Below, piece after piece: positions 1-64,000 of a stretch of 64,000 nt of DNA (position 1 is its first letter; each line of letters starts with the position of its first letter). The notes under the pieces are model-generated. The model had not been told where the DNA came from. It saw nothing but the letters and a program-made list of their open reading frames with translations, and searched no databases. The stretch is from Acidobacteriota bacterium. GTDB lineage: Bacteria > Acidobacteriota > Terriglobia > Terriglobales > SCQP01. Location: positions 1 through 64,000 of the forward strand of contig JAJYIU010000008.1 in the NCBI GenBank assembly GCA_021789895.1, written 5' to 3'. A program made the translations under genes and the position numbers.

Positions 1-728
1 TGTGCGGTTTGCCCGCGCGCATTGGCCAGCGCCAGCCGCGCCGCGGTCGCCCGCTGCGCCGCGGCCAGCCAGGGTGGACGGGCCGACTCGCCGGCCTGCC
101 AGCGCTGCCGCAGCACGCGCGCCTGCGCCGCCCGATGCCGCGCGGCGGTCTGCAGCAGTTTCTGCTGCCCTTCGCTGACGAGCAGTTGCAGCAGCGCCGC
201 CCGCACATCGGCGCGCACCCGCCAGGCCGCCAGCGCCGCCTGCAGCCGGATGGCCGCCAGCTCGCGCCGCGCCACCCGGATCCGGGCGGCGCGCTTGCCC
301 GCGGTCTCCAGCGGCAGCAGCGCCGCCAGACGGAAAGCCCACGGGCTCTCCGGAAAGGTTTCGAGCCCCGGCCCGAGATTCAGGCTGGGGTTGGGCCGCT
401 CGGCTGCAGTCTTGATGCCCGCCTGCCCGAGCGCGAGATTGGCCCGCGCCGCCGCCAGTTGCGGGTTGTAATAGAGCGCGGCCAGGGTCAGGCGGCGCGG
501 CGTCCAGACGCGCAGCGGCCAGTGCGGCAGCCGTTTGCCCAGCTCACGCTCCAGGTAGGCGCGCAGTTTCGGCGCCGCCAGCGACCGCCGCGAAAACCGC
601 CGCGCCGCCGCCGCCGGCGCGAGCGGCACGGAATGATAGCGCGCGAAACCGCAGCCGGCCGGCAGCAGCGCCAGGCCGGACACTGCCGTGAGAACGATGA
701 ATTTCCATGCGCCGCTTGGGCTTCGCAA
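1..728 (-). CDS. TolC-family outer-membrane efflux lipoprotein (5' part, runs off left edge)
   Basis: Reading the minus strand from a TTG at 728 gives one continuous open frame to the window edge. The leader is MRSPSGAWKFIVLTAVSG followed by LALLPAGC, a signal peptide with a lipobox-like LPAGC, so a lipid-anchored outer-membrane protein is likely. Downstream come the features of TolC/CusC-type proteins: ALYYNPQLAAARANLALGQA, then PNPSLNLGPGLE, then long Ala/Arg/Leu helices. The TTG start is chosen because GAGG lies 6 bases upstream and no ATG is in frame. A GTG 17 codons further in would cut the leader short. The family forms trimeric channels for tripartite efflux pumps; the substrate cannot be told here. 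The C-terminal part is outside the window. Confidence 0.72.
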   Translation of the reverse strand, partial: MRSPSGAWKFIVLTAVSGLALLPAGCGFARYHSVPLAPAAAARRFSRRSLAAPKLRAYLERELGKRLPHWPLRVWTPRRLTLAALYYNPQLAAARANLALGQAGIKTAAERPNPSLNLGPGLETFPESPWAFRLAALLPLETAGKRAARIRVARRELAAIRLQAALAAWRVRADVRAALLQLLVSEGQQKLLQTAARHRAAQARVLRQRWQAGESARPPWLAAAQRATAARLALANARGQTA

Positions 729-809
729 TTGCCGCCTCGCTGAAAAACCGGATCTGCCGGCGCGCGCTTCCGGCGCCGGATACACTTCCCGCCAGGTTCA
801 GCGAAGCGG

Positions 810-1127
810 TTAGATGCGCAGCAATGCGAGCGGAGGGGAAAGATCGAGCGGCGCCGCAGCCAGCTCGCGCGCCGTCCCTTCAACGCACAAGACTTCCGGC
901 GCGCCCAGGCGGCGCTGCGCCCGCCGCCGCAAAACCTGGTATGCATTCGCCAGGGCCACGGCCGCGCCGGCGGCGACCAGCGCGAAGCAGATCATCAGCT
1001 CACCATCGTGCGTGTTCAGTGGACGCGCCCGGCCCATCCGGTCGAAACATTGCTTGAACGGCGCCAGCAGCAGATAAACGGCCGCCAGCGTGGCCAGCAG
1101 CACCAGAATGGGCGAACGGCGGCGCAT
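810..1127 (-). CDS. small two-helix inner-membrane protein, unknown function
   Basis: About 105 residues beginning MRRRSPILVLLATLAAVYLL. Two hydrophobic helices are visible (residues about 5-22 and 42-60), separated by a short loop with FKQCFDRMGR and NTHDGE; the C-terminal half is basic, then Leu/Pro-rich. It lies upstream of the efflux lipoprotein on the same strand with an 82-base gap, so the two may be co-transcribed. The start at 1127 is chosen because the open frame further upstream has poor coding character. An ATG four codons earlier (1139) is also possible. No family was recognised. Confidence 0.5.
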   Translation of the reverse strand: MRRRSPILVLLATLAAVYLLLAPFKQCFDRMGRARPLNTHDGELMICFALVAAGAAVALANAYQVLRRRAQRRLGAPEVLCVEGTARELAAAPLDLSPPLALLRI

Positions 1128-1350
1128 TACACACAGCATAGCGCAAAAGACCATTCCCTTTGACGCCACTCCGCACCCGTTCCGTCTTCGCCCCGGATGC
1201 CGGCCGCGGCGCAAGCACGGCTGGCCGGTTAAAAAATCTGGAACCCGGATCAGCTTTTCGAACCAGCGCATGCGCGGCAGGAGCGTTTCCATGTGCTATT
1301 CTTCCAGCGCGTAAAATCCAATCGCTGCCGCTTGCACGGAGGAATTTTAA

Positions 1351-2184
1351 ATGGGGAAAGTCGGGCTGCTTCCCAAAGCCGGTTTAATCCCTTTGGCCGC
1401 CGGCAGGATTGCGTATCGCTTGCGCAGTCCGTGGCTCCAGTTTCGCCGCGGGATCGCCCGCCGGATCGCGAGCGTCGAGCCGGGCTTCTTTGACGCCTAT
1501 CCGCGCTTTTACAGCACCAGTTACGCGCAAGCCAGGCCGAACCGCCTGAACCGCCGCTACGAGGTCATGATCGCGGCCAACGCCGGCCTCATTCGAGGCC
1601 AATCGGTGCTGGATATCGCCTCGCACGATGGGCGCTGGAGCCTGGCCGCGCAGAAAACAGGGGCACGGGAGGTGCTGGGCATCGAGGCGCGCGCGCATCT
1701 GGTGAACGCGGCGCGCGAAAGCTTGCGGATGTATCAAGTGCCCGCAGGGGCGGTGCGATTCATCCAGGGCGATATCTTCGAGCAACTGGATCAACTCGAG
1801 CCGGCCCGCTTCGATACGGTTTTCTGCTTTGGTTTTTTCTACCACACTATGCACCACATGCTGCTACTCAATAAGATTGCCCGCTTAAAACCGAACTATC
1901 TGATCTGCGACACCGAAATCGATCTGGACCCGGACGCCATCGTGAAAGTGCACGCCGAGGGCGTGGAGAAGGAATATGCAGGCGCGTTTTCCGATGCCGG
2001 CGCCGAAGGCGCCATCCTGGTGGGCCATCCCAGCCAGCCGGCGCTGGAGCTGATGCTCAAGCATGCCGGGTTCGACTGTCGTTTTCTCGACTGGCGCAGT
2101 TTCGGCATCCGGCGATGGGATGGGTTGAAGGAATACCACGATGGGTCCCGCGTGACCCTGGTGGCGAAGCGAAAGGGAAGTTAA
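1351..2184 (+). CDS. class I SAM-dependent methyltransferase
   Basis: The 277-residue protein carries SAM-binding motif I as VLDIASHDGRWS (residues about 86-97), followed by an acidic loop GIEARAHLV and FIQGDIFEQL, the usual order in Rossmann-fold methyltransferases. FDTVFCFGFFYHTMHH resembles motif IV/V. The C-terminal half (LICDTEIDLDPDAIV, HPSQPALELMLKHAGF) is like methyltransferases that act on small molecules or glycans; the acceptor cannot be deduced. GGAGGAATTTTAA directly precedes the ATG, a strong ribosome binding site. It stands alone between the minus-strand membrane gene and convergent fmt. Confidence 0.8.
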   Translation: MGKVGLLPKAGLIPLAAGRIAYRLRSPWLQFRRGIARRIASVEPGFFDAYPRFYSTSYAQARPNRLNRRYEVMIAANAGLIRGQSVLDIASHDGRWSLAAQKTGAREVLGIEARAHLVNAARESLRMYQVPAGAVRFIQGDIFEQLDQLEPARFDTVFCFGFFYHTMHHMLLLNKIARLKPNYLICDTEIDLDPDAIVKVHAEGVEKEYAGAFSDAGAEGAILVGHPSQPALELMLKHAGFDCRFLDWRSFGIRRWDGLKEYHDGSRVTLVAKRKGS

Positions 2185-2212
2185 CTGCAGCCTGGTTCCA
2201 TAAATTTCAGCT

Positions 2213-3148
2213 CTATGAACCCAGCCGCTCGCCCGGCGCGAGGCGGGCGCCGCGCAAAAATTCCTCGCCGCTGAGCGGCTTGCGCCCTTCCAGTTGCACT
2301 TCCAGCAATTGCAATACGCCCGGCGCGCAGGCGACGGACATGAGTTTCGCCTCCGGCAGCAGCGTGCCCGGGGGCGCGGGCGCATCCGCTTCGGCAAGGA
2401 TCCGGCAACGATGGATGCTCAGCCGCTCGCCGCGCAAGAAGGTATAGAGTCCCGGCCAGGGTTGAAATCCGCGCCAATGGTTGTAAAGTTCCCGCGCCGG
2501 CCGCTGCCAGTCCGCCAGCCCGTCTTCCTTTTTCAAGCGCGGGGCGAGCGACGCCTGGGAATCGTCCTGGGGAATGCTCGAAAGCCGGGCTTGCGCCAAA
2601 CCGAGCAGCGTTTCGGCCAGCAGCTCGGCGGCGAGGACGGCCAGGCGGCGGCTCAGCTCGGGCGCGGTTTCCTCCTCGCCGATGGACAAGCGGCGTTGCA
2701 GCAGCATGTCGCCGGTATCCATGCCGGCGTTGATGCGCATCGTGGTCACGCCAGTCTCGCGTTCTCCACGCGCCAGCGCCCATTGAATCGGCGCCGCGCC
2801 GCGGTAGCGCGGCAGCAGCGAGGCGTGGGCGTTGATCGCTCCCAGCCGGGGCAGCTCGAACACCCGCGGCGGCAGCAGTTGACCGTAGGCCACCACCGCC
2901 AGCGCCTCCGGCTGCCTTGCCGCCAGCCATTGCAGCCCGTCATCGCCGCGAATCTTTTCCGGCTGGAAAACTTCCAGCCCCAGCCGCAGCGCCGCCTGCT
3001 TCACCGCCGGCGATTGCAGCGCCCCGCCGCGGCCGGCGGGCCGATCCGGCTGGCAGACCACGGCCCGCAGCCGCAGCCCCGGGGTGGCGGCCAGGCGCTC
3101 CAGCGCGGGCACGGCGAATGCCGGCGTGCCGAGAAAGATAACGTCCAC
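2213..3148 (-). CDS. fmt: methionyl-tRNA formyltransferase
   Basis: Formylates Met-tRNA(fMet) with 10-formyl-THF to make the bacterial initiator tRNA. The 311-residue protein starts VDVIFLGTPAFAVPALERL, then QPDRPAGRGG, VVAYGQLLPP, and the catalytic segment INAHASLLPRYRGAAPIQWA (Asn-His plus SLLP motif), followed by GVTTMRINAGMDTGDM and the C-terminal OB-like domain. The length matches the family. The GTG at 3148 is chosen because homology begins there; the longer frame to 3229 is Arg/Ala-rich low-complexity sequence. No def gene adjoins it, unlike many genomes. Its first 31 codons and leader are repeated at 4466-4596 on the far side of an AT-rich insert. Confidence 0.95.
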   Translation of the reverse strand: MDVIFLGTPAFAVPALERLAATPGLRLRAVVCQPDRPAGRGGALQSPAVKQAALRLGLEVFQPEKIRGDDGLQWLAARQPEALAVVAYGQLLPPRVFELPRLGAINAHASLLPRYRGAAPIQWALARGERETGVTTMRINAGMDTGDMLLQRRLSIGEEETAPELSRRLAVLAAELLAETLLGLAQARLSSIPQDDSQASLAPRLKKEDGLADWQRPARELYNHWRGFQPWPGLYTFLRGERLSIHRCRILAEADAPAPPGTLLPEAKLMSVACAPGVLQLLEVQLEGRKPLSGEEFLRGARLAPGERLGS

Positions 3149-3192
3149 ACTGCGATTGTAGGCCGCGGCGCGGCAGCGCGCGGCGGCGCGGC
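3056..3192. repeat. direct repeat R1, left copy (fmt 5' end and leader)
   Basis: 137 bases covering the first 31 codons of fmt plus 44 bases upstream. They recur in the same orientation at 4466-4596. By eye the only difference is a 6-base indel (one CCGCAG unit present here, absent in the right copy). The matching ends inside the fmt codons for RAVV, where the right copy diverges abruptly. The two copies bracket an AT-rich two-gene insert. Confidence 0.9.
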
Positions 3193-3201
3193 GGCGGTTG
3201 G

Positions 3202-3225
3202 GGCCGGCGGCATGCAACCTCCGGC
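3202..3225. repeat. short direct repeat R2, left copy
   Basis: GGCCGGCG, one extra G, then CATGCAACCTCCGGC. The same 23 bases without the extra G occur at 6319-6341, where they span the start codon and first codons (MQPPA) of the BioF2-type gene. Here the copy stands alone and its frame stops after nine codons (MQPPAHAYS). It probably marks the original fmt/BioF2-gene junction. Confidence 0.6.
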
Positions 3226-3285
3226 TCACGCTTACTCGTGAAAGCAGCTACGCTTCTTCCTGCTATCATTCATGATTTAAATTCA

Positions 3286-3822
3286 TTAAAAATGAATTAA
3301 CAATTTCTCTTCCTTAGTTTCTAATGACGCTAAAAGTTTCTTCACGTTTTCGATGCCGCTTTCCATCAGTGCGCGGTCAAGCTCATCCTGCGTTCGCACC
3401 GAATAGAAATCTTTTTTGGGATCAATATAGAGCAACACTATTTTATGAATCCCTATAAGATTGATGACATTTTTTAATGTTCCTTTGCTGATACCATCCC
3501 AAATCATAAAGCCACAGCTTGCATCCTTCGCCATGGCCAAGTCTTTTACTTCATAATAAGTTCGGCCATGCCGAATGCCCCGCGCGGCTCTATGCATCAA
3601 GGTATTCCAATTGCCGATATTATTCCGGCATACGCCCATGCAATATATATGCACTGGCTGATATTTGTGAGCAGCCAAATACCGCTGTACTGCTTTATCG
3701 ATTCCGTTCGCATCGCCAATGAGTACGGTTAAATTTTGCTTCATGATATTGTCCAAACGTTCCCTTACTTGTGCGTTTAGTTTCGATAATGAACGCGACC
3801 CGGCAATAAAGACTGATTGCAT
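3286..3822 (-). CDS. SLOG-superfamily (YspA/DprA-like) Rossmann protein in AT-rich insert
   Basis: 178 residues. The N-terminus SVFIAGSRSL and the following VLIGDANGIDKAVQRY (residues about 33-48) match the two nucleotide-binding signatures of the SLOG/YspA (DUF2493-like) fold: a Gly-Ser-Arg loop and a G-D-A-x-G-x-D helix start. Known SLOG proteins bind or process nucleotides or nucleotide-derived ligands and occur in conflict and signalling systems; the ligand here is unknown. The ATG at 3822 follows the phosphoribosyltransferase stop by two bases, with GAGG 8 bases upstream; a TTG at 3828 would overlap that stop. Base composition is far more AT-rich than the surrounding genes, a sign of recent acquisition. 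Family assignment is by motif only. Confidence 0.75.
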   Translation of the reverse strand: MQSVFIAGSRSLSKLNAQVRERLDNIMKQNLTVLIGDANGIDKAVQRYLAAHKYQPVHIYCMGVCRNNIGNWNTLMHRAARGIRHGRTYYEVKDLAMAKDASCGFMIWDGISKGTLKNVINLIGIHKIVLLYIDPKKDFYSVRTQDELDRALMESGIENVKKLLASLETKEEKLLIHF

Positions 3823-3824
3823 AT

Positions 3825-4406
3825 TCAATTCCTCGTACGGGTTAATGCAAGCACATGAACTGCTTGCACGCGTCCTTGAAGCTTTAGAATTTTGGCCGCC
3901 ACATTCAGGGTTGCGCCTGATTGCAGCAGGTCGTCGAGAAGTAGTGCCGTTTTGTCTGCAAGGGTTTCGTTGCTGGCGAATGTCGCCTCTAACGCGTTCA
4001 CGCGTGCTGAGAAGTCGCGGATATCCTTCATCTGCGGCGTCGTTTTCATCTTAATTAATGCTTCTGTATTCAAAACGATATCGAGCGATTGCGCCAATGC
4101 CCTTGCAAGCTCGAATACCGGCTGGAAACTCCTAAATTTCGAAGGTGGTATGGGGACAATGACATCGGGATGGATGCCCCAAGTTTTCAAAAATGCTTCT
4201 ACCGCCTCGATAATTGGGACAATGGCAGCCTTATTATTCTTATACTTTAATTGATAAACGAGTTCTCCTAATTGTGATCGCACTATATCGAATTCGGGAT
4301 GTCCAAATTCGTTAAACCCAATCATGGTGCTTGAAACCGTATGCACGTCCAGGACATACCCTTCATCCCAGGAACCTGCGATTTTTTTGGGGTGGATTTC
4401 GAGCAT
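3825..4406 (-). CDS. ComF-like phosphoribosyltransferase in AT-rich insert
   Basis: 193 residues. The PRPP-binding loop is ALLLDDLLQSGAT (residues about 154-166), the two-acid-then-TGAT pattern of type I phosphoribosyltransferases with SGAT in place of TGAT. DVIVPIPPSKFRSFQPVFEL (81-100) matches the ComF-type segment that usually reads VPVP...R...GFNQ. The N-terminal 60 residues (ending VYQLKYKNNK) fit the short ComF lead-in. No zinc finger is present, unlike competence ComF. It is the first gene of a two-gene unit with the SLOG protein, both AT-rich. A nucleotide-metabolising pair is implied; substrate unknown. No clear ribosome binding site precedes the ATG. Confidence 0.8.
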   Translation of the reverse strand: MLEIHPKKIAGSWDEGYVLDVHTVSSTMIGFNEFGHPEFDIVRSQLGELVYQLKYKNNKAAIVPIIEAVEAFLKTWGIHPDVIVPIPPSKFRSFQPVFELARALAQSLDIVLNTEALIKMKTTPQMKDIRDFSARVNALEATFASNETLADKTALLLDDLLQSGATLNVAAKILKLQGRVQAVHVLALTRTRN

Positions 4407-4415
4407 AAATATTTT

Positions 4416-4444
4416 TACATATTATTCCATGCGCAACTGATCAA
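4416..4444 (-). promoter_or_regulatory. candidate promoter of the PRTase-SLOG pair
   Basis: On the minus strand TTGATC and TATGTA are 17 bases apart, and the -10 ends 9 bases before the ATG at 4406. If used, transcription would start almost at the start codon, giving a leaderless mRNA, consistent with the missing ribosome binding site. The match is only moderate and the region is AT-rich, so chance is possible. Confidence 0.3.
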
Positions 4445-4465
4445 TCGCATTACGTCATAGCGATG

Positions 4466-4596
4466 GACCACGGCCCGCAGCCCCGGGGTGGCGGCCAGGC
4501 GCTCCAGCGCGGGCACGGCGAATGCCGGCGTGCCGAGAAAGATAACGTCCACACTGCGATTGTAGGCCGCGGCGCGGCAGCGCGCGGCGGCGCGGC
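4466..4596. repeat. direct repeat R1, right copy (fmt 5' fragment)
   Basis: 131 bases repeating 3056-3192 with one 6-base deletion. It encodes on the minus strand, from a GTG at 4552, the fmt beginning VDVIFLGTPAFAVPALERL..TPGLRAVV, then switches to unrelated HRYDVM. It is therefore a pseudogene-like fmt stub, not a functional gene. It borders the AT-rich insert on one side and the amidase 3' end on the other. Confidence 0.9.
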
Positions 4597-4643
4597 AGTT
4601 AGGGCGGAAGCGATGACCTGGCCGGCATTGGCCCGCGCTGGCT

Positions 4644-6176
4644 TCAGCCGCCGTAGCCGGCGGGCGCGCTGAACCCACCGATGTCTTCGCTAAAGAGCCG
4701 GGCAAACTCGATCGGCGTGGCGTCTTCCCAGTAGGGACCCATGATCTGCAACCCCACCGGCAGCCGGGAGGAGGACTGGCCGATCGGCATCGCGGTCGCG
4801 GGACAGCCGGTCAATGTTGCCGTCACCATCCACGGCATCATCTGCATATAAGGGCGATTGCCGGCGGGCGTTGGAATCACCCTGCTGAACAGGTCGCCCT
4901 GATGGTCGTGCGGAAAGGCAACGGTAAAGCTCGCCGGCATCAGGAATAGATCGAACTGCTCGAAATATCTTTGCCAAATCGCGCGGTAGAAAAGCTGCCG
5001 GAAATGCAATTGCTGCCAGTCTGCATAGGAAATGAGCGCGCCGGCTGCAACGGGATGCTTCGGATTTTTCCGAAATATCGCCCGATCCCTGGCCTGTGCT
5101 GCCGCGCCTTCTGTACTGAAGTTGAACGCGTCGAGCAAGAGTAAATAAATTCTAGAGGCTTCGCCCAGATCGTAGCCCGGCGGCCAACCCTGCGCGAGCT
5201 TTGCCCCGGCGCGTTCGAGCGCCCGTAACGCCCGTTCCAGCACCGGCTGCACTTCTGTCGTCGGTTCCGCCATGGAACTTTCGAACATATACCCGATGCG
5301 AAACCCCTTGAGCGCGCGCTTGCGCGGAGGCGGCAGGTTCCAGGTCCATGCCTTGCGCCGATAGCCGTTGGGACCGCCCAGCACCGTGAGCGCCGCCATC
5401 AGATCTCGCGCACTCCGGGCCAGCGGGCCGGCGACCGCGAGTCCGGTCGTGAAACCGGGCAAACCCGGCGCGCCCCCGGGAACCTGGCCGTTCAGGCTGA
5501 CCAGATCAAGGGTCGGCTTGTGGGAATAAATGCCGCAGAAACTTGCCGGAACTCGCAAAGATCCACCGATGTCGCTGCCGAGACTGAGATAGGCGAGTCC
5601 GGCGGCCAGCGCCGCGGCGCTTCCGCCTGAGGATCCTCCCGGGGTGCGAGCCAGGTCCCAGGGATTATTCGTGGTTCCATAAATGTCGTTATAGCTTTGC
5701 CAATCCATTAAATTCAGCGGCACATTGGTCCCCCCGAGCAAAATGGCGCCGCTCTGCAATAGGCGTTGGACGGCGACGGCATTGGCGGGCGCTCTGGTGT
5801 TTTTAAAAGCGACGATTCCCCAGGTATCGGGCTCGCCTTGAACGGCGAAGGATTCTTTTACGCAGATCGGCACCCCATGGAAGGGGCCCAATCGAACGCC
5901 GCGCGCGAGCGCCGCATCGGTTTGCCGGGCCTGCGCCAGCGCCCGCTCCCGCATCAAGTAAACGAACGCGTTCAATTGCGGATTGTAGCGCTCGATGCGG
6001 GCAAGCATGTGCCGCGTCAACTCAAGCGAGGAAACGCGCTTGGCGCGGATTGCGGCGGCAGCATCGAGCGCCGGAATAAAATCCAGACCGGCGCCGGCGG
6101 GGGCCGAAAAAGCTTCGGGAATCGGCCCTGCCGCCGCCAGCGTGCCGGCGGAAATCAGCAACTCACGGCGAGTCAT
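4644..6176 (-). CDS. exported amidase-signature hydrolase
   Basis: 510 residues of the amidase-signature family (GatA/fatty acid amide hydrolase relatives). The Ser-cisSer-Lys triad is visible: Lys in GVPICVKESF, the Gly/Ser-rich core TPGGSSGGSAAALAAG, and GSDIGGSLRVPA. The N-terminus MTRRELLISAGTLAAAG is a twin-arginine signal, so the folded enzyme is exported. GatA is cytosolic, and no gatB or gatC is nearby, so this is a catabolic or cell-wall amidase rather than the tRNA amidotransferase. It is somewhat less GC-rich than its neighbours and sits between repeat copies R1 (4466-4596) and R2 (6319-6341), suggesting a separate insertion. Confidence 0.88.
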   Translation of the reverse strand: MTRRELLISAGTLAAAGPIPEAFSAPAGAGLDFIPALDAAAAIRAKRVSSLELTRHMLARIERYNPQLNAFVYLMRERALAQARQTDAALARGVRLGPFHGVPICVKESFAVQGEPDTWGIVAFKNTRAPANAVAVQRLLQSGAILLGGTNVPLNLMDWQSYNDIYGTTNNPWDLARTPGGSSGGSAAALAAGLAYLSLGSDIGGSLRVPASFCGIYSHKPTLDLVSLNGQVPGGAPGLPGFTTGLAVAGPLARSARDLMAALTVLGGPNGYRRKAWTWNLPPPRKRALKGFRIGYMFESSMAEPTTEVQPVLERALRALERAGAKLAQGWPPGYDLGEASRIYLLLLDAFNFSTEGAAAQARDRAIFRKNPKHPVAAGALISYADWQQLHFRQLFYRAIWQRYFEQFDLFLMPASFTVAFPHDHQGDLFSRVIPTPAGNRPYMQMMPWMVTATLTGCPATAMPIGQSSSRLPVGLQIMGPYWEDATPIEFARLFSEDIGGFSAPAGYGG

Positions 6177-6318
6177 GCGCTCAGTCTATCAATCGGCTGA
6201 AAATGACGCGCAGCTAATGATTGTAAAAATAAAGCCTTCGTTCCTTCACCATGCGAAAACTTCGACTGGCAGTTGATGCAGTGGGCGAAGGAATTGATGG
6301 CCGCCCGCCGCGGCCGGC

Positions 6319-6341
6319 GGCCGGCGCATGCAACCTCCGGC
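6319..6341. repeat. short direct repeat R2, right copy
   Basis: GGCCGGCG directly followed by CATGCAACCTCCGGC, matching 3202-3225 except for one base. Here it forms the start codon and first codons of the BioF2-type gene. See the left copy for the implied junction. Confidence 0.6.
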
Positions 6342-7278
6342 GCGCTCTCCGGGTTCAGAACTGATCGTGTGGCGCCTGCACACCGAGGCCGACTTAAGCC
6401 CGCTCGAGCCGATTTGGCGCGCGGCCGGGGCCGAACATATTTTCCAGCGTTTCGAGCTCTCCGCCGCCTGGGCGCGCATCTACGCCGGCGCCGGCGGACC
6501 GTACCGCTTGCGCGTCTGGTACTGCGACGATCCGCCGCTGATCCTGCCCCTGGCCGAGCGCGACGGCGGCTTGCACTGGCTGGGCGACGGACTGTGGGAT
6601 TATTGCGATCCGCTGGGCGACGCCGCCGCCCCGGCCTGGGGCCGCCTGCCGCGTTTTCCCCAGCCGGCGGCGCTGCAGGGCATACGCGAAGGCTGCCCCT
6701 GGTGGCGCTGGTTTCAGGCGCAGCCCTGGCAACTGGAATTTTTCGCCGACGCTCCGTTTTACCGGCCGGCGGCCGGCTCTGCCGCCGCCGCCCTCGCCGC
6801 GCTCGACCGTCAACACGAGCGCATCGCCGAACGCCTGGCGCGCTTGCTGGCGCAAGGGATTGAATTCACTCCCGTCGCCGGCGCCAGCGAGCGCCAGCGG
6901 CTGCTCGCCTGGATCCTGCGGCGCAAGGCCGAGCGCCTGGCCGAGCTCGGAGCCGCCAACGTGCTGGGGCGGCTGGAAGCCGCCTGGCTGGAGGAAATGG
7001 CCTGCTGCCATCCCGAATTGTGCGAGTTGTGGCGGCTCGGCCCCGCCGAAGCACCCTGGTCCGGATTCCTGACCTGGGCCCAGCCCCAGCTCCGTTACGG
7101 CTACACCCTTTCCTTCGAGGCTGCCGCCGCCCGCCACTCCCCCGGCATCAAGCTGCTCTATGCCGTCTTGCGCGCCAGCGTGGCCGAGGGCCGGGGGTTC
7201 GATTTTCTCACCGGCGGGCAGAGCTTCAAGCTGCGCTTTGCCAGCGGCTGCCAGCGATTGTGGCAAGCCAAGGGATAA
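6328..7278 (+). CDS. BioF2/CelD-type GNAT acyltransferase
   Basis: 316 residues resembling BioF2-like (CelD/BcsL) proteins, which have a duplicated GNAT fold and are often in polysaccharide-export loci. Visible are FQRFELSAAWARIY near residue 45, an aromatic cluster CPWWRWFQ, a conserved segment AWILRRKAERLAELG (about 195-209) and the C-terminal GFDFLTGGQSFKLRFA, which matches the characteristic FxxGxxxYK end (here SFK). It is followed 63 bases later by a CpsB-type phosphatase, fitting surface-polysaccharide work. The ATG lies within repeat R2. Confidence 0.7.
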   Translation: MQPPARSPGSELIVWRLHTEADLSPLEPIWRAAGAEHIFQRFELSAAWARIYAGAGGPYRLRVWYCDDPPLILPLAERDGGLHWLGDGLWDYCDPLGDAAAPAWGRLPRFPQPAALQGIREGCPWWRWFQAQPWQLEFFADAPFYRPAAGSAAAALAALDRQHERIAERLARLLAQGIEFTPVAGASERQRLLAWILRRKAERLAELGAANVLGRLEAAWLEEMACCHPELCELWRLGPAEAPWSGFLTWAQPQLRYGYTLSFEAAAARHSPGIKLLYAVLRASVAEGRGFDFLTGGQSFKLRFASGCQRLWQAKG

Positions 7279-7341
7279 ACGATTACGGCAGTCCGCCGCG
7301 CCGCCGCAAACGGCAATGCTAAACTGCACTCAGAGCCGATC

Positions 7342-8163
7342 GTGGACGCCACTCCAACCACCCCTGAGCCGGAGCTTGGACGCGCCGATATCCATTGCCA
7401 TCTCCTGCCCGGCCTGGATGACGGCGCCCTCGACCTGGAAACCTCGCTCGCCATGGCCCGCATCGCCATCGAGGATGGCACCACCGACCTGGCCGCCACC
7501 CCGCATGCCAACTTCCAGTTCGACTTCTCCCCGGAGCGGAATCGCGAGTTGAAGGCGGAATTGGAAAGCCGCCTGGAAGGCAAGCTGCGCCTGTACCTGG
7601 GCTGCGATTTTCATCTCTCGATCGAGAACATTCAAGACGCCGCCGCTCATTTCGGCAAATACAGCCTGAACGGCGGGCGCTACCTGCTGGTGGAATTTCC
7701 CGACCCGTTTCCCCCGGCCGCCCACGAAGACGGCTTGCGGCAACTGCTCGAAGCCGGCTATGTGCCGGTGCTGACGCATCCCGAGCGCAACCGTGTATTC
7801 CAGAACACGCCCCGGCTGATTGACGATTTCGTGCGCCTGGGCTGCGTGGTGCAGGTGACCGCGGCGGCGTTTTTAGGCGATTGGGGACGCGCCGCGCAAA
7901 AAATGGCGGAAGACCTGCTGCGCCGCGACCTGGTGCATGCGATCGCTTCCGACGGCCATTCGCCACGCGGCCGCGCGCCCCGGCTGGCCGAAGCCGCCGG
8001 CCGGATCGCCCAACTGCGCGAGCTCGGACTGGCCGATGTGCTGAGCTGCGGCAATCCCCAGGCGATGCTGCGCAACCAGGACCTGCCCTATCATCCCCGC
8101 CCGAGCGAGTCCCGCAAAAAGCCCGGCCTGCTGGCCCGCCTCGGCTTCGCCGCGCGCAACTGA
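7342..8163 (+). CDS. CpsB/YwqE-type PHP-domain protein tyrosine phosphatase
   Basis: 273 residues with the PHP metal-site motifs: DIHCHLLPGLDDGA (residues about 16-29), AATPHANFQFD, LGCDFHLS, VLTHPERNRVF and AIASDGHSPRG. This order matches the manganese-dependent CpsB/Wzb-type tyrosine phosphatases that act on the polysaccharide co-polymerase kinase in capsule or exopolysaccharide synthesis. The start is GTG at 7342. The C-terminal 30 residues are basic and Pro-rich. The partner BY-kinase is not in the window. Confidence 0.88.
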   Translation: MDATPTTPEPELGRADIHCHLLPGLDDGALDLETSLAMARIAIEDGTTDLAATPHANFQFDFSPERNRELKAELESRLEGKLRLYLGCDFHLSIENIQDAAAHFGKYSLNGGRYLLVEFPDPFPPAAHEDGLRQLLEAGYVPVLTHPERNRVFQNTPRLIDDFVRLGCVVQVTAAAFLGDWGRAAQKMAEDLLRRDLVHAIASDGHSPRGRAPRLAEAAGRIAQLRELGLADVLSCGNPQAMLRNQDLPYHPRPSESRKKPGLLARLGFAARN

Positions 8164-8323
8164 ACGCCGCCGCCGCCCGCCCATCCTCATGTCTTCAGGC
8201 TTTTTCAGCGCGGCGGGCGGGTGGTTGCGCGATGGGTCCGCTCGATGGCGTGTGCGATAATTTTTTCCACTAAGCCGGAGTTCGCGGCCGGCCGCCGCGC
8301 CGCCGCTCCGGGGAGCCCCCGCT

Positions 8324-9763
8324 ATGCCGCTTTACGAACCTCCGCGCACGCACCGCCTCCGCCATCTATTATTTTTGCTGCTCGCCGTGGCGCTGGCGGC
8401 GCTGGCGCTGGCCTGGCTGCGGGGCGGGACGCCGCGCGTGCGCGCGGCCTGGCCGCGCGCCGTCGGGCTGCATACCAGGGTCACCATCCAGGCCGCCGCC
8501 GGCATGGGACTCGGCTCCGCGCGGGTATGGTACGAACAGGCCGGCCGCGAAATCCCGGTCTGGCAGCGGCGCTGGAACGGGCGCCGGTGGTGGCTCTCGG
8601 CGCAGCCGCGCCAGGCGAGGCTGGCGCTCGCCCTCGGCCGCGGCGACGTGCCGGGCTTGCACGACGGCCCAGCCACGCTGGTGGTGCGCGTCAGCGCCGC
8701 CAATCTGCGCCACTCGAGCCTGACCCTGCGGCGCCCGGTGGTGGTCCGCTCCCGCCCGCCCAGCATCACCGCGCTGACAGCCCAGCAGTACATCGTGCAG
8801 GGCGGCGCCGAATTGGTGGTCTATCGCGTTTCTCCCGGCGTGGCGCGCTCCGGGGTGAGCCTGGGCGGCGTCTTTTTCTCCGGACATCACCTGCCCGGCG
8901 CCCCGGACGGCACCGATTTTTGTCTGTTCGCCTACCCGTACAATGCCCGGCCGCCGCTTGCGGCGCGGCTCGAGGCGGTGGATGACGCCGGCAACCGCGC
9001 CCAGGCGGCGTTCCCCTTGCACGCCTTCCCGCAGCATTTTCGCCAGCGCCCGCCGTTCGTCCTGACCCGGGCGATGCTGCAGCGCCTGGTGCCGCCGATT
9101 CTCGCGCACGCGCCCGGGCTCAAGCCCGGCCCCAGCCTGGCCGCGAACTTTACCTTGATTGACCAGACGCTGGCGCAGCAGCAATTGCAGCAGTTGCGCC
9201 TGCTCAGCCGGCACAGCCGCCACAGCTTTCTCTGGCGCGGGGCGTTTGTGCCGCTGCCGCATGCCAAGCTCGAGGCCCGCTTCGCCGACTCGCGCCAGTT
9301 CGTCTATCACGGCCGGGTGCTCACCCGCGAAGTCCATCTCGGCGACGACCTCGCCTCGGTGGCGCACACGCCCATTCCCGCCGCCAATGCCGGGCGGGTG
9401 ATGCTGGCCGGCTATTTCGGCATTTTCGGCAATACCGTCGTGCTCGACCACGGCTACGGCCTGATGACGCTCTACGGCCACATGAACGATTTCGCCGTCC
9501 AGGTGGGGCAATCGGTGGTGAAGGGGCAAACCCTCGGCCACAGCGACTCGACCGGCCTGGCGCTGGGCGACCATGTGCACTTCAGCGTGCTGGTGGATGG
9601 CATCATGGTCAATCCGCTCGAGTGGTGGGATCCGCGCTGGCTGCAGGCGCACCTCTGGCGCAAGCTGGCGCAGTACGGCAACACCCAAACCCAGCCGGGA
9701 ACAAGCCCCCCCGCGGCCCCTGCCGCCGCCCGCGCCGCGGCGGGATCACGCCCCCCGGCTTGA
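8324..9763 (+). CDS. membrane-anchored M23-family metalloendopeptidase
   Basis: 479 residues. An N-terminal hydrophobic helix (LLFLLLAVALAALALAWL, about 15-32) anchors a periplasmic protein. The C-terminal LytM/M23 domain has the zinc ligands: REVHLGDDLAS (His and Asp), then LGDHVHFSVLVDG with the HxH motif, and between them GIFGNTVVLDHGYGLMTLYG and QTLGHSDSTG. The middle domain (residues about 50-300) is a beta-rich region without a recognised family. M23 enzymes cut peptidoglycan cross-links. The tail is Pro/Ala-rich. Nearby are polysaccharide genes, but a 160-base gap separates it from them. Confidence 0.88.
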   Translation: MPLYEPPRTHRLRHLLFLLLAVALAALALAWLRGGTPRVRAAWPRAVGLHTRVTIQAAAGMGLGSARVWYEQAGREIPVWQRRWNGRRWWLSAQPRQARLALALGRGDVPGLHDGPATLVVRVSAANLRHSSLTLRRPVVVRSRPPSITALTAQQYIVQGGAELVVYRVSPGVARSGVSLGGVFFSGHHLPGAPDGTDFCLFAYPYNARPPLAARLEAVDDAGNRAQAAFPLHAFPQHFRQRPPFVLTRAMLQRLVPPILAHAPGLKPGPSLAANFTLIDQTLAQQQLQQLRLLSRHSRHSFLWRGAFVPLPHAKLEARFADSRQFVYHGRVLTREVHLGDDLASVAHTPIPAANAGRVMLAGYFGIFGNTVVLDHGYGLMTLYGHMNDFAVQVGQSVVKGQTLGHSDSTGLALGDHVHFSVLVDGIMVNPLEWWDPRWLQAHLWRKLAQYGNTQTQPGTSPPAAPAAARAAAGSRPPA

Positions 9764-9781
9764 CCCCGCCATGCCGGGGGT

Positions 9782-9817
9782 TGTATAAATATTCATTGGA
9801 TGGTTATTTATTCATTC
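9782..9817 (+). promoter_or_regulatory. paired ARG-box-like operators upstream of argR
   Basis: TGTATAAATATTCATT (9782-9797) and GGTTATTTATTCATTC (9802-9817) each contain the ATTCA half of the ArgR operator (consensus TGAAT-4-ATTCA) in AT-rich sequence. The ATTCA halves are exactly 20 bases apart, near the two-helical-turn spacing of paired ARG boxes. They are a striking AT island 14 bases before argR. Autoregulation and repression of the arg genes is the expected role. Confidence 0.6.
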
Positions 9818-9830
9818 GCCGCGGCCCGCG

Positions 9831-10289
9831 ATGAGCAAAGCCTATCGGCATGAACAGATTCTGAAGTTGATCCGGGCCCAGCGGCTGCATTCGCAGACCG
9901 AGCTGGCCGCGTCGCTGGAGCGGCGGGGGATGCGCATCAGCCAGGTCACCCTGTCGCGCGATTTGCGCGACCTGGGGGTGGTGAAATCGGCCGCCGGCTA
10001 CGTCGCCGTGCCGCGCGCTGGGGCCGACCCCGCGCCTGCGCGCGAGGCCGCCGCCGAGTTGGCGCGGGTGCTGCGTGAGTTCGTCCGCGATTTGCGCCCG
10101 GCGCAGAATCTGGTGGTGATTAAAACCGAGCCCGGCGCCGCGCCCACCGTGGCCGCGGCGCTGGACGCCGAAAACTGGCGCGAGGTGGTCGGCTCGCTCG
10201 CCGGCGACGATACCGTATTGCTGATCTCGGCCGACGCCGCCACCGGCCGGCGCCTGTGGCGCCGGCTGCGCGAAATCCTGGCCGCCTGA
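9831..10289 (+). CDS. argR: arginine repressor
   Basis: 152 residues, normal for ArgR. The N-terminal winged helix-turn-helix includes RHEQILKLIRAQRLHSQTEL and the recognition segment ISQVTLSRDLRDLGVVK (residues about 35-51). The C-terminal oligomerisation and arginine-binding domain ends with VVGSLAGDDTVLLIS, containing the G-[ST]-x-A-G-D-D-T motif whose Asp pair binds arginine. It controls arginine biosynthesis and is first in an argR-argF-argG-argH series. Operator-like sites lie immediately upstream. Confidence 0.95.
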   Translation: MSKAYRHEQILKLIRAQRLHSQTELAASLERRGMRISQVTLSRDLRDLGVVKSAAGYVAVPRAGADPAPAREAAAELARVLREFVRDLRPAQNLVVIKTEPGAAPTVAAALDAENWREVVGSLAGDDTVLLISADAATGRRLWRRLREILAA

Positions 10290-10320
10290 TGTCCCCGCCC
10301 GCGGGGAGAGGAACGGGGTT

Positions 10321-11388
10321 ATGCCTCCAACTGCCCACCTTGCCGCTGCCGCCGCGTTGAAGAAAAACGGCGCCGCCGCCCGCGCCCCGCGCGCCGGCGC
10401 GCCCGCCGCCCCCCGCGCTACGGCCAACGGCGCCAAATTGATCCTGCCGCGCCTGGGGGTAGGCGATTTTCTCGATATTGCCGACCTCAGCCGCGACGAC
10501 TTCTTCCGCCTGCTCGAGCTCGCCGCCGCGCTCAAGGCCGGGCGCAGCCGCTACCGCCGCCTGCTCGAGGGCCGCGGCCTGGCCATGATCTTCGAAAAAC
10601 CCTCGCTGCGCACCCGCGTCACCTTCGACGTGGCGATGCAGGAGCTCGGCGGCTACGCCGTCTTCCTCGATTTCACCGATTCGCCGCTGGGCGAGCGCGA
10701 AGATATCGTGGATGTCGCCCGCAATCTCGAACTCTGGCTGCACGGCATCGTCGCCCGCACCTTCGAGCATGCCTCCATTCAACTGCTGGCCGAATCGGCG
10801 CGCATTCCGGTGATCAACGGCCTCAGCGACCTCAGCCATCCCTGCCAGGCGCTGGCCGATTTCCTCACCTTGCGCGAAACCTTCGGCGATTTCCGCCCCG
10901 GCCGCCGCGGCTTCAAGCTGGCTTACGTCGGCGACGGCAACAATACCCTGCATTCGCTGATGCAAGCCGCCGCCCTGGCCGGCATCGAGATGAGCGTCGC
11001 CACCCCGCCCGGCTACGAGCCGCAGCCGGCGATCTTCGCCGCCTGCCAGGAAATCGCGCGCTCGACCGGCGCCCGCCTCGAGCTGCACCACCGCGCCGCC
11101 CCCGCCGTGCGCCGCGCCGCCGCCGTCTATACCGATACCTGGGCCAGCATGGGCCAGGAAGCCGAGGCGACGCAGCGCATCCGCGACTTTGCCGAGTTTC
11201 AAGTCAACGAGGCGGTCATGGCCAAGGCCGCCGCCGGCGCCCGCTTTATGCACTGCCTGCCCGCCCACCGCGGCCAGGAAGTCACCAGCGGGGTGATCGA
11301 TGCGCCGCAGTCGCTGGTCTATCGCCAGGCGGAAAACCGCCTGCATGCCCAGAAAGCGGTGCTCGCCGCCCTGCTCGGCGCGGTTTGA
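10321..11388 (+). CDS. argF: ornithine carbamoyltransferase
   Basis: Converts ornithine and carbamoyl phosphate to citrulline. The 355-residue protein shows the carbamoyl-phosphate motif as PSLRTRVTF (usually STRTR), HPCQALADFL, and the ornithine loop FMHCLPAHRG. An Ala/Arg-rich extension of about 40 residues precedes the normal start of homology near LPRLGVGDFLDIADL, making it longer than typical enzymes. No better internal start is evident: the next ATG is inside the conserved core. It begins 31 bases after argR and is followed by argG. Confidence 0.93.
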   Translation: MPPTAHLAAAAALKKNGAAARAPRAGAPAAPRATANGAKLILPRLGVGDFLDIADLSRDDFFRLLELAAALKAGRSRYRRLLEGRGLAMIFEKPSLRTRVTFDVAMQELGGYAVFLDFTDSPLGEREDIVDVARNLELWLHGIVARTFEHASIQLLAESARIPVINGLSDLSHPCQALADFLTLRETFGDFRPGRRGFKLAYVGDGNNTLHSLMQAAALAGIEMSVATPPGYEPQPAIFAACQEIARSTGARLELHHRAAPAVRRAAAVYTDTWASMGQEAEATQRIRDFAEFQVNEAVMAKAAAGARFMHCLPAHRGQEVTSGVIDAPQSLVYRQAENRLHAQKAVLAALLGAV

Positions 11389-11423
11389 TGGATTTTATTT
11401 TGTTCGCCAAAGGACGTTCTCCC

Positions 11424-12665
<1,242 letters not shown>

Positions 12666-12685
12666 GCCCCGGCGCGGAAACGACT

Positions 12686-14083
<1,398 letters not shown>

Positions 14084-14126
14084 ATTTTCCTCCCCGCCAT
14101 CCGTATCCCGAATGGGAGGAATTGCC

Positions 14127-14687
14127 ATGCCCAACCCCGATCTCGAAGGCTTCCGCGTCGCCGCGCTGGTGTCGGACCGCTTCGAGGAGTCCGAGTTGGT
14201 CGGGCCGAAGCAGGCCCTGGAAGCAGCCGGCGCCAAGGTTGAAATCGTTTCCTCACAGCCCGAACTACAGGCCATGCGGCATTTCGAACCCGGCGGGCGC
14301 TATCGCTGCGATCAGCCGCTCGAGCGCGCCCGCGCCGCCAACTACGACGCCCTGCTGCTGCCGGGCGGCGTCATCAATGGCGACCAGTTGCGCCTCCAGC
14401 CCGACGCCCAGGGCTTCGCTCGCGAACTGGTGGAGGCGGAAAAGCCGGTTGCGGTGATCTGCCATGGCGGCTGGCTGTTGATCTCCAGCGGCCTGGTCGT
14501 CGGCCGCAAGCTCACCAGTTGGCCCACGCTGCAAGACGACTACCGCAATGCCGGCGCGCAGTGGGTGGATCAGGAAGTCGTGGTGGACGGCAACTTCGTC
14601 AGCAGCCGCAAGCCCGACGACATCCCCGCCTTCAACCGCGAGATGCTGCGCGTCTTCGCCGCCGCGCGCCAGGCCAAAGCCGCCTGA
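14127..14687 (+). CDS. PfpI/DJ-1 superfamily protein (YhbO-like)
   Basis: 186 residues of the DJ-1/PfpI fold. DRFEESELVGPKQALEAAGA (residues about 15-34) carries the conserved Glu, YDALLLPGGVINGDQLR follows, and the nucleophile elbow is AVICHGGWLLISSG with the catalytic Cys. Relatives are described as deglycases, proteases or general stress proteins; the exact activity is not settled. GGGAGGA precedes the ATG by 7 bases. It follows argH by 43 bases but is functionally unrelated. Confidence 0.85.
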   Translation: MPNPDLEGFRVAALVSDRFEESELVGPKQALEAAGAKVEIVSSQPELQAMRHFEPGGRYRCDQPLERARAANYDALLLPGGVINGDQLRLQPDAQGFARELVEAEKPVAVICHGGWLLISSGLVVGRKLTSWPTLQDDYRNAGAQWVDQEVVVDGNFVSSRKPDDIPAFNREMLRVFAAARQAKAA

Positions 14688-14789
14688 GCCGGCGGAGCAC
14701 TCGCCCGTTCCTGGCGCTGAATAGGCGCGCGGCGGCGCGCCGGCGGACCCGGCGACCGGCTTGCCGCGGATTGCTGGTACATTCGTTGC

Positions 14790-16043
14790 ATGCGCGAGAA
14801 TCCTGCCGCGCCGCGCCGCGAAGTGCCGCTGGCCGAGGCGCGCGCGAGCATCCTGGAGCAGTTACGGTCGCACCCGGCCGCGCTGCGGGTGCAAAAACTG
14901 GACTACACCGAAGCCGCCGGCCATGTGCTGGCGCGCGAGTTGCGCGCCGGCAGCGGCCTGCCGCCGTTTGCCCGCTCTACCCGCGACGGCTATGCCCTGC
15001 GCGCCGCCGATCTCGATGCCGCGCTCGCGAGCCGCGGCGGGCGCCTGCGCCTGGCCGGAGAAATTCGCGCCGGCGGCGAAACGATAGAACTGCCGGCGGA
15101 GAGCTGCATCGAGATCATGACCGGCGCGCCGCTGCCCGCCGGCGCCGACGCCGTGGTCATGTTCGAACATGCCCGCGCCGAGGGCGGCGACATCGTCTTT
15201 TCGCGGCCCGCCCGCCCGGGCGACAATTTCGTGCCCGCCGGCCAGGAGGCCGCTGCCGGCTCGATCGTGCTGCCCCGCTGGCGCCGCCTCCATGCCGCCG
15301 GCGCCGGCCTGCTCGCCTCGATCGGCTGCGTGGCGCCGATGGTGTTTGACCGCCCGCGCGTCGCCCTGCTGGTTACCGGAGACGAGTTGGTTGCGCCCTG
15401 GCAAACTCCGGCCGGCGCGCAGATTCGGGATGCCAATTCCGCCCTGCTCGCCGCCCGCGTCGCCGCCTGCGGCGCGGTACCGCTGCCGCTGCCCATCGCC
15501 CGCGACCACCCCGGCGAGCTGGCCACCAGCCTGGCGCGGGGCCTGGCCGAGGCCGATCTGCTCGTCATCAGCGGCGGCGCTTCCGCCGGCCGCTACGATT
15601 TCACCCGCGCCGCGCTGGAGAAACTCGGCGCCGAATTTTACTTTGACGCCGTACGCATCCGCCCCGGCCGGCCCGCCGTCTTCGGCCGCGCCCGCAATGC
15701 TTTTTTCTATTGCCTTCCCGGCAATCCGGTCAGCGCGCTGGTCACCTTCGAGTTGCTGGTTCGGCCGGCGCTGGCGGCGCTCTCCGGCGAGCCGCCCGAA
15801 ACGTGGCTGCGCCCCTTCGATTTGGCCGAACTCGACTCTGAATTTCGCGGCCCCGCGCTGCCGCTGGTCAGCTTCGTGCCGGTGCGCTCGCTTGCCGGCG
15901 GCTCGCGGCCGCGCCTTGCGCCGCTTGCGTATCATGGCTCCGGCGATCTCGTTGCCGCCGCCGCCGCCGATGCCTTCCTGCTCGTGCCGGAAGGCTGCGA
16001 CCGAATCGCTGCCGGCAGCCTGGTGGAAATGTTCTGGAATTAA
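14790..16043 (+). CDS. moeA: molybdopterin molybdenumtransferase
   Basis: Inserts molybdate into adenylated molybdopterin, the last step of molybdenum cofactor synthesis. The 417-residue protein shows PLAEARASILEQ at the N-terminus, RSTRDGYALRAADL (the D-G-[YF]-A motif), CIEIMTGAPLPAGADAVV, TGDELVAPW, IRDANSALLAA, VISGGASAGRYD and CLPGNPVSALVTFE, all in the MoeA order. It stands alone here, with no other moa/mob gene in the window. Confidence 0.95.
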   Translation: MRENPAAPRREVPLAEARASILEQLRSHPAALRVQKLDYTEAAGHVLARELRAGSGLPPFARSTRDGYALRAADLDAALASRGGRLRLAGEIRAGGETIELPAESCIEIMTGAPLPAGADAVVMFEHARAEGGDIVFSRPARPGDNFVPAGQEAAAGSIVLPRWRRLHAAGAGLLASIGCVAPMVFDRPRVALLVTGDELVAPWQTPAGAQIRDANSALLAARVAACGAVPLPLPIARDHPGELATSLARGLAEADLLVISGGASAGRYDFTRAALEKLGAEFYFDAVRIRPGRPAVFGRARNAFFYCLPGNPVSALVTFELLVRPALAALSGEPPETWLRPFDLAELDSEFRGPALPLVSFVPVRSLAGGSRPRLAPLAYHGSGDLVAAAAADAFLLVPEGCDRIAAGSLVEMFWN

Positions 16044-16227
16044 TGCGCGCAAGCTCCCAACAGTGGAAACATTGATAAAAAGACCGTTGCAATCTTAGTT
16101 GCGCTAGTGTCCCACAGCAGTTAAACCAAAACAAATCAATAGATTACATGTGACACTAAACCGCTTTTTAGGGCTGTAGTTAGTGTCCCAGCCCATGCGA
16201 TCCGGCTGCCTTTTGTAAGTTTAAATA

Positions 16228-16253
16228 CAAGACATGCGCCCGTCCATGTCTTG
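16228..16253. repeat. inverted repeat, 9-bp stem
   Basis: CAAGACATG, an 8-base loop, then CATGTCTTG, a perfect stem. No T-run follows on either strand, so it is not a standard intrinsic terminator. It could be an operator or element relic. Confidence 0.6.
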
Positions 16254-16288
16254 CCGCCGGGCGGCTTGCATCGGGAGCGCGGTGGCAA

Positions 16289-16318
16289 TGTGGCGGCAAA
16301 TTTTCATTTGCCGCCACA
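16289..16318. repeat. inverted repeat, 12-bp perfect stem
   Basis: TGTGGCGGCAAA, loop TTTTCA, then TTTGCCGCCACA. The stem is perfect and GC-rich. GTGGCGGCA occurs once more about 40 bases downstream. It lacks a U-run, but its strength suggests an RNA-level hairpin, possibly transcription termination between the convergent moeA and the minus-strand isomerase gene. Confidence 0.65.
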
Positions 16319-16429
16319 CGCAAAACATAGAAGGCAAAAGGCTTAAGTGGCCTGTGGCGGCAGTGCAAGCAATTTCACGAACCTGCGTATGGACCGTATC
16401 GTCTGTTTTCAGTTTTCAGCGCCCAATAT

Positions 16430-17317
16430 TTAAAATTGCACCGTTTTCAAATAATGAATGCTGGTCACGATTTCGCGCGGCGCCGCCGGGCTTTCATCCT
16501 CGACATAGTAACGTTCGACCCCCGCTGCCGCCGCCGCCCGCAGTATCGCCGGCAGGTTCAGCACTCCTTGTCCCAGCGCCACGCTGGCGTCGCCGGCGGT
16601 TTGGGTGGTGGCGAAGCCGCGGGGCGTGCCCCGCCGCATGTCCTTCAAATGCATCAGCCGGAAGCGCCCCGGATAGCGCTGCAGATATTGCACCGGGTCC
16701 TGCCCGCCGCGCGCCACCCAGAAAATATCCATTTCAAAATCCACCAGCTCCGGCCGGGTGTGCTCCAGCAGTCGATCGTAGAGCGGGCGCCCGCCCGCCA
16801 GGCGGAAATCGAAATCGTGATTGTGATAGCCAAACCGCAATCCCTTCCGGCGCAGCCGGGCCGCCCAGCGGTTGAACCGCTGCGCCTGAAGGCGCATGTC
16901 GGCCGGCGTCAGTTGATACCGCCGCTGCCAGTCGAAAGACGAGCAGATGGCATAGCCGGCTCCGAGAGCGTGGCAGGTCTGGACCACGCCGGCGAACTGG
17001 CGTTCGAATAGCGAAGCGTCGAAATGCACGCTGGTGCAGCGCAGCCCGGCACGGTCGAGCGCCCGGCGCAGGCCCGCCGGCGTGGTCCCGTAATAGCCCA
17101 GCGGCTCGACTTCGCGATAGCCGAGGCGATGCACCCAGGCCAGCACCCGGTCGAGATGGCCCGGCAACTGGTTTCTCAGGCTGTAGAGTTGCAGCCCGTA
17201 ATCGCCGTGAAAACGATGCCGCGCCGGCAGGGCGGCCGGCAGCGCGCCGCCATCCGGGAATCCGAAAAGATATTTTCGCCAGCCGCTCAAGTTGATCTCC
17301 TGCGCCGCCGCGCCCAC
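16430..17317 (-). CDS. sugar phosphate isomerase/epimerase-like TIM-barrel protein
   Basis: 295 residues of the AP-endonuclease-2 type TIM barrel. Visible segments: GLQLYSLRNQL, LGYREVEPLGYYG, HFDASLFERQF, FGYHNHDFDFR, LVDFEMDIFWVARGGQDP and FRLMHLKDMRRG, with His/Glu/Asp positions typical of the metal site. Sugar substrates are usual, but the reaction is unknown. The GTG start at 17317 has no good ribosome binding site. The same frame continues upstream to a stop and reads PRRWKFLAAS..AAAG, like a twin-arginine leader, but without a standard start codon. Divergent from the PQQ-like gene. Confidence 0.75.
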   Translation of the reverse strand: MGAAAQEINLSGWRKYLFGFPDGGALPAALPARHRFHGDYGLQLYSLRNQLPGHLDRVLAWVHRLGYREVEPLGYYGTTPAGLRRALDRAGLRCTSVHFDASLFERQFAGVVQTCHALGAGYAICSSFDWQRRYQLTPADMRLQAQRFNRWAARLRRKGLRFGYHNHDFDFRLAGGRPLYDRLLEHTRPELVDFEMDIFWVARGGQDPVQYLQRYPGRFRLMHLKDMRRGTPRGFATTQTAGDASVALGQGVLNLPAILRAAAAAGVERYYVEDESPAAPREIVTSIHYLKTVQF

Positions 17318-17486
17318 CAGGATTTTACCCGCAGCCGCTGGCGACGGTGCGCTCGCTGCCAGGAATTTCCATCGCCGCGGCCGGGTAGATGGTTTGCAGT
17401 ACTATGGCATTTTGCCTGACTCGAAAAGTAGGGCTTGAAATCCAACCGGCTGCAGCCATTATGCTGGCGCCGGCAGGAGGCTCGTT

Positions 17487-19430
17487 TTGAAAACCCGGCA
17501 TGCGGCATTCGCCGCGTTCTGCGCCGTCTCGCTGGCGTCTGTCCCTGGATTATTCGGGCAATGGCCCACTTTTGGACACGATCCGCAGCGCAGCGGCTGG
17601 GAGCAATCGAACCACGCGCTGACCCCGGCCGCCGTCGCCGGGCTGCGCCTGGCCTGGCGCACGCGCCTGCCCAATCCGCCGCGCTCGCTGAGCGGATTGA
17701 TGGCGCCGCTGGCCGCCACCGTGCAGATCAACGGGAAGCCGCAAACGGTGGTGATTGTCTCCGGCGGCTCCAATCGCGTTTTCGCGCTCGATGCCGCCGG
17801 CGGACGCCTGCTCTGGCAATCTGATCTGGCGGTCACCGCGCCCCTGCCCGGGCCGCCGATGTGGCTCTGCCCCAATAGCGCCAACGACACGCCGGTGCTC
17901 GATCCCGGCCATCAGCGCCTTTTCGTCATCGCCGCCGACGGACGCCTTTTCACCCTCGGCCTGGCGGATGGGCGCCCGCTGCAGCCGCCGCTGCGCTTCG
18001 TGCCTCCCTATTCGAAAATGTGGAGCCTCAATTACTCCCAGGGCTGGCTCTATACCAGCGTTTCGCAGGACTGCAATCAGCACCGCTCCGGCGTCTATGC
18101 CATGAACCCGGATCAACCCGGGCACCCGGTCACCACCTTCTGGAGCTCGCAGGCCTGCGCCACCGGTTTTTGCGGCGCCGGCATCTGGGGGCGCGGCGGC
18201 GTCGCCATCGGGCGCCAGGGCGATATCTATGCCACCACCGGCGATGCCCCCTTCAACCCCGCCGGCAACGAGTTCGGCGACAGCTTTCTCCGCCTCGCTC
18301 CGCGCACGCTGGAGCTGCGCGATTACTTCACTCCGCCCGACTGGCGCTATGTCACCCGGCTCGATCTCGATATCGCCACCACCACGCCGGTACTCTTTCC
18401 CTGGCATGGACTCCAACTGGCGGCGTTCGGCGGCAAGCAGGGCCTGATCTATCTCGTCAACACCGCCCGCCCCGGCGGCTCCACTCATCAACGCGACCTG
18501 TACACCTCGCCGATATATTCCAACGCCGTCGCGACCTTTCAGCAGCGCGGCATCTGGGGCGAAATGAGCGTCTGGCGCGACTCCGCCAACGGCGCGACTT
18601 ACCTTTACGTCCCCACCTGGGGACCGCCCGCGGCCGCATCTGCTGCTTTCCCGCTGCGTCACGGCGCAGCGCCGGATGGGGCCGTTTTAGCTTTTCAGGT
18701 CGCCGCCGGCGCCGGCGGACATCCGGTCCTGCAGCCCGCCTGGCGGTCGCGCGACCTCGCCGTGCCCGAGCCGGTGGCGGCCGGCGCGGGAGTCGTCTTC
18801 GCCCTGGCCACCGGCGAAAACACCGAGCAGGTCCACGGCGGCGATATCCATCGCATCATCGCCCACCGCGCCAATTTGCAGCACGGCCACGCCGAGCTGT
18901 TCGCGCTCGATGCGCGCACCGGCCGCACCCTCTGGTCGAGCGGCAGCGCCATTCGCGGCTGGATGCACTTTACCGGCCTGGCCCTGGCCGGCGGCCGGGT
19001 CTTTCTGGCCACTCACGGCGGCACCGTGTACGCCTTCGGCCTGCATGCGCCGCATTCCGTCCCGCCGCTGCGCATCGTCCCGCCGCTCGCCGGCGCGCCC
19101 GCGCCGCGGGCGAATCACCCTGCCCCCGCCGCGCACCCAATTCCCCCCGCCGCCGCCAGCCTGCCCGCCTGCCGCCCGGCGCACCGCCTTTTCGATCAGG
19201 AATGCGCCATGTGCCACGGCGCCAACGGCAAGGGATTTTCCAGCATCGGCACGCCCGACTTCACCAATTCCGCCTGGCAGCAGGCGCACTCCGACGCGCA
19301 GCTCATCGCCGCCATCCGCAATGGCGTCGGCGGCGCCGGACACATGCCCGCCTACGCTAATGTCCTCCAGCCGGCGCAGATTGACGCGCTGGTGCGCTGC
19401 GCCGTGCGCGGGTTTGGGGCCAAGCCGTGA
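17487..19430 (+). CDS. PQQ-like beta-propeller protein with C-terminal cytochrome c domain
   Basis: 647 residues. A signal peptide (MKTRHAAFAAFCAVSLASV) is followed by a quinoprotein-type beta-propeller with repeated blades such as FALDAAGGRLLWQSDL, FALDARTGRTLWSS and VYAFGLH. The C-terminal 90 residues are a cytochrome c: CAMCHGANGKG (CxxCH haem site) with distal AGHMPAYANVL (Met ligand). The protein is therefore periplasmic and probably moves electrons to a haem. The start is TTG at 17487 with GGCAGGAGG upstream. Its stop overlaps the GMC oxidoreductase start by four bases, so the two are translationally coupled and probably partners. Confidence 0.82.
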   Translation: MKTRHAAFAAFCAVSLASVPGLFGQWPTFGHDPQRSGWEQSNHALTPAAVAGLRLAWRTRLPNPPRSLSGLMAPLAATVQINGKPQTVVIVSGGSNRVFALDAAGGRLLWQSDLAVTAPLPGPPMWLCPNSANDTPVLDPGHQRLFVIAADGRLFTLGLADGRPLQPPLRFVPPYSKMWSLNYSQGWLYTSVSQDCNQHRSGVYAMNPDQPGHPVTTFWSSQACATGFCGAGIWGRGGVAIGRQGDIYATTGDAPFNPAGNEFGDSFLRLAPRTLELRDYFTPPDWRYVTRLDLDIATTTPVLFPWHGLQLAAFGGKQGLIYLVNTARPGGSTHQRDLYTSPIYSNAVATFQQRGIWGEMSVWRDSANGATYLYVPTWGPPAAASAAFPLRHGAAPDGAVLAFQVAAGAGGHPVLQPAWRSRDLAVPEPVAAGAGVVFALATGENTEQVHGGDIHRIIAHRANLQHGHAELFALDARTGRTLWSSGSAIRGWMHFTGLALAGGRVFLATHGGTVYAFGLHAPHSVPPLRIVPPLAGAPAPRANHPAPAAHPIPPAAASLPACRPAHRLFDQECAMCHGANGKGFSSIGTPDFTNSAWQQAHSDAQLIAAIRNGVGGAGHMPAYANVLQPAQIDALVRCAVRGFGAKP

Positions 19431-21121
19431 GCCCGCACGCGGGCGGGGCTTATGACGTGGCCGTGGTGGGCTCGGGCGCTGCCGGCGGCTGGGCGGCCAA
19501 GCGCCTGGCCGAGGCCGGCTTGAAAGTGGCGCTGCTCGATGCCGGGCGCCGGCTCGCCGACGCCGATTACCGCGAGCATCTGCCTGCCGCGCGACTGCCT
19601 TTCCGCAATCTCGCTCCCGAGCTGCTCCGCCGCAATCGCCCGGTGCAGAGCCAATGCTATGCCCTGAGCGAATACAATGCCGGCTGGTTCGCCAACGATC
19701 TCGAAGAGCCTTACACCAGCGCCGCCGGCATGCCCTTTACCTGGCTGGGCCGCATGCGCGCCGTCGGCGGGCGCACCAACGTCTGGGGCCGCTGGAGCCT
19801 GCGCTTCAGCGATCTCGATTTCCACGCCGCTTCGCATGACGGCTATGGCCAGGATTGGCCGCTCTCCTATCGCGACCTGGCGCCCTACTACGACCAGGTC
19901 GAACGCTATATCGGCGTCAGCGGCCGGCGCGAAAACGATCCGGTACTCCCCGATGGCCAGTTTCAGCCCGCCATGCCGCTCACCTGCGTCGAGCGGCAGT
20001 TTCACGACCGCGTGCGCGCCCGCCTCGCCCGCACCGTCACCATCGGGCGCCTCGCCAATCTCACCCGCCCGCTCCACGGCCGCGCGCCCTGCCATTACTG
20101 CGGCCCCTGCGAGCGCGGCTGCGTCACCCATTCCTATTTCAATTCCGCCTTCACCACCGTCGCCGACGCCCTCGCCACCGGCCGTTGCACGCTCATTCCC
20201 GAGGCCATGGCCTACCGCGTAGAGATGGATTCCGGCCGGCATCGCGCCCGCGGCGTCAGCTACCTCGACCGCCGCACCCGCCGCACCCGCGAGCTGCGCG
20301 CCCGCGCGGTCGTGCTCTGCGCCCAGTCGCTCGAATCGGTGCGCATCCTGCTCAACTCCGCCACCCGCCAGGATCCCAACGGCCTGGCCAACTCCAGCGG
20401 CGTGCTCGGCCATTACCTGATGGACCACGTTTACAAGGGCGGCGGCGCCGGCGGCGAGTTCGACCTGCCCGCCGGCGGCGCGCTCTTTGGCCCGCGCCGC
20501 CCCAACGGCCAGGGGCTTTACATTGCGCGCTTCCGCAATACCCGCGAGCGCTGGCCGGCATTTCTGCGCGGCTATGGCATCTATGGCTGGTCGGGCGCGG
20601 GCCTGGACTGGGCCAGCCCCGGCCTGGGCGAAAACTATCTCAACCGGCTACGGCAGTCCCGCACCCCCTTCGCGCTTGCGCTCACCGCGTATGGCGAATG
20701 CCTGCCGCGCTGGTCCAACTACGTCGAGCTCGATCCGGAGCGCGTGGACGCCTTCGGCCTCCCCGTGCTGCGCTTCCACATGCGCTTCGGCGAAAACGAA
20801 TTGGCGATGTGCCGCGACATGGGCGCCAGTTGCGGCGAGATGCTGGCTGCCGCCGGCGCGCGCAACATACAAACCTGGACCAACCCCGATCCGGAGCCCG
20901 GCTGGTGCATCCACGAAGTTGGCGTGGCGCGCATGGGCCGCTCTCCCCGCTCTTCCGTGCTCAACGCATTCCAGCAGGCCCACGACGTGCCCAACCTGTT
21001 CGTCATGGATGGCGCCGGCTTTCCCTCCTCCGCCTGCCAGAACCCCACCTTGACCATCATGGCCCTGGCGCTGCGGTCGTCCGACTACCTGCTCGAGCAG
21101 ATGCGCCGCGGAGAGTATTAA
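19427..21121 (+). CDS. GMC-family FAD oxidoreductase
   Basis: 564 residues. The N-terminal FAD fold VAVVGSGAAGGWAAKRLA (residues about 11-28), FTWLGRMRAVGGRTNVWGRW and the C-terminal block with GWCIHEVGVARMG, LFVMDGAGFPSSACQNP and TLTIMALALRSSDYL are those of gluconate/sugar-dehydrogenase-type GMC enzymes. APCHYCGPCERGC (about 222-234) is an unusual Cys cluster that could hold a metal or Fe-S centre, as in related periplasmic dehydrogenases. No small subunit 3 gene is next to it. The GTG start overlaps the preceding stop (GTGA), so it is coupled to the PQQ-like/cytochrome c gene. Confidence 0.85.
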   Translation: MSPHAGGAYDVAVVGSGAAGGWAAKRLAEAGLKVALLDAGRRLADADYREHLPAARLPFRNLAPELLRRNRPVQSQCYALSEYNAGWFANDLEEPYTSAAGMPFTWLGRMRAVGGRTNVWGRWSLRFSDLDFHAASHDGYGQDWPLSYRDLAPYYDQVERYIGVSGRRENDPVLPDGQFQPAMPLTCVERQFHDRVRARLARTVTIGRLANLTRPLHGRAPCHYCGPCERGCVTHSYFNSAFTTVADALATGRCTLIPEAMAYRVEMDSGRHRARGVSYLDRRTRRTRELRARAVVLCAQSLESVRILLNSATRQDPNGLANSSGVLGHYLMDHVYKGGGAGGEFDLPAGGALFGPRRPNGQGLYIARFRNTRERWPAFLRGYGIYGWSGAGLDWASPGLGENYLNRLRQSRTPFALALTAYGECLPRWSNYVELDPERVDAFGLPVLRFHMRFGENELAMCRDMGASCGEMLAAAGARNIQTWTNPDPEPGWCIHEVGVARMGRSPRSSVLNAFQQAHDVPNLFVMDGAGFPSSACQNPTLTIMALALRSSDYLLEQMRRGEY

Positions 21122-21882
21122 TTCAGATCGCGCGAGAACATCAGCTTCAGCGTCACCGGATCGGTGGCGGCATTCAGCCCGAAACCGATGCCGGTTTCAA
21201 TGTCCACCAGCTTGCTGCTGAAATCCACCACGCTCCAGAGCTGGTGAAACTGCTGCCCCGCGGCCAGCGGATGGCGCAGCGTGCCGAAATCGTCGTACTC
21301 TTCCGCCGCCAGCGCCCAGCGCGAAGAAAAATGGTAGGCGATGCGCCCGCAGGGCGCGAAATCCAGTCCCAGCGGCCCGCCGGTGTAGGAGTTGTCGAGG
21401 ATGGGGTTGTAGATCAGGTCCACCCGGCCGAGATGCACCCCCACAATCGGACGAATCTCGGAGGTGGCGCGCCGCCGGTCCCACCAGCTCGCGTTGTAGC
21501 TGAACTCGAAATTCATGCCGTAGAAAAATTTCCGCTGCGCCGCGTGCGGGCTGACGAAAAGGAACCGCAGCTTGGCGCCGTTGATCGTCGCGCCGCGGTG
21601 CTGCGAGACGCTGTACAGCGGCAGATACAGCCCCAGCTCCAGCCAAGCTTTCGCGCCATAGGCCCACTCCGCCGTCCCGTTCCAGGAGTGATCCGGCACG
21701 ACCGCGCCGGGAAAGGCCGGCGTCTGCAGCCCGTCGGCGATGTAGTTGTTGTGCAGGGTGAGATTGAATTTTCCCACCGGCGCGATGGAGGCGTCGTAAA
21801 CCTGTATCTCATCCGTTTGCGCCTTCAGCGCCAGCGGCAGCGCCAGCAGGAGCAGCCCTAGGCAGAAACCCCGGAGCGGCAT
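21118..21882 (-). CDS. outer-membrane beta-barrel-like protein, unknown function
   Basis: 254 residues with a clear signal peptide (MPLRGFCLGLLLLALPLALKAQ). The rest alternates polar and aromatic residues in strand-like segments (LTLHNNYIADG, AWLELGLYLPLYSV, GMNFEFSYNASWW, RIAYHFSSRWAL), and the chain ends LKLMFSRDLN, resembling transporter-like barrels predicted in acidobacterial genomes. Exact role unknown. Its 3' end overlaps the GMC gene by four bases tail to tail. Confidence 0.7.
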   Translation of the reverse strand: MPLRGFCLGLLLLALPLALKAQTDEIQVYDASIAPVGKFNLTLHNNYIADGLQTPAFPGAVVPDHSWNGTAEWAYGAKAWLELGLYLPLYSVSQHRGATINGAKLRFLFVSPHAAQRKFFYGMNFEFSYNASWWDRRRATSEIRPIVGVHLGRVDLIYNPILDNSYTGGPLGLDFAPCGRIAYHFSSRWALAAEEYDDFGTLRHPLAAGQQFHQLWSVVDFSSKLVDIETGIGFGLNAATDPVTLKLMFSRDLN

Positions 21883-21952
21883 CTGTTCATCATACGCGCT
21901 CCCGGTTTTTAGCTTGGGCCGGCGCCCGGCTGCCGCGCATCGCGCCCGCGCC

Positions 21953-23356
21953 TCAGCGCACGTCCAGCCGCAGCCGGGCGGTGACGAGGCTAGGCCGGGC
22001 GCCGCCGGCCGCGCGGGCGCTGAAGCCGATCACCTGCCAGCCGCGCGCCGCCGGCGCCGGAATTTTCACCACCGCCTCGATGGGATATACCTCGCCCGGC
22101 GCCAGTTGGTATCGCGCCGCGCCCGCCGCCGACCATCCGGAGGGCAATTGCGCACGCACCGTCACCACCGCCGCCCGCGCCGTGCCGTTGCGCAGCAGCA
22201 AGGCGACATGAAAGGTTTCGCCCGGCGAGACGCCGCGCACCGGCGGCAGCAGATGAAACAGCTTGGCGATCCCGTGCGCCCGCCAGAAACGGTGATAAAA
22301 GGCCCACGGATCCCCCAGCCGCAGCGAGATGCCCGGGCGCGGCAGCGGCCGGTAGCCGGGCGCGGGGTGAAACGCAATCGGCCCCGCCCGCACCCCGGCC
22401 ATCACCGGCTGCGCGCAGGCCGGCGCGCGGCGCCGGTGGCAGGCGCCGCTCACCCACGACTTCGCCAGCAAGAGACGGTTGTAGCGCACGATGCCGGGCA
22501 GCCTGGCATACGGCGTCCGCTGCCGCAGCGCCGCCGCGGCTTCGAAGCCGACGCCTTCCTGGGTCAAATAGCGCGCCGCCGAGCGCAGCTCCAGCGCGGC
22601 GTAGCTGACGCGGCGGCGGGGCGAAATGGACGCATTCGAGTACCGCGGCCCCCAGCCGTCTAAAAACGACTGATCGGTGGCGTCGCTGAAGTAATAGAGT
22701 TTTTGCGGCTGCCACGGGCGCAGCCCTTCATCCAGGTTGGCGAAGCCGAAACGGTTCTCCGCCGGCTCGAGTTGCTCAGGAAAGGCGGTGCGGTCGCCGG
22801 CGAGATCGAACGCCTCGGTGGCAATCACCGACGATGCCTGGTGGTCGTTGTGGTTTTCGCCCACCACGTAATCGGGCAGCCAGGTTATGACCACCTCCGG
22901 CCGCGTCAGCCGGATCGCGCGCACCGCTTCTTCCAGTACCCGGCCGTGGCCCCAGCTTTCCAGCGAGTGCAGCGGATCGCCGTTGCCCGGCGTGTCTTTG
23001 CCCGACAGAAACCATACGTTGTGTATGCCGAGCGCAGCCATCGCCCGGCGCGCTTCCAGCGTCCGCTCCATCGCCAGCGCCCATCCCTGCTCGGCGCCTT
23101 CCACATTGCCGCCGGCCTGCCCGCGAGTGCAGAACACCACCGCAACCCGCCGGCCGCGGTCAACCGCCTGCGCCAGGTAACCCGCCACCATGGTCTCGTC
23201 GTCGGGATGCGCGACGATGACCAGGATGTCGGCTTTATCGCGCGCGTCCGGCGCCGGATAGGCCGGCGCCAGGGGCAGTGATTGCTGCGCCGCCAGCCGA
23301 GGTCGCCAGACCGCCGCCGTCCACAAGATGAGCAAGGCTACCGCCAAGTGTTTCAT
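21953..23356 (-). CDS. exported PIG-L-family deacetylase
   Basis: 467 residues. A signal peptide (MKHLAVALLILWTAAVW) precedes the LmbE/PIG-L catalytic fold with the zinc motif IVAHPDDETMVAG and the later GENHNDHQASS, which together supply the His/Asp/His ligands. The C-terminal region (from about residue 350) looks like an NPCBM/alpha-galactosidase-type beta-sandwich: FHVALLLRNGTARAAVVTV and GWSAAG. Family members remove N-acetyl groups from sugars. The ATG at 23356 is chosen by the leader; GGAGG lies 13 bases upstream. An esterase gene lies upstream on the same strand, separated by 56 bases. Confidence 0.85.
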   Translation of the reverse strand: MKHLAVALLILWTAAVWRPRLAAQQSLPLAPAYPAPDARDKADILVIVAHPDDETMVAGYLAQAVDRGRRVAVVFCTRGQAGGNVEGAEQGWALAMERTLEARRAMAALGIHNVWFLSGKDTPGNGDPLHSLESWGHGRVLEEAVRAIRLTRPEVVITWLPDYVVGENHNDHQASSVIATEAFDLAGDRTAFPEQLEPAENRFGFANLDEGLRPWQPQKLYYFSDATDQSFLDGWGPRYSNASISPRRRVSYAALELRSAARYLTQEGVGFEAAAALRQRTPYARLPGIVRYNRLLLAKSWVSGACHRRRAPACAQPVMAGVRAGPIAFHPAPGYRPLPRPGISLRLGDPWAFYHRFWRAHGIAKLFHLLPPVRGVSPGETFHVALLLRNGTARAAVVTVRAQLPSGWSAAGAARYQLAPGEVYPIEAVVKIPAPAARGWQVIGFSARAAGGARPSLVTARLRLDVR

Positions 23357-23412
23357 GATGGTCGAGCATACCTCCAAAACCGCCGCCGCAAAAAGTGGAA
23401 GAGCGTTCGCGG

Positions 23413-25206
23413 TCAATAGCGCCAGCTTCGCGTATCCGCGCCCGCCGGCGCGCTGGCGAGCATATGTTTCACCAGGATGGGGATGATCCGCAGCGGCGCC
23501 TGGAAGGCGGTTTGCCAGACCGGCAGCTTCGGATTCCCGCCAAAGTAGCAATGCGGCAGCCCGGGCCCATATTCAAAATCTCCCGCCACGTGCGGCGCGC
23601 GGGTATTTGCCAGAAAACTCTGCAACCGTTGCACGGCATTGTTCAGGTAATACGTGTCCATCTCGCCTACGCTGAGGTGCAATTTGCCCTTCAGTTTCGG
23701 CCCCAGCGCGGCCCAATGGCGCGCCAGCCAGGCGCGCAGATCGTAATGCGCCTTCCAATACGCGGCGATCTTGGGATCGAGGGCGCCGGTTTTGGGATCC
23801 CAGATCGGGGCGGGATAGCCGTCGCGCCCCGCCGGGCTGAACACCGCCTGCCAGATATCGAACTGATCGGTCGAGCGCCCCTTCGAGCCCAGCACCCGCT
23901 CGCGCAGCATCTCGCGGAACATGCTGGTCGTCACCTCGCCGTTCGGGCGCCGAATCGAAGGCCGCGCCACTCGCGACCACGGCCCCAGCAGCCAGTAAGC
24001 GTTCTTATCCTGATAGATATTCACGATCTGGTATGAGCGGAAATCCACCGGGTCGGGACAGGCGCCCCAGGCGCCGTTAAAATCGCCGGGATAAAAAATC
24101 TGCGTTGCCAGCGCTTCCCAGCCTCCGGTCGAACCGCCGTAGAGCGCCCGCGCCCAACCCTGGCCGAGGCCGCGGTATTTGCGCTCAATATATGGAATCA
24201 GATCTTTGACGATGGCGTCGCCGTAAGGCCCGAGGTTGGCCGAGTTTACCGAGTAGGAATCGTCGTAGTAGGGATTCGCGTGCTGGATGGCGACCAGCAG
24301 CACGTGCGGCAGTTGGCCGTCGAGCCAGGCCTGGTGAAAGGCATAACTGGCAGCCTCATATGCCTGCCGGCGGCCGCGCGCGTGGGCCTGCGGCGGCTGC
24401 GCGCGCCAGGTGTCTGGCACGCGGAAGTTCCGGCTGAAATGCCCTTGATAGACGATCAGCGGATAATGCGCCCGGGGATGGCGATGCCAGCCCGCCGGCA
24501 GCAGCACCCAGGCGCCGAGATACACCGGCCGAGCCCAGAAGCGGCTGAGCCGCCGGTCGCGATAGCGCAGGTAGCGCAGCCGGCCCCGGCTGTGCGGCGG
24601 CGGCAGCGGCGCAATGCGCCGATCGAGCGTCAGCTTGATCACCGCGTTGGCGGCGGGCTCGATCTCCACCGGCTGCGGTCGGCTGTAGTAATTCCCCGGC
24701 TTGCGGTTCCACTGCTGGCCTTCGCCGCGGTCGGGCGGCAGGCGCAGCACCCGCCCGCCGGGCAAATGGTAGGTCGCATAAATATTGAACAGCGCCTGCA
24801 CCCAATAACGCCCCGGCGGAATTTGCCGCAAGTGCTGGATGGGGTAGCCCAGCGCGTGGTCATCCAGCCATAGCGTTTGCCCCGGGCGCCATCCGCGCGC
24901 TTCCATGCCGAAGAACTGCTGGGTCGCGGGCGAATCGTTGATTAAAAACCGCGGCTCGGGGTGCGCCTGGGTCGAGAGCATCACGTAGATCCGCCCATTG
25001 AGCGGCCGCCGCGCGAGCGCCGCCGGGATGCGCAGGGCAAAGCGCAGCGCAGCGGAGCGCTCGGCCAAGCGCAGCGCAGCGGAGCGCCCGGCCACACGCA
25101 AGCCGTTGGCCTGCGCCGCTGCCGCTCCGCCCGCCGGCGGACGCACGATCAGCACCGCCAGCAGCACCAGCCCCCATCGTGCGCAATCTCTATACCCGCG
25201 TCGCAT
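23413..25206 (-). CDS. secreted alpha/beta-hydrolase (esterase-D type)
   Basis: 597 residues. A basic N-terminus and hydrophobic segment (MRRGYRDCARWGLVLLAVLIV) indicate export. An N-terminal beta domain (about 50-240) precedes the esterase domain with PLIVYQGHFSRNF, the nucleophile elbow ALYGGSTGGWEAL (GxSxG), FNGAWGACPDPVDFR and a late His near GPGLPHCYFGG. Carbohydrate or ferulic-type esterases have this pattern; the substrate is not known. The start at 25206 is chosen by the leader. Directly after the leader the sequence contains a 27-base tandem duplication. Confidence 0.82.
   Translation of the reverse strand: MRRGYRDCARWGLVLLAVLIVRPPAGGAAAAQANGLRVAGRSAALRLAERSAALRFALRIPAALARRPLNGRIYVMLSTQAHPEPRFLINDSPATQQFFGMEARGWRPGQTLWLDDHALGYPIQHLRQIPPGRYWVQALFNIYATYHLPGGRVLRLPPDRGEGQQWNRKPGNYYSRPQPVEIEPAANAVIKLTLDRRIAPLPPPHSRGRLRYLRYRDRRLSRFWARPVYLGAWVLLPAGWHRHPRAHYPLIVYQGHFSRNFRVPDTWRAQPPQAHARGRRQAYEAASYAFHQAWLDGQLPHVLLVAIQHANPYYDDSYSVNSANLGPYGDAIVKDLIPYIERKYRGLGQGWARALYGGSTGGWEALATQIFYPGDFNGAWGACPDPVDFRSYQIVNIYQDKNAYWLLGPWSRVARPSIRRPNGEVTTSMFREMLRERVLGSKGRSTDQFDIWQAVFSPAGRDGYPAPIWDPKTGALDPKIAAYWKAHYDLRAWLARHWAALGPKLKGKLHLSVGEMDTYYLNNAVQRLQSFLANTRAPHVAGDFEYGPGLPHCYFGGNPKLPVWQTAFQAPLRIIPILVKHMLASAPAGADTRSWRY
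25040..25093. repeat. 27-base in-frame tandem duplication in the esterase gene
   Basis: Two units, 25040-25066 and 25067-25093, identical apart from one base (T versus C near the end of each). In the protein they read as RSAALR(L/F)A units just after the signal peptide. Being a multiple of three, the repeat keeps the frame. Confidence 0.85.
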
Positions 25207-25393
25207 GAGCTTTTCCGAACAGGCCAGCATCGCACAATTCGGCGCGCCGCTGCGCGCGCGCGTGACCGCGGCGGCGCGCTGGTTTGCCAGCTCGAAATCC
25301 GCGCCGGCTCCGACTGCCGCTGCCGCGCGCCTTGTGGCATGCTGGAGTTTAGTCCCGCTTAGGCCCGCTAAAAAGGGAAAAGGGAGAGACCAC

Positions 25394-26746
25394 ATGAGCA
25401 GCCTCCGTTCGGAACCCAAAGCCGCCGCGGCTTCCGCCGCCCCTGCACCCTCCGACGCACAGGCTTTTGACGATGCCCTGGTGCTGGCCGACCGCGCCTA
25501 CCTCTTTCCCGCCGTCTTTCACTACTTCCGCCAGCCGCTGGTCATTGATCATGCCAAAGACCAGTTCTGCTACGATCGCGCCGGCAACGCCTATCTCGAT
25601 TTTTTCGGCGGCATCGTCACCGTCTCGGTCGGCCACGCCAATGCCCAGGTCAACGCCGCCATCAAGGCGCAGCTCGACAAGCTCACCCACGTATCCACCT
25701 GCTTCGTCACCGAGCCCCAGGTGCGGCTGGCGGAAACCGTCGCCGGCCTCACCCCGCAGCGCAAGCTGACCCGCAGCTTCTTCACCAACAGCGGCACCGA
25801 GGCCAACGAGACCGCCATCCTGGCGGCGCGGCTCTACACCGGCGCCAGCGAAATCATCGCCCTGCGCCACAGCTATCACGGGCGCAGCGCGCTGGCCATG
25901 GGCCTGACCGCGCACGCCAACTGGAAGCTGGGGCCGGCGCTGCTGCCCGGCATCGTACATGCCCACAACGCCTACTGCTACCGCTGCCCCTTCGGACTCG
26001 CCTATCCCGACTGCGGTTTGCGCTGCGCCCACGATCTCGAAGAGCTGATCCAGACTTCCACTTCCGGCCGCGTCGCCGCGATGATTGCCGAGCCCATACA
26101 GGGCGTCGGCGGCTTCATTACCCCGCCCAAGGAATATTTCCCCATCGTCGCCGGGATCGTTCGCAAGCACGGCGGGCTGTTCATTTCCGATGAAGTGCAA
26201 ACCGCCTGGGGACGGCTCGGCGGCAACTGGTTCGGCATCGAAAAATGGGGCGTCGAGCCCGACATCATTACCTCCGCCAAAGGGCTCGGCAACGGCCTGC
26301 CCATCGGCATCACCATCGCCCGGCCGGAAATCGCCGAGGCCTGGAAGGGGCTGACCATCTCTACTTTCGGCGGCAACCCCATCGCCACCACCGCCGCGCG
26401 CGCGGTGCTGGAGTTTATCGAGCAAAACCGCTTGCGCGAAAACGCCGAAACCACCGGCGCCTATCTTCGCCGCAAGCTGCTCGAGCTGCAGGAAAAACAT
26501 ACGCGCATCGGCGACGTGCGCGGCATGGGGCTGCTGCAGGCGCTCGAGTTGGTGCGCGACCGCCAGACGAAGGAGCCGGCCCCGGCCGAAACCAATCAGT
26601 TGCTGGAGCGCTGCCGCGGCGAGCGCCTGCTGGTCGGCAAAGGCGGGCTGTACGGCAACGTGATCCGCATCTCGCCGCCGATGAATATCTCCCCAAGCGA
26701 TGTGGATGAGTTTGCCCGCCGCCTCGACCGCGCGCTGGCATTTTAA
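25394..26746 (+). CDS. class III PLP-dependent aminotransferase (AGXT2/GabT type)
   Basis: 450 residues. Visible: AYLDFFGGIVTVSVGHAN, FTNSGTEANETAI (phosphate-binding), ALRHSYHGRSA, LFISDEVQTAWGR (PLP Asp), ITSAKGLGNGLPIG with the Schiff-base Lys, and STFGGNPIATTAA. This order fits alanine-glyoxylate aminotransferase 2 or 4-aminobutyrate-type enzymes; an extra CYRCPFGLAYPDCGLRCA Cys-rich loop (about 195-212) is as in the AGXT2-like group. Start ATG 25394 with GGGAGAGA upstream; the longer frame to 24998 overlaps the esterase gene and is not coding. Divergent from the esterase gene. Confidence 0.88.
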   Translation: MSSLRSEPKAAAASAAPAPSDAQAFDDALVLADRAYLFPAVFHYFRQPLVIDHAKDQFCYDRAGNAYLDFFGGIVTVSVGHANAQVNAAIKAQLDKLTHVSTCFVTEPQVRLAETVAGLTPQRKLTRSFFTNSGTEANETAILAARLYTGASEIIALRHSYHGRSALAMGLTAHANWKLGPALLPGIVHAHNAYCYRCPFGLAYPDCGLRCAHDLEELIQTSTSGRVAAMIAEPIQGVGGFITPPKEYFPIVAGIVRKHGGLFISDEVQTAWGRLGGNWFGIEKWGVEPDIITSAKGLGNGLPIGITIARPEIAEAWKGLTISTFGGNPIATTAARAVLEFIEQNRLRENAETTGAYLRRKLLELQEKHTRIGDVRGMGLLQALELVRDRQTKEPAPAETNQLLERCRGERLLVGKGGLYGNVIRISPPMNISPSDVDEFARRLDRALAF

Positions 26747-26888
26747 TCCCCAAGCCTGAAACCCTCGCCGCCGCTTACGGGGCGTGTTAGGCAGCCGGTC
26801 GGCCGCCGCCACCATCCTCCCGTCCACCAGTCCGGCGGCATAGCCCCCTTCTGCCCCCCGCCGGCATCTAAAGTGCCTGGAGACGCGC

Positions 26889-29183
26889 ATGCATCCCGGG
26901 ATGGACCGCATACAACTGAAAACCAATCCGCACCTGCATATCATTTCGCATTCGCGCACGGTGTGGATTTCCGACCGCGACGGCTGGATGAGCGATCACC
27001 ATTTCCACGGTCTTTTTCTGCACGATACTCGCCTGCTTTCGCATTATTTATGGAAGCTCAACGGCGATTTGTATTGCGTCGAATTGAGCGGGGTGCGCCA
27101 GCATTCGCAGCTCGCCTACTATATCGCCGCCCCGCGCCGCCTGACTGAAGCCTATTCCGGCAAGGATCACGCCCGCAGCGCCGGCGGCGATACGGAAGAA
27201 AACCTGGAGCTGACGCTGGCCACTCTGCTCAGCGACGGCTTTCATCAGGATGCCGAATTTTGCAACTACACCCTCCAGCCGCAGCCGATCGCGCTGGAAA
27301 TTCAATATGACGCCGACTTCGCCGACTTGCGCGAGGTGATTGACGATCGCCGGCAGCAGCGCGGACGATTGAGCGCCGCGGTGGAGCGCGGCGCCGGCGA
27401 GTTGCGCATCGGCTGGCATTACCGCGCCCATCACTGGCATGGCATCCATCGCCGCGAGCTCGACCGCGGCTTTGAGTTGCGCTTCCACGGCTTATGGGGC
27501 GAATGGCGGGCCGACCGCCGCCGCCTGCGCCTGAGCGCCATCTTGCAGCCCGGCGAGCGCCGCCATCTCTGCATCGAATCGCGGGCGCGGATCGAGCGCC
27601 AGTGGCAGGCGCCGGTGTACGGCTGCTTCGAATTTTATGGCGGCGCCGGCGCGCGCGACCGGCAGCGGCAAAGCTTCTATGCCCACGCCGCCCAGCCGCC
27701 CCAGCCGCGTTCGCGCCGCAATGAGCTGGAGCGCGCCTATGCGCGCGCGCTCGACGATCTCGCTTCGCTGCATCTGCCGGAATTCGATCGTGGACCCAAC
27801 GCCTGGGTACCCGCAGCCGGCGTACCCAACTACCTCACCTTGTTCGGCCGCGACAGCCTGACCGTGGCTTGGCAAGCCGCGCTCGCCGGCTGGGGCATGA
27901 TGCGCGGCGCGCTGCGCTGCGTCGCCGAACTGCAGGGCAAGCAGCGCAACGATTGGCGCGACGAGCTGCCCGGCCGCATGCCCCACGAAACCCACACCGG
28001 CCCGCTCTCGGTGCTGGATTACATCCCCCTCGGGCGATATTACGGCGAATTCACCAGCACTCCGTTTTTTCCGGTGGTGCTCTCGGAGTATTACCACTGG
28101 AGCGGCGATCGCGCCGGCCTGCAGCAACTGCTGCCCTCCGCCCAGGGCTGCCTGGAATGGCTGCGACGCTATGGCGACCTGGATGGGGACGGGCTCTATG
28201 AATACCAAACCCGCTCCCGCCAGGGGGTGGCCAATCAGGCCTGGAAAGATTCCGGCGACGCCATCGTCTGGCCCGACGGCCGCGTCGCCGAACCTCCTCT
28301 GGGGACCTGCGAGCAGCAGGGTTTTGCCTACGAAGCCTGGCTGCGCGCCGCCGAGCTGCTTTGGATGTCTGGCGAGCGCGGGCAGGCGTTGCGCGCCTTC
28401 CGCCACGCCCGCGACCTGAAAGCCCGCTTCAATGACGCCTTCTGGATGGAAGACGAGCAGTTTTATGCCCTGGCGCTCGATCGCCGCAAGCGCCAGATCC
28501 GTTCGATCGCCAGCAATGCCGGCGACGCGCTCGCTACCGGCATCATCGCCGGCGAGCGCAGCGAACCCGTCGTCGAGCGCCTCTTCTCCGACGAGCTCTA
28601 TTCCGGCTGGGGCGTCCGCACACTTTCGAACCGTCACCCCGCTTTCAACCCTTACAGCTATCATCGCGGCTCGGTCTGGCCGGCGGAAAACGCCGCCATC
28701 ATGGTCGGCCTGCGCCGCTACGGCTATTACGAACAGCTCCAGCGCCTGGCCGCCGGGCTGCTCGACATTACCGCCATCTTCGAACACCGCCGCCTGCCCG
28801 AGGTCTTCAGCGGACACGCCCGCGACCGCCGCCATCCCTTCCCCGCCGTCTATCCCCGCGCCTGCTCGCCCCAGGCCTGGTCGGCGAGCGCCATCATTCT
28901 CAGCGTGCAAATGCTGCTCGGGCTTTATCCTTACGCCCCCGCCGCCCTCCTCTTCCTCGATCCCGCCCTCCCCGCCTGGCTGCCCGAGCTGGAGCTATAC
29001 CATCTCCACGTCGGCGCCGCCGAGGTCAGCCTGCGCTTCGAGCGCGGCGAAGACGGCCGCACGCATTATCAGGTGCTCGATCAGCGCGGCAAGCTCCGCC
29101 TCATCCGCCAGCCTTCGCCCTGGTCCGTCACCACCACGCCCTGGGAGCGGCTGGAAGACCTGATCGAATCCCTCGCCGCCTGA
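26889..29183 (+). CDS. glycogen debranching enzyme (amylo-alpha-1,6-glucosidase)
   Basis: 764 residues in the GDE_N_bis plus amylo-alpha-1,6-glucosidase arrangement. The N-terminal domain has the typical beginning RTVWISDRDGWMSDHHFHGL, followed by FLHDTRLLSHYLW. The (alpha/alpha)6 catalytic half shows YLTLFGRDSLTVAWQAAL, GRMPHETHTGPL, WKDSGDAIVWPDG, RTLSNRHPAFNPYSYHRGSV and PRACSPQAWSA. It hydrolyses alpha-1,6 branches of glycogen or acts on related oligosaccharides. The ATG (MHPGMDRIQ) is 8 bases downstream of a GGAGACGCG stretch. A glycosyltransferase gene follows. Confidence 0.87.
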   Translation: MHPGMDRIQLKTNPHLHIISHSRTVWISDRDGWMSDHHFHGLFLHDTRLLSHYLWKLNGDLYCVELSGVRQHSQLAYYIAAPRRLTEAYSGKDHARSAGGDTEENLELTLATLLSDGFHQDAEFCNYTLQPQPIALEIQYDADFADLREVIDDRRQQRGRLSAAVERGAGELRIGWHYRAHHWHGIHRRELDRGFELRFHGLWGEWRADRRRLRLSAILQPGERRHLCIESRARIERQWQAPVYGCFEFYGGAGARDRQRQSFYAHAAQPPQPRSRRNELERAYARALDDLASLHLPEFDRGPNAWVPAAGVPNYLTLFGRDSLTVAWQAALAGWGMMRGALRCVAELQGKQRNDWRDELPGRMPHETHTGPLSVLDYIPLGRYYGEFTSTPFFPVVLSEYYHWSGDRAGLQQLLPSAQGCLEWLRRYGDLDGDGLYEYQTRSRQGVANQAWKDSGDAIVWPDGRVAEPPLGTCEQQGFAYEAWLRAAELLWMSGERGQALRAFRHARDLKARFNDAFWMEDEQFYALALDRRKRQIRSIASNAGDALATGIIAGERSEPVVERLFSDELYSGWGVRTLSNRHPAFNPYSYHRGSVWPAENAAIMVGLRRYGYYEQLQRLAAGLLDITAIFEHRRLPEVFSGHARDRRHPFPAVYPRACSPQAWSASAIILSVQMLLGLYPYAPAALLFLDPALPAWLPELELYHLHVGAAEVSLRFERGEDGRTHYQVLDQRGKLRLIRQPSPWSVTTTPWERLEDLIESLAA

Positions 29184-29306
29184 GCCGGCGCAATATCTCA
29201 GCCGGCGGTGGACGAGCAATTTGAGATCGTCAGGCCGCATCCCTTTCTTGCGAACGGCTTTCCGGAAATGTTCCACTGGCCGGGCATTCGGGTATATTGC
29301 TGCGCA

Positions 29307-30488
29307 GTGGCTACTGCATCCGGATTAAAAAAAATCGCCCTGCTCTACTTCGACGCCGGCGGAGGACACCGCGCCGCCGCCCAGGCGCTCCAGCGCGCCA
29401 TCGCGCTCCAGCAGCGGCCTTGGGACGTATGCCTGGTCAATCTCCAGGAAATTCTGCTCCCACTCGATCCCTTCCGCCGCCTCTTGGGCCTCAATCTTCA
29501 GGAGATCTATAACCAGCTTCTGCGCCGCGGCTTTACCTTGGGCGCGCCCCAGTTGCTCAAGCTGCTGCACGGCCTTATACGCCTGCGGCATCGCGCCCTG
29601 GTCCAATGTCTGGGGACTTATTGGCAGGCCCGTCCCTTCGATCTGGTAGTTTCGCTGGTGCCCAATTTCAATCGCGCCATACACCAGAGCGTCCGCCAGG
29701 CCATGCCCGGGGTTCCCAGCGTGACCATCCTCACCGACCTTGCCGATTATCCGCCGCATTTCTGGATCGAGCCCGATACTCCCGCCGTCATCTGCGGCAC
29801 CCCATGCGCCGCCGCCCAGGCCGCCGCCGTCGGCCTGCCGCCGGAGCGGATCTACACCGTTTCCGGAATGATCCTCGACCCGCGGCTCTACGACGGCGAT
29901 GAAACCGCCACGGCACCGCGCTCTAAACAGAGCGAAGTGCGTGCCGAGCTCGGGCTTCAACCCAGCCTCGCCACCGCGCTGGTGCTATTTGGCGGCTTCG
30001 GCTCCAATCTCATGCTGACCATCGTCCGCCGGCTGCGCCGCGCCCGACTTCCGCTGCAGCTCATCCTCGTTTGCGGGCATAATGCCCGGCTCGAGCGCCG
30101 CCTGCGGCGGCTGGCCGTCCGCAGTCCTATGCCGATGCGCGTCGAAGGTTTCTCGCGCGATATCCCCCTCCTCATGGCCGCCGCCGATTTCATGATTGGC
30201 AAACCCGGCCCGGGCAGCCTGAGCGAGGCGGTGCGCTCCCGCCTGCCGCTCATCGTCATGTCGAACGCCTGGACGCTCCCGCAAGAACGCTATAACGCCG
30301 CATGGATTCGCGAACATGAATTGGGCCTGGTGGTGCGCTCATTTCGCCGGATCGCGCCCGCGGCCCGCCGCCTGCTCGACGAAAATGAACGTGCCCGCAT
30401 GCGCGCCCGCGCCGCCGCGTTCGACAACCGTGCGGTCTGGGAAATCCCCGAAATCCTCGCCCGCCGGCTGGCATCCGTTGATGGCTGA
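29307..30488 (+). CDS. MGDG-synthase-like (GT28) glycosyltransferase
   Basis: 393 residues from a GTG (VATASGLKKIALLYFDAGGG). YFDAGGGHRAAAQAL is the N-terminal signature of monogalactosyldiacylglycerol synthase/MurG-type enzymes; VVSLVPNFNRAIHQ, VTILTDLADYPPHFW and the donor-site motif FMIGKPGPGSLSEAVRS with NAWTLPQERYNA follow. They transfer a sugar from UDP-sugar to a lipid acceptor. The open frame extends upstream to a GTG at 29208, but homology starts at the later GTG; neither has a strong ribosome binding site. It follows the debranching enzyme closely. Confidence 0.8.
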   Translation: MATASGLKKIALLYFDAGGGHRAAAQALQRAIALQQRPWDVCLVNLQEILLPLDPFRRLLGLNLQEIYNQLLRRGFTLGAPQLLKLLHGLIRLRHRALVQCLGTYWQARPFDLVVSLVPNFNRAIHQSVRQAMPGVPSVTILTDLADYPPHFWIEPDTPAVICGTPCAAAQAAAVGLPPERIYTVSGMILDPRLYDGDETATAPRSKQSEVRAELGLQPSLATALVLFGGFGSNLMLTIVRRLRRARLPLQLILVCGHNARLERRLRRLAVRSPMPMRVEGFSRDIPLLMAAADFMIGKPGPGSLSEAVRSRLPLIVMSNAWTLPQERYNAAWIREHELGLVVRSFRRIAPAARRLLDENERARMRARAAAFDNRAVWEIPEILARRLASVDG

Positions 30489-30653
30489 CTGAAGACAACC
30501 TAACGCAAGGCGCGAAATTGGCCCCGCCTGCACTCTGGAATTCAGATTGCAGTCTCGATTCCCATCTTGCGCTTAACGCCGCAGCGGGGAGCCGGCGGCC
30601 TCGCTGCGGCGGCGGGCGGCCTGCCGGTTAGCGCCCATTGGCAAAGGTGATCT

Positions 30654-32384
30654 ATGCGTTCTATGCGCCTGTTGTGCCTGGTCTTGGCGTCTGGCCTGTT
30701 ACCCGCGTTGGGGGCGATGCCGCGTGCCGCCGGCACCTCCCGTGCGCCGGCGGGCGCGGCCCTCAGCGCCCGCGAGGTCGTTGCCGCGATGGCCGGCCAC
30801 GAGGCGAATCTGGTGCGGCGCATGCGCAAATTTCATCCTATTGTCGAAACTTACGTTCAGAATACCCACCTCGATCCCGTGCTGGGCCTGGTGCCGGTGA
30901 TGGACCACTACTACCTCGGCCAGCTCAATTACCAGGGCGATACGCGCGACACCTCGTATTTGAAAAAGAAGCCGCACGGCCTCGCCCACGACCTGATCGT
31001 CGGACCCTTTGCCGCCACCGCCGGCGGGCTGGCGCATTTCTACTCGATGCACTTTCACTCCGCCGGCTTCGTGGCGATGCTGTTTCCCGACGCGCGCGGC
31101 TTCGATGCCAGCCGCTACCGCTTTCAATTCGTGCGGCGGCAATTCCTCGGCAGCGTGCTTTGCTACGCCTTCAACGTCCAGCCGCGCCGCCGCCACAGCG
31201 GGGCCTTCATCGGCCGCATCTGGATCGAAGCGCGGCACGATCACCTGGTGCGCTTCAACGGCGCCTTTCTCGGCGGCGGCTATTTTCATTTCGACAGTTG
31301 GCGCGCGAACGTGCGCCCCGGCTCCTGGCTGCCGGTCTTCGTGTACAGCGAGGAATCCGATGTCTCCGGCACCAGCCTGTTCGGCCTCGCCGGCCATACC
31401 CGCTTTATGGCCGAGACCCATCTCTGGGGCTATGGACTGCAGCCGCAGCGGCTCTCCACCTCGGCGGAGATACAGGTCGCGGGCTCGGTGCGCGATGCCA
31501 GCTCCGGACGCCAGTCGCCGCTCGCCTCCGAGCGCGCCTGGCAGCGCCAGGCGGAAAACAACGTGCTGCAGCGCCTCTGGCGCGCCGGCATGCTGGCCCC
31601 GCCCGGCCCGGTGGATAAGGTTCTCGAGACCGTGGCCAACAATCTGGAAATCACCAACCAGCTCAATATCGCGCCGCCGGTGCGCTGCCGCGTGCTGCTG
31701 GTCTCGCCGCTGGTTTCGTTCAACATCGGCCACACCATCGTGCTCAGCCGCGGGCTGATTGACGTGCTGCCCGACGAAGCCTCGCTGGCGATGATGATCT
31801 CCCGCGGCCTCGCCGCGATTGCCAAAGACATCGCCATCGACACCCGCTTCGCCTTCTATGACCGCATGCTGGTGCCGAACGATCACTTGCTCCAGGCGCT
31901 GCAGCTCGGCTATACCCCGGACCAGGAAGCCATCGTCGAGCAGGAAGCGATCAAGCTCATCTACCACTCGCCCTACCGGAATCAGTTGAGTTCGGCCGGC
32001 CTGTTTTTGGAAGCGCTGCAGGCGCGCGCCGCCGCGCTGCCGCACCTGATGAGCATGAGCTTCTGGGGCAACCCGCTGATCGAGGGCGGCTATGCCACCG
32101 GCCTGGCCGCTTTCCAGGCCCCACGCCTGAATTTTGCCGCCCTCAACCAGATCGAGGCGCTGCCGCTCGGCAGCCGGCTCAAGGTCAATCCCTGGTCCGA
32201 CGCGGTTTCCATGCTGCACACGCCGCCCATCACCATCACCTCGGCGGCGGAAAAAATGCCCTTCCAGGTCACCCCCCAGCACCCTTACCTCCACCGCCTC
32301 GACGACGCCGCCCAGCTCGCCGCCCAAACCGCCATCCCGGCGCCGGCCGCCGCCCAATCGGCCGCCGGCAGCCACCGGCCCTAA
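30654..32384 (+). CDS. M48-like exported protein lacking the zinc motif
   Basis: 576 residues with signal peptide (MRSMRLLCLVLASGLLPALG). The N-terminal 250 residues form an unnamed beta-rich domain (VETYVQNTHLDPVLGLVPV, PGSWLPVFVYSEESD). The C-terminal half aligns by eye with M48 peptidases: VSFNIGHTIVLSRGLIDVLP, then the helix that should hold HExxH reads MISRGLAAIAKDIAIDTRFA, and the downstream Glu-Ala-Asp region reads VEQEAIKLIY. The zinc ligands are therefore missing and it is probably a non-peptidase. ATG with AAGGTGAT upstream. It faces a catalytic M48 protein across a VapC relic. Confidence 0.75.
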   Translation: MRSMRLLCLVLASGLLPALGAMPRAAGTSRAPAGAALSAREVVAAMAGHEANLVRRMRKFHPIVETYVQNTHLDPVLGLVPVMDHYYLGQLNYQGDTRDTSYLKKKPHGLAHDLIVGPFAATAGGLAHFYSMHFHSAGFVAMLFPDARGFDASRYRFQFVRRQFLGSVLCYAFNVQPRRRHSGAFIGRIWIEARHDHLVRFNGAFLGGGYFHFDSWRANVRPGSWLPVFVYSEESDVSGTSLFGLAGHTRFMAETHLWGYGLQPQRLSTSAEIQVAGSVRDASSGRQSPLASERAWQRQAENNVLQRLWRAGMLAPPGPVDKVLETVANNLEITNQLNIAPPVRCRVLLVSPLVSFNIGHTIVLSRGLIDVLPDEASLAMMISRGLAAIAKDIAIDTRFAFYDRMLVPNDHLLQALQLGYTPDQEAIVEQEAIKLIYHSPYRNQLSSAGLFLEALQARAAALPHLMSMSFWGNPLIEGGYATGLAAFQAPRLNFAALNQIEALPLGSRLKVNPWSDAVSMLHTPPITITSAAEKMPFQVTPQHPYLHRLDDAAQLAAQTAIPAPAAAQSAAGSHRP

Positions 32385-32403
32385 GCTGGGGTTGGGACCC
32401 CCT

Positions 32404-32562
32404 AATTCCCGCGCCCGGCTGGAACAGCTTGGCACGCCCACCGGCGGCAATGATCTATTCATCGCCGCCCAGGCGTTAGCGTTCCATTGCGTCCTGATTA
32501 CGGATAACGAGGCGGAATTCGCACGCATCGAGGGTCTTCCGCTTGCGAATTGGTTACAGCAG
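32404..32562 (+). pseudogene. VapC (PIN-domain toxin) C-terminal remnant
   Basis: The frame reads NSRARLEQLGTPTGGNDLFI then AAQALAFHCVLITDNEAEFA, ending EGLPLANWLQQ. This is the last third of a VapC ribonuclease, with the conserved G-x-N-D-x-x-I-A-A active-site segment and the Thr/Asn-Asp-x-x-E-F end. The N-terminal two thirds, including the first catalytic Asp, and the VapB antitoxin are absent: the sequence before it is the end of the M48-like gene. The frame runs on without a stop past the relic. Confidence 0.75.
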
Positions 32563-32631
32563 CCATGCAAGCGCAATCGGCCGTCCATGGCTGCACCGCC
32601 GCAGCCGAGACGCATCATCACCTGCTTGAAA

Positions 32632-34476
32632 TCAGCCGCTGCGCTTCTCCATTCGCTTTTTCGCCTGTTCCCGCTGGTACGCCGCTTCCATCTCCCCCGC
32701 CGCCGCGGCAATTGCCGCCGGATACAGCGCCTGCCGCCACGCTGCATTCAGCCATTGCGGTGACTCCCGCCGCACCGCGGCCCAATCTTCGATCGCGGCC
32801 CGGGTTTGGCGCCGCTCCCATTCCGCCAGCGTGAGTCCGGCGGAGGGGGTGTTCATCACGTCGCCGACGGTCGCGGGAATCTTTTGGAAATCTTCCGGCT
32901 TCGCCTTGCCCTGGGCTAATGCGACCCACTCCAGCATGTTTTGCAGCTCCGCGTTGCCCGAATCGTAATTCAGGCTGGCGCGCAAGATCGTCTCCGCCTG
33001 GCGATACCGGCCGGCGCGGAAATACCACCAGCCCAGGCGCGTGAGCGCCGCGGCCGGCCAAGCGCCGCCGGCTGCAAGCGCCGGCGGCTGCTGCCGGCCT
33101 GCCGCCAGCATTTGCAACCCGCTCCGCTCCACGGCAATGGCGGATTGCGGTAGCCCGCTCCCGTTGGCCAGCTTTGCCTTGGCCGGCGGCAGCGCGCGCC
33201 CGAATTCGGCCGCCGCCGTCGCCGGATTCACGTTGGCCAAGGCATCGGCCAGATCCTGCAGCTCGCGCGGGCCGGCCGCCTGCAGATGCAGATTGAGCAA
33301 TTTTTCGAATAAGCCGGCGGCTTGCGCAAAATCGGCCAGCGCGAATTTCGCCCGCCCGGCAGTGGAGAGCGCGCCGGCATCGGCGGGAGCGATCAGCAGC
33401 GCCACCGCCGCGCTCGCGGCCGCGCCGGTAAAGTCGCGGGCGCGGTAAGCATCGGCAGCTTGAGCGGCGCTTGATAATTCAGCCTTCGCCGCCTCGCCAG
33501 CGCCGGTTTGCTGCAATCGTTTCACCGCCGCCGCAGCGCCGCTGGCGTTCCCCAGGGCCGCCTGGGCCCAGGCCTCGAGTTTCAGCGATTCCGGCCGTGC
33601 CGGATTGGCCGCCAGCCGGGCCTCTTCCTCTGCCGCCAAGCGGGCATATTGATGGCGATGGAAGAGCTCCGGCGCGCCGGCGTCAATCCAGGATTCGACC
33701 GCGCCGGCGGCCAGCCGGCCGCGCTGCAAAAGCGCCTGAAAACTGGATCGCGCGGCGGGCTGGCCCAAGGCGAATTGGGCTTCGCATTCAGCCGCCAGCG
33801 CCGGGCCAAAGTCCGGCGCCAGCCGGAGCGAGCTTCGCGCCAGCGCCAGCGCCCGGATAAACTTGCCTGCCTGTATCGCCGCCTGGCTTCGCCGCCCCAG
33901 GAAGATATAGCGCACCGCCAACGCCCGCTCCGGCGCCGCAGCCAGGGCCGGGTTGCTGGCGATCAGCCGCTGGATCTGTTCGATCCGCTCCGCCGTCGCC
34001 GGGTGAGTTTGGAAATATCCGGTCAAAACTTCCGCCGCTACCCGCGAGAGCTCTTCCACCGGCGTTCCCGGCGCCGGCCGGCGCTCCGGATCCAGACGCT
34101 CGAACATCCGGAAGGCCTGAATCGCGCCTTGGGCCGAGTAGCCCGCCTGCGCCGCCAATCGCACCCCTTCGCGGTCGGCTTCCAACTCCTGGTCTTTGCT
34201 GTAGCCGGCTTGAAACACCGCGACCGGCATCGCCGCCAGGCCGCCCAGCGGAATGTGGCGCAGCACGGCTTCGGTTTGCAGCCGCTCGGCACAGTGATAG
34301 TGGTCAATGTGCTCGATCTCGTGCCCGAGCACGTCGGCCAACTCATCTTCCGACTTCATCCGCGCGATCAGCCCGGCGCCGATGAAGACGTGCCCGCCCG
34401 GCAGCGCGAAGGCATTGATGAAGTTCCCGTCGGGTATGTAATGAAATTGGTAAGGCAGCTTGCGGCGGGCGTGCAT
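32632..34476 (-). CDS. M48 family metallopeptidase with C-terminal TPR-like repeats, N-terminus disrupted
   Basis: 614 residues. The protease domain begins at once: LPYQFHYIPDGNFINAFALP, then VLGHEIEHIDHYHCAERLQT with HExxH, and KDQELEADREGVRLAAQAGY with the third zinc ligand Glu. About 400 residues of Ala-rich helical repeats (TPR-like) follow, as in BepA/YfgC. A membrane or periplasmic quality-control protease is expected. Odd: no signal peptide and no lead-in helix. A twin-arginine-like leader MQRRRFLTSLLAGGAG starts upstream at 34598 but in another frame. ATG 34476 has AAGGACG upstream, so truncated cytosolic translation is possible. Confidence 0.78.
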   Translation of the reverse strand: MHARRKLPYQFHYIPDGNFINAFALPGGHVFIGAGLIARMKSEDELADVLGHEIEHIDHYHCAERLQTEAVLRHIPLGGLAAMPVAVFQAGYSKDQELEADREGVRLAAQAGYSAQGAIQAFRMFERLDPERRPAPGTPVEELSRVAAEVLTGYFQTHPATAERIEQIQRLIASNPALAAAPERALAVRYIFLGRRSQAAIQAGKFIRALALARSSLRLAPDFGPALAAECEAQFALGQPAARSSFQALLQRGRLAAGAVESWIDAGAPELFHRHQYARLAAEEEARLAANPARPESLKLEAWAQAALGNASGAAAAVKRLQQTGAGEAAKAELSSAAQAADAYRARDFTGAAASAAVALLIAPADAGALSTAGRAKFALADFAQAAGLFEKLLNLHLQAAGPRELQDLADALANVNPATAAAEFGRALPPAKAKLANGSGLPQSAIAVERSGLQMLAAGRQQPPALAAGGAWPAAALTRLGWWYFRAGRYRQAETILRASLNYDSGNAELQNMLEWVALAQGKAKPEDFQKIPATVGDVMNTPSAGLTLAEWERRQTRAAIEDWAAVRRESPQWLNAAWRQALYPAAIAAAAGEMEAAYQREQAKKRMEKRSG

Positions 34477-34668
34477 CGTCCTTTCCAAAGCTCACCGACC
34501 AGGCTTGCGGGCGGCCGGTGCCGGGGAGCGCCAGGACCCAGACCCGCTTTCCCTGCTCCGCCAGCCAGCAGCGAAGTGAGAAATCGGCGGCGTTGCATGA
34601 AGGTCTCGCTTCACAAGCAAACAACTGGCGCTGTCCCGCCGGATTCTGCCTGCCTTTACAATACCTGC

Positions 34669-34860
34669 ATGGGCTGGGGTAAAGGCAAAAGCGACAAGGG
34701 AATAACGCGCGGCCACAGCCGCCAGGACAACTGGCTCTTTCACCAGGAAGAGAAACTTGCGGGACGACGCCGGCGGCGTCTGGAAAAATCCCAGGCCGAA
34801 CGGCAGGCGCGGCACGCGGCCTCAATCCGGCCAAGTGATTCCGCCCGGGATAGACGTTAA
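34669..34860 (+). CDS. small basic protein, hypothetical
   Basis: 63 residues: MGWGKGKSDKGITRGHSRQD, then NWLFHQEEKLAGRRRRR and a basic tail. Highly charged, probably unstructured or nucleic-acid binding. No clear ribosome binding site. The opposite strand is also open, and the neighbouring leader of the M48 gene is divergent, so coding status is uncertain. Confidence 0.35.
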   Translation: MGWGKGKSDKGITRGHSRQDNWLFHQEEKLAGRRRRRLEKSQAERQARHAASIRPSDSARDRR

Positions 34861-35027
34861 GCCTATTCCTACAAGGCAATTAGGCAGGAATCGTTCCGCC
34901 CTGAATCGGCGTGTCTTGATGGCGAACATTCCGGCTGCTTTCCGGGGAACCGCGGCACCCTCCGCGGCATCTTTGAAGTGGCGCATTTCTCCGCGCCGGC
35001 GCGACAGCCGGTCAAAGGAGCTTGCAT

Positions 35028-35429
35028 ATGTTTACCTTCGGCGATACCCCGTTTCTGCTGGATTTACACGATCTGCACCTGCTGCTGCATCTGCCGGAAA
35101 TGCTGGAGAGCTGGCGCAAGGGCGGACTGCCGGGATTCAAAACGAAGCTCTTCGAGTTTAAGGACGAACTCAATCCGCACAATCGCAAAGTGCTGGAAGA
35201 TTATATGGCCTTGCATCAGCGGCATGAGAAATCCCTCGGCGACTGGCTCTGCGGTACGGCGATCATGAATCGCGAGACGACGCGTGAGCACGAGGCCAGG
35301 GTGCGGGAAATGCACGAGCTCAGCCCGCGGGACCGGAAATGGCTGAAGCAGATCGGCATCGAGCCGCCCGCATTTTTCCGGCGCGCTCGCCACTCCAGCC
35401 GCGATGCCGCTCCGGAAACGATCAAATAG
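35028..35429 (+). CDS. hypothetical protein, helical, 133 residues
   Basis: Begins MFTFGDTPFLLDLHDLHLLL and continues with charged helices (LPGFKTKLFEFKDELNPHNR, RETTREHEARVREMHELSP, PRDRKWLKQIGIEPPAFF). No family recognised. The ATG has GGAG 7 bases upstream, and a terminator-like hairpin follows the stop, supporting a real single-gene unit. Confidence 0.6.
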   Translation: MFTFGDTPFLLDLHDLHLLLHLPEMLESWRKGGLPGFKTKLFEFKDELNPHNRKVLEDYMALHQRHEKSLGDWLCGTAIMNRETTREHEARVREMHELSPRDRKWLKQIGIEPPAFFRRARHSSRDAAPETIK

Positions 35430-35470
35430 CTCGCCGGCGCTTGGATTGCATTCCGGTTCATCCCCAAACG

Positions 35471-35491
35471 AACCGGCAGCGCGGTTTTTTT
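35471..35491 (+). terminator. candidate intrinsic terminator
   Basis: AACCG, loop GCAGCG, CGGTT, followed by a run of T (35485-35491). A competing stem CCGGTTC/GAACCGG lies just upstream and shares bases. It follows the 35028-35429 gene by 41 bases. Confidence 0.45.
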
Positions 35492-35639
35492 AATGCTGGA
35501 ATCTTCGCCCCGCCGCATGCTATACCCAGGCCGATAACGCATATTTGCCTTTGTTTTTCGCCGTCACGCCGGCCGGCACGGCTTAGAGCGTAGCCGCCGG
35601 GATTGCGCCGGAAAATTTCCGGCGTTATGGAGGCTCGCG

Positions 35640-37124
35640 ATGAGCAAAAACCTGGTGATCTGCTGCGACGGCACCGGCAATCAATTCAGCGCCAGTGACA
35701 CTCATTCCAATGTGGTGAAACTGTGCCGGGTGCTGGTACAAGACGACCTGGAACAGTGGGTCTATTACCACCCCGGCGTGGGCACGATGGGCTCGCCGCT
35801 GGCGCGCAACGGGTTGGAAAAACAGTGGTCGCGCGCCCTCGGGCTGGCGTTTGGCGCCGGCCTGCTCGCCAACGCCGGCGACGCCTATCGCTACCTGATG
35901 GAAGCCTACGCCGATGGCGATCGCATCTTCCTCTTCGGCTTCAGCCGCGGCGCCTACACCGCGCGCGTGCTCGCCGCCATGCTGTACATGTACGGACTGA
36001 TGCACCGCGGCAACGAGGGACAAATCCCCTACCTCACACGCATGTTCACCGGCGACAGCCGGAAGGCAAGGCGGTCAAGGGAAGAGTTCCAGGTCGCGGA
36101 AGCATTCAAGCAAACCTTCGCGCGCAGCGTCACTATCCACTTTTGTGGCTTATGGGATACCGTCAGCTCCATCGGCTGGATTTACGATCCGGTCAAATTC
36201 CCCTTTACCGCCCGCAACCCCATTCTGCGCTACGGACGCCATGCGATATCGATTGACGAACGGCGCTGCTTTTTTCGCGATAACCTTTGGGGCGCGGCGG
36301 AAGACGGCCAGAACTTGCAGCAGGCGTGGTTTGCCGGGGTGCATTCGGATATCGGGGGCAGCTATCCGGAGCTCCAAAGCGGTTTATCGAAGATCGCCCT
36401 GGAATGGATGGTGGAGGAAGCGGTGACGAAAGGGTTGCTGGTGGATGCCGGGCGCTGGGCCTGCGAGCTGGGCGAAGGCCCCGCATGCAAACGGCGACAT
36501 GCCCGGCCCTGCGCCACCGCTCGGCTGCACAATTCCCTGAGCTGGAAATGGTGGCCGCTCGAGCTTCTGCCGCACCGCTATTACGAATGGCGCTCGCGGC
36601 GACAGCGCTGGCGCATTCCGTTGGGGGCGCCGCGCTCCATCCCCGCCGGCGCCGCGATTCATGCCAGCGTCTTGCGCCGGGAAGCCGCCGCGGATTGCCA
36701 ATATTCCCCTCGCCTGCCGGAAGCTTATACCGTCGTCCCGGATGGCAAACCAGCCCCGCCGCGGCCGCAGGCCGGGCCTCGCCGCAAATTTTCCGGAGCG
36801 GCCCTCGTCGCCGCATGGCGGCAGGCCCTCGCGGGCCCGGGGGTGTTGCTTTACCTCGCCTTGCTGGGGTGGCTGGCGTTTGCTTTCATCGAACGCCTAC
36901 TTCGGCTGCGGTTCCGGCCCCTGAAACATATCTTTTCTTGGCCGCAACTGCTTCGGCTGGAAACCTGGTCACGCGGGGCCGGGTTCCAGATTCAACGCGG
37001 TTTATCGTCGCTGCCGCTGTTGCTCGGCTTGCTGGCGCTCATGCTGGCGCGCTTTTTGCTGTTCTGGCTGGCGACGCAGACGCCCGGCCGGGCCGAGGCG
37101 CGGGCGCGCGGCGCGGGGCATTGA
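35640..37124 (+). CDS. DUF2235 alpha/beta-hydrolase (Tle1-like) with C-terminal membrane helices
   Basis: 494 residues. KNLVICCDGTGNQFSAS at the start and FLFGFSRGAYTARVLAAM (GxSxG nucleophile, residues about 98-115) are diagnostic of DUF2235, the family that includes type VI secretion phospholipase effectors of the Tle1 group. Also VTIHFCGLWDTVSSIGW and GVHSDIGGSYPE (Asp/His regions). The last 120 residues have two hydrophobic stretches (LLYLALLGWLAFAFI; LPLLLGLLALMLARFLLFWL). No VgrG, PAAR or immunity gene is next to it, so an effector role is not shown. A GGAGG lies about 7 bases upstream of the ATG. Confidence 0.82.
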   Translation: MSKNLVICCDGTGNQFSASDTHSNVVKLCRVLVQDDLEQWVYYHPGVGTMGSPLARNGLEKQWSRALGLAFGAGLLANAGDAYRYLMEAYADGDRIFLFGFSRGAYTARVLAAMLYMYGLMHRGNEGQIPYLTRMFTGDSRKARRSREEFQVAEAFKQTFARSVTIHFCGLWDTVSSIGWIYDPVKFPFTARNPILRYGRHAISIDERRCFFRDNLWGAAEDGQNLQQAWFAGVHSDIGGSYPELQSGLSKIALEWMVEEAVTKGLLVDAGRWACELGEGPACKRRHARPCATARLHNSLSWKWWPLELLPHRYYEWRSRRQRWRIPLGAPRSIPAGAAIHASVLRREAAADCQYSPRLPEAYTVVPDGKPAPPRPQAGPRRKFSGAALVAAWRQALAGPGVLLYLALLGWLAFAFIERLLRLRFRPLKHIFSWPQLLRLETWSRGAGFQIQRGLSSLPLLLGLLALMLARFLLFWLATQTPGRAEARARGAGH

Positions 37125-37153
37125 ATCAAATCAAGACAAGCCTTTTGAATGGC

Positions 37154-37555
37154 TCACTTCGTAAAATCTAAACGCGCCTGGGCCAGTTCCAGGCGGGCGA
37201 GCGCGGCGGGGTAATCGGTTTGGGGATCGGCGCTGCGCACCTGGCGCTCGGCATCGGCGAGCTCGCGGCGGGCGGCCTCGACGTCAATTTCGCCGCGCCG
37301 CTCGGCGAGATCGGCGAGCAGCAGGGCACGCTCGGGGGTGACTTCGAGGAAGCCGCCGGAAATCAAGAACCGGATCGGCTCACCGCTTTCCGGTTCAATC
37401 GTGAGCGGGCCGGTGCCGAGCAGCGAGATCAGCGGCTCGTGGCCGGGCAACAACCCGAGCAAGCCGCCTTCGGCCGGCACTTGCGCCGCGCGGGCGCGCA
37501 CTTGCACCACCGGGCGGCGCGGGGTGGCGAGTTCGAATGCGAAAGTTGCAGCCAT
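37154..37555 (-). CDS. atpC: F1Fo ATP synthase epsilon subunit
   Basis: 133 residues. FELATPRRPVVQVRARAAQV, EGGLLGLLPGHEPLISLLG and the beta-sandwich end LISGGFLEVTPERALLLAD match epsilon; the C-terminal helical hairpin is present. Rotor subunit that can inhibit ATP hydrolysis. Last gene of the seven-gene atp operon, 23 bases after atpD. Confidence 0.93.
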   Translation of the reverse strand: MAATFAFELATPRRPVVQVRARAAQVPAEGGLLGLLPGHEPLISLLGTGPLTIEPESGEPIRFLISGGFLEVTPERALLLADLAERRGEIDVEAARRELADAERQVRSADPQTDYPAALARLELAQARLDFTK

Positions 37556-37578
37556 AGGAGTATTCGCGCTAAGCGGCG

Positions 37579-39066
<1,488 letters not shown>

Positions 39067-40023
39067 TCAGCCCCGGGCTTCTCCCTCCAGCGCGGCGGCG
39101 CCGGAAACCACTTCGATGATTTCCTTGGTAATGGCGGCCTGGCGGGCGCGGTTGAGATTGAGCGTCAGCGAGTCGATCATGTCAGCGGCGTTTTGCGAGG
39201 CGGTGTCCATGGCGTTCATGCGGGCGGCATGCTCGGCGGCGAAGGATTCGAGCAGGGCGCGGTAGATCAAGGTTTCCAGGTAGCGCGGCAGCAGCGCGGC
39301 CAGCACGCGCGGCGGCGGCTGATCGAAGCTGAAGCCGCCGGCGGGACGGAACTCGGCGGCGACGGTTTCGCGGGCGGCCTTTTCGCGCCGGGACAGCGGC
39401 TGCGGCCCGGAGGTTTCGATGGGCAGCAGTTGCTGCCGCTCGACCCGCTGCTGCAGCACCGAGAGGAAGCGGTTGCCGACCAGCCAGACGGCGTCCACCT
39501 CGCCGGCGATGAAGGCGCCTGCGGCGCGCTGGGCCAGCACGCGGGCGGCGTCGAACGAGACTCCCTGCGAAAACGCCTCGACCGGGCTGGAAGCGATGCG
39601 CCCGGGCTCGCTGCGGCGAAGAAAATCGCGAATTTTGCGTCCGACCGGCTCGAAGCGCAGCGCCTCGCAGCCGCTCTCGGCGGCCAGGGCGGCAACCGCC
39701 TTGGCGACATTGGCGTTGAAGGCGCCGGCCAAGCCTTTATCGGAACTGACGGCGATGATCAACCCGCTGCGGGGCGGCTCGCGGCGGGCAAGCAGCCGCA
39801 GCAGCGGCTCAAGCGCCGGATCGGAAACGGCCGCCAGGTCCGGCGCCTGGCCGGCGAGCGCGGCCAACAACTGCGCCAGTCGGTCGCCGTAGGGACGGGC
39901 GGCGAGCGCCTGTTCCTGGGCGCGGCGCAGCTTGGCCGCCGCCACCATGCGCATGGCGCGGGTGATCTGCCGGGTGTTGCGCACCGAGCGGATGCGGCGC
40001 CGGATATCGAGCAGGTTGGCCAT
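39067..40023 (-). CDS. atpG: F1Fo ATP synthase gamma subunit
   Basis: 318 residues, central rotor stalk. N-terminus LLDIRRRIRSVRNTRQITRA, then MVAAAKLRRAQ, SDKGLAGAFNANVAK, and the C-terminal signature AARMNAMDTASQNAADMI with the coiled-coil helix LTLNLNRARQAAITKEIIEV. Somewhat longer than the usual 285-290 residues, with an insert in the middle. Confidence 0.95.
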   Translation of the reverse strand: MANLLDIRRRIRSVRNTRQITRAMRMVAAAKLRRAQEQALAARPYGDRLAQLLAALAGQAPDLAAVSDPALEPLLRLLARREPPRSGLIIAVSSDKGLAGAFNANVAKAVAALAAESGCEALRFEPVGRKIRDFLRRSEPGRIASSPVEAFSQGVSFDAARVLAQRAAGAFIAGEVDAVWLVGNRFLSVLQQRVERQQLLPIETSGPQPLSRREKAARETVAAEFRPAGGFSFDQPPPRVLAALLPRYLETLIYRALLESFAAEHAARMNAMDTASQNAADMIDSLTLNLNRARQAAITKEIIEVVSGAAALEGEARG

Positions 40024-40025
40024 GA

Positions 40026-41561
40026 TTATTTCGCGGCGGCGGCTTCCTGTCCGGCCCGCCAGCGGGCAAGGGCCTCTTCCACCGCGGTCCGCAAGCGGGC
40101 GCGCAGCTCGTCGCTGAGCGTCTTCTTGACGCGGATTTCCTCGAGCAGCGCCGGATGCGAGGTTTCGAGAAAATCGTAGAGGGTTGGCTCGAAACTGCGC
40201 ACCTGGTCGAGCGGCAGCTCGTCGAGAAAGCCCTGGGTGCCGGCGAAAATCGAGGCCACCTGCTTTTCCACCGGCAGCGGCGAGTACTGGTTCTGCTTAA
40301 GCAGTTCCACCAGCCGCTGGCCGCGATTGAGCTGGGCTTGGGTGGCCTTGTCCAGATCGCTGCCGAACTGGGCGAAGGCGGCCAGTTCGCGAAATTGCGC
40401 CAGGTCGAGCCGGAGGGTGCCGGCCACCTGCTTCATCGCCTTGATCTGGGCGTTGCCGCCGACCCGGCTGACCGACAGGCCCACGTTGACGGCGGGGCGA
40501 ATGTTGCTGTTGAACAGATCGCTTTCCAGATAGATCTGGCCGTCGGTAATGGAAATGACGTTGGTCGGGATGTAGGCGGAAACGTCGCCCGCCTGGGTTT
40601 CGATGATCGGCAGGGCGGTTAGCGACCCCCCGCCGAGTTCCTGATTGAGTTTGGCGGCGCGTTCCAGCAGGCGGGAGTGCAGATAGAAGACGTCGCCGGG
40701 ATAGGCTTCCCGGCCGGGCGGGCGGCGGAGCAGCAGCGAGATTTCGCGGTACTCGGCCGCATGCTTGGAAAGATCGTCGTAGATGACCAGCGCATGCCGG
40801 CCGGAATCGCGGAAGAACTCGCCCATGGCGCAGCCGGCATAGGGGGCGAGGTATTGCATCGGGGCGGGATCGCTGGCGGTGGCGGCGACGACGATGGTAT
40901 ATTCCATCGCCTGATAGCGCTCCAGCGTGGCGATGACCTGGGCCACCGTCGAGCGTTTCTGGCCGATGGCGACATAGATGCAAATCAGGTCTTTGCCGCG
41001 GGAATTGATGATGGCGTCCACGGCCACGGCGGTTTTGCCGGTCTGGCGGTCGCCGATGATCAACTCGCGCTGGCCGCGGCCGATGGGGATCATGGCGTCA
41101 ATCGCCTTGAGGCCGGTCTGCATCGGCTCGCGCACCGGCTGGCGGTCGAGCACGCCGGGGGCGATGCGCTCGATCGGGTTGAAGCGCTCGCTGGCAATCG
41201 CGCCTTTGCCGTCGAGCGGCTGGCCGAGGGAATTGACCACCCTTCCGACCAGGGCCTCGCCCACGGGCACCGACATGATGCGTCCCGTGCGGCGCACCTG
41301 TTCGCCCTCGCGGATTTCGGTGTAGTCGCCGAGTATGATCGCGCCCACCTGGTCTTCTTCCAGGTTCATGGCGATGCCGGCCACATCATGCGAAAAGGCC
41401 AGCAGCTCGCCCGCCATCACCTTGCGCAGGCCATGGATGCGGGCAATGCCGTCGCCGAGGGTGAGAATGGTTCCGACCTCGTCCACGGCCATGACGGAGT
41501 CGTAGTTTTCGATCTGGCTGCGCAGTATCTGGGTGATTTCGTCGGCTTGGATGATGGCCAT
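40026..41561 (-). CDS. atpA: F1Fo ATP synthase alpha subunit
   Basis: 511 residues. Starts [20 protein letters not shown]; Walker A as [20 protein letters not shown], then [47 protein letters not shown]. All residues typical of the non-catalytic nucleotide-binding alpha subunit are present. ATG 41561 is selected by homology; the open frame continues upstream into atpH without coding features. Follows atpH by 28 bases. Confidence 0.97.
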
Positions 41562-41589
41562 AAATAGATTCCTGATAGGCGGGCGGCGG

Positions 41590-42129
41590 TCAAGCCTGCT
41601 GTAGATGGCGGCGCAGGCGCTCCAGCCGGCCGCGCAGGCTGGCGTCGTACACGGTGTCTCCCATGCGGGCGATGAAGCCAGCGAGCAATCCAGGATCCTG
41701 GCGGTAGCCGGCATCGAGCCGGCGGCCGCTGAGCGCGGCCAGGCGGCGCTCGAGGGCTTCGCGATCGGCGCCGGAGAGTTCGCGGGCAGAGGTAATGACG
41801 GCGCGCACGCGGCCCTGGGCGGCGCGCTGCAGTTCTTCGAAAGCTTGCCAGACCAGGCTCAGGCGGGGCAGGCGCGCGTGATGCGAGAGCACCAGCAGGA
41901 AATTGCGGCTGAGCGGATCCAGGCCGAGGCGGCCGGCCAACAGGGTGATGATGGAAACCCGCGCGGGAGCAGGCACGGCGGGGCTTTCAAGCGCCTGGCG
42001 CAGCGCCGGGACGGCGTCGAGCTCGGCGGTAAAAGCGGCGAGATCGCGTTCCAGGGCGGCGGGCGCAATGCGTCCAGCCTCCACCAGTTCGAACAGCGCC
42101 TGGGCATACCGCTGGTCCACGAGCGCCAT
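41590..42129 (-). CDS. atpH: F1Fo ATP synthase delta subunit
   Basis: 179 residues. [34 protein letters not shown] and the end [20 protein letters not shown] match delta (OSCP), which ties the peripheral stalk to F1. 3 bases after atpF. Confidence 0.93.
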
Positions 42130-42132
42130 AGG

Positions 42133-42750
42133 TCAGGACTTCCCCGCCGGAACGCGGCCGTTGCCCGCCAGGGCGGCGATGCCGGCGCGCACCAGCTCGG
42201 CGTCGAGTTCCGGGCTGAGATGCGAACGCAGGCGCTGCTCGGCAACTTCCAGCGCCAGTTGGGCGGCATAATCGCGCAGTTGCTGGCGCGCAAGCTTGCC
42301 GGCGGCTTCGATTTCCTGGCGGCTGAGCGCGGCAATACGCTCCGCCTCGGCGCGGGATTCTTCGATCAGGCGGGCATGTTCGCGGTGGGCTTCTGCTTCC
42401 GCTTCGCGGCCCAGAGCCTCAATTTCGGCATCCAACGCATCCAGCCGCTGGCGCGCTTCCGCCCATTTCTTTTCCGCGCCTTCGTGTGCGGCGCGGGCGT
42501 CGGCGAGGCCGCGGCGGATGTCCTCCCCGCGCCGGCGCCACCAGCCACCCCAGGACCAGTTTTCGATCCCCATCAGCGCCATGATGGCAGGCATGTAGCG
42601 GTAGAGCACATAGACCACCGCGACAAAATTAAGCCAGAGAACAAGCTGCCAAATGGTGGAAGAATGCTGCGACCACCAGCGGCTGAGGGCCAGCACATCG
42701 AGCCCGCCTTCGCCCTGGGCAAAGAGCCAGCATGCGGCGGCTGCGCTCAT
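42133..42750 (-). CDS. atpF: F1Fo ATP synthase b subunit
   Basis: 205 residues. A hydrophobic segment (STIWQLVLWLNFVAVVYVLY, about 31-50) is followed by a long charged coiled coil, with AHREHARLIEESRAEAERIA typical of b. It carries an N-terminal part with SAAAACWLFAQ, possibly a short signal or second helix. Overlaps the preceding b' gene by four bases (translational coupling). Peripheral stalk of the synthase. Confidence 0.88.
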   Translation of the reverse strand: MSAAAACWLFAQGEGGLDVLALSRWWSQHSSTIWQLVLWLNFVAVVYVLYRYMPAIMALMGIENWSWGGWWRRRGEDIRRGLADARAAHEGAEKKWAEARQRLDALDAEIEALGREAEAEAHREHARLIEESRAEAERIAALSRQEIEAAGKLARQQLRDYAAQLALEVAEQRLRSHLSPELDAELVRAGIAALAGNGRVPAGKS

Positions 42751-43226
42751 GCGCTCACCCCCGGTTGCGCGCCATACTGCGGCCCGGCCTGATGCCTCAG
42801 CAGCCGGGCAATCAATTGCTCGGCCAGTTCCTGTTTGGCAGCTCCGATTTGATCGCGGCCGGCTTGGGTTTCGTGCGCCAGTTGCCGCTGCACCGCTTCC
42901 AATTCGGCTTTGGCGTGATTGCGAACCTGTTCCAGCATGCCGGCACGCTCGGCCAGCGCCGCCTGACGGCGTTCGGCAACGCGCTGATACCCTTCCAGGC
43001 GGGCGGCTCGCAGACGGATTTCAACCTGGCGCAGCAGGCTTTCCGCTTCCCCAACCCGGACTTGGGCGGCCTGCATCAGCCCGGCGGAGCGTTGCCGGCG
43101 TTCCGTGAGCACGCGCTGGAGCGGGCGATAAAGCACCGCCCGCAGATACAAATGCAGCAGCAGGAAAATCAACACGGTCGGTGCCGCGCCGAGAAACAAC
43201 CGCTCCAATGCCGTCAAAGTATGCAT
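42747..43226 (-). CDS. F1Fo ATP synthase second b-type (b') subunit
   Basis: 159 residues. MHTLTALERLFLGAAPTVLI then FLLLHLYLRAVLYRPL is one membrane helix; the rest is coiled coil with VLTERRQRSAGLMQAAQVRV, EGYQRVAERRQAALAERAG. Two different b-type genes in tandem indicate a heterodimeric peripheral stalk. First gene of the operon. The ATG at 43226 has no strong ribosome binding site. Confidence 0.85.
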   Translation of the reverse strand: MHTLTALERLFLGAAPTVLIFLLLHLYLRAVLYRPLQRVLTERRQRSAGLMQAAQVRVGEAESLLRQVEIRLRAARLEGYQRVAERRQAALAERAGMLEQVRNHAKAELEAVQRQLAHETQAGRDQIGAAKQELAEQLIARLLRHQAGPQYGAQPGVSA

Positions 43227-43377
43227 GCGACAGGGATGTTGATAACGCTCGCCGCCATCCCACCGGAGCGTCCGCAGCCCCGGTGACGCGCTTCTCCCCA
43301 AATTTGAACCCGGCACACCGAAGTTCCGACAACGGATAAGGAGGGGTCTAGGCGTTGAGCAACGACGTTAACCAGCT

Positions 43378-43407
43378 ATATTATCCGTCCCCGGGCGCGG
43401 CGGTCAA
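43378..43407 (-). promoter_or_regulatory. likely promoter of the atp operon
   Basis: On the minus strand TTGACC (43407-43402), 16 bases, GATAAT (43385-43380); TAATAT two bases on gives an alternative with 18-base spacing. It lies 25 bases downstream of the micro-gene terminator and about 150 bases before the first atp gene, so the operon has its own start. Confidence 0.55.
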
Positions 43408-43431
43408 GCCGGGGGTGGAACCAGCGGGAAC

Positions 43432-43460
43432 AAAAAAAGGATGCGCCACACAGCGCATCC
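43432..43460 (-). terminator. intrinsic terminator of the Lys/Ala micro-gene
   Basis: On the minus strand: GGATGCGC, loop TGTGTG, GCGCATCC, then seven T. A perfect 8-bp GC-rich stem with a U-run, 29 bases after the stop codon of the 16-codon gene at 43490-43540. Confidence 0.88.
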
Positions 43461-43489
43461 TTCTTTCGAAAGCAGAACCGAAAGGTTCC

Positions 43490-43540
43490 TTACTTCTTTT
43501 TCTTCGCGGTCTTCTTGGCTGCCTTTTTCTTCGCTGCCAT
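43490..43540 (-). CDS. 16-residue Lys/Ala-rich peptide (histone-H1-tail-like)
   Basis: Minus strand ATG at 43540 reads MAAKKKAAKKTAKKKK then TAA. AAGGAGGAGAA lies directly before the ATG, an ideal ribosome binding site. A -35/-10 pair lies 69 bases upstream and a perfect terminator 29 bases downstream. The composition is that of eukaryotic H1 tails and bacterial H1-like proteins, and of nucleic-acid-binding tails, but much shorter. No longer in-frame start is usable. It is below the usual annotation length. Function unknown; DNA, RNA or polyphosphate binding is an inference. Confidence 0.7.
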   Translation of the reverse strand: MAAKKKAAKKTAKKKK

Positions 43541-43608
43541 TTCTCCTCCTTGTGGGCTTAAACCCAATGGCTGCCCCGATATTTAGGGCTATCGGATCAG
43601 CCATACAA

Positions 43609-43638
43609 GATATAGTGCCCGCTCGTGAACAGAGTCAA
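43609..43638 (-). promoter_or_regulatory. promoter of the Lys/Ala micro-gene
   Basis: On the minus strand TTGACT (43638-43633), 18-base spacer, TATATC (43614-43609). The -35 lies within one arm of an 11-bp inverted repeat (43634-43674). The start would be about 60 bases before the ATG at 43540. Confidence 0.55.
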
Positions 43639-43674
43639 GAAAAATCTGCAGTTGAGATCAACTTTTTTCTTGAC
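43634..43674. repeat. nested inverted repeat between purE and the micro-gene
   Basis: GTCAAGAAAAA (43634-43644) and TTTTTCTTGAC (43664-43674) form an 11-bp dyad; inside it GTTGA-GA-TCAAC (43651-43662) forms a second small dyad. TTGAC occurs at both outer ends, on opposite strands. It could end purE transcription or act as an operator over the promoter. Confidence 0.6.
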
Positions 43675-43707
43675 CTGGTAAAGGGGTTGGGGCTATGCGG
43701 CGCAGGC

Positions 43708-44232
43708 TCAAAATTTGAACTCCGCCTTGACCCGCTCGGATTTTTCCCGCACCGAGCGTTCGAGGTCCTGTTTATAAGCGAGCAGGCGATTGCGCAGGTC
43801 CGCGCGTTCGAGCGCGAGGATGGAAACGGCGAGGATGGCGGCATTGCGCGCGCCGGCATCGCCGACGGCCATGGTGGCGACGGGAACGCCGGCGGGCATC
43901 ATGGCGGTGGAGAGCAGGGCGTCGAAACCGGATAGCGGCGAGGTCGCCATGGGGACGCCGACCACCGGGAGAATGGTTTCAGCAGCGATGACACCGGCAA
44001 GCGCGGCGGCAGCGCCGGCGCCGACGATGAGCACCTTCAGGCCGCGGCTGGCCGCCTGGCGGGCATATTCGGCGGTGCGCTGGGGGGAGCGGTGGGCGGA
44101 AGTGATTTCGATTTCGCAGGGCACGTCAAACTGCTTGAGCAGCTTGGCGGCCTGCGTCATCACGGGCAGATCGGTATCGCTGCCCATCAGAATGCCGACC
44201 AGCGGGGTTGAGTGGTTGTCGGTAGCAGGCAT
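43708..44232 (-). CDS. purE: N5-carboxyaminoimidazole ribonucleotide mutase
   Basis: 174 residues. VGILMGSDTDLPVMTQAAKL, EIEITSAHRSPQRTAEYA, VLIVGAGAAAALAGVIAAET and LPVVGVPMATSPLSGFDALL are the PurE signatures; the active-site His of SAHR is present. It converts N5-CAIR to CAIR in purine synthesis. ATG 44232 has GGGAGGATTC directly upstream. Third gene of pyrD-purD-purE. Confidence 0.95.
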   Translation of the reverse strand: MPATDNHSTPLVGILMGSDTDLPVMTQAAKLLKQFDVPCEIEITSAHRSPQRTAEYARQAASRGLKVLIVGAGAAAALAGVIAAETILPVVGVPMATSPLSGFDALLSTAMMPAGVPVATMAVGDAGARNAAILAVSILALERADLRNRLLAYKQDLERSVREKSERVKAEFKF

Positions 44233-44287
44233 GAATCCTCCCTTTTGGCAGTTGGATGCGTGGTAAAAATCCGGGGCGCGCCTGGCC

Positions 44288-45580
44288 TCAAGCCCCGGCG
44301 GAAACGCGGCCGATATCGCGGCGATAATGCATGCCGTCGAAGTGAATTTGGGCGGCGGCTTTGTAACAACGGGCGAGCGCGCCGGCAAGCGAGGGCGCGC
44401 GGGCAGCGACGGCAAGGACGCGTCCGCCGGCGGTCTGCCACTGCCCGACGCCGGGCTCCGAGGCCGGGGCAACGAAGCGGGTGCCGGAATGAAAAACGAC
44501 CGCCTCGCCGGCGGCGGCGACCGCTTCCAGGCCGGCGATGACGCGGCCGCGAGGATACGGGCCGGGGTAGCCTTCGGAGGCGAGCACGACGCAAGCGGCC
44601 GGCTCGCCCGACCAGCGCAGTTCGCCGGGCTGCAGCCGGCCCTGGGCGGCCGCGGCCAGGGCCGCGGCCAGATCGCCTTCGGCACGCAGCATCAGCGGCT
44701 GAGTTTCCGGATCGCCGAAGCGCACGTTGAATTCGAGTACGCGCGGGCCGGCGGCAGTGAGCATGAGGCCGCAATAGAGCACGCCTTGGAAGGGAGCGCC
44801 GGCTTCGGCCATGCCGGCGAGAACCGGCTCGACAATTTCGTGGCGGATTTGCGCGGCCAGGCGGGCGGGCAGCAGGGCATCTTCGGAGATCGCGCCCATG
44901 CCGCCGGTGTTGGGCCCGCGATCGCCCTCGCCGGCGCGTTTATGATCGCGCGCCGGCGGCAGCAGCTCGGCCCGGACGCCATCGCAGAGAGCGAGCAGGC
45001 TGAGCTCGGGGCCGCGCAGGCATTCTTCGATGACCACGCGCCGGCCGGCGTCGCCGGCGAGGCGTCCGCTGAACAGTTCGGCGAGCGCGGCGCGGGCCTC
45101 GGCGCCGGTCGCGGCGACGACCACGCCTTTGCCGGCGGCCAGTCCGTCGGCCTTGAGGACAACGGGAGCGGGAAAGCGGGCGAGGGCGCGTTCGGCATCG
45201 GCCAATGAATCGCAGAGAGCGAAGCCGGCGGTCGGGATGCGATGGCGCTGCATGAACTGCTTGGCGTAGAACTTGCTGGTTTCCAGTTGAGCCGCAGCGC
45301 GGCTCGGCCCGAAGACGGGAATGCCGCGGGCGCGCAAGGCATCGGAGACGCCGGCGGCGAGCGGCGCCTCGGGGCCGATGACGACCAGGTCCACGCCGAG
45401 GCGCGTGGCCTCGGCGGCGACGGCATCGGGATCGCAAGGATCACCCGGAAGGCAGGCGGCCAGCGGGCGCATGCCATCGCTGCCAGGCAAGGCATAAAGA
45501 CGGTTGCGCTGAGGCGATTGGGCCAGGCGCCAGGCGAGCGCGTGTTCGCGTCCGCCGCCGCCGAGCAGCAGAATGTTCAT
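44288..45580 (-). CDS. purD: phosphoribosylamine-glycine ligase
   Basis: 430 residues, ATP-grasp enzyme of purine step two. Starts MNILLLGGGGREHALAWRLA; also PEAPLAAGVSDALRA, KADGLAAGKGVVVAATGAEA, VIEECLRGPELSLLAL, GPNTGGMGAISEDALL and EFNVRFGDPETQPLML. Its ATG overlaps the pyrD stop (ATGA), and it precedes purE. Confidence 0.96.
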   Translation of the reverse strand: MNILLLGGGGREHALAWRLAQSPQRNRLYALPGSDGMRPLAACLPGDPCDPDAVAAEATRLGVDLVVIGPEAPLAAGVSDALRARGIPVFGPSRAAAQLETSKFYAKQFMQRHRIPTAGFALCDSLADAERALARFPAPVVLKADGLAAGKGVVVAATGAEARAALAELFSGRLAGDAGRRVVIEECLRGPELSLLALCDGVRAELLPPARDHKRAGEGDRGPNTGGMGAISEDALLPARLAAQIRHEIVEPVLAGMAEAGAPFQGVLYCGLMLTAAGPRVLEFNVRFGDPETQPLMLRAEGDLAAALAAAAQGRLQPGELRWSGEPAACVVLASEGYPGPYPRGRVIAGLEAVAAAGEAVVFHSGTRFVAPASEPGVGQWQTAGGRVLAVAARAPSLAGALARCYKAAAQIHFDGMHYRRDIGRVSAGA

Positions 45581-46515
45581 ACCGGAGGCTCCGATTCGCC
45601 CGGCGGGGCATTTTCCAGCGCGCCGGTCAGCAACCGCACGGCGGGAATACCGCGCTGACGGCAGAATTTCTCCAGGCCGCGCAGCACCGACTCGGTCGCC
45701 TTCGGGTCCCAGAAATTGGCCGTTCCAACCTGGATGGCACTGGCGCCGGCAAGCAGGAACTCGACCGCATCCTCCCCCGAGGCAATTCCGCCCAGGCCGA
45801 TGATGGGCAAGCCAACCGCCTGATGGGCTTCATAGACCAGGCGGACTGCGAGCGGCTTGATGGCCGGACCGGAGAGTCCGGCGATGCGGTTTGCGAAGCG
45901 CGGCCGGCGGGTGTGGACGTCAATCGCCATACCGAGAAACGTATTCACCAACGATAGGGCGTCGGCGCCGGCGGCTTCGGCGGCGCGCGCCAGTTCTCCA
46001 ATGCGGGTGACATTGGGACTGAGCTTGATCCAGATCGGGCGGCGGGTGACCGCCTTCACCGCGGCGGTCAACTGGGCCAGCGGAGCCGGATCGGAGGCGA
46101 ACAGCTCGCCCCCGGCGCGAGTATTGGGGCAACTGGCGTTGATTTCGTAGGCGGCGATGCCTTCCCCTTCGTTCAACATCTCGACCGCGCGCACATATTC
46201 CTCGACGCTCTCGCCATAGACATTGACGATGACCAGGACGCCGAGGCGGCGGAGGCGGGGCAGGCGGGTTTCGAGAAACGCCGGGATGCCCATGTTTTGC
46301 ACGCCGATGGAGTTGAGCATGCCGGCCGAGGTTTCAAACAGTCGCAGCCCGGCGTTCCCGGAGCGGGGCTCGCAGGAGAGCCCTTTGGTGACGATGCCGC
46401 CGAGGCGGGCAATCTCCACAATATCTTCAAACTCAACGCCATAGCCGAAGGTGCCGGCCGCGGCCAGCACGGGATTGCGGAGACGCAGGCCGGCAATTTC
46501 AACGCTCAAATCCAT
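45577..46515 (-). CDS. pyrD: dihydroorotate dehydrogenase (class 1, PyrDB-like)
   Basis: 312 residues. MDLSVEIAGLRLRNPVLAAA, GIVTKGLSCEPRSGN, MLNSIGVQNMGI, YEINASCPNTRAGGE with the catalytic Cys (class 1), WIKLSPNVTRIGELARAAEA and GLGGIASGEDAVEFLLAGAS. Class 1B enzymes use PyrK as an electron partner, but no pyrK is in the window. It oxidises dihydroorotate in pyrimidine synthesis. ATG 46515 by homology; the longer frame is not coding. Confidence 0.92.
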   Translation of the reverse strand: MDLSVEIAGLRLRNPVLAAAGTFGYGVEFEDIVEIARLGGIVTKGLSCEPRSGNAGLRLFETSAGMLNSIGVQNMGIPAFLETRLPRLRRLGVLVIVNVYGESVEEYVRAVEMLNEGEGIAAYEINASCPNTRAGGELFASDPAPLAQLTAAVKAVTRRPIWIKLSPNVTRIGELARAAEAAGADALSLVNTFLGMAIDVHTRRPRFANRIAGLSGPAIKPLAVRLVYEAHQAVGLPIIGLGGIASGEDAVEFLLAGASAIQVGTANFWDPKATESVLRGLEKFCRQRGIPAVRLLTGALENAPPGESEPPV

Positions 46516-46648
46516 GCTGAATGTAACGGCAGCGATCGCATCGCGCGGGGGCCGGGTTCCGGAAGCGGACGATGAGGCGTAGGCATGCGGAGCCGGATCA
46601 AATTGTATAGTAATTAAGCAGTCCACTGAATGACAGAAAAACCGTGCC

Positions 46649-47902
46649 ATGAATCCCTCCCTTCCCTCACCGGCGATCGCGGAACAGCTCACGCGGCTGC
46701 GCAAGGGCGCGGTGGAGATTCTGAGCGAACCCGAGCTGGCGGCGAGGCTGGAGCAGGCGCAGCGGCAGGGGCGCCGTTTGCGGGTGAAGGCGGGCTTCGA
46801 CCCCACCGCGCCCGACCTGCACCTGGGCCACACCGTGCTCTTGCGCAAGCTGCGCGATTTTCAGGACCTCGGCCACGAAGTGATTTTTCTGATCGGCGAT
46901 TTTACCGGGTTGATCGGCGACCCCACCGGGCGTTCGGCGACCCGCCCGCCGCTGACGCGGGAGCAAATTGCCGCGAACGCCGAAACCTACCGCCGGCAGG
47001 TCTTCAAGCTACTGGACCCGGAAAAGACGCGAGTGGAGTTCAATAGCGCCTGGCTGGGCAAGCTGGACGCCTACGAATGGGTGCGGCTGTGCGCCAAGAC
47101 CACGGTGGCGCGGATGCTGGAGCGGGACTTTTTTCACCAGCGCTGGGTGAAGCAGCAGCCGATTTCGATTCACGAGTTCCTCTACCCGTTGACCCAGGCC
47201 TACGATTCGGTGGCGCTCCAGGCGGACGTCGAGCTGGGCGGCGCCGACCAGAAATTCAACCTGTTGATGGGGCGCGAAATCCAGCAGGAGTACGGCCAGC
47301 CGCCGCAAGTGGTGCTGACCATGCCGCTGCTGGAGGGGCTGGACGGCGTGCAGAAGATGTCGAAATCGCTCGACAACTATGTCGGCATCGCCGAGCCGGC
47401 GGCAACGATGTTCGGCAAGCTGATGTCCATCTCGGACGAGCTGATGTGGCGCTACTGGCTGCTGCTGACCAGCCTGAGCGAGGCCGAAATCGCGGCGCTG
47501 CGGGACGCAGTGGCGCAAGGCGAGCGGCACCCGATGGAAGTCAAGAAAGACCTGGCGGAGCGGATCATCGCCGATTTCCACGGCGCCGAGGGGGCGCGCG
47601 CGGCGCGGGCGGAGTTCGAGCGCGTAGTGCAGCGGAAAGAGGCGCCGGATGGAATCGAACCCGTGACTTTAACCATGTCATCGGCAACCGGGAAAATACA
47701 TTTATCTCAAGTCATCGCGAAAGCGGGATTGGCGAATTCCCGCAGCGAAGCCGAACGCCTCATTCAAGCAGGCGCCGTACTAAAAAATAACGGGACTGTG
47801 ATCAATATTTCCGAACAAATTAATTTTAACGAGTCCATCAACATTCAAATCGGCAGATCCGGGAAAAAACGCATCGCTCAAATCACGGTAGTAAAAAAAT
47901 AA
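46649..47902 (+). CDS. tyrS: tyrosyl-tRNA synthetase with compositionally distinct S4 end
   Basis: 417 residues. Class I signature [46 protein letters not shown] and the KMSKS loop as [13 protein letters not shown] are intact. The C-terminal S4 tRNA-binding domain ([19 protein letters not shown] and on) is present. From about 47650 the DNA becomes AT-rich with many A/T third positions (ending VVKK with AAA AAA TAA), unlike the first 1000 bases. The start at 46649 precedes homology closely; divergent from pyrD. Confidence 0.95.
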
Positions 47903-48015
47903 ATTCCCTTTCCGGAACCGGATCGCCGGCAGCAGCGTTGGCCGCGCCCGGCGCTACACTAGAATTTTGAACCGGAATCGGGCTTCAGACCAACTCTACA
48001 ACCGGAGCAAGCCGC

Positions 48016-49533
48016 ATGGAGATCGAAGCACAGAGCGCCGCGCCGGCGCTGTTTGCCACGCAAGCCCTGGTGGTGCTGGCGCCGGAGCAGGAGGGTCCGT
48101 GGGCGCCGCCGCTGGAGGCGCTCGAGCGGGCGACGCAGGGCTGGTTGAGCAAGCTGAAGGAGGCGGGGGAAATTAGCGGGCGCTGGCTGGAGAGCACGCT
48201 GTTGCACCACCCGCCGGGCCTGAAAGCGGAACGGCTGCTGCTTCTGGGCTGCGGCAAAAACCCGACGGGGCCGTTCGAGCTGCGGCGGCTGGCGGGAACG
48301 GCGGCGCGCTTGCTGAAAGCCAAAGGCGTGAAACAGATGGCGCTGGCGCTGCCGCCGGAGGCGACGCAAACCAAAGCCGCCACCGCGGCGGCGCTGCCGG
48401 CGGCCATTGCCGGCGCCTGGGCGGCGAATTTCGAAACCGGCGCCTACAAAAGCGACCGCCAGCCCGAAAAACGCATCGAGCGGCTGACGCTGCTGGTGCC
48501 GGCCACGGTGCCGGGCGCGGAAATAGAGCCGGCCTTGAACAAGGGCCAGGCGATCGCAGCGGCGGTCGAGCGGGCGCGCGAACTGGCCAACCAGCCGGCA
48601 AATTACCTGACGCCGCGGCGGCTGGGGGAAGAGGCGGAAGCGCTGGCGCGGCGCTACCAACTGGAATTCGAGCTGCTGGACGAAGCGCGGGCGCGGGAAC
48701 TGCGCATGGGAGCGTTTTTAAGCGTGGCGCAGGGCAGCGCCGAGCCGCCGCGCATGATCGTGCTGCGCTACCGGGGAGCGGCGCCCTCCGACCCCGGAAA
48801 AGCGCGCCGGGTGCTGGGGCTGGTGGGCAAGGGCATCACCTTCGACACCGGCGGCATTTCCATCAAGCCGGCCGACGGCATGGAGAAGATGAAGTACGAC
48901 ATGACCGGCGGGGCGACGATGCTGGCGGTGATGCAGGCGCTGGCGCAACTCCAGCCCCGGCTGGAAGTGATCGCGGTGATTCCTGCGGCGGAAAATATGC
49001 CCGGCAGCCGGGCGCAAAAACCCGGCGACGTGCAGATTGCGATGTCGGGCAAGAGCATTGAAGTGCTCAACACCGATGCGGAAGGGCGGCTGGTGCTGGC
49101 GGATGGGCTGAGTTACGCCCGGCAACTCGGCGCGACCCACCTGGTGGACGTGGCGACGCTGACCGGAGCGGTGGCCGTGGCGCTGGGCGCGGTCTATGCG
49201 GGGGCCTTCGCCAACCAGGACGAGTTTTACCACGAGTTCGAACAGGCCGCGGCGGCGGCGGGAGAAAAAGTCTGGCGGCTGCCTCTGGATGAAGAATACC
49301 GCGACCAGATTCGCGGCAGCGTGGGCGACCTGCTGAACTCCGGCGGGCGTTACGGCGGCGCGATCACGGCAGCGGAATTTTTGCATGCCTTTGCCGAAGA
49401 CACGCCCTGGATCCACCTCGACATCGCGGGCACGGCCTGGTGGGATGAGGGCAAGGCGTGGATGCCGAAAGGCCCGACCGGAATCGCGGTGGCCAGCCTG
49501 GTGGAGTTGGCGCTGCGGATGGCGGAAGCGTAA
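48016..49533 (+). CDS. pepA: leucyl aminopeptidase (M17)
   Basis: 505 residues. The M17 signature [17 protein letters not shown] (about 357-373) with Asp/Glu metal ligands, [20 protein letters not shown] (Lys and Asp ligands), [13 protein letters not shown], and [13 protein letters not shown]. The N-terminal domain is typical, with [20 protein letters not shown] before the active site. Cytosolic hexameric peptidase releasing N-terminal residues. deoB follows after 17 bases. Confidence 0.94.
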
Positions 49534-49550
49534 GCGGAGCACGCGGCCGG

Positions 49551-50750
49551 ATGGAGCAACCAGTGAAGTTTGCGCGGGTGGCGCTGATCGTGCTCGATAG
49601 CGTGGGCATTGGCGAGATGCCCGACGCAGCGCAGTACGGCGACGCCGGCAGCGACACGCTCGGGCATCTGCTGGCGGCACGGCCCACCCGGCTGCCGCGG
49701 CTGCAGGCGCTGGGCTTGGGCAACATTCGCCCGCTGGCCGGAGTGCCGCCGGCGCAGCCTCCGCTGGCCAGCTATGGCAAATGCGCGCTGCTGTCGGATG
49801 GCAAAGACACCACCACCGGCCATTGGGAGATGGCCGGCATCATCCTGGAAAAAGGCTTTCCGCTGTATCCGCACGGTTTTCCCGCCGAACTGATGCGCGA
49901 GTTCGAGCGGCGCATCGGGCGGGGCACGCTGGGCAATGTGGCGGCCAGCGGAACGGAGATCATCCAGCAGCTTGGCGAAGAACACCTGCGCACCGGCCGG
50001 CCGATCGTCTACACCTCGGCCGACAGCGTGTTTCAGATCGCGGCGCACGAAGAGGTCATCCCGCTGCCGGAGCTGTACCGGATTTGCGAAATCGCGCGCG
50101 AGCTGCTGCAGGGGCCGCACCGGGTCGGGCGGGTGATCGCGCGCCCGTTCCTCGGCACCCACGCCGGCAACTTTCAGCGCACGCGGCACCGCCACGACTA
50201 CGCCATCCCGCCTCCGGAGGGCATGCTGCTGGACCGTCTGGCGGCGGGCGGCGTGCCGGTGTACGCAGTGGGCAAAATTTTCGACATCTTCCTCGGCCGG
50301 GGCATCCGCGAGCACGTGTCGATGCAATCCAACGCCGACGGGCTCGAAGCCACGCTGGCGCTGCTGGATCGCGTGGCCGAAGGCTTGGTTTTCGTCAACC
50401 TGGTGGATTTCGACATGCTCTATGGGCACCGGAACGATGTGGAAGGCTACGCCCGGGCGCTGGAAGAGTGTGACTCCTACCTGGAACGGATCGAGGCGAA
50501 GCTGCACGCCAGCGATCTGCTGCTGTTGACCGCCGACCACGGCTGCGACCCGACCACCGCGTCCACCGACCATTCGCGCGAGTACGCGCCGCTGCTGGCG
50601 CTGGCGCCGGGACGGGCAGCGCACCCGCTGGGCACGCGCCGCAGCCTGGCGGATATCGGCGAAACGATCGCAGATAACTTCCAGGTTCCCCTGCATCGGG
50701 GTGAATCCTTCCTGGCGGCGCTGACCGGCCCGGCCGCCCGCGCCGTATGA
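49551..50750 (+). CDS. deoB: phosphopentomutase
   Basis: 399 residues. [20 protein letters not shown] starts the alkaline-phosphatase-like fold; [22 protein letters not shown] with the phosphorylated Thr region, [35 protein letters not shown] and [19 protein letters not shown] follow. It interconverts ribose 1- and 5-phosphate in nucleoside salvage. ATG 49551 selected by homology. Overlaps uvrA by four bases. Confidence 0.95.
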
Positions 50751-53689
50751 GCGCCACGACCGGAAACACGCCGGCGCCGGCGGCATCCGCGCCCGGAACG
50801 GCCGCCACTCCGCCGGCAGGAGCGGGAGACGCGATCCGCGTGCGCGGCGTGCGGGTGCACAACCTGAAAAACCTGGATGCCGATATCCCCCTCGGCCGCA
50901 TGACGGTGATTACCGGCGTCTCGGGCTCAGGCAAAAGCAGCCTGGCGTTCGAGACGCTCTATGCGGAGGGCCAGCGGCGTTATGTCGAGTCGCTGTCGGC
51001 CTACGCGCGCCAGTTTCTGGAGCGCTTGGAGAAGCCCGACGCGGACGCCATCGAGGGCATCGCGCCGGCCATCGCCATCCGGCAAAAGAACACCAGCCGC
51101 AACCCGCGTTCGACCGTGGCGACGGCTACGGAAATTTACGATTACCTGCGGCTGCTCTACGCCCGCGCCGGGCGGACGATCTGCCCGCAATGCCGGCTGG
51201 AGGCCAAGCGGGATAGCGTGGACGAGGCGGTGGAAGCCCTGCTCGGACAGCATCGCGGACGCCGGGCTTACCTGCTGTTTCCGCTGGTCGAGGCCGTGAT
51301 CGCAGACGTGGTCGGGAGTAAAAAAAAGCGGAAGAAGTCCGCCCCCGCCGGCTCCCGGCTGCCGGGCGAGGCACAGCGGCAGAGGCTGGCGATGCTGCGC
51401 GCGCAGGGCTTCCATCGCCTGTATCAGAACGGCCGGCTGGCGGAATTCGCCACGCCCGAATCGCTGCTGGAGCTGGATTTTTCTCAACCCGTCTGGGTGG
51501 TGGCCGACCGGATGACGCTCGCACCGGAAGACCGCGCGCAGTTGGCGGAGGCGATCGAGGCCGCCTACCGCGAAGCCGGCGAACTGAGCGTGGAGCTGAT
51601 CGGCGAAGAGGGCCGGGCGCCGGCGCGGCTGCGCTTCAGCGAGCGCTTTGAATGCAAGCAATGCGGACGCAAGTTCGATGCGCCCCAGCCCCGAATTTTC
51701 TCGTTCAATCATCCCGCCGGCGCCTGCCAGCGTTGCCAGGGCTTCGGCAACACCATGGATTACGACTTGAACAAGGTTGTGCCCAATCCGGAGCTGAGCT
51801 TGAGCGAAGGGATCGTGGATCCCTGGACCAAGCCGCGTTACCGGAGCTGGGCGCGGGCGATGCGCGAGGCGGCGCGGCGCGCGGGCGCGCCGCTCGACCG
51901 CGCCTGGAAACGGCTGACGCCGGAGCAGCAAGCGCTGGTGCTCGAGGGCAACGGCGATTTTCCCGGCGTCCGGGGCTTCTTCCATTACCTGGAACGCAAA
52001 AAATACAAGCTGCACGTGCGGGTCTTTCTCAGCCGCTATCGCAGCTATGCGCGCTGCGACGTCTGCCAGGGCGCCCGGCTGCGTCCGGAGGCGCTGTGGG
52101 TGGAGCTGCCCGATCCGGAAGCCGAGCCGCGCTGGCAGGGATGGCACCTGGGACGGGTGGCGGGCTTGACCGTGCGCGCGGCGCGGGAATATTTCAAGCG
52201 CTTGCGGCTCTCGCCCGGCGAAACCATGCTGGCGGCGCCGTTGTTGGAGGAAATCCGGCAGCGGCTGGAGTTTCTGGAGCAAGTGGGCCTGCATTACCTG
52301 ACGCTGGACCGGCTGGCATCGAGCCTCTCGGGCGGCGAAGCCCAGCGCATCCAACTGGCGACCTGCCTGGGCTCGCATCTGGTGGGCACGCTCTATGTGC
52401 TGGACGAGCCTTCAATCGGGCTGCACAGCCGCGATACCGGCCGGCTCATCGGCATCCTGCAACAACTGCGCGATGAGGGCAATACCATCCTGGTCGTGGA
52501 GCATGATCCGCAGATCATGCGTGCCTCCGACCGACTGCTCGATCTGGGCCCTGGGGCGGGCGAACACGGCGGCCGCCTGGTCGCCGCGGGCGACTGGCGA
52601 AGCGTGCAGCAGTCGCCGGCATCGCGCACCGGACGCTATCTGGCCGGCGGGCTTCAGTTGCCTACGCATCGGGCGCGCCGGCCGCGCCCCGGAATCCAAC
52701 TGCTCGGCGCCTGCCGCAACAATCTCCAGCAGCTCGATGCGGAATTCCCGTTGGGCGTGCTGATGGCGGTGACGGGAGTCTCCGGCTCGGGCAAAAGTAC
52801 GCTGGTGCACCAGGTGCTGTACGCCAATCTGGAGCGTCTGCGGCGGAATCCGCATGCCGAACTGGAGGATTGCCGCGCGCTGGAAGGATGGGAAAGGGTG
52901 CTCGCAACCCATCTGGTGGACCAATCGCCGATCGGCCGCACGCCGCGCTCGAATCCGGTCACTTACGCCGGCGCGTATGACGGGATCCGCGCGCTGTATG
53001 CGCAAACTTCGGAAGCGCGGCGGCGCGGGCTGAAGCCGGGTCATTTTTCTTTTAATGTGGCCGGAGGCCGCTGCGAAACCTGCCGCGGCGCGGGGGTGGT
53101 CACGGTGGAGATGCAGTTCCTGGCCGACGTGGAGCTGCCCTGCGAGATCTGCCACGGCACGCGCTTCAAGCCGGAGGTGCTGGAAGCGCGTTTTCAAGGC
53201 CGCAATATTGCGGAAACCCTGCAATTGACGGTGGCGGAAGCGCTGCGGGTGTTTGCCGGCCATGCCCGCGTGCTGACTCCGCTGCAGCAGTTGGCGGAAG
53301 TTGGCCTGGGCTACTTGCGCCTGGGCCAGCCGGCAACGACGCTTTCGGGCGGAGAAGCGCAACGGCTGAAGCTGGCCGCGCACCTGGCTGCCGCCGACGA
53401 GCTGAAAGACGCCTTGTTCCTGTTCGACGAGCCCACCACCGGCTTGCATTTTGACGATATTGCACAATTGCTATCCGCTTTTGACCGTCTGGTGGCCGGC
53501 GGAGCTACGGTGGTGGTGATCGAGCACAATCTGGATCTGATTGCCGCCGCCGATCGCATTCTCGACCTGGGTCCGGAGGGCGGCGAAGAGGGCGGCCGGG
53601 TAGTCGCGCAGGGAACGCCGCAGGAAGTCGCGCGGCTTTCTACCCATACCGGACGGGCGCTGGCGCAGCATTTTCATAATGTAATGTAA
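50747..53689 (+). CDS. uvrA: excinuclease ABC subunit A
   Basis: 980 residues, the damage-recognising ATPase of nucleotide excision repair. Both ABC halves are complete: Walker [16 protein letters not shown] and [15 protein letters not shown]; signature motifs [16 protein letters not shown] and [16 protein letters not shown]; two Zn sites, with ACQRCQGFG plus CKQCGRKF and [10 protein letters not shown] plus CEICHGTRF. An N-terminal Pro/Ala extension of about 25 residues precedes [23 protein letters not shown] overlaps the deoB stop (ATGA). Confidence 0.97.
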
Positions 53690-53915
53690 CAAACACACTC
53701 CTGCCCGGGGCGATGTTACTGGCTGAAAGTAATAATTAATCCCCCTATTGCCGGAACTCATACATCCAGTAGGCTTTGAGCGCAGGCTGAAAACTCCCGG
53801 CCGCACCCTGCAATCTGGTCTCGCAATTGCATCTTAGGAGGCCAGGAGGGGCGAAAAGCTTGATTTTCTACGTAGCCGCGCTATGGTAGAAACCCAAGCC
53901 TCGCCGGAGAGGTTT

Positions 53916-54428
53916 ATGGCCGTGAGTTCCGCGATTCACATCAAGGTTGTGGCGCTGGCGGCAGTTCTGGGGTTGGCGCCGTTGCCGGCCGTAGCCGGCC
54001 ACCTCACTGCGGCCAAGATGCAGCAGCAATACCGCAAGCTGGAAACCAAGCTGGCTCATACGCATGGCGCCAAGCGGGCCCAATTGCTGGCTCGATTGGC
54101 GGGGCTGGATGTGGATCAGGCCTACGCCAATTTTCAGTTGCAGAAGTTGATGGCCGGCAGCCAGGCCCTGAATCTGGCGCAGCAGCATGCGCAAGCGGCC
54201 ATGCAAGCCCTGGCGACGGAAGCCGCGCATGGCAAAAGCAAGAACATGCGCAAAGTGGAGCTGCAATTTCACAAGATCACCTTCGGGCTGAGAGGGCTGA
54301 TGAATATCGCGCCCTATCAGGCGGCGCCGCGTATTCGCGCAGTGCGTAACTATTTCAGCCAATTGCGCTCGAAACTGCTGCAGTGGATGTTCGGTCCCGC
54401 TCCCAAATTGCAGACACAAAAGCACTGA
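53916..54428 (+). CDS. exported helical protein, unknown function
   Basis: 170 residues. The leader MAVSSAIHIKVVALAAVLGL ending PAVAG is a signal peptide. The mature part is nearly all helix (AKMQQQYRKLETKLAHTHGA, QALNLAQQHAQAAMQALATE), with no recognised family. An ATG 11 codons earlier (53883) is also possible; the later start has GGAGAGG upstream. It precedes another exported helical gene by 52 bases, on the same strand. Confidence 0.65.
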   Translation: MAVSSAIHIKVVALAAVLGLAPLPAVAGHLTAAKMQQQYRKLETKLAHTHGAKRAQLLARLAGLDVDQAYANFQLQKLMAGSQALNLAQQHAQAAMQALATEAAHGKSKNMRKVELQFHKITFGLRGLMNIAPYQAAPRIRAVRNYFSQLRSKLLQWMFGPAPKLQTQKH

Positions 54429-54480
54429 ACGCAATCTAAGAACAGTTTCACAATCGCCGGAGCCGGTCTAAACTCAAAAC

Positions 54481-55101
54481 ATGCCCGCCGCATTTCGCGC
54501 GCGCCTGCTGCATTTCACTCCCGGGCCGCAGCCTCCGAGGCCGAACGCTCTAGGATGGGGAGCGATGCTGGGCTTGAGCCTACTGCTGCTGTTGCCGGCC
54601 GCACGCGCCTCGGGCCAGCTCTTCTATCGCGATCCGCTGACGCCGCGAGAAGCGGCCCAGTTACGCAATGCCGCCGACAACCCGGGCAAGAAGGTGATGC
54701 TGCTGCTGCGCGACGCGGCGCGGCGATTGGGCAATTTCGAGCGTTTACGGCACGGCCACAGCACCGGCCGCCGGCCGCAGATGTACCGCATGCTGCGGGA
54801 GTACCGGCTGATACTGCGCGAGCTGGATGACAACCTGGACAATATGGTGAGCGGGCCGCGTAACTCCTTCATGGGCAAGGTCAAGCCCCAAAAACCTCTA
54901 CGCCGGGTAATCGCCGCCGAGCAGCATTTTGCGGCCGAGTTGCGCCGCATCCGGGCCGATTCCTCGCCCTCCGACCTGGCCAGTTATCATTTCGAACTGC
55001 AAAACTGCATGGATAGCACCCACGACAGCATGGCCAACGCACAAGACGACTTGAAGACCGTCCAAAGCAAGAAAAAGAAGAAGAAAGCGCAGCATGGCTG
55101 A
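54481..55101 (+). CDS. exported helical protein with Lys-rich tail, unknown function
   Basis: 206 residues. A hydrophobic stretch (AMLGLSLLLLLPAARASG) suggests export. The rest is helical (REAAQLRNAADNPGKKVMLL, YRLILRELDDNLDNMVSG), ending in KKKKKKAQHG. It resembles the preceding gene in design, though the sequences do not align clearly. Its 3' end overlaps the following metallopeptidase gene by eight bases, suggesting one unit. Confidence 0.6.
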   Translation: MPAAFRARLLHFTPGPQPPRPNALGWGAMLGLSLLLLLPAARASGQLFYRDPLTPREAAQLRNAADNPGKKVMLLLRDAARRLGNFERLRHGHSTGRRPQMYRMLREYRLILRELDDNLDNMVSGPRNSFMGKVKPQKPLRRVIAAEQHFAAELRRIRADSSPSDLASYHFELQNCMDSTHDSMANAQDDLKTVQSKKKKKKAQHG

Positions 55102-55915
55102 GGGCGGAACCGGAGTTTCCCTGGCGCGCGGGCGCGGCGGCCGCCAACTTTTCCTGCCCGGGCTCGAGCCGCCCGGCAGCAACCATCGCCGCCGCCGCGA
55201 CACCCCGCCGCAACCCCGAAATGCCGGCGCGGGACGCGACCTCTACCCCACTTTCGCCGCCGTGCACCGTGAATTGAAGCCGCGCACACCGCTGCCGCAG
55301 ATCGAGATTCGCTTTTATGCCTTCGCCCACCTCAACCACACCCTGCGGCTCAGGAACGGGCGGCTGCGGGTGCGCATCAGCGATCTGATGGCGAATGCGC
55401 CGGAACCGGTGTTGGAGGCACTGGCGCAGATCCTACTGCGCAAGCTGTACCGTAAGCCGCCCTCGGCGCTTTACAGCGAACGCTACCGCCGCTTCATCAA
55501 CCGGCGCGAAATGACGGCGCGGATCGAGACCATCCGCCGCAGCCGCGGACGCAAGCGCCTGGCGGGGGCGCGCGGCCGCGTTTACGATCTGGACGAAATC
55601 TTTGCCGAGTTGAATGCCGAATACTTCCAGGGGTGGCTGCCGCAGCCACGCCTGGGCTGGGGGCAGGTGCGTTCACGCCATAATCTGGCGCACTTCGACG
55701 CCACGCATAACGCCATTCTGGTCAGCCGCATCTTCGATCAGCCACAGGTGCCGCGCTGGGTTTTGGCCTACGTGATCTATCACGAAATGCTGCACATCAA
55801 GCATCCCATCCGGCATGAAGGCTCGCGGCGGCGCATTCATCCCCCGGAATTTCAGGCCGACGAGCGCCGCTATCCCCGCTGGCGGGAAGCGGAATCGTAT
55901 CTAAAAAGGCTGTAA
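55094..55915 (+). CDS. SprT-like zinc metallopeptidase domain protein
   Basis: 273 residues. VYDLDEIFAELNAEYFQGWL followed by LGWGQVRSRHNLAHFD, then WVLAYVIYHEMLHIKHPI with HExxH (zinc site) and the downstream His/Glu region HEGSRRRIHPPEFQADERRY. This is the SprT/Spartan-like fold. SprT relatives cut DNA-protein cross-links, but here the role is unknown. The first 90 residues are basic and without a family. Coupled by overlap to the helical gene before it. Confidence 0.8.
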   Translation: MAEGGTGVSLARGRGGRQLFLPGLEPPGSNHRRRRDTPPQPRNAGAGRDLYPTFAAVHRELKPRTPLPQIEIRFYAFAHLNHTLRLRNGRLRVRISDLMANAPEPVLEALAQILLRKLYRKPPSALYSERYRRFINRREMTARIETIRRSRGRKRLAGARGRVYDLDEIFAELNAEYFQGWLPQPRLGWGQVRSRHNLAHFDATHNAILVSRIFDQPQVPRWVLAYVIYHEMLHIKHPIRHEGSRRRIHPPEFQADERRYPRWREAESYLKRL

Positions 55916-56047
55916 GCGCCTCCATCCGGCGCGATCTGTAATCAGCGCTGCCGGGAAGTTGGCACGTCGCGGCCGGGCAGGCGACTGTTATAGCATGTAA
56001 GTGGCAGCCGCCGGCCGCGCATCCGGACGGCGAGAGGAGTATTTCGC

Positions 56048-57175
56048 GTGAAAAACCGCGCCTGTTTCGCCATACCGCTGTTCGTGCTGGCGCTGGTTGC
56101 GCTGGGCGCCGCCCAGCAGCAAAATCCCGCTCCCCCTCCCGCCAGCGGGGGCCCGACCGGCAACTCCGGGCCGATCGTGATTCCGCGAAAACAGCCGGCG
56201 CCCTCCACCGGCCCACTCTCGGCGCCGCCAGCCCCTAAAAAGACCACTCCCGCTTACCGCTACCACGTCAACGTGCCGGAAGTGCGCATCCCGGTTATCG
56301 TCGAAACCGACAATGGCAACTTCATCGGCCATTTGGGCAAAAACAACTTCCGCGTGTACGAAAATAACAAGCTGCAGCCCATTACCGCCGTCAACTACAC
56401 CGACCAGGCTCCGATGACCGTAGTGGAAATGATCGAGTACAGCAACGCCCAGTGGTGGCCGTTCCTCTACCACATCCTCGAAGCCAGCTACGACTTTACC
56501 AGCCAGTTGGAGCCGCACGATTGGGTGGCGCTGGTGACTTACGATCTGCGCCCGCATATCAAAGTGGATTTCACCCATAACAAGCAGGCGGTCTTCGCCG
56601 GGCTGAATTCGCTCTTTTACCCCGGCTTCAGCGAATCGGATTTATACGATTCGCTCTCCTGGGTCATTGACCGGCTGAACGGCATCAAGGGACAGAAGGT
56701 GATCGTGCTGATCAGCACCGGAATCAACACCTTCAGCCGCATCAACTTCGGCGATATCCAGAAAAAAGTGCAAAGCGCGCACAATATCGCCATCTATCCC
56801 GTGGCGATTGGCTGGTCCATCCGGCAATACATGGAAGAAAACGGTTATATCGGGCCGATGGGCGAGATGAACTACATCGTTGCCAACAACCAACTGCGCT
56901 ACTTCGCCAAATGGACCGGCGGGCGATTTTATGAACCGCGCTTTGAAGGCGCGTACCCGGACGTGTTTCACGACATCGCCGCCTCGGTGCGCAATCAGTA
57001 CATCGTCACCTATCGGCCCACGAACACGAAGCTGGACGGCACCTACCGTAAAATCAAGGTGGAAGTCGTGGGCAACGACGGCAAAAAACTGCGGATCGTG
57101 AACACCAAGGGCAAGAAGGTCGACTACAAAATCATCGCTCAGTCCGGCTATCGCGCCCAGGTTGCGGTGCGCTAG
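56048..57175 (+). CDS. VWFA-related acidobacterial-type protein
   Basis: 375 residues. A signal peptide (KNRACFAIPLFVLALVALGA) and a Pro-rich spacer are followed by the VWFA-like region: VNVPEVRIPVIVETDNGNFI, GHLGKNNFRVYENNKLQPIT, then VALVTYDLRPHI, the LYDSLSWVIDRLNGI helix, VIVLISTGINTF and GGRFYEPRFEGAYPDVFHDI, ending with NQYIVTYRPTNTKLDGTYRK. This order is the family named from Acidobacteria (TIGR03436). The usual MIDAS DxSxS is degenerate. Probably periplasmic or surface-located; role unknown. GTG start with GAGAGGAG upstream. Confidence 0.82.
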   Translation: MKNRACFAIPLFVLALVALGAAQQQNPAPPPASGGPTGNSGPIVIPRKQPAPSTGPLSAPPAPKKTTPAYRYHVNVPEVRIPVIVETDNGNFIGHLGKNNFRVYENNKLQPITAVNYTDQAPMTVVEMIEYSNAQWWPFLYHILEASYDFTSQLEPHDWVALVTYDLRPHIKVDFTHNKQAVFAGLNSLFYPGFSESDLYDSLSWVIDRLNGIKGQKVIVLISTGINTFSRINFGDIQKKVQSAHNIAIYPVAIGWSIRQYMEENGYIGPMGEMNYIVANNQLRYFAKWTGGRFYEPRFEGAYPDVFHDIAASVRNQYIVTYRPTNTKLDGTYRKIKVEVVGNDGKKLRIVNTKGKKVDYKIIAQSGYRAQVAVR

Positions 57176-57201
57176 CCGGACGCAGCCGCTCGCATTTTTT
57201 T

Positions 57202-57741
57202 ATGCTGGCCTATGTGTTTTGGCACTGGCCCAACTCCGGCGTCTCCGGCGCGGGCTATGAAGAGGGGTTGCGCCGGTTTCAAGCCGCGCTCGCGGCGGCG
57301 CGGCCGCCGGGGTGGCGGCAATCGCAAGTCTTCCGTCTGCGCGGCGCCCCCTGGACCGCGCAGGGAACCAGCTATGAAGAATGGTATTGGCTGGAAAACA
57401 GTGCCGCGCTGGATGCGCTCAATTCCGCCGCCGTCTCCGGCGGCTGCCGCGACCCGCACGACGCGGTAGCGCGCCAGGTGGCCGGCGGCGCCGCCGGGCT
57501 CTATCGTCCAATCAACGCGGTGCAGGGCGATTTTTCCCGGCATATATGGTTCAGCAAGCCCGAGGGCTGGAGCTACGCTCGGCTGAATGACGCGATGGCG
57601 CAGAGCCGGCCGGAAAGCCGGCTCTGGCAGCGGCAACTGGTGCTCGGACCCACGCCGGAACTCTGCCTTTGGAGCAGCCGTGAGGCCGCCACGCTGCCAT
57701 TTCCGGTCCTGGAAATCGCCGTCGAGCCGGTTTGGCCATGA
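57202..57741 (+). CDS. conserved hypothetical protein upstream of selA
   Basis: 179 residues, starting MLAYVFWHWPNSGVSGAGYE, with FRLRGAPWTAQGTSYEEWYW, DAVARQVAGGAAGLYRPINA and FSKPEGWSYARLNDAMAQSR. Trp/Tyr-rich, dimeric alpha-beta barrel-like composition; no family named with confidence. Overlaps the selA start by four bases, so coupled. Confidence 0.7.
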   Translation: MLAYVFWHWPNSGVSGAGYEEGLRRFQAALAAARPPGWRQSQVFRLRGAPWTAQGTSYEEWYWLENSAALDALNSAAVSGGCRDPHDAVARQVAGGAAGLYRPINAVQGDFSRHIWFSKPEGWSYARLNDAMAQSRPESRLWQRQLVLGPTPELCLWSSREAATLPFPVLEIAVEPVWP

Positions 57742-59180
57742 GTCCCGCTGAGGACAATCCGCTCCAGGCCATTCCCCAGGTGGACGAGCTGCTGCAGCGC
57801 GCCACCCTGCAGCCGCTATGGCGTACACTGGGGCCGCGGCAGGCGCGGATCGTCATTCGGCAAACGCTTGAAGAGCTGCGCGCGCGCTGCACTGGCGCGC
57901 CGGAAACAGCGCCGGCCGCGCTGGCGGCGGGGCTGGCGGAGCTCGAACCGGCGCTGGCCGCACGGGCGCAGGCGCGGCTGCGGCCGTCGCTGCGAGTGGT
58001 CATCAATGCCACCGGCGTCGTTCTCCATACCAATCTGGGCCGGGCGCCCTTGAGCCCCGCCGCCTGCGCGCGCTTGCGCGAAATCGGCGCCGCCTATACC
58101 AACCTGGAATACGAACTGGCCGCCGGTCGGCGCGGCAAGCGCGACAGCCATGTCGAAGCGCTGGCCTGCGAGCTGACCGGCGCGGAACGCACGCTGGTGG
58201 TGAACAACAACGCCGCCGCCCTGCTGCTGCTGGCGAAGGCGCTGGCCGCGGACGGAGAAATTCTGATTTCGCGCGGCGAACTGGTGGAAATTGGGGACGG
58301 CTTCCGGGTGCCGGAGATCCTGATGGCGGCCGGGGCCCGGTTGCGGGAAGTGGGCGCCACCAACCGCACACACCTGGCCGACTACCGCCAGGCCGCCGGC
58401 CCGGCCACGCGGCTGATCTTGCGCGTACACCGCAGCAACTTCGAGTTGAGCGGCTTCACCAGCCGTCCCGAGCGCGCGGAGTTGTGCGCCCTCGGCGCCG
58501 AGCTGGGCATCCCGGTGGCCGAGGATTTAGGCAGCGGCTGCCTGCTGGCGCCGGAGGCCAGCGGCTTTCCGCAAGAGCCGACGGTGGCCGCCTGTCTGGC
58601 GGCGGGCATGAGTATCGTCACCTACAGCGGCGACAAGTTGTTAGGCGGCCCGCAGGCGGGTCTACTGAGCGGACGGAAAATCTGGCTCGACCGCTTGCGC
58701 GCCGAGCCGCTGTTTCGCGCATTGCGTGTGGATCGCCTCACGCTGGCAGCGCTGGAAGCCACACTCGACGCCTATGCGCGCGAGTCCGCAGAGGAGGTAC
58801 CGGTATGGCGCATGCTGCGGGCGCGCGATCTGGAAGCCCGCGCGCGCGCCTTTGCCCTCCGCCTGGCGCCGGCATGGCGCGCCGCGGTGGAAGCCGACGA
58901 TTCGCCCGTCGGGGGCGGCGCCTTGCCCGGAACCCGGCTGCGGAGCTGGGTGATATGGCTGCACCCGGAAAGCATCCGCTGCGAAGAGCTGGCTCGCAGG
59001 CTGCGGCTGGCGGAGCCGGCGGTGCTGGCACGGATTCAAAACGACCGCCTGGGCCTGGATTTGCGGACCGTGGCGGCAGAGCAGGAAGACGCGCTGGCGG
59101 GCGTATGTGCCCGGCTGGCCGCCGGCGACGCCAGCGCCCGCTGCCCGGCGCAGGTTCCTGGCGTTACGGCAAAGGGTTAG
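57738..59180 (+). CDS. selA: L-seryl-tRNA(Sec) selenium transferase
   Basis: 480 residues. Converts Ser-tRNA(Sec) to Sec-tRNA(Sec) using selenophosphate. VINATGVVLHTNLGRAPLSP, NLEYELAAGRRGKRDSHVEA, LVVNNNAAALLLLAKALAAD, GELVEIGDGFRVPEIL, REVGATNRTHLADYR and the PLP-lysine loop YSGDKLLGGPQAGLLSG are the SelA signatures. The ATG overlaps the preceding stop (ATGA). It implies selB, selC and at least one selenoprotein in the genome, none of which is in the window. Confidence 0.94.
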   Translation: MSPAEDNPLQAIPQVDELLQRATLQPLWRTLGPRQARIVIRQTLEELRARCTGAPETAPAALAAGLAELEPALAARAQARLRPSLRVVINATGVVLHTNLGRAPLSPAACARLREIGAAYTNLEYELAAGRRGKRDSHVEALACELTGAERTLVVNNNAAALLLLAKALAADGEILISRGELVEIGDGFRVPEILMAAGARLREVGATNRTHLADYRQAAGPATRLILRVHRSNFELSGFTSRPERAELCALGAELGIPVAEDLGSGCLLAPEASGFPQEPTVAACLAAGMSIVTYSGDKLLGGPQAGLLSGRKIWLDRLRAEPLFRALRVDRLTLAALEATLDAYARESAEEVPVWRMLRARDLEARARAFALRLAPAWRAAVEADDSPVGGGALPGTRLRSWVIWLHPESIRCEELARRLRLAEPAVLARIQNDRLGLDLRTVAAEQEDALAGVCARLAAGDASARCPAQVPGVTAKG

Positions 59181-59760
59181 CAGCGCTGCGGGGAGTTTGC
59201 GCGGCGCCTGAAGTGCGCGCCGCCGGCAACAGAATCCAGGCGCCGAGCCAGGCCGGAGGCAGGCCCAGCAGCATCCAATTCAGCGGCGAAGCGCCGGGCA
59301 GCCGGTTGAACGCATGCACCAGCGGCAGCCTGCCCAGGCGGCCAATCCAATCCTCCAGGCCATAAAAAATCGCCATCAGCCCCGGCAGCAGCAAGCCGAA
59401 GCCCAGCAGCAGGCGCACGATCGCATGACGGCGCGCCGCCCAGACGTTGGCTAAAATCAGCCCCGGTAACATCAACCAGCCGCCAGCGGGAAATGCCATC
59501 AGCACACCCAAAATGGCGGCCAGCACGCCGGGCAGGGGAAACTGCTCCAGCCAGTAAATGCCGGCAATGGCCAGCAAAGCGCCCGCCACGGCCAGCCAAT
59601 GGGGATACCAGAGGCCCGTCGCGGCGCCCCCGGCGAGGGCTAGCCGGAAGCCGCGCGCCCACATCAGCGCCGCGCCCAGAACCGCAAGATAAAATGCCAG
59701 CCGCATTGGATTGCGCCAGGTGAGGCTGGAACGGCGCGGTGAAGGTGGAACTTCGGGCAT
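59164..59760 (-). CDS. multi-pass inner-membrane protein, unknown function
   Basis: 198 residues with about five hydrophobic segments: LAFYLAVLGAALMWA, HWLAVAGALLAIAGIYWL, LPGVLAAILGVLMAFP, IVRLLLGFGLLLPGLMAIFYG and WMLLGLPPAWLGAWILLPA. No family recognised. The tail overlaps the end of selA by 17 bases, convergent. The start may be MRLAFYL (59706) rather than 59760. Confidence 0.6.
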   Translation of the reverse strand: MPEVPPSPRRSSLTWRNPMRLAFYLAVLGAALMWARGFRLALAGGAATGLWYPHWLAVAGALLAIAGIYWLEQFPLPGVLAAILGVLMAFPAGGWLMLPGLILANVWAARRHAIVRLLLGFGLLLPGLMAIFYGLEDWIGRLGRLPLVHAFNRLPGASPLNWMLLGLPPAWLGAWILLPAARTSGAAQTPRSAANPLP

Positions 59761-59770
59761 GACTTCGAAT

Positions 59771-59776
59771 TATAAT
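59771..59776 (+). promoter_or_regulatory. candidate -10 element of the aminotransferase gene
   Basis: A perfect TATAAT in an AT island, 30 bases before ATG 59807. No good -35 is seen 16-18 bases upstream (GAACTT at best). It favours the 59807 start over earlier ones. Confidence 0.4.
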
Positions 59777-59806
59777 AAAACGATTCGCGCTGCAGGATTT
59801 ACGCGC

Positions 59807-60997
59807 ATGAAAACCATGCATGCTGTGCGGTTGGCGGGGCGGATGGGCCGCCTGGGCACGGAAAGCGCCTTTGAAGTGCTGGCGCGCGCCCGCCAGCTTG
59901 AAGCTGCCGGTAAATCCATCATTCACCTGGAAATTGGCGAGCCGGATTTCCCCACCCCGGCCAATATCCAGGCGGCGGCGGTCCAGGCCCTCGCCGACGG
60001 CTATACCCATTACACTCCGGCGCAGGGGCTGCCGGCGCTGCGGGAAGCGGTGGCCGAATACGTGAGCCGCACCCGCCGGATTGCGGTCGAGCCGGAGGAA
60101 GTCGTCATCGCTCCCGGCGGTAAACCGATCCTTTACATCGTTTTGACGGCGCTGCTCGAGCCCGGCGACGAAGTCATCTATCCCGATCCCGGCTTTCCGA
60201 TTTACGAATCGGTCATCGCCTTCCTGGGCGCCAAGCCCGTGCCGGTGCGGCTGCGCGAAGAGGCCGGATTCGCCATGACCGCCGAAGACGTCGCCGCGGC
60301 GCTGACCCCGCGCACGCGGCTGCTGATCTTGAACTCGCCGCAAAATCCGACCGGCGGCGTGCTGCCGCGCGACGAAGTGCAGCGGCTGGCGCACCTGCTG
60401 GCCGAACGCGACGTGGTCACGCTTTCGGACGAAATCTACAGCCGGATTCTGTTCGAGGGCGAGCACCATTCGCTGATTTCCGAGCCGGGCATGCGGGAAT
60501 CCACGGTGCTGCTGGACGGCTTTTCCAAGACCTATGCCATGACCGGCTGGCGGCTGGGCTACGGGGTGATGCCGAAAGCGCTGGCGCAGGCCGCGACCCG
60601 GCTGATGATCAACATAAATTCCTGCACCGCCGCGTTTACGCAAATGGCGGGGGTGGAGGCGCTGCGCGGCAATCAGTCGGCGGTGGAAGCGATGGTGGGC
60701 GAGTTCCGGCGCCGGCGCGACGCCTGCCTGGCCGGGATACAAACCATTCCCGGCTTCCGCTGCCGCCCGCCGCACGGCGCGTTTTACCTGTTCCCGAACA
60801 TCGAAGGCACCGGCTACGGCGCGCGCGAGCTGCAGCAGGCGCTGCTGCAGGAGGCCGGAGTCGCGGTGCTGGCGGGCACGGCATTCGGGGCCAACGGCGA
60901 AGGGTTCCTGCGGCTGTCGGTGGCCAACTCGCTGGAAAATATCGAACAGGCCATCGAGCGCATCCGCAATTGGATCGCCGCCCATCCGCGCCCTTGA
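59807..60997 (+). CDS. class I PLP-dependent aminotransferase (AspC/AlaT type)
   Basis: 396 residues. IHLEIGEPDFPTPANIQAAA, TPAQGLPALREAVAEYV, NSPQNPTGGVLPRDEV, TLSDEIYSRILFEGE and the Schiff-base Lys in LLDGFSKTYAMTGWRLGYG. These are the fold-type I subgroup gamma motifs; substrate (aspartate, aromatic or alanine) is not fixed. ATG 59807 is preferred because a TATAAT lies 30 bases upstream; ATGs at 59759 and 59816 are alternatives. A 2-hydroxyacid dehydrogenase follows. Confidence 0.88.
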   Translation: MKTMHAVRLAGRMGRLGTESAFEVLARARQLEAAGKSIIHLEIGEPDFPTPANIQAAAVQALADGYTHYTPAQGLPALREAVAEYVSRTRRIAVEPEEVVIAPGGKPILYIVLTALLEPGDEVIYPDPGFPIYESVIAFLGAKPVPVRLREEAGFAMTAEDVAAALTPRTRLLILNSPQNPTGGVLPRDEVQRLAHLLAERDVVTLSDEIYSRILFEGEHHSLISEPGMRESTVLLDGFSKTYAMTGWRLGYGVMPKALAQAATRLMININSCTAAFTQMAGVEALRGNQSAVEAMVGEFRRRRDACLAGIQTIPGFRCRPPHGAFYLFPNIEGTGYGARELQQALLQEAGVAVLAGTAFGANGEGFLRLSVANSLENIEQAIERIRNWIAAHPRP

Positions 60998-61008
60998 ACG
61001 CAGAATCC

Positions 61009-62142
61009 ATGACCGGGACACAACCATCGCGACGGGTATTCGCCACCGCCGATATCGGGCGGGAAGCGCTGGCGATATTGGAAAAGCAGGGCTACGCGGT
61101 CGAGGTGCATCCACACCTGGAAGCGCCGGCGCACGAGATCATCCTGGCCAAGGTGCGGGACGGCGTGGATGCTTTGATCACGACGCTGCGCGACCGCATC
61201 GACTCGGAAGTCTTCGAAGCCGGGCGCGGCCGGCTGCGCGTGGTGGCGCAGGACGCGGTCGGCTTCGACAACATTGACCGCGCCGCCGCTAACCGCGCCC
61301 GCATCCCGTTCACCCATACGCCGGATGTGCTGACCGAGGCGACGGCGGAATTTGCCTGGTTCATCCTGGGGGCGGCGGCGCGCCAGCTCTGGGCCAGTGA
61401 GCAATTGGTGCGGGAAAAACAGTGGCGCTTCTGGCATCCTTACCATCCGCTGTTGGGCGCGGAGGTTACCGGCAAAACTGTGGCGGTGATCGGGACGGGA
61501 CGCATCGGGCAGGCCTTCATCCGCAAAAGCCTGGGCTTCGAGGTGCGGCTGCTGTGCCACGATCCGGTGCGGCAGGATGCCGCCTTCGTTGAGAAAGTCG
61601 AGCGCCTGTTGGCGGAAGGGCGGCGCTCGGGGCTGCTGCGGCCCGGCGCCAGCATCGCCTACACCGATTTCCGCAGCGCCCTCTCGCAGGCCGATTTCGT
61701 CAGCCTGCATGTCCCGCTGCTGCGCGCCGGGGAATGCGAGACGCCCACCTATCATCTGCTGAACGAAGACAGCCTGGGCTGGATGCGCGCCGGGGCCTGG
61801 CTGATCAACACCTCGCGCGGCCCGGTGGTGGACGAGGCGGCGCTGCTGCAGGCGCTGCGCGCCGGGCGGCTGGCGGGGGCGGCGCTGGACGTGTACGAAA
61901 CCGAGCCGCTGCCGGAAGCGAGCGGATTGCGCGCCAGCGATCTGGCCGAGCGGGTGCGGCTATATCCGCATTTTGCCAGCGCCACCGTCGAAACCCGGCT
62001 CTCGCCAGACCCCGGCCGGGGCATGGCCGGGCGCTGCGTGCAGGCGCTGCGCGACGTACTCGAGGGCAACTACGGCGGCAATCCCGCGCGCATGCCCTAC
62101 GTCGTCAACAAGGAAGCCTTCGCGGAGGCCGGCCGGGCATGA
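61009..62142 (+). CDS. D-isomer-specific 2-hydroxyacid dehydrogenase
   Basis: 377 residues. VFATADIGREALAILEKQGY, LRVVAQDAVGFDNIDRAAAN, the NAD fold TVAVIGTGRIGQAFIRKSLG, ADFVSLHVPLL, WLINTSRGPVVDEAALLQAL, and the His region VRLYPHFASATVETR. Resembles glyoxylate/hydroxypyruvate reductases; an extra 15-20-residue loop (KVERLLAEGRRSGLLRPGAS) is unusual. It follows the aminotransferase by 11 bases, which would suit a transaminase-reductase pair acting on 2-oxo acids. Confidence 0.85.
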   Translation: MTGTQPSRRVFATADIGREALAILEKQGYAVEVHPHLEAPAHEIILAKVRDGVDALITTLRDRIDSEVFEAGRGRLRVVAQDAVGFDNIDRAAANRARIPFTHTPDVLTEATAEFAWFILGAAARQLWASEQLVREKQWRFWHPYHPLLGAEVTGKTVAVIGTGRIGQAFIRKSLGFEVRLLCHDPVRQDAAFVEKVERLLAEGRRSGLLRPGASIAYTDFRSALSQADFVSLHVPLLRAGECETPTYHLLNEDSLGWMRAGAWLINTSRGPVVDEAALLQALRAGRLAGAALDVYETEPLPEASGLRASDLAERVRLYPHFASATVETRLSPDPGRGMAGRCVQALRDVLEGNYGGNPARMPYVVNKEAFAEAGRA

Positions 62143-62768
62143 GCTGCGCCCTGTGCGAGCGCCGGAAACCGCGCCGCGATTGCCCCGCGCTGAGCCGGAG
62201 CATCTGCGGCGCCTGCTGCGGGCGCTATCGCGAATTGACGCTCGACTGCCCCGCCACCTGCCCCCACCTGGTGGCCGCCTACCGCTACGAGTGGCAGCGC
62301 CCGCTGCCGGCAGCGCAGCAGTTTCGCCCGGATTTTCACCTGACCCGCCGTCAGATGGAAGAGAATCAAGCCCTGCTGCTGGCGCTGCTCGAAGCCGTGC
62401 AAGCGCTGCATCGCCGCCAGCGCGATCTCAGCGACGCCGACGTCGCCGCCGCCCTGGAAAGCCGGCTGCAAGCGCTCGAAACCGAGCAAAGCGGCTTGAT
62501 TTACGACGCCTCTCCCGCCGGCGGGCTGCGGCGCGAGCTGTACCGGCAACTGGCGGCTATCGAACAGACCCCGATCCAGGCCGCCGCACTGGCGCCGGCC
62601 GCGGCGGCCAGCCGCGAGCAGCGCATTGTGGCTTACGTCTGGCTGATTCGCATCCTGCGCACCTACAGCAGCATGCGGGCGCGCGCCCGCGGCTTCCTGG
62701 TCTGGATGAATGATCGTTTCCCGGCGCATCCCGCCGCGCTCAGCTCGCCCCTGGTGCTCGGCGCGTGA
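62139..62768 (+). CDS. Cys-rich putative zinc-binding protein
   Basis: 209 residues. MSCALCERRKPRRDCPALSR, then SICGACCGRYRELTLDCPAT, CPHLVAAYRYEW: a cluster of nine Cys in the first 45 residues (C-x2-C, C, C-x2-CC, C-x3-C), probably a structural zinc site. A coiled region (RRQMEENQALLLALLEAVQA) and an Ala-rich C-terminus follow. ATG overlaps the preceding stop (ATGA), so translation is coupled. No family named. Confidence 0.72.
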   Translation: MSCALCERRKPRRDCPALSRSICGACCGRYRELTLDCPATCPHLVAAYRYEWQRPLPAAQQFRPDFHLTRRQMEENQALLLALLEAVQALHRRQRDLSDADVAAALESRLQALETEQSGLIYDASPAGGLRRELYRQLAAIEQTPIQAAALAPAAAASREQRIVAYVWLIRILRTYSSMRARARGFLVWMNDRFPAHPAALSSPLVLGA

Positions 62769-62838
62769 ACCGGCGACGGCCGGCCTCGAATATGCGAAAA
62801 TAAATCCCACCATTCTTTTTCAAACTATCTCGTTCTAC

Positions 62839-64000
62839 ATGCCGCATTCGGATTCCTTACCCACGCCACCTCCCGCCGCCGTTGAGCCCGAAACTCTGCC
62901 GCCGCCGCAGACTGCCCCGGCGCCGGCGAATGAGGATGCCAGTTTCGCCCAACTGCTGGAGCAATACAGCGCGGAATCGCCGGCCGCGGGCCCCAAAACC
63001 GGCGACCGCATGGAAGGCGTGGTGGTCAACTTGACCGCCGACGCGGTGCTGGTGGATATCGGCGCCAAGGCGGAAGGGTTCATTCCCATCGAGCAGGTGC
63101 GCAGCCCGGAAGGCGAACTCAGCCTCCATCCGGGCGACCGGGTGCCGGTCATCGTCGAAGGACGCGACGCGGAAGGCACGCTGAAGCTGAGCCTGCTGCG
63201 CCCCAGCCATCCGCGCAACTTCGAAGACCTGCGCCTGGCGCATGAGGAAAACCGCATCGTGAGCGGCAAAGTCATGGGGCTGGGCAAGGGCGGCCTGAGC
63301 GTGAAATTCGGCGAGAGCCGCGGCTTCCTGCCCGCGGCCCGCAGCGGCGCCCATACCCAGGAAGAAATGCACGCCCTGGTGGGCCAGGAAGTCCGCGCCC
63401 GCATCCTGAAGCTGGAACCGGGGCGGAATAGCGTGGTGCTGGACCGCCGCGCGGTGCTGGAAGCGGAGCGCGCCGCGGCGGAAGTGGCCGCGATCGAGCG
63501 GCTGCACGAAGGCGACATCGTCGAGGCCCGCATCACCAGCCTGGCGCATTATGGCGCCTTCGTGGATCTGGGCGGGATCGAGGCGCTGCTGCACGTCAGC
63601 GACATGAGCTGGCAGCGGCTGGAGAACCCCGCCGCGCTGGTCGCCATCGGCGACGCGGTGCAGGTGCGCGTGCTGAAAATCGAGACGCAGAAGCGGCGCA
63701 TCTCGGTGGGCATCAAGCAGCTTGGCCGCGACCCTTGGGAAGACGTGCCCAACAAGTACGCCTCCGGCCAGCGGGTGCGCGGCCGGGTGCTGCGCACTAC
63801 CGACTTCGGCGCCTTCGTCGAAATCGAGCCGGGGGTCGAGGGCCTGGTGCATATCAGCGAAATGAGCTGGTCGCGCAAGCAGCCCCGCCCGGGCGACCTG
63901 GTCAAGCCGGGCGAAGTGGTGGAAGTCGTGGTACTGCAAGTCAAGCCCGAGGAGCGGCGGATTTCCCTCGGCCTCAAGCAGGCGCTGGGCGATCCCTGGG
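62839..64000 (+). CDS. rpsA: 30S ribosomal protein S1 (5' part, runs off right edge)
   Basis: 387 codons, no stop in the window. Tandem S1 RNA-binding domains: MEGVVVNLTADAVLVDIGAK (about 56-75), a second with SGKVMGLGKGGLSVKFGESR, a third with VEARITSLAHYGAFVDLGGI, EALLHVSDMSWQRLENP, and a fourth with VRGRVLRTTDFGAFVEIEPG, EGLVHISEMSWSRK, RRISLGLKQALGDPW. The first 50 residues are Pro/Ala-rich and unstructured. S1 aids mRNA binding to the ribosome. Confidence 0.9.
   Translation, partial: MPHSDSLPTPPPAAVEPETLPPPQTAPAPANEDASFAQLLEQYSAESPAAGPKTGDRMEGVVVNLTADAVLVDIGAKAEGFIPIEQVRSPEGELSLHPGDRVPVIVEGRDAEGTLKLSLLRPSHPRNFEDLRLAHEENRIVSGKVMGLGKGGLSVKFGESRGFLPAARSGAHTQEEMHALVGQEVRARILKLEPGRNSVVLDRRAVLEAERAAAEVAAIERLHEGDIVEARITSLAHYGAFVDLGGIEALLHVSDMSWQRLENPAALVAIGDAVQVRVLKIETQKRRISVGIKQLGRDPWEDVPNKYASGQRVRGRVLRTTDFGAFVEIEPGVEGLVHISEMSWSRKQPRPGDLVKPGEVVEVVVLQVKPEERRISLGLKQALGDPW

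Follow-up and report, generated by a model that had tools for sequence, protein, structure and literature searches.

The AT-rich pair of genes inserted at the start of fmt in this Acidobacteriota genome is probably a minimal, horizontally mobile toxin-antitoxin or defence pair resembling ShosTA, in which a phosphoribosyltransferase (PRTase) would act as the toxin and a SLOG-fold protein as the antitoxin and sensor. The pair is mobile and is found again in many bacterial phyla, both on chromosomes and on plasmids and prophages. The toxin-antitoxin part of this reading follows from the precedent of RqlHI and ShosTA, from fusions of SLOG proteins to an antidote-type helix-turn-helix (HTH) domain and from damaged PRTase genes beside intact SLOG genes, while the defence part follows from the position of Escherichia coli copies in a P2 prophage hotspot and from the CBASS-type, toxin-antitoxin (TA) and restriction-modification (R-M) neighbors of plasmid copies. 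The 64,000-nucleotide stretch of contig JAJYIU010000008.1 that was analyzed is referred to below as the window.

Anatomy and insertion site of the cassette

Both minus-strand open reading frames (ORFs) described in the first-pass annotation were confirmed, with the PRTase gene upstream and the SLOG gene downstream (Table 1), as was their AT-richness relative to all neighboring genes. The SLOG ATG lies 2 bases past the PRTase stop codon; an alternative in-frame TTG overlapping that stop codon would give a protein of 180 aa, and homologues begin at the ATG. The G+C content is 0.47 for the PRTase gene and 0.42 for the SLOG gene (GC3 0.50 and 0.45, respectively), or 44% for the pair compared to 66% for the window; fmt has 0.70, and all other 1.1-kb stretches of the window have at least 0.57.

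Table 1. Features of the cassette and its insertion site (positions in the window).
Feature	Position	Strand	Details
Gene 1, presumed toxin (PRTase)	3825..4406	-	ATG at 4406, stop 3825-3827, 193 aa
Gene 2, presumed antitoxin/sensor (SLOG)	3286..3822	-	ATG at 3822, 178 aa
AT-rich inserted segment containing both genes	3226..4465	.	Composition, repeat boundaries, comparison with genome G003
Left direct-repeat copy: true fmt 5' end (GTG at 3145) plus 47 nt upstream	3056..3192	.	
Right direct-repeat copy: non-functional fmt 5' fragment, same strand as the PRTase gene and upstream of it	4466..4596	.	
Repeat of 14 nt from the beginning of the divergent GNAT gene (6328-6341), at the left edge of the insert	3212..3225	.	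Sequence comparison

As originally noted, the fmt 5' end occurs on both sides of the pair: positions 3071-3192 and 4475-4596 are identical over 122/122 nt, and beyond a 6-nt indel another 17 identical nt precede the repeat (3056-3072 and 4466-4482), with a sequence match for the right copy at 4466-4549. The fmt gene is intact from its GTG start and keeps approximately 80 bp of native upstream DNA. The length of the 122-nt repeat is near common assembly k-mer lengths, and the 6-nt difference between the copies argues against a plain assembly artefact. The corresponding interval in a genome from the same genus (G003), between fmt and the divergent GNAT gene, measures approximately 40 bp and contains no cassette and no amidase gene, while in the window the cassette and an amidase gene (PF01425, 4644-6176) both lie there. 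This comparison, the repeat ends and the copy of the GNAT start together place the insert at 3226-4465, leaving the boundaries as first drawn. The recurrence of 14 nt of the GNAT start at the left boundary means that part of the ancestral intergenic region was duplicated with the insertion. As the amidase gene is also absent from the G003 locus, the region between fmt and the GNAT gene has received either at least two insertions or a single compound one.

The duplicated region upstream of fmt could drive expression of the cassette. A further minus-strand ORF at 4415-4705 is spurious and represents the duplicated fmt 5' fragment continuing into the cassette. The G003 pair (locus L034) also has a stretch of duplicated host DNA next to it: 53 nt from within a YceI-like gene recur exactly, immediately upstream of the pair (7875-7927 and 9750-9802). 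Together with the 137-bp fmt repeat, this makes two such cases in the genus. Long flanking direct repeats were considered as a general trait of the cassette and rejected, because they were found at 6 of 57 loci compared to 26 of 570 random control intervals.

Folds of the two proteins and the SLOG C-terminus

The first protein, 193 aa long, is a single-domain type I PRTase whose PRPP loop reads LLLDDLLQSGATL. It keeps every position that is invariant among the 17 family members, including R92, K127, D158, D159 and G164; in the family alignment the PRPP loop (DD and G), R92 and K127 are invariant. Its AlphaFold model (pLDDT 92.7) gave Z scores of 15.1 against Helicobacter pylori ComF (7p0h) and 12.3 against ShosT (8zvc; 164 residues aligned, rmsd 3.2). 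The best profile match among the PADLOC models was PsyrT (2.3e-18), with ShosT at 1.6e-8, and other PRTases of the family also match these two models; ShosT was absent among the best 60 of 77 matches of the PRTase profile to PDB sequences. The earlier description of the protein as a ComF-like PRTase therefore holds at the superfamily level but not for the ComF subfamily, since its score against TIGR00201 (50.2 bits) is far below the cutoff of 233.55.

The second protein has a Rossmann-like SLOG fold, and its AlphaFold model has a pLDDT of 91.4 with the last 10 residues disordered. The best Foldseek match was ShosA (8zva, E 1.8e-4), followed by H. pylori DprA. By VIA, the Z score to ShosA was 11.8 over 146 residues, compared to a best score of 13.3 and scores of 11-13 for other SLOG proteins, including about 12-13 for TM1055, a MoCo carrier, YpsA, DprA and LOG; the model also matches ThsA-type SLOG folds. 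Because this measure does not set ShosA apart from other SLOG folds, the fold can be called SLOG but not specifically ShosA. Against the PADLOC ShosA/PsyrA models the window protein was marginal (0.043), while a relative (L021) matched the ShosA model at 3.6e-6, and a search of PDB sequences with the SLOG profile did not find ShosA. The SLOG half of the initial "SLOG/YspA-like" label was thus borne out, but the YspA half was not: PF10686 (YspA/YAcAr) scored 16 bits, below its gathering score of 28.2, and the best Foldseek matches were ShosA and then DprA. The family-invariant positions are GDA-G-D...Q, R-N-W, KD and G-W-S-G-K. Proteins of the SLOG superfamily generally bind nucleotides.

Some members of the family extend beyond the SLOG domain. 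SLOG proteins from Agrobacterium and Xanthomonas carry a C-terminal "addiction module antidote" HTH domain (PF21716; 1.6e-21 and 7.5e-23), further members are annotated as HTH/XRE fusions, and the HTH fusions fall in two separate clades of the tree. Many members end in tails resembling the motif that binds the sliding clamp, such as QIRLF, QVSLF and QIKLF, and the E. coli prophage copy ends in EQIQMFM. In three related genomes (L052, L053 and L054), PRTase fragments accompany an intact SLOG protein with the clamp-like tail EQMSLY or EQMTLY. The beta-clamp-binding motif has been described as Q-aliphatic-x-[LM]-[FL] or Q-aliphatic-x-[LM]-x-[FL] (PMC11139829). This published motif was found in 8 of 41 distinct tails (1.0 expected; maximum of 6 in 5000 shuffles) and once in 6963 residues of SLOG bodies, while a post hoc pattern chosen after seeing the tails was found in 13 of 41 (0.38 expected) and in 6 of 25 when one representative per 60% identity was kept. 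Related tails were counted separately among the 41, so these counts overstate independence. A clamp-binding tail was rejected for the window protein itself, whose terminus (EEKLLIHF) is degenerate and lacks the consensus. It can tentatively be suggested from these motifs that the short SLOG proteins are a class of antitoxin or sensor in their own right, docking on the sliding clamp through the C-terminal tail, with the PRTase held at the replication fork and released when the fork is disturbed. If true, clamp docking would be a way for PRTase-DprA systems to sense phage DNA replication, and the tail offers a directly testable hypothesis for how the replication of invading DNA is noticed.

Distribution, genomic context and likely function

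The SLOG gene was present in 2 of the 14 genomes of the family. In the maximum-likelihood tree, the window protein clusters with proteins of two other Acidobacteriota (L015 and L016; support 100/94). The G003 pair lies at a different site and is approximately 50% identical to the window copy; the possibility that the two are orthologs was rejected because they fall in different clades, which indicates that the genus acquired the pair at least twice. The absence of a cassette from the G003 locus, together with the presence of a pair of another clade elsewhere in that genome, indicates that the pair arrived horizontally, so that the horizontal acquisition first proposed is backed by low G+C content, a cassette-free locus and tree placement.

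Homologues of the SLOG protein were found in Acidobacteriota, Pseudomonadota, Bacillota, Spirochaetota, Fusobacteriota, Thermodesulfobacteriota and Cyanobacteriota, those of the last phylum being distant and unpaired. When both genes are present, they are on the same strand with the PRTase gene first and a gap of about -10 to +14 nt, and this recurrence as adjacent genes in constant order across phyla supports the view that they form a conserved pair. Prevalence among sampled species was 11/376 in the phylum of the window, 6/388 in the Bacillota sample, 7/388 in the phylum of the proteobacterial genome L017 and 2/247 in the Spirochaetota sample, counts that include the centre genomes. Among plasmid records, 97 contained the SLOG gene and 63 the PRTase gene at E 1e-5, and 55 of the 97 SLOG-bearing records were conjugative. 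The pair was matched in 33 of 5426 E. coli genomes (27 chromosomal and 6 plasmid), with at least 80% of the query covered in 21. No matches were found in IMG/VR contigs or INPHARED phage records, which indicates that the family is atypical of catalogued free phages despite the copies in P2-like prophages of E. coli. A diverged branch of SLOG proteins on rhizobial plasmids (L070, L078, L079 and L080; approximately 3492-4028) lies near DUF2493 and DUF736 genes without a PRTase gene. Cyanobacterial plasmids likewise carry 122-aa SLOG relatives without a PRTase gene (L074, 3513-3878; L077, 3492-3860), with more DUF1273- or SLOG-annotated genes nearby.

The E. coli copies (L087 and L089) lie between the portal and replication endonuclease genes of P2-like prophages. 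According to Rousset et al. (PMC9122126), the interval between gpQ and gpA of P2 is a hotspot for anti-phage systems, and the systems found there include a DprA and PRTase pair active against T7 and lambda, which could be either the long ShosTA or the short form. In one E. coli prophage (L087, 9870-11653), genes with a RelA/SpoT domain and of the ParA family adjoin the pair within the hotspot and have weak matches to candidate defence families. Neighbors of plasmid copies include CBASS-type genes, ParDE, VapC and other TA genes, R-M genes and partition genes. The window copy is set among housekeeping genes with no mobile genes alongside, and ten ORFs tested from the first 21 kb of the window gave no sign of a defence island. 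Among the functions initially considered, an anti-phage module is favored by the ShosT and ShosA fold matches, the P2 defence hotspot and the TA context of plasmid copies.

The PRTase gene is damaged beside an intact SLOG gene at seven loci (L015, L019, L026, L052-L054 and L068), with an IS3 gene upstream of the shortened PRTase ORF at L068. At L085, a PRTase-seeded locus, the PRTase match ends at model position 152 and is followed by an IS1 gene, with no SLOG gene left. Since loci were mostly seeded with the SLOG protein, the asymmetry between damaged PRTase and intact SLOG genes is biased, and as evidence for a toxin-antitoxin relationship it is suggestive only. Precedent comes from RqlHI, in which the PRTase domain of RqlH is toxic, the PRPP-pocket mutation D663A relieves this toxicity, and RqlI, which has a C-terminal HTH, neutralizes it (PMC4670107). 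In ShosTA, according to PMC12593503 (citing Pu et al. 2025), ShosT perturbs purine metabolism and ShosA opposes this effect; PMC9122126 is a further source for ShosTA as a toxin-antitoxin pair. By analogy, the PRTase of the present pair would be a toxin whose DD-x(3)-SG-x-T loop binds PRPP. Freed from its partner, it would upset purine and PRPP metabolism and thereby DNA replication, the effect reported for ShosT and RqlH. The SLOG protein, translated directly after the toxin, would serve as antitoxin and sensor by holding the PRTase inactive, and the enzyme may be set free when a phage infects, replication is under stress or the element is lost, with cell arrest or death as the outcome.

There are several other potential explanations for the pair. 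It is possible, though doubtful, that it is mainly an addiction module of plasmids and prophages, in which loss of the element leads to poisoning by a longer-lived PRTase and defence is secondary or absent. The conjugative nature of more than half of the SLOG-bearing plasmid records, the location of several copies beside ParA, ParB or ParG genes and the antidote HTH fusions are in line with this explanation; however, the pair is also chromosomal in 1-3% of sampled species, the window copy has no mobile genes alongside, and the E. coli copies occupy a prophage hotspot in which anti-phage systems have been found. It is unlikely that the two genes form a nucleotide-signalling system of activator and effector, in which the SLOG protein makes or binds a ligand that switches the PRTase on, with both proteins needed and neither toxic alone. 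Nucleotide binding is general in the SLOG superfamily and the model matches LOG and ThsA-type folds, but recurrent damage to the PRTase beside an intact SLOG gene, the antidote HTH fusions and the toxin-antitoxin action of the studied relatives RqlHI and ShosTA all speak against such an arrangement. A metabolic pair for nucleotide salvage or competence with no conflict role is very improbable even though ComF-like and DprA-like folds are both part of the competence vocabulary, given the patchy distribution within the family, the mobile contexts, the second, weaker match (probably the housekeeping ComF) that most of eleven tested genomes have elsewhere, and the absence of salvage genes beside the copies inspected, which leaves the NAD or nucleotide salvage option of the first-pass annotation unsupported.

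Comparison with known systems

Three systems that join a PRTase to a DprA/SLOG protein, namely shosTA, syrTA and rqlHI, are already on record (PMC9122126). The individual proteins also resemble other families. The PRTase shares the fold (Z 15.1 to 7p0h) and PRPP motif of ComF/GntX PRTases but falls far under the family cutoffs and is paired with a SLOG protein. Similarly, the SLOG protein shares its Rossmann-like fold (Z 12-13) with DprA, YpsA, LOG and YspA/YAcAr, but reaches no family cutoff and has a motif of its own, GDANG-D...RNN-G-W...KD...G-W-S-G.

Compared to PsyrTA and RqlHI, the PRTase matches the last approximately 150 residues of PsyrT (538-685 of 689, at the 2.3e-18 given above), and the partner is likewise a presumed antitoxin of the SLOG/DprA type with a C-terminal HTH in some members. 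However, the RecQ-like helicase is missing, leaving a free-standing PRTase of 193 aa, and the window SLOG protein has no HTH. The likeness to ShosTA lies in a PRTase gene directly adjoining a DprA/SLOG-fold gene on the same strand, in a PRTase domain with the ShosT fold (Z 12.3, 164 residues) and a SLOG domain with the ShosA fold (Z 11.8, 146 residues), and in the report of a DprA and PRTase pair from the P2 hotspot. The two pairs differ in that sequence similarity between the window SLOG protein and ShosA is marginal and in that the present proteins align only to residues 160-364 of ShosT and 130-293 of ShosA. Both N-terminal regions are therefore absent: full-length ShosT has approximately 160 residues before the PRTase domain and ShosA approximately 130 before the SLOG domain, which the window proteins of 193 and 178 aa lack.

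No description of the minimal two-gene form was found in the searchable literature. As the PRTase scores as PsyrT or ShosT while the SLOG protein scores near or below significance, current models will probably miss complete pairs. With natural copies in E. coli, the minimal pair would be a convenient system in which to examine the effect on purine pools, sensing by the SLOG protein and restraint of the enzyme. In summary, the pair is most likely a pared-down relative of ShosTA and RqlHI rather than ShosTA proper, since it has neither the long N-terminal regions nor the helicase; the PRTase-DprA defence theme would here be reduced to two single-domain proteins of approximately 190 and 180 residues, a known kind of system whose minimal form and clamp-like tail are new as far as the searchable literature shows.
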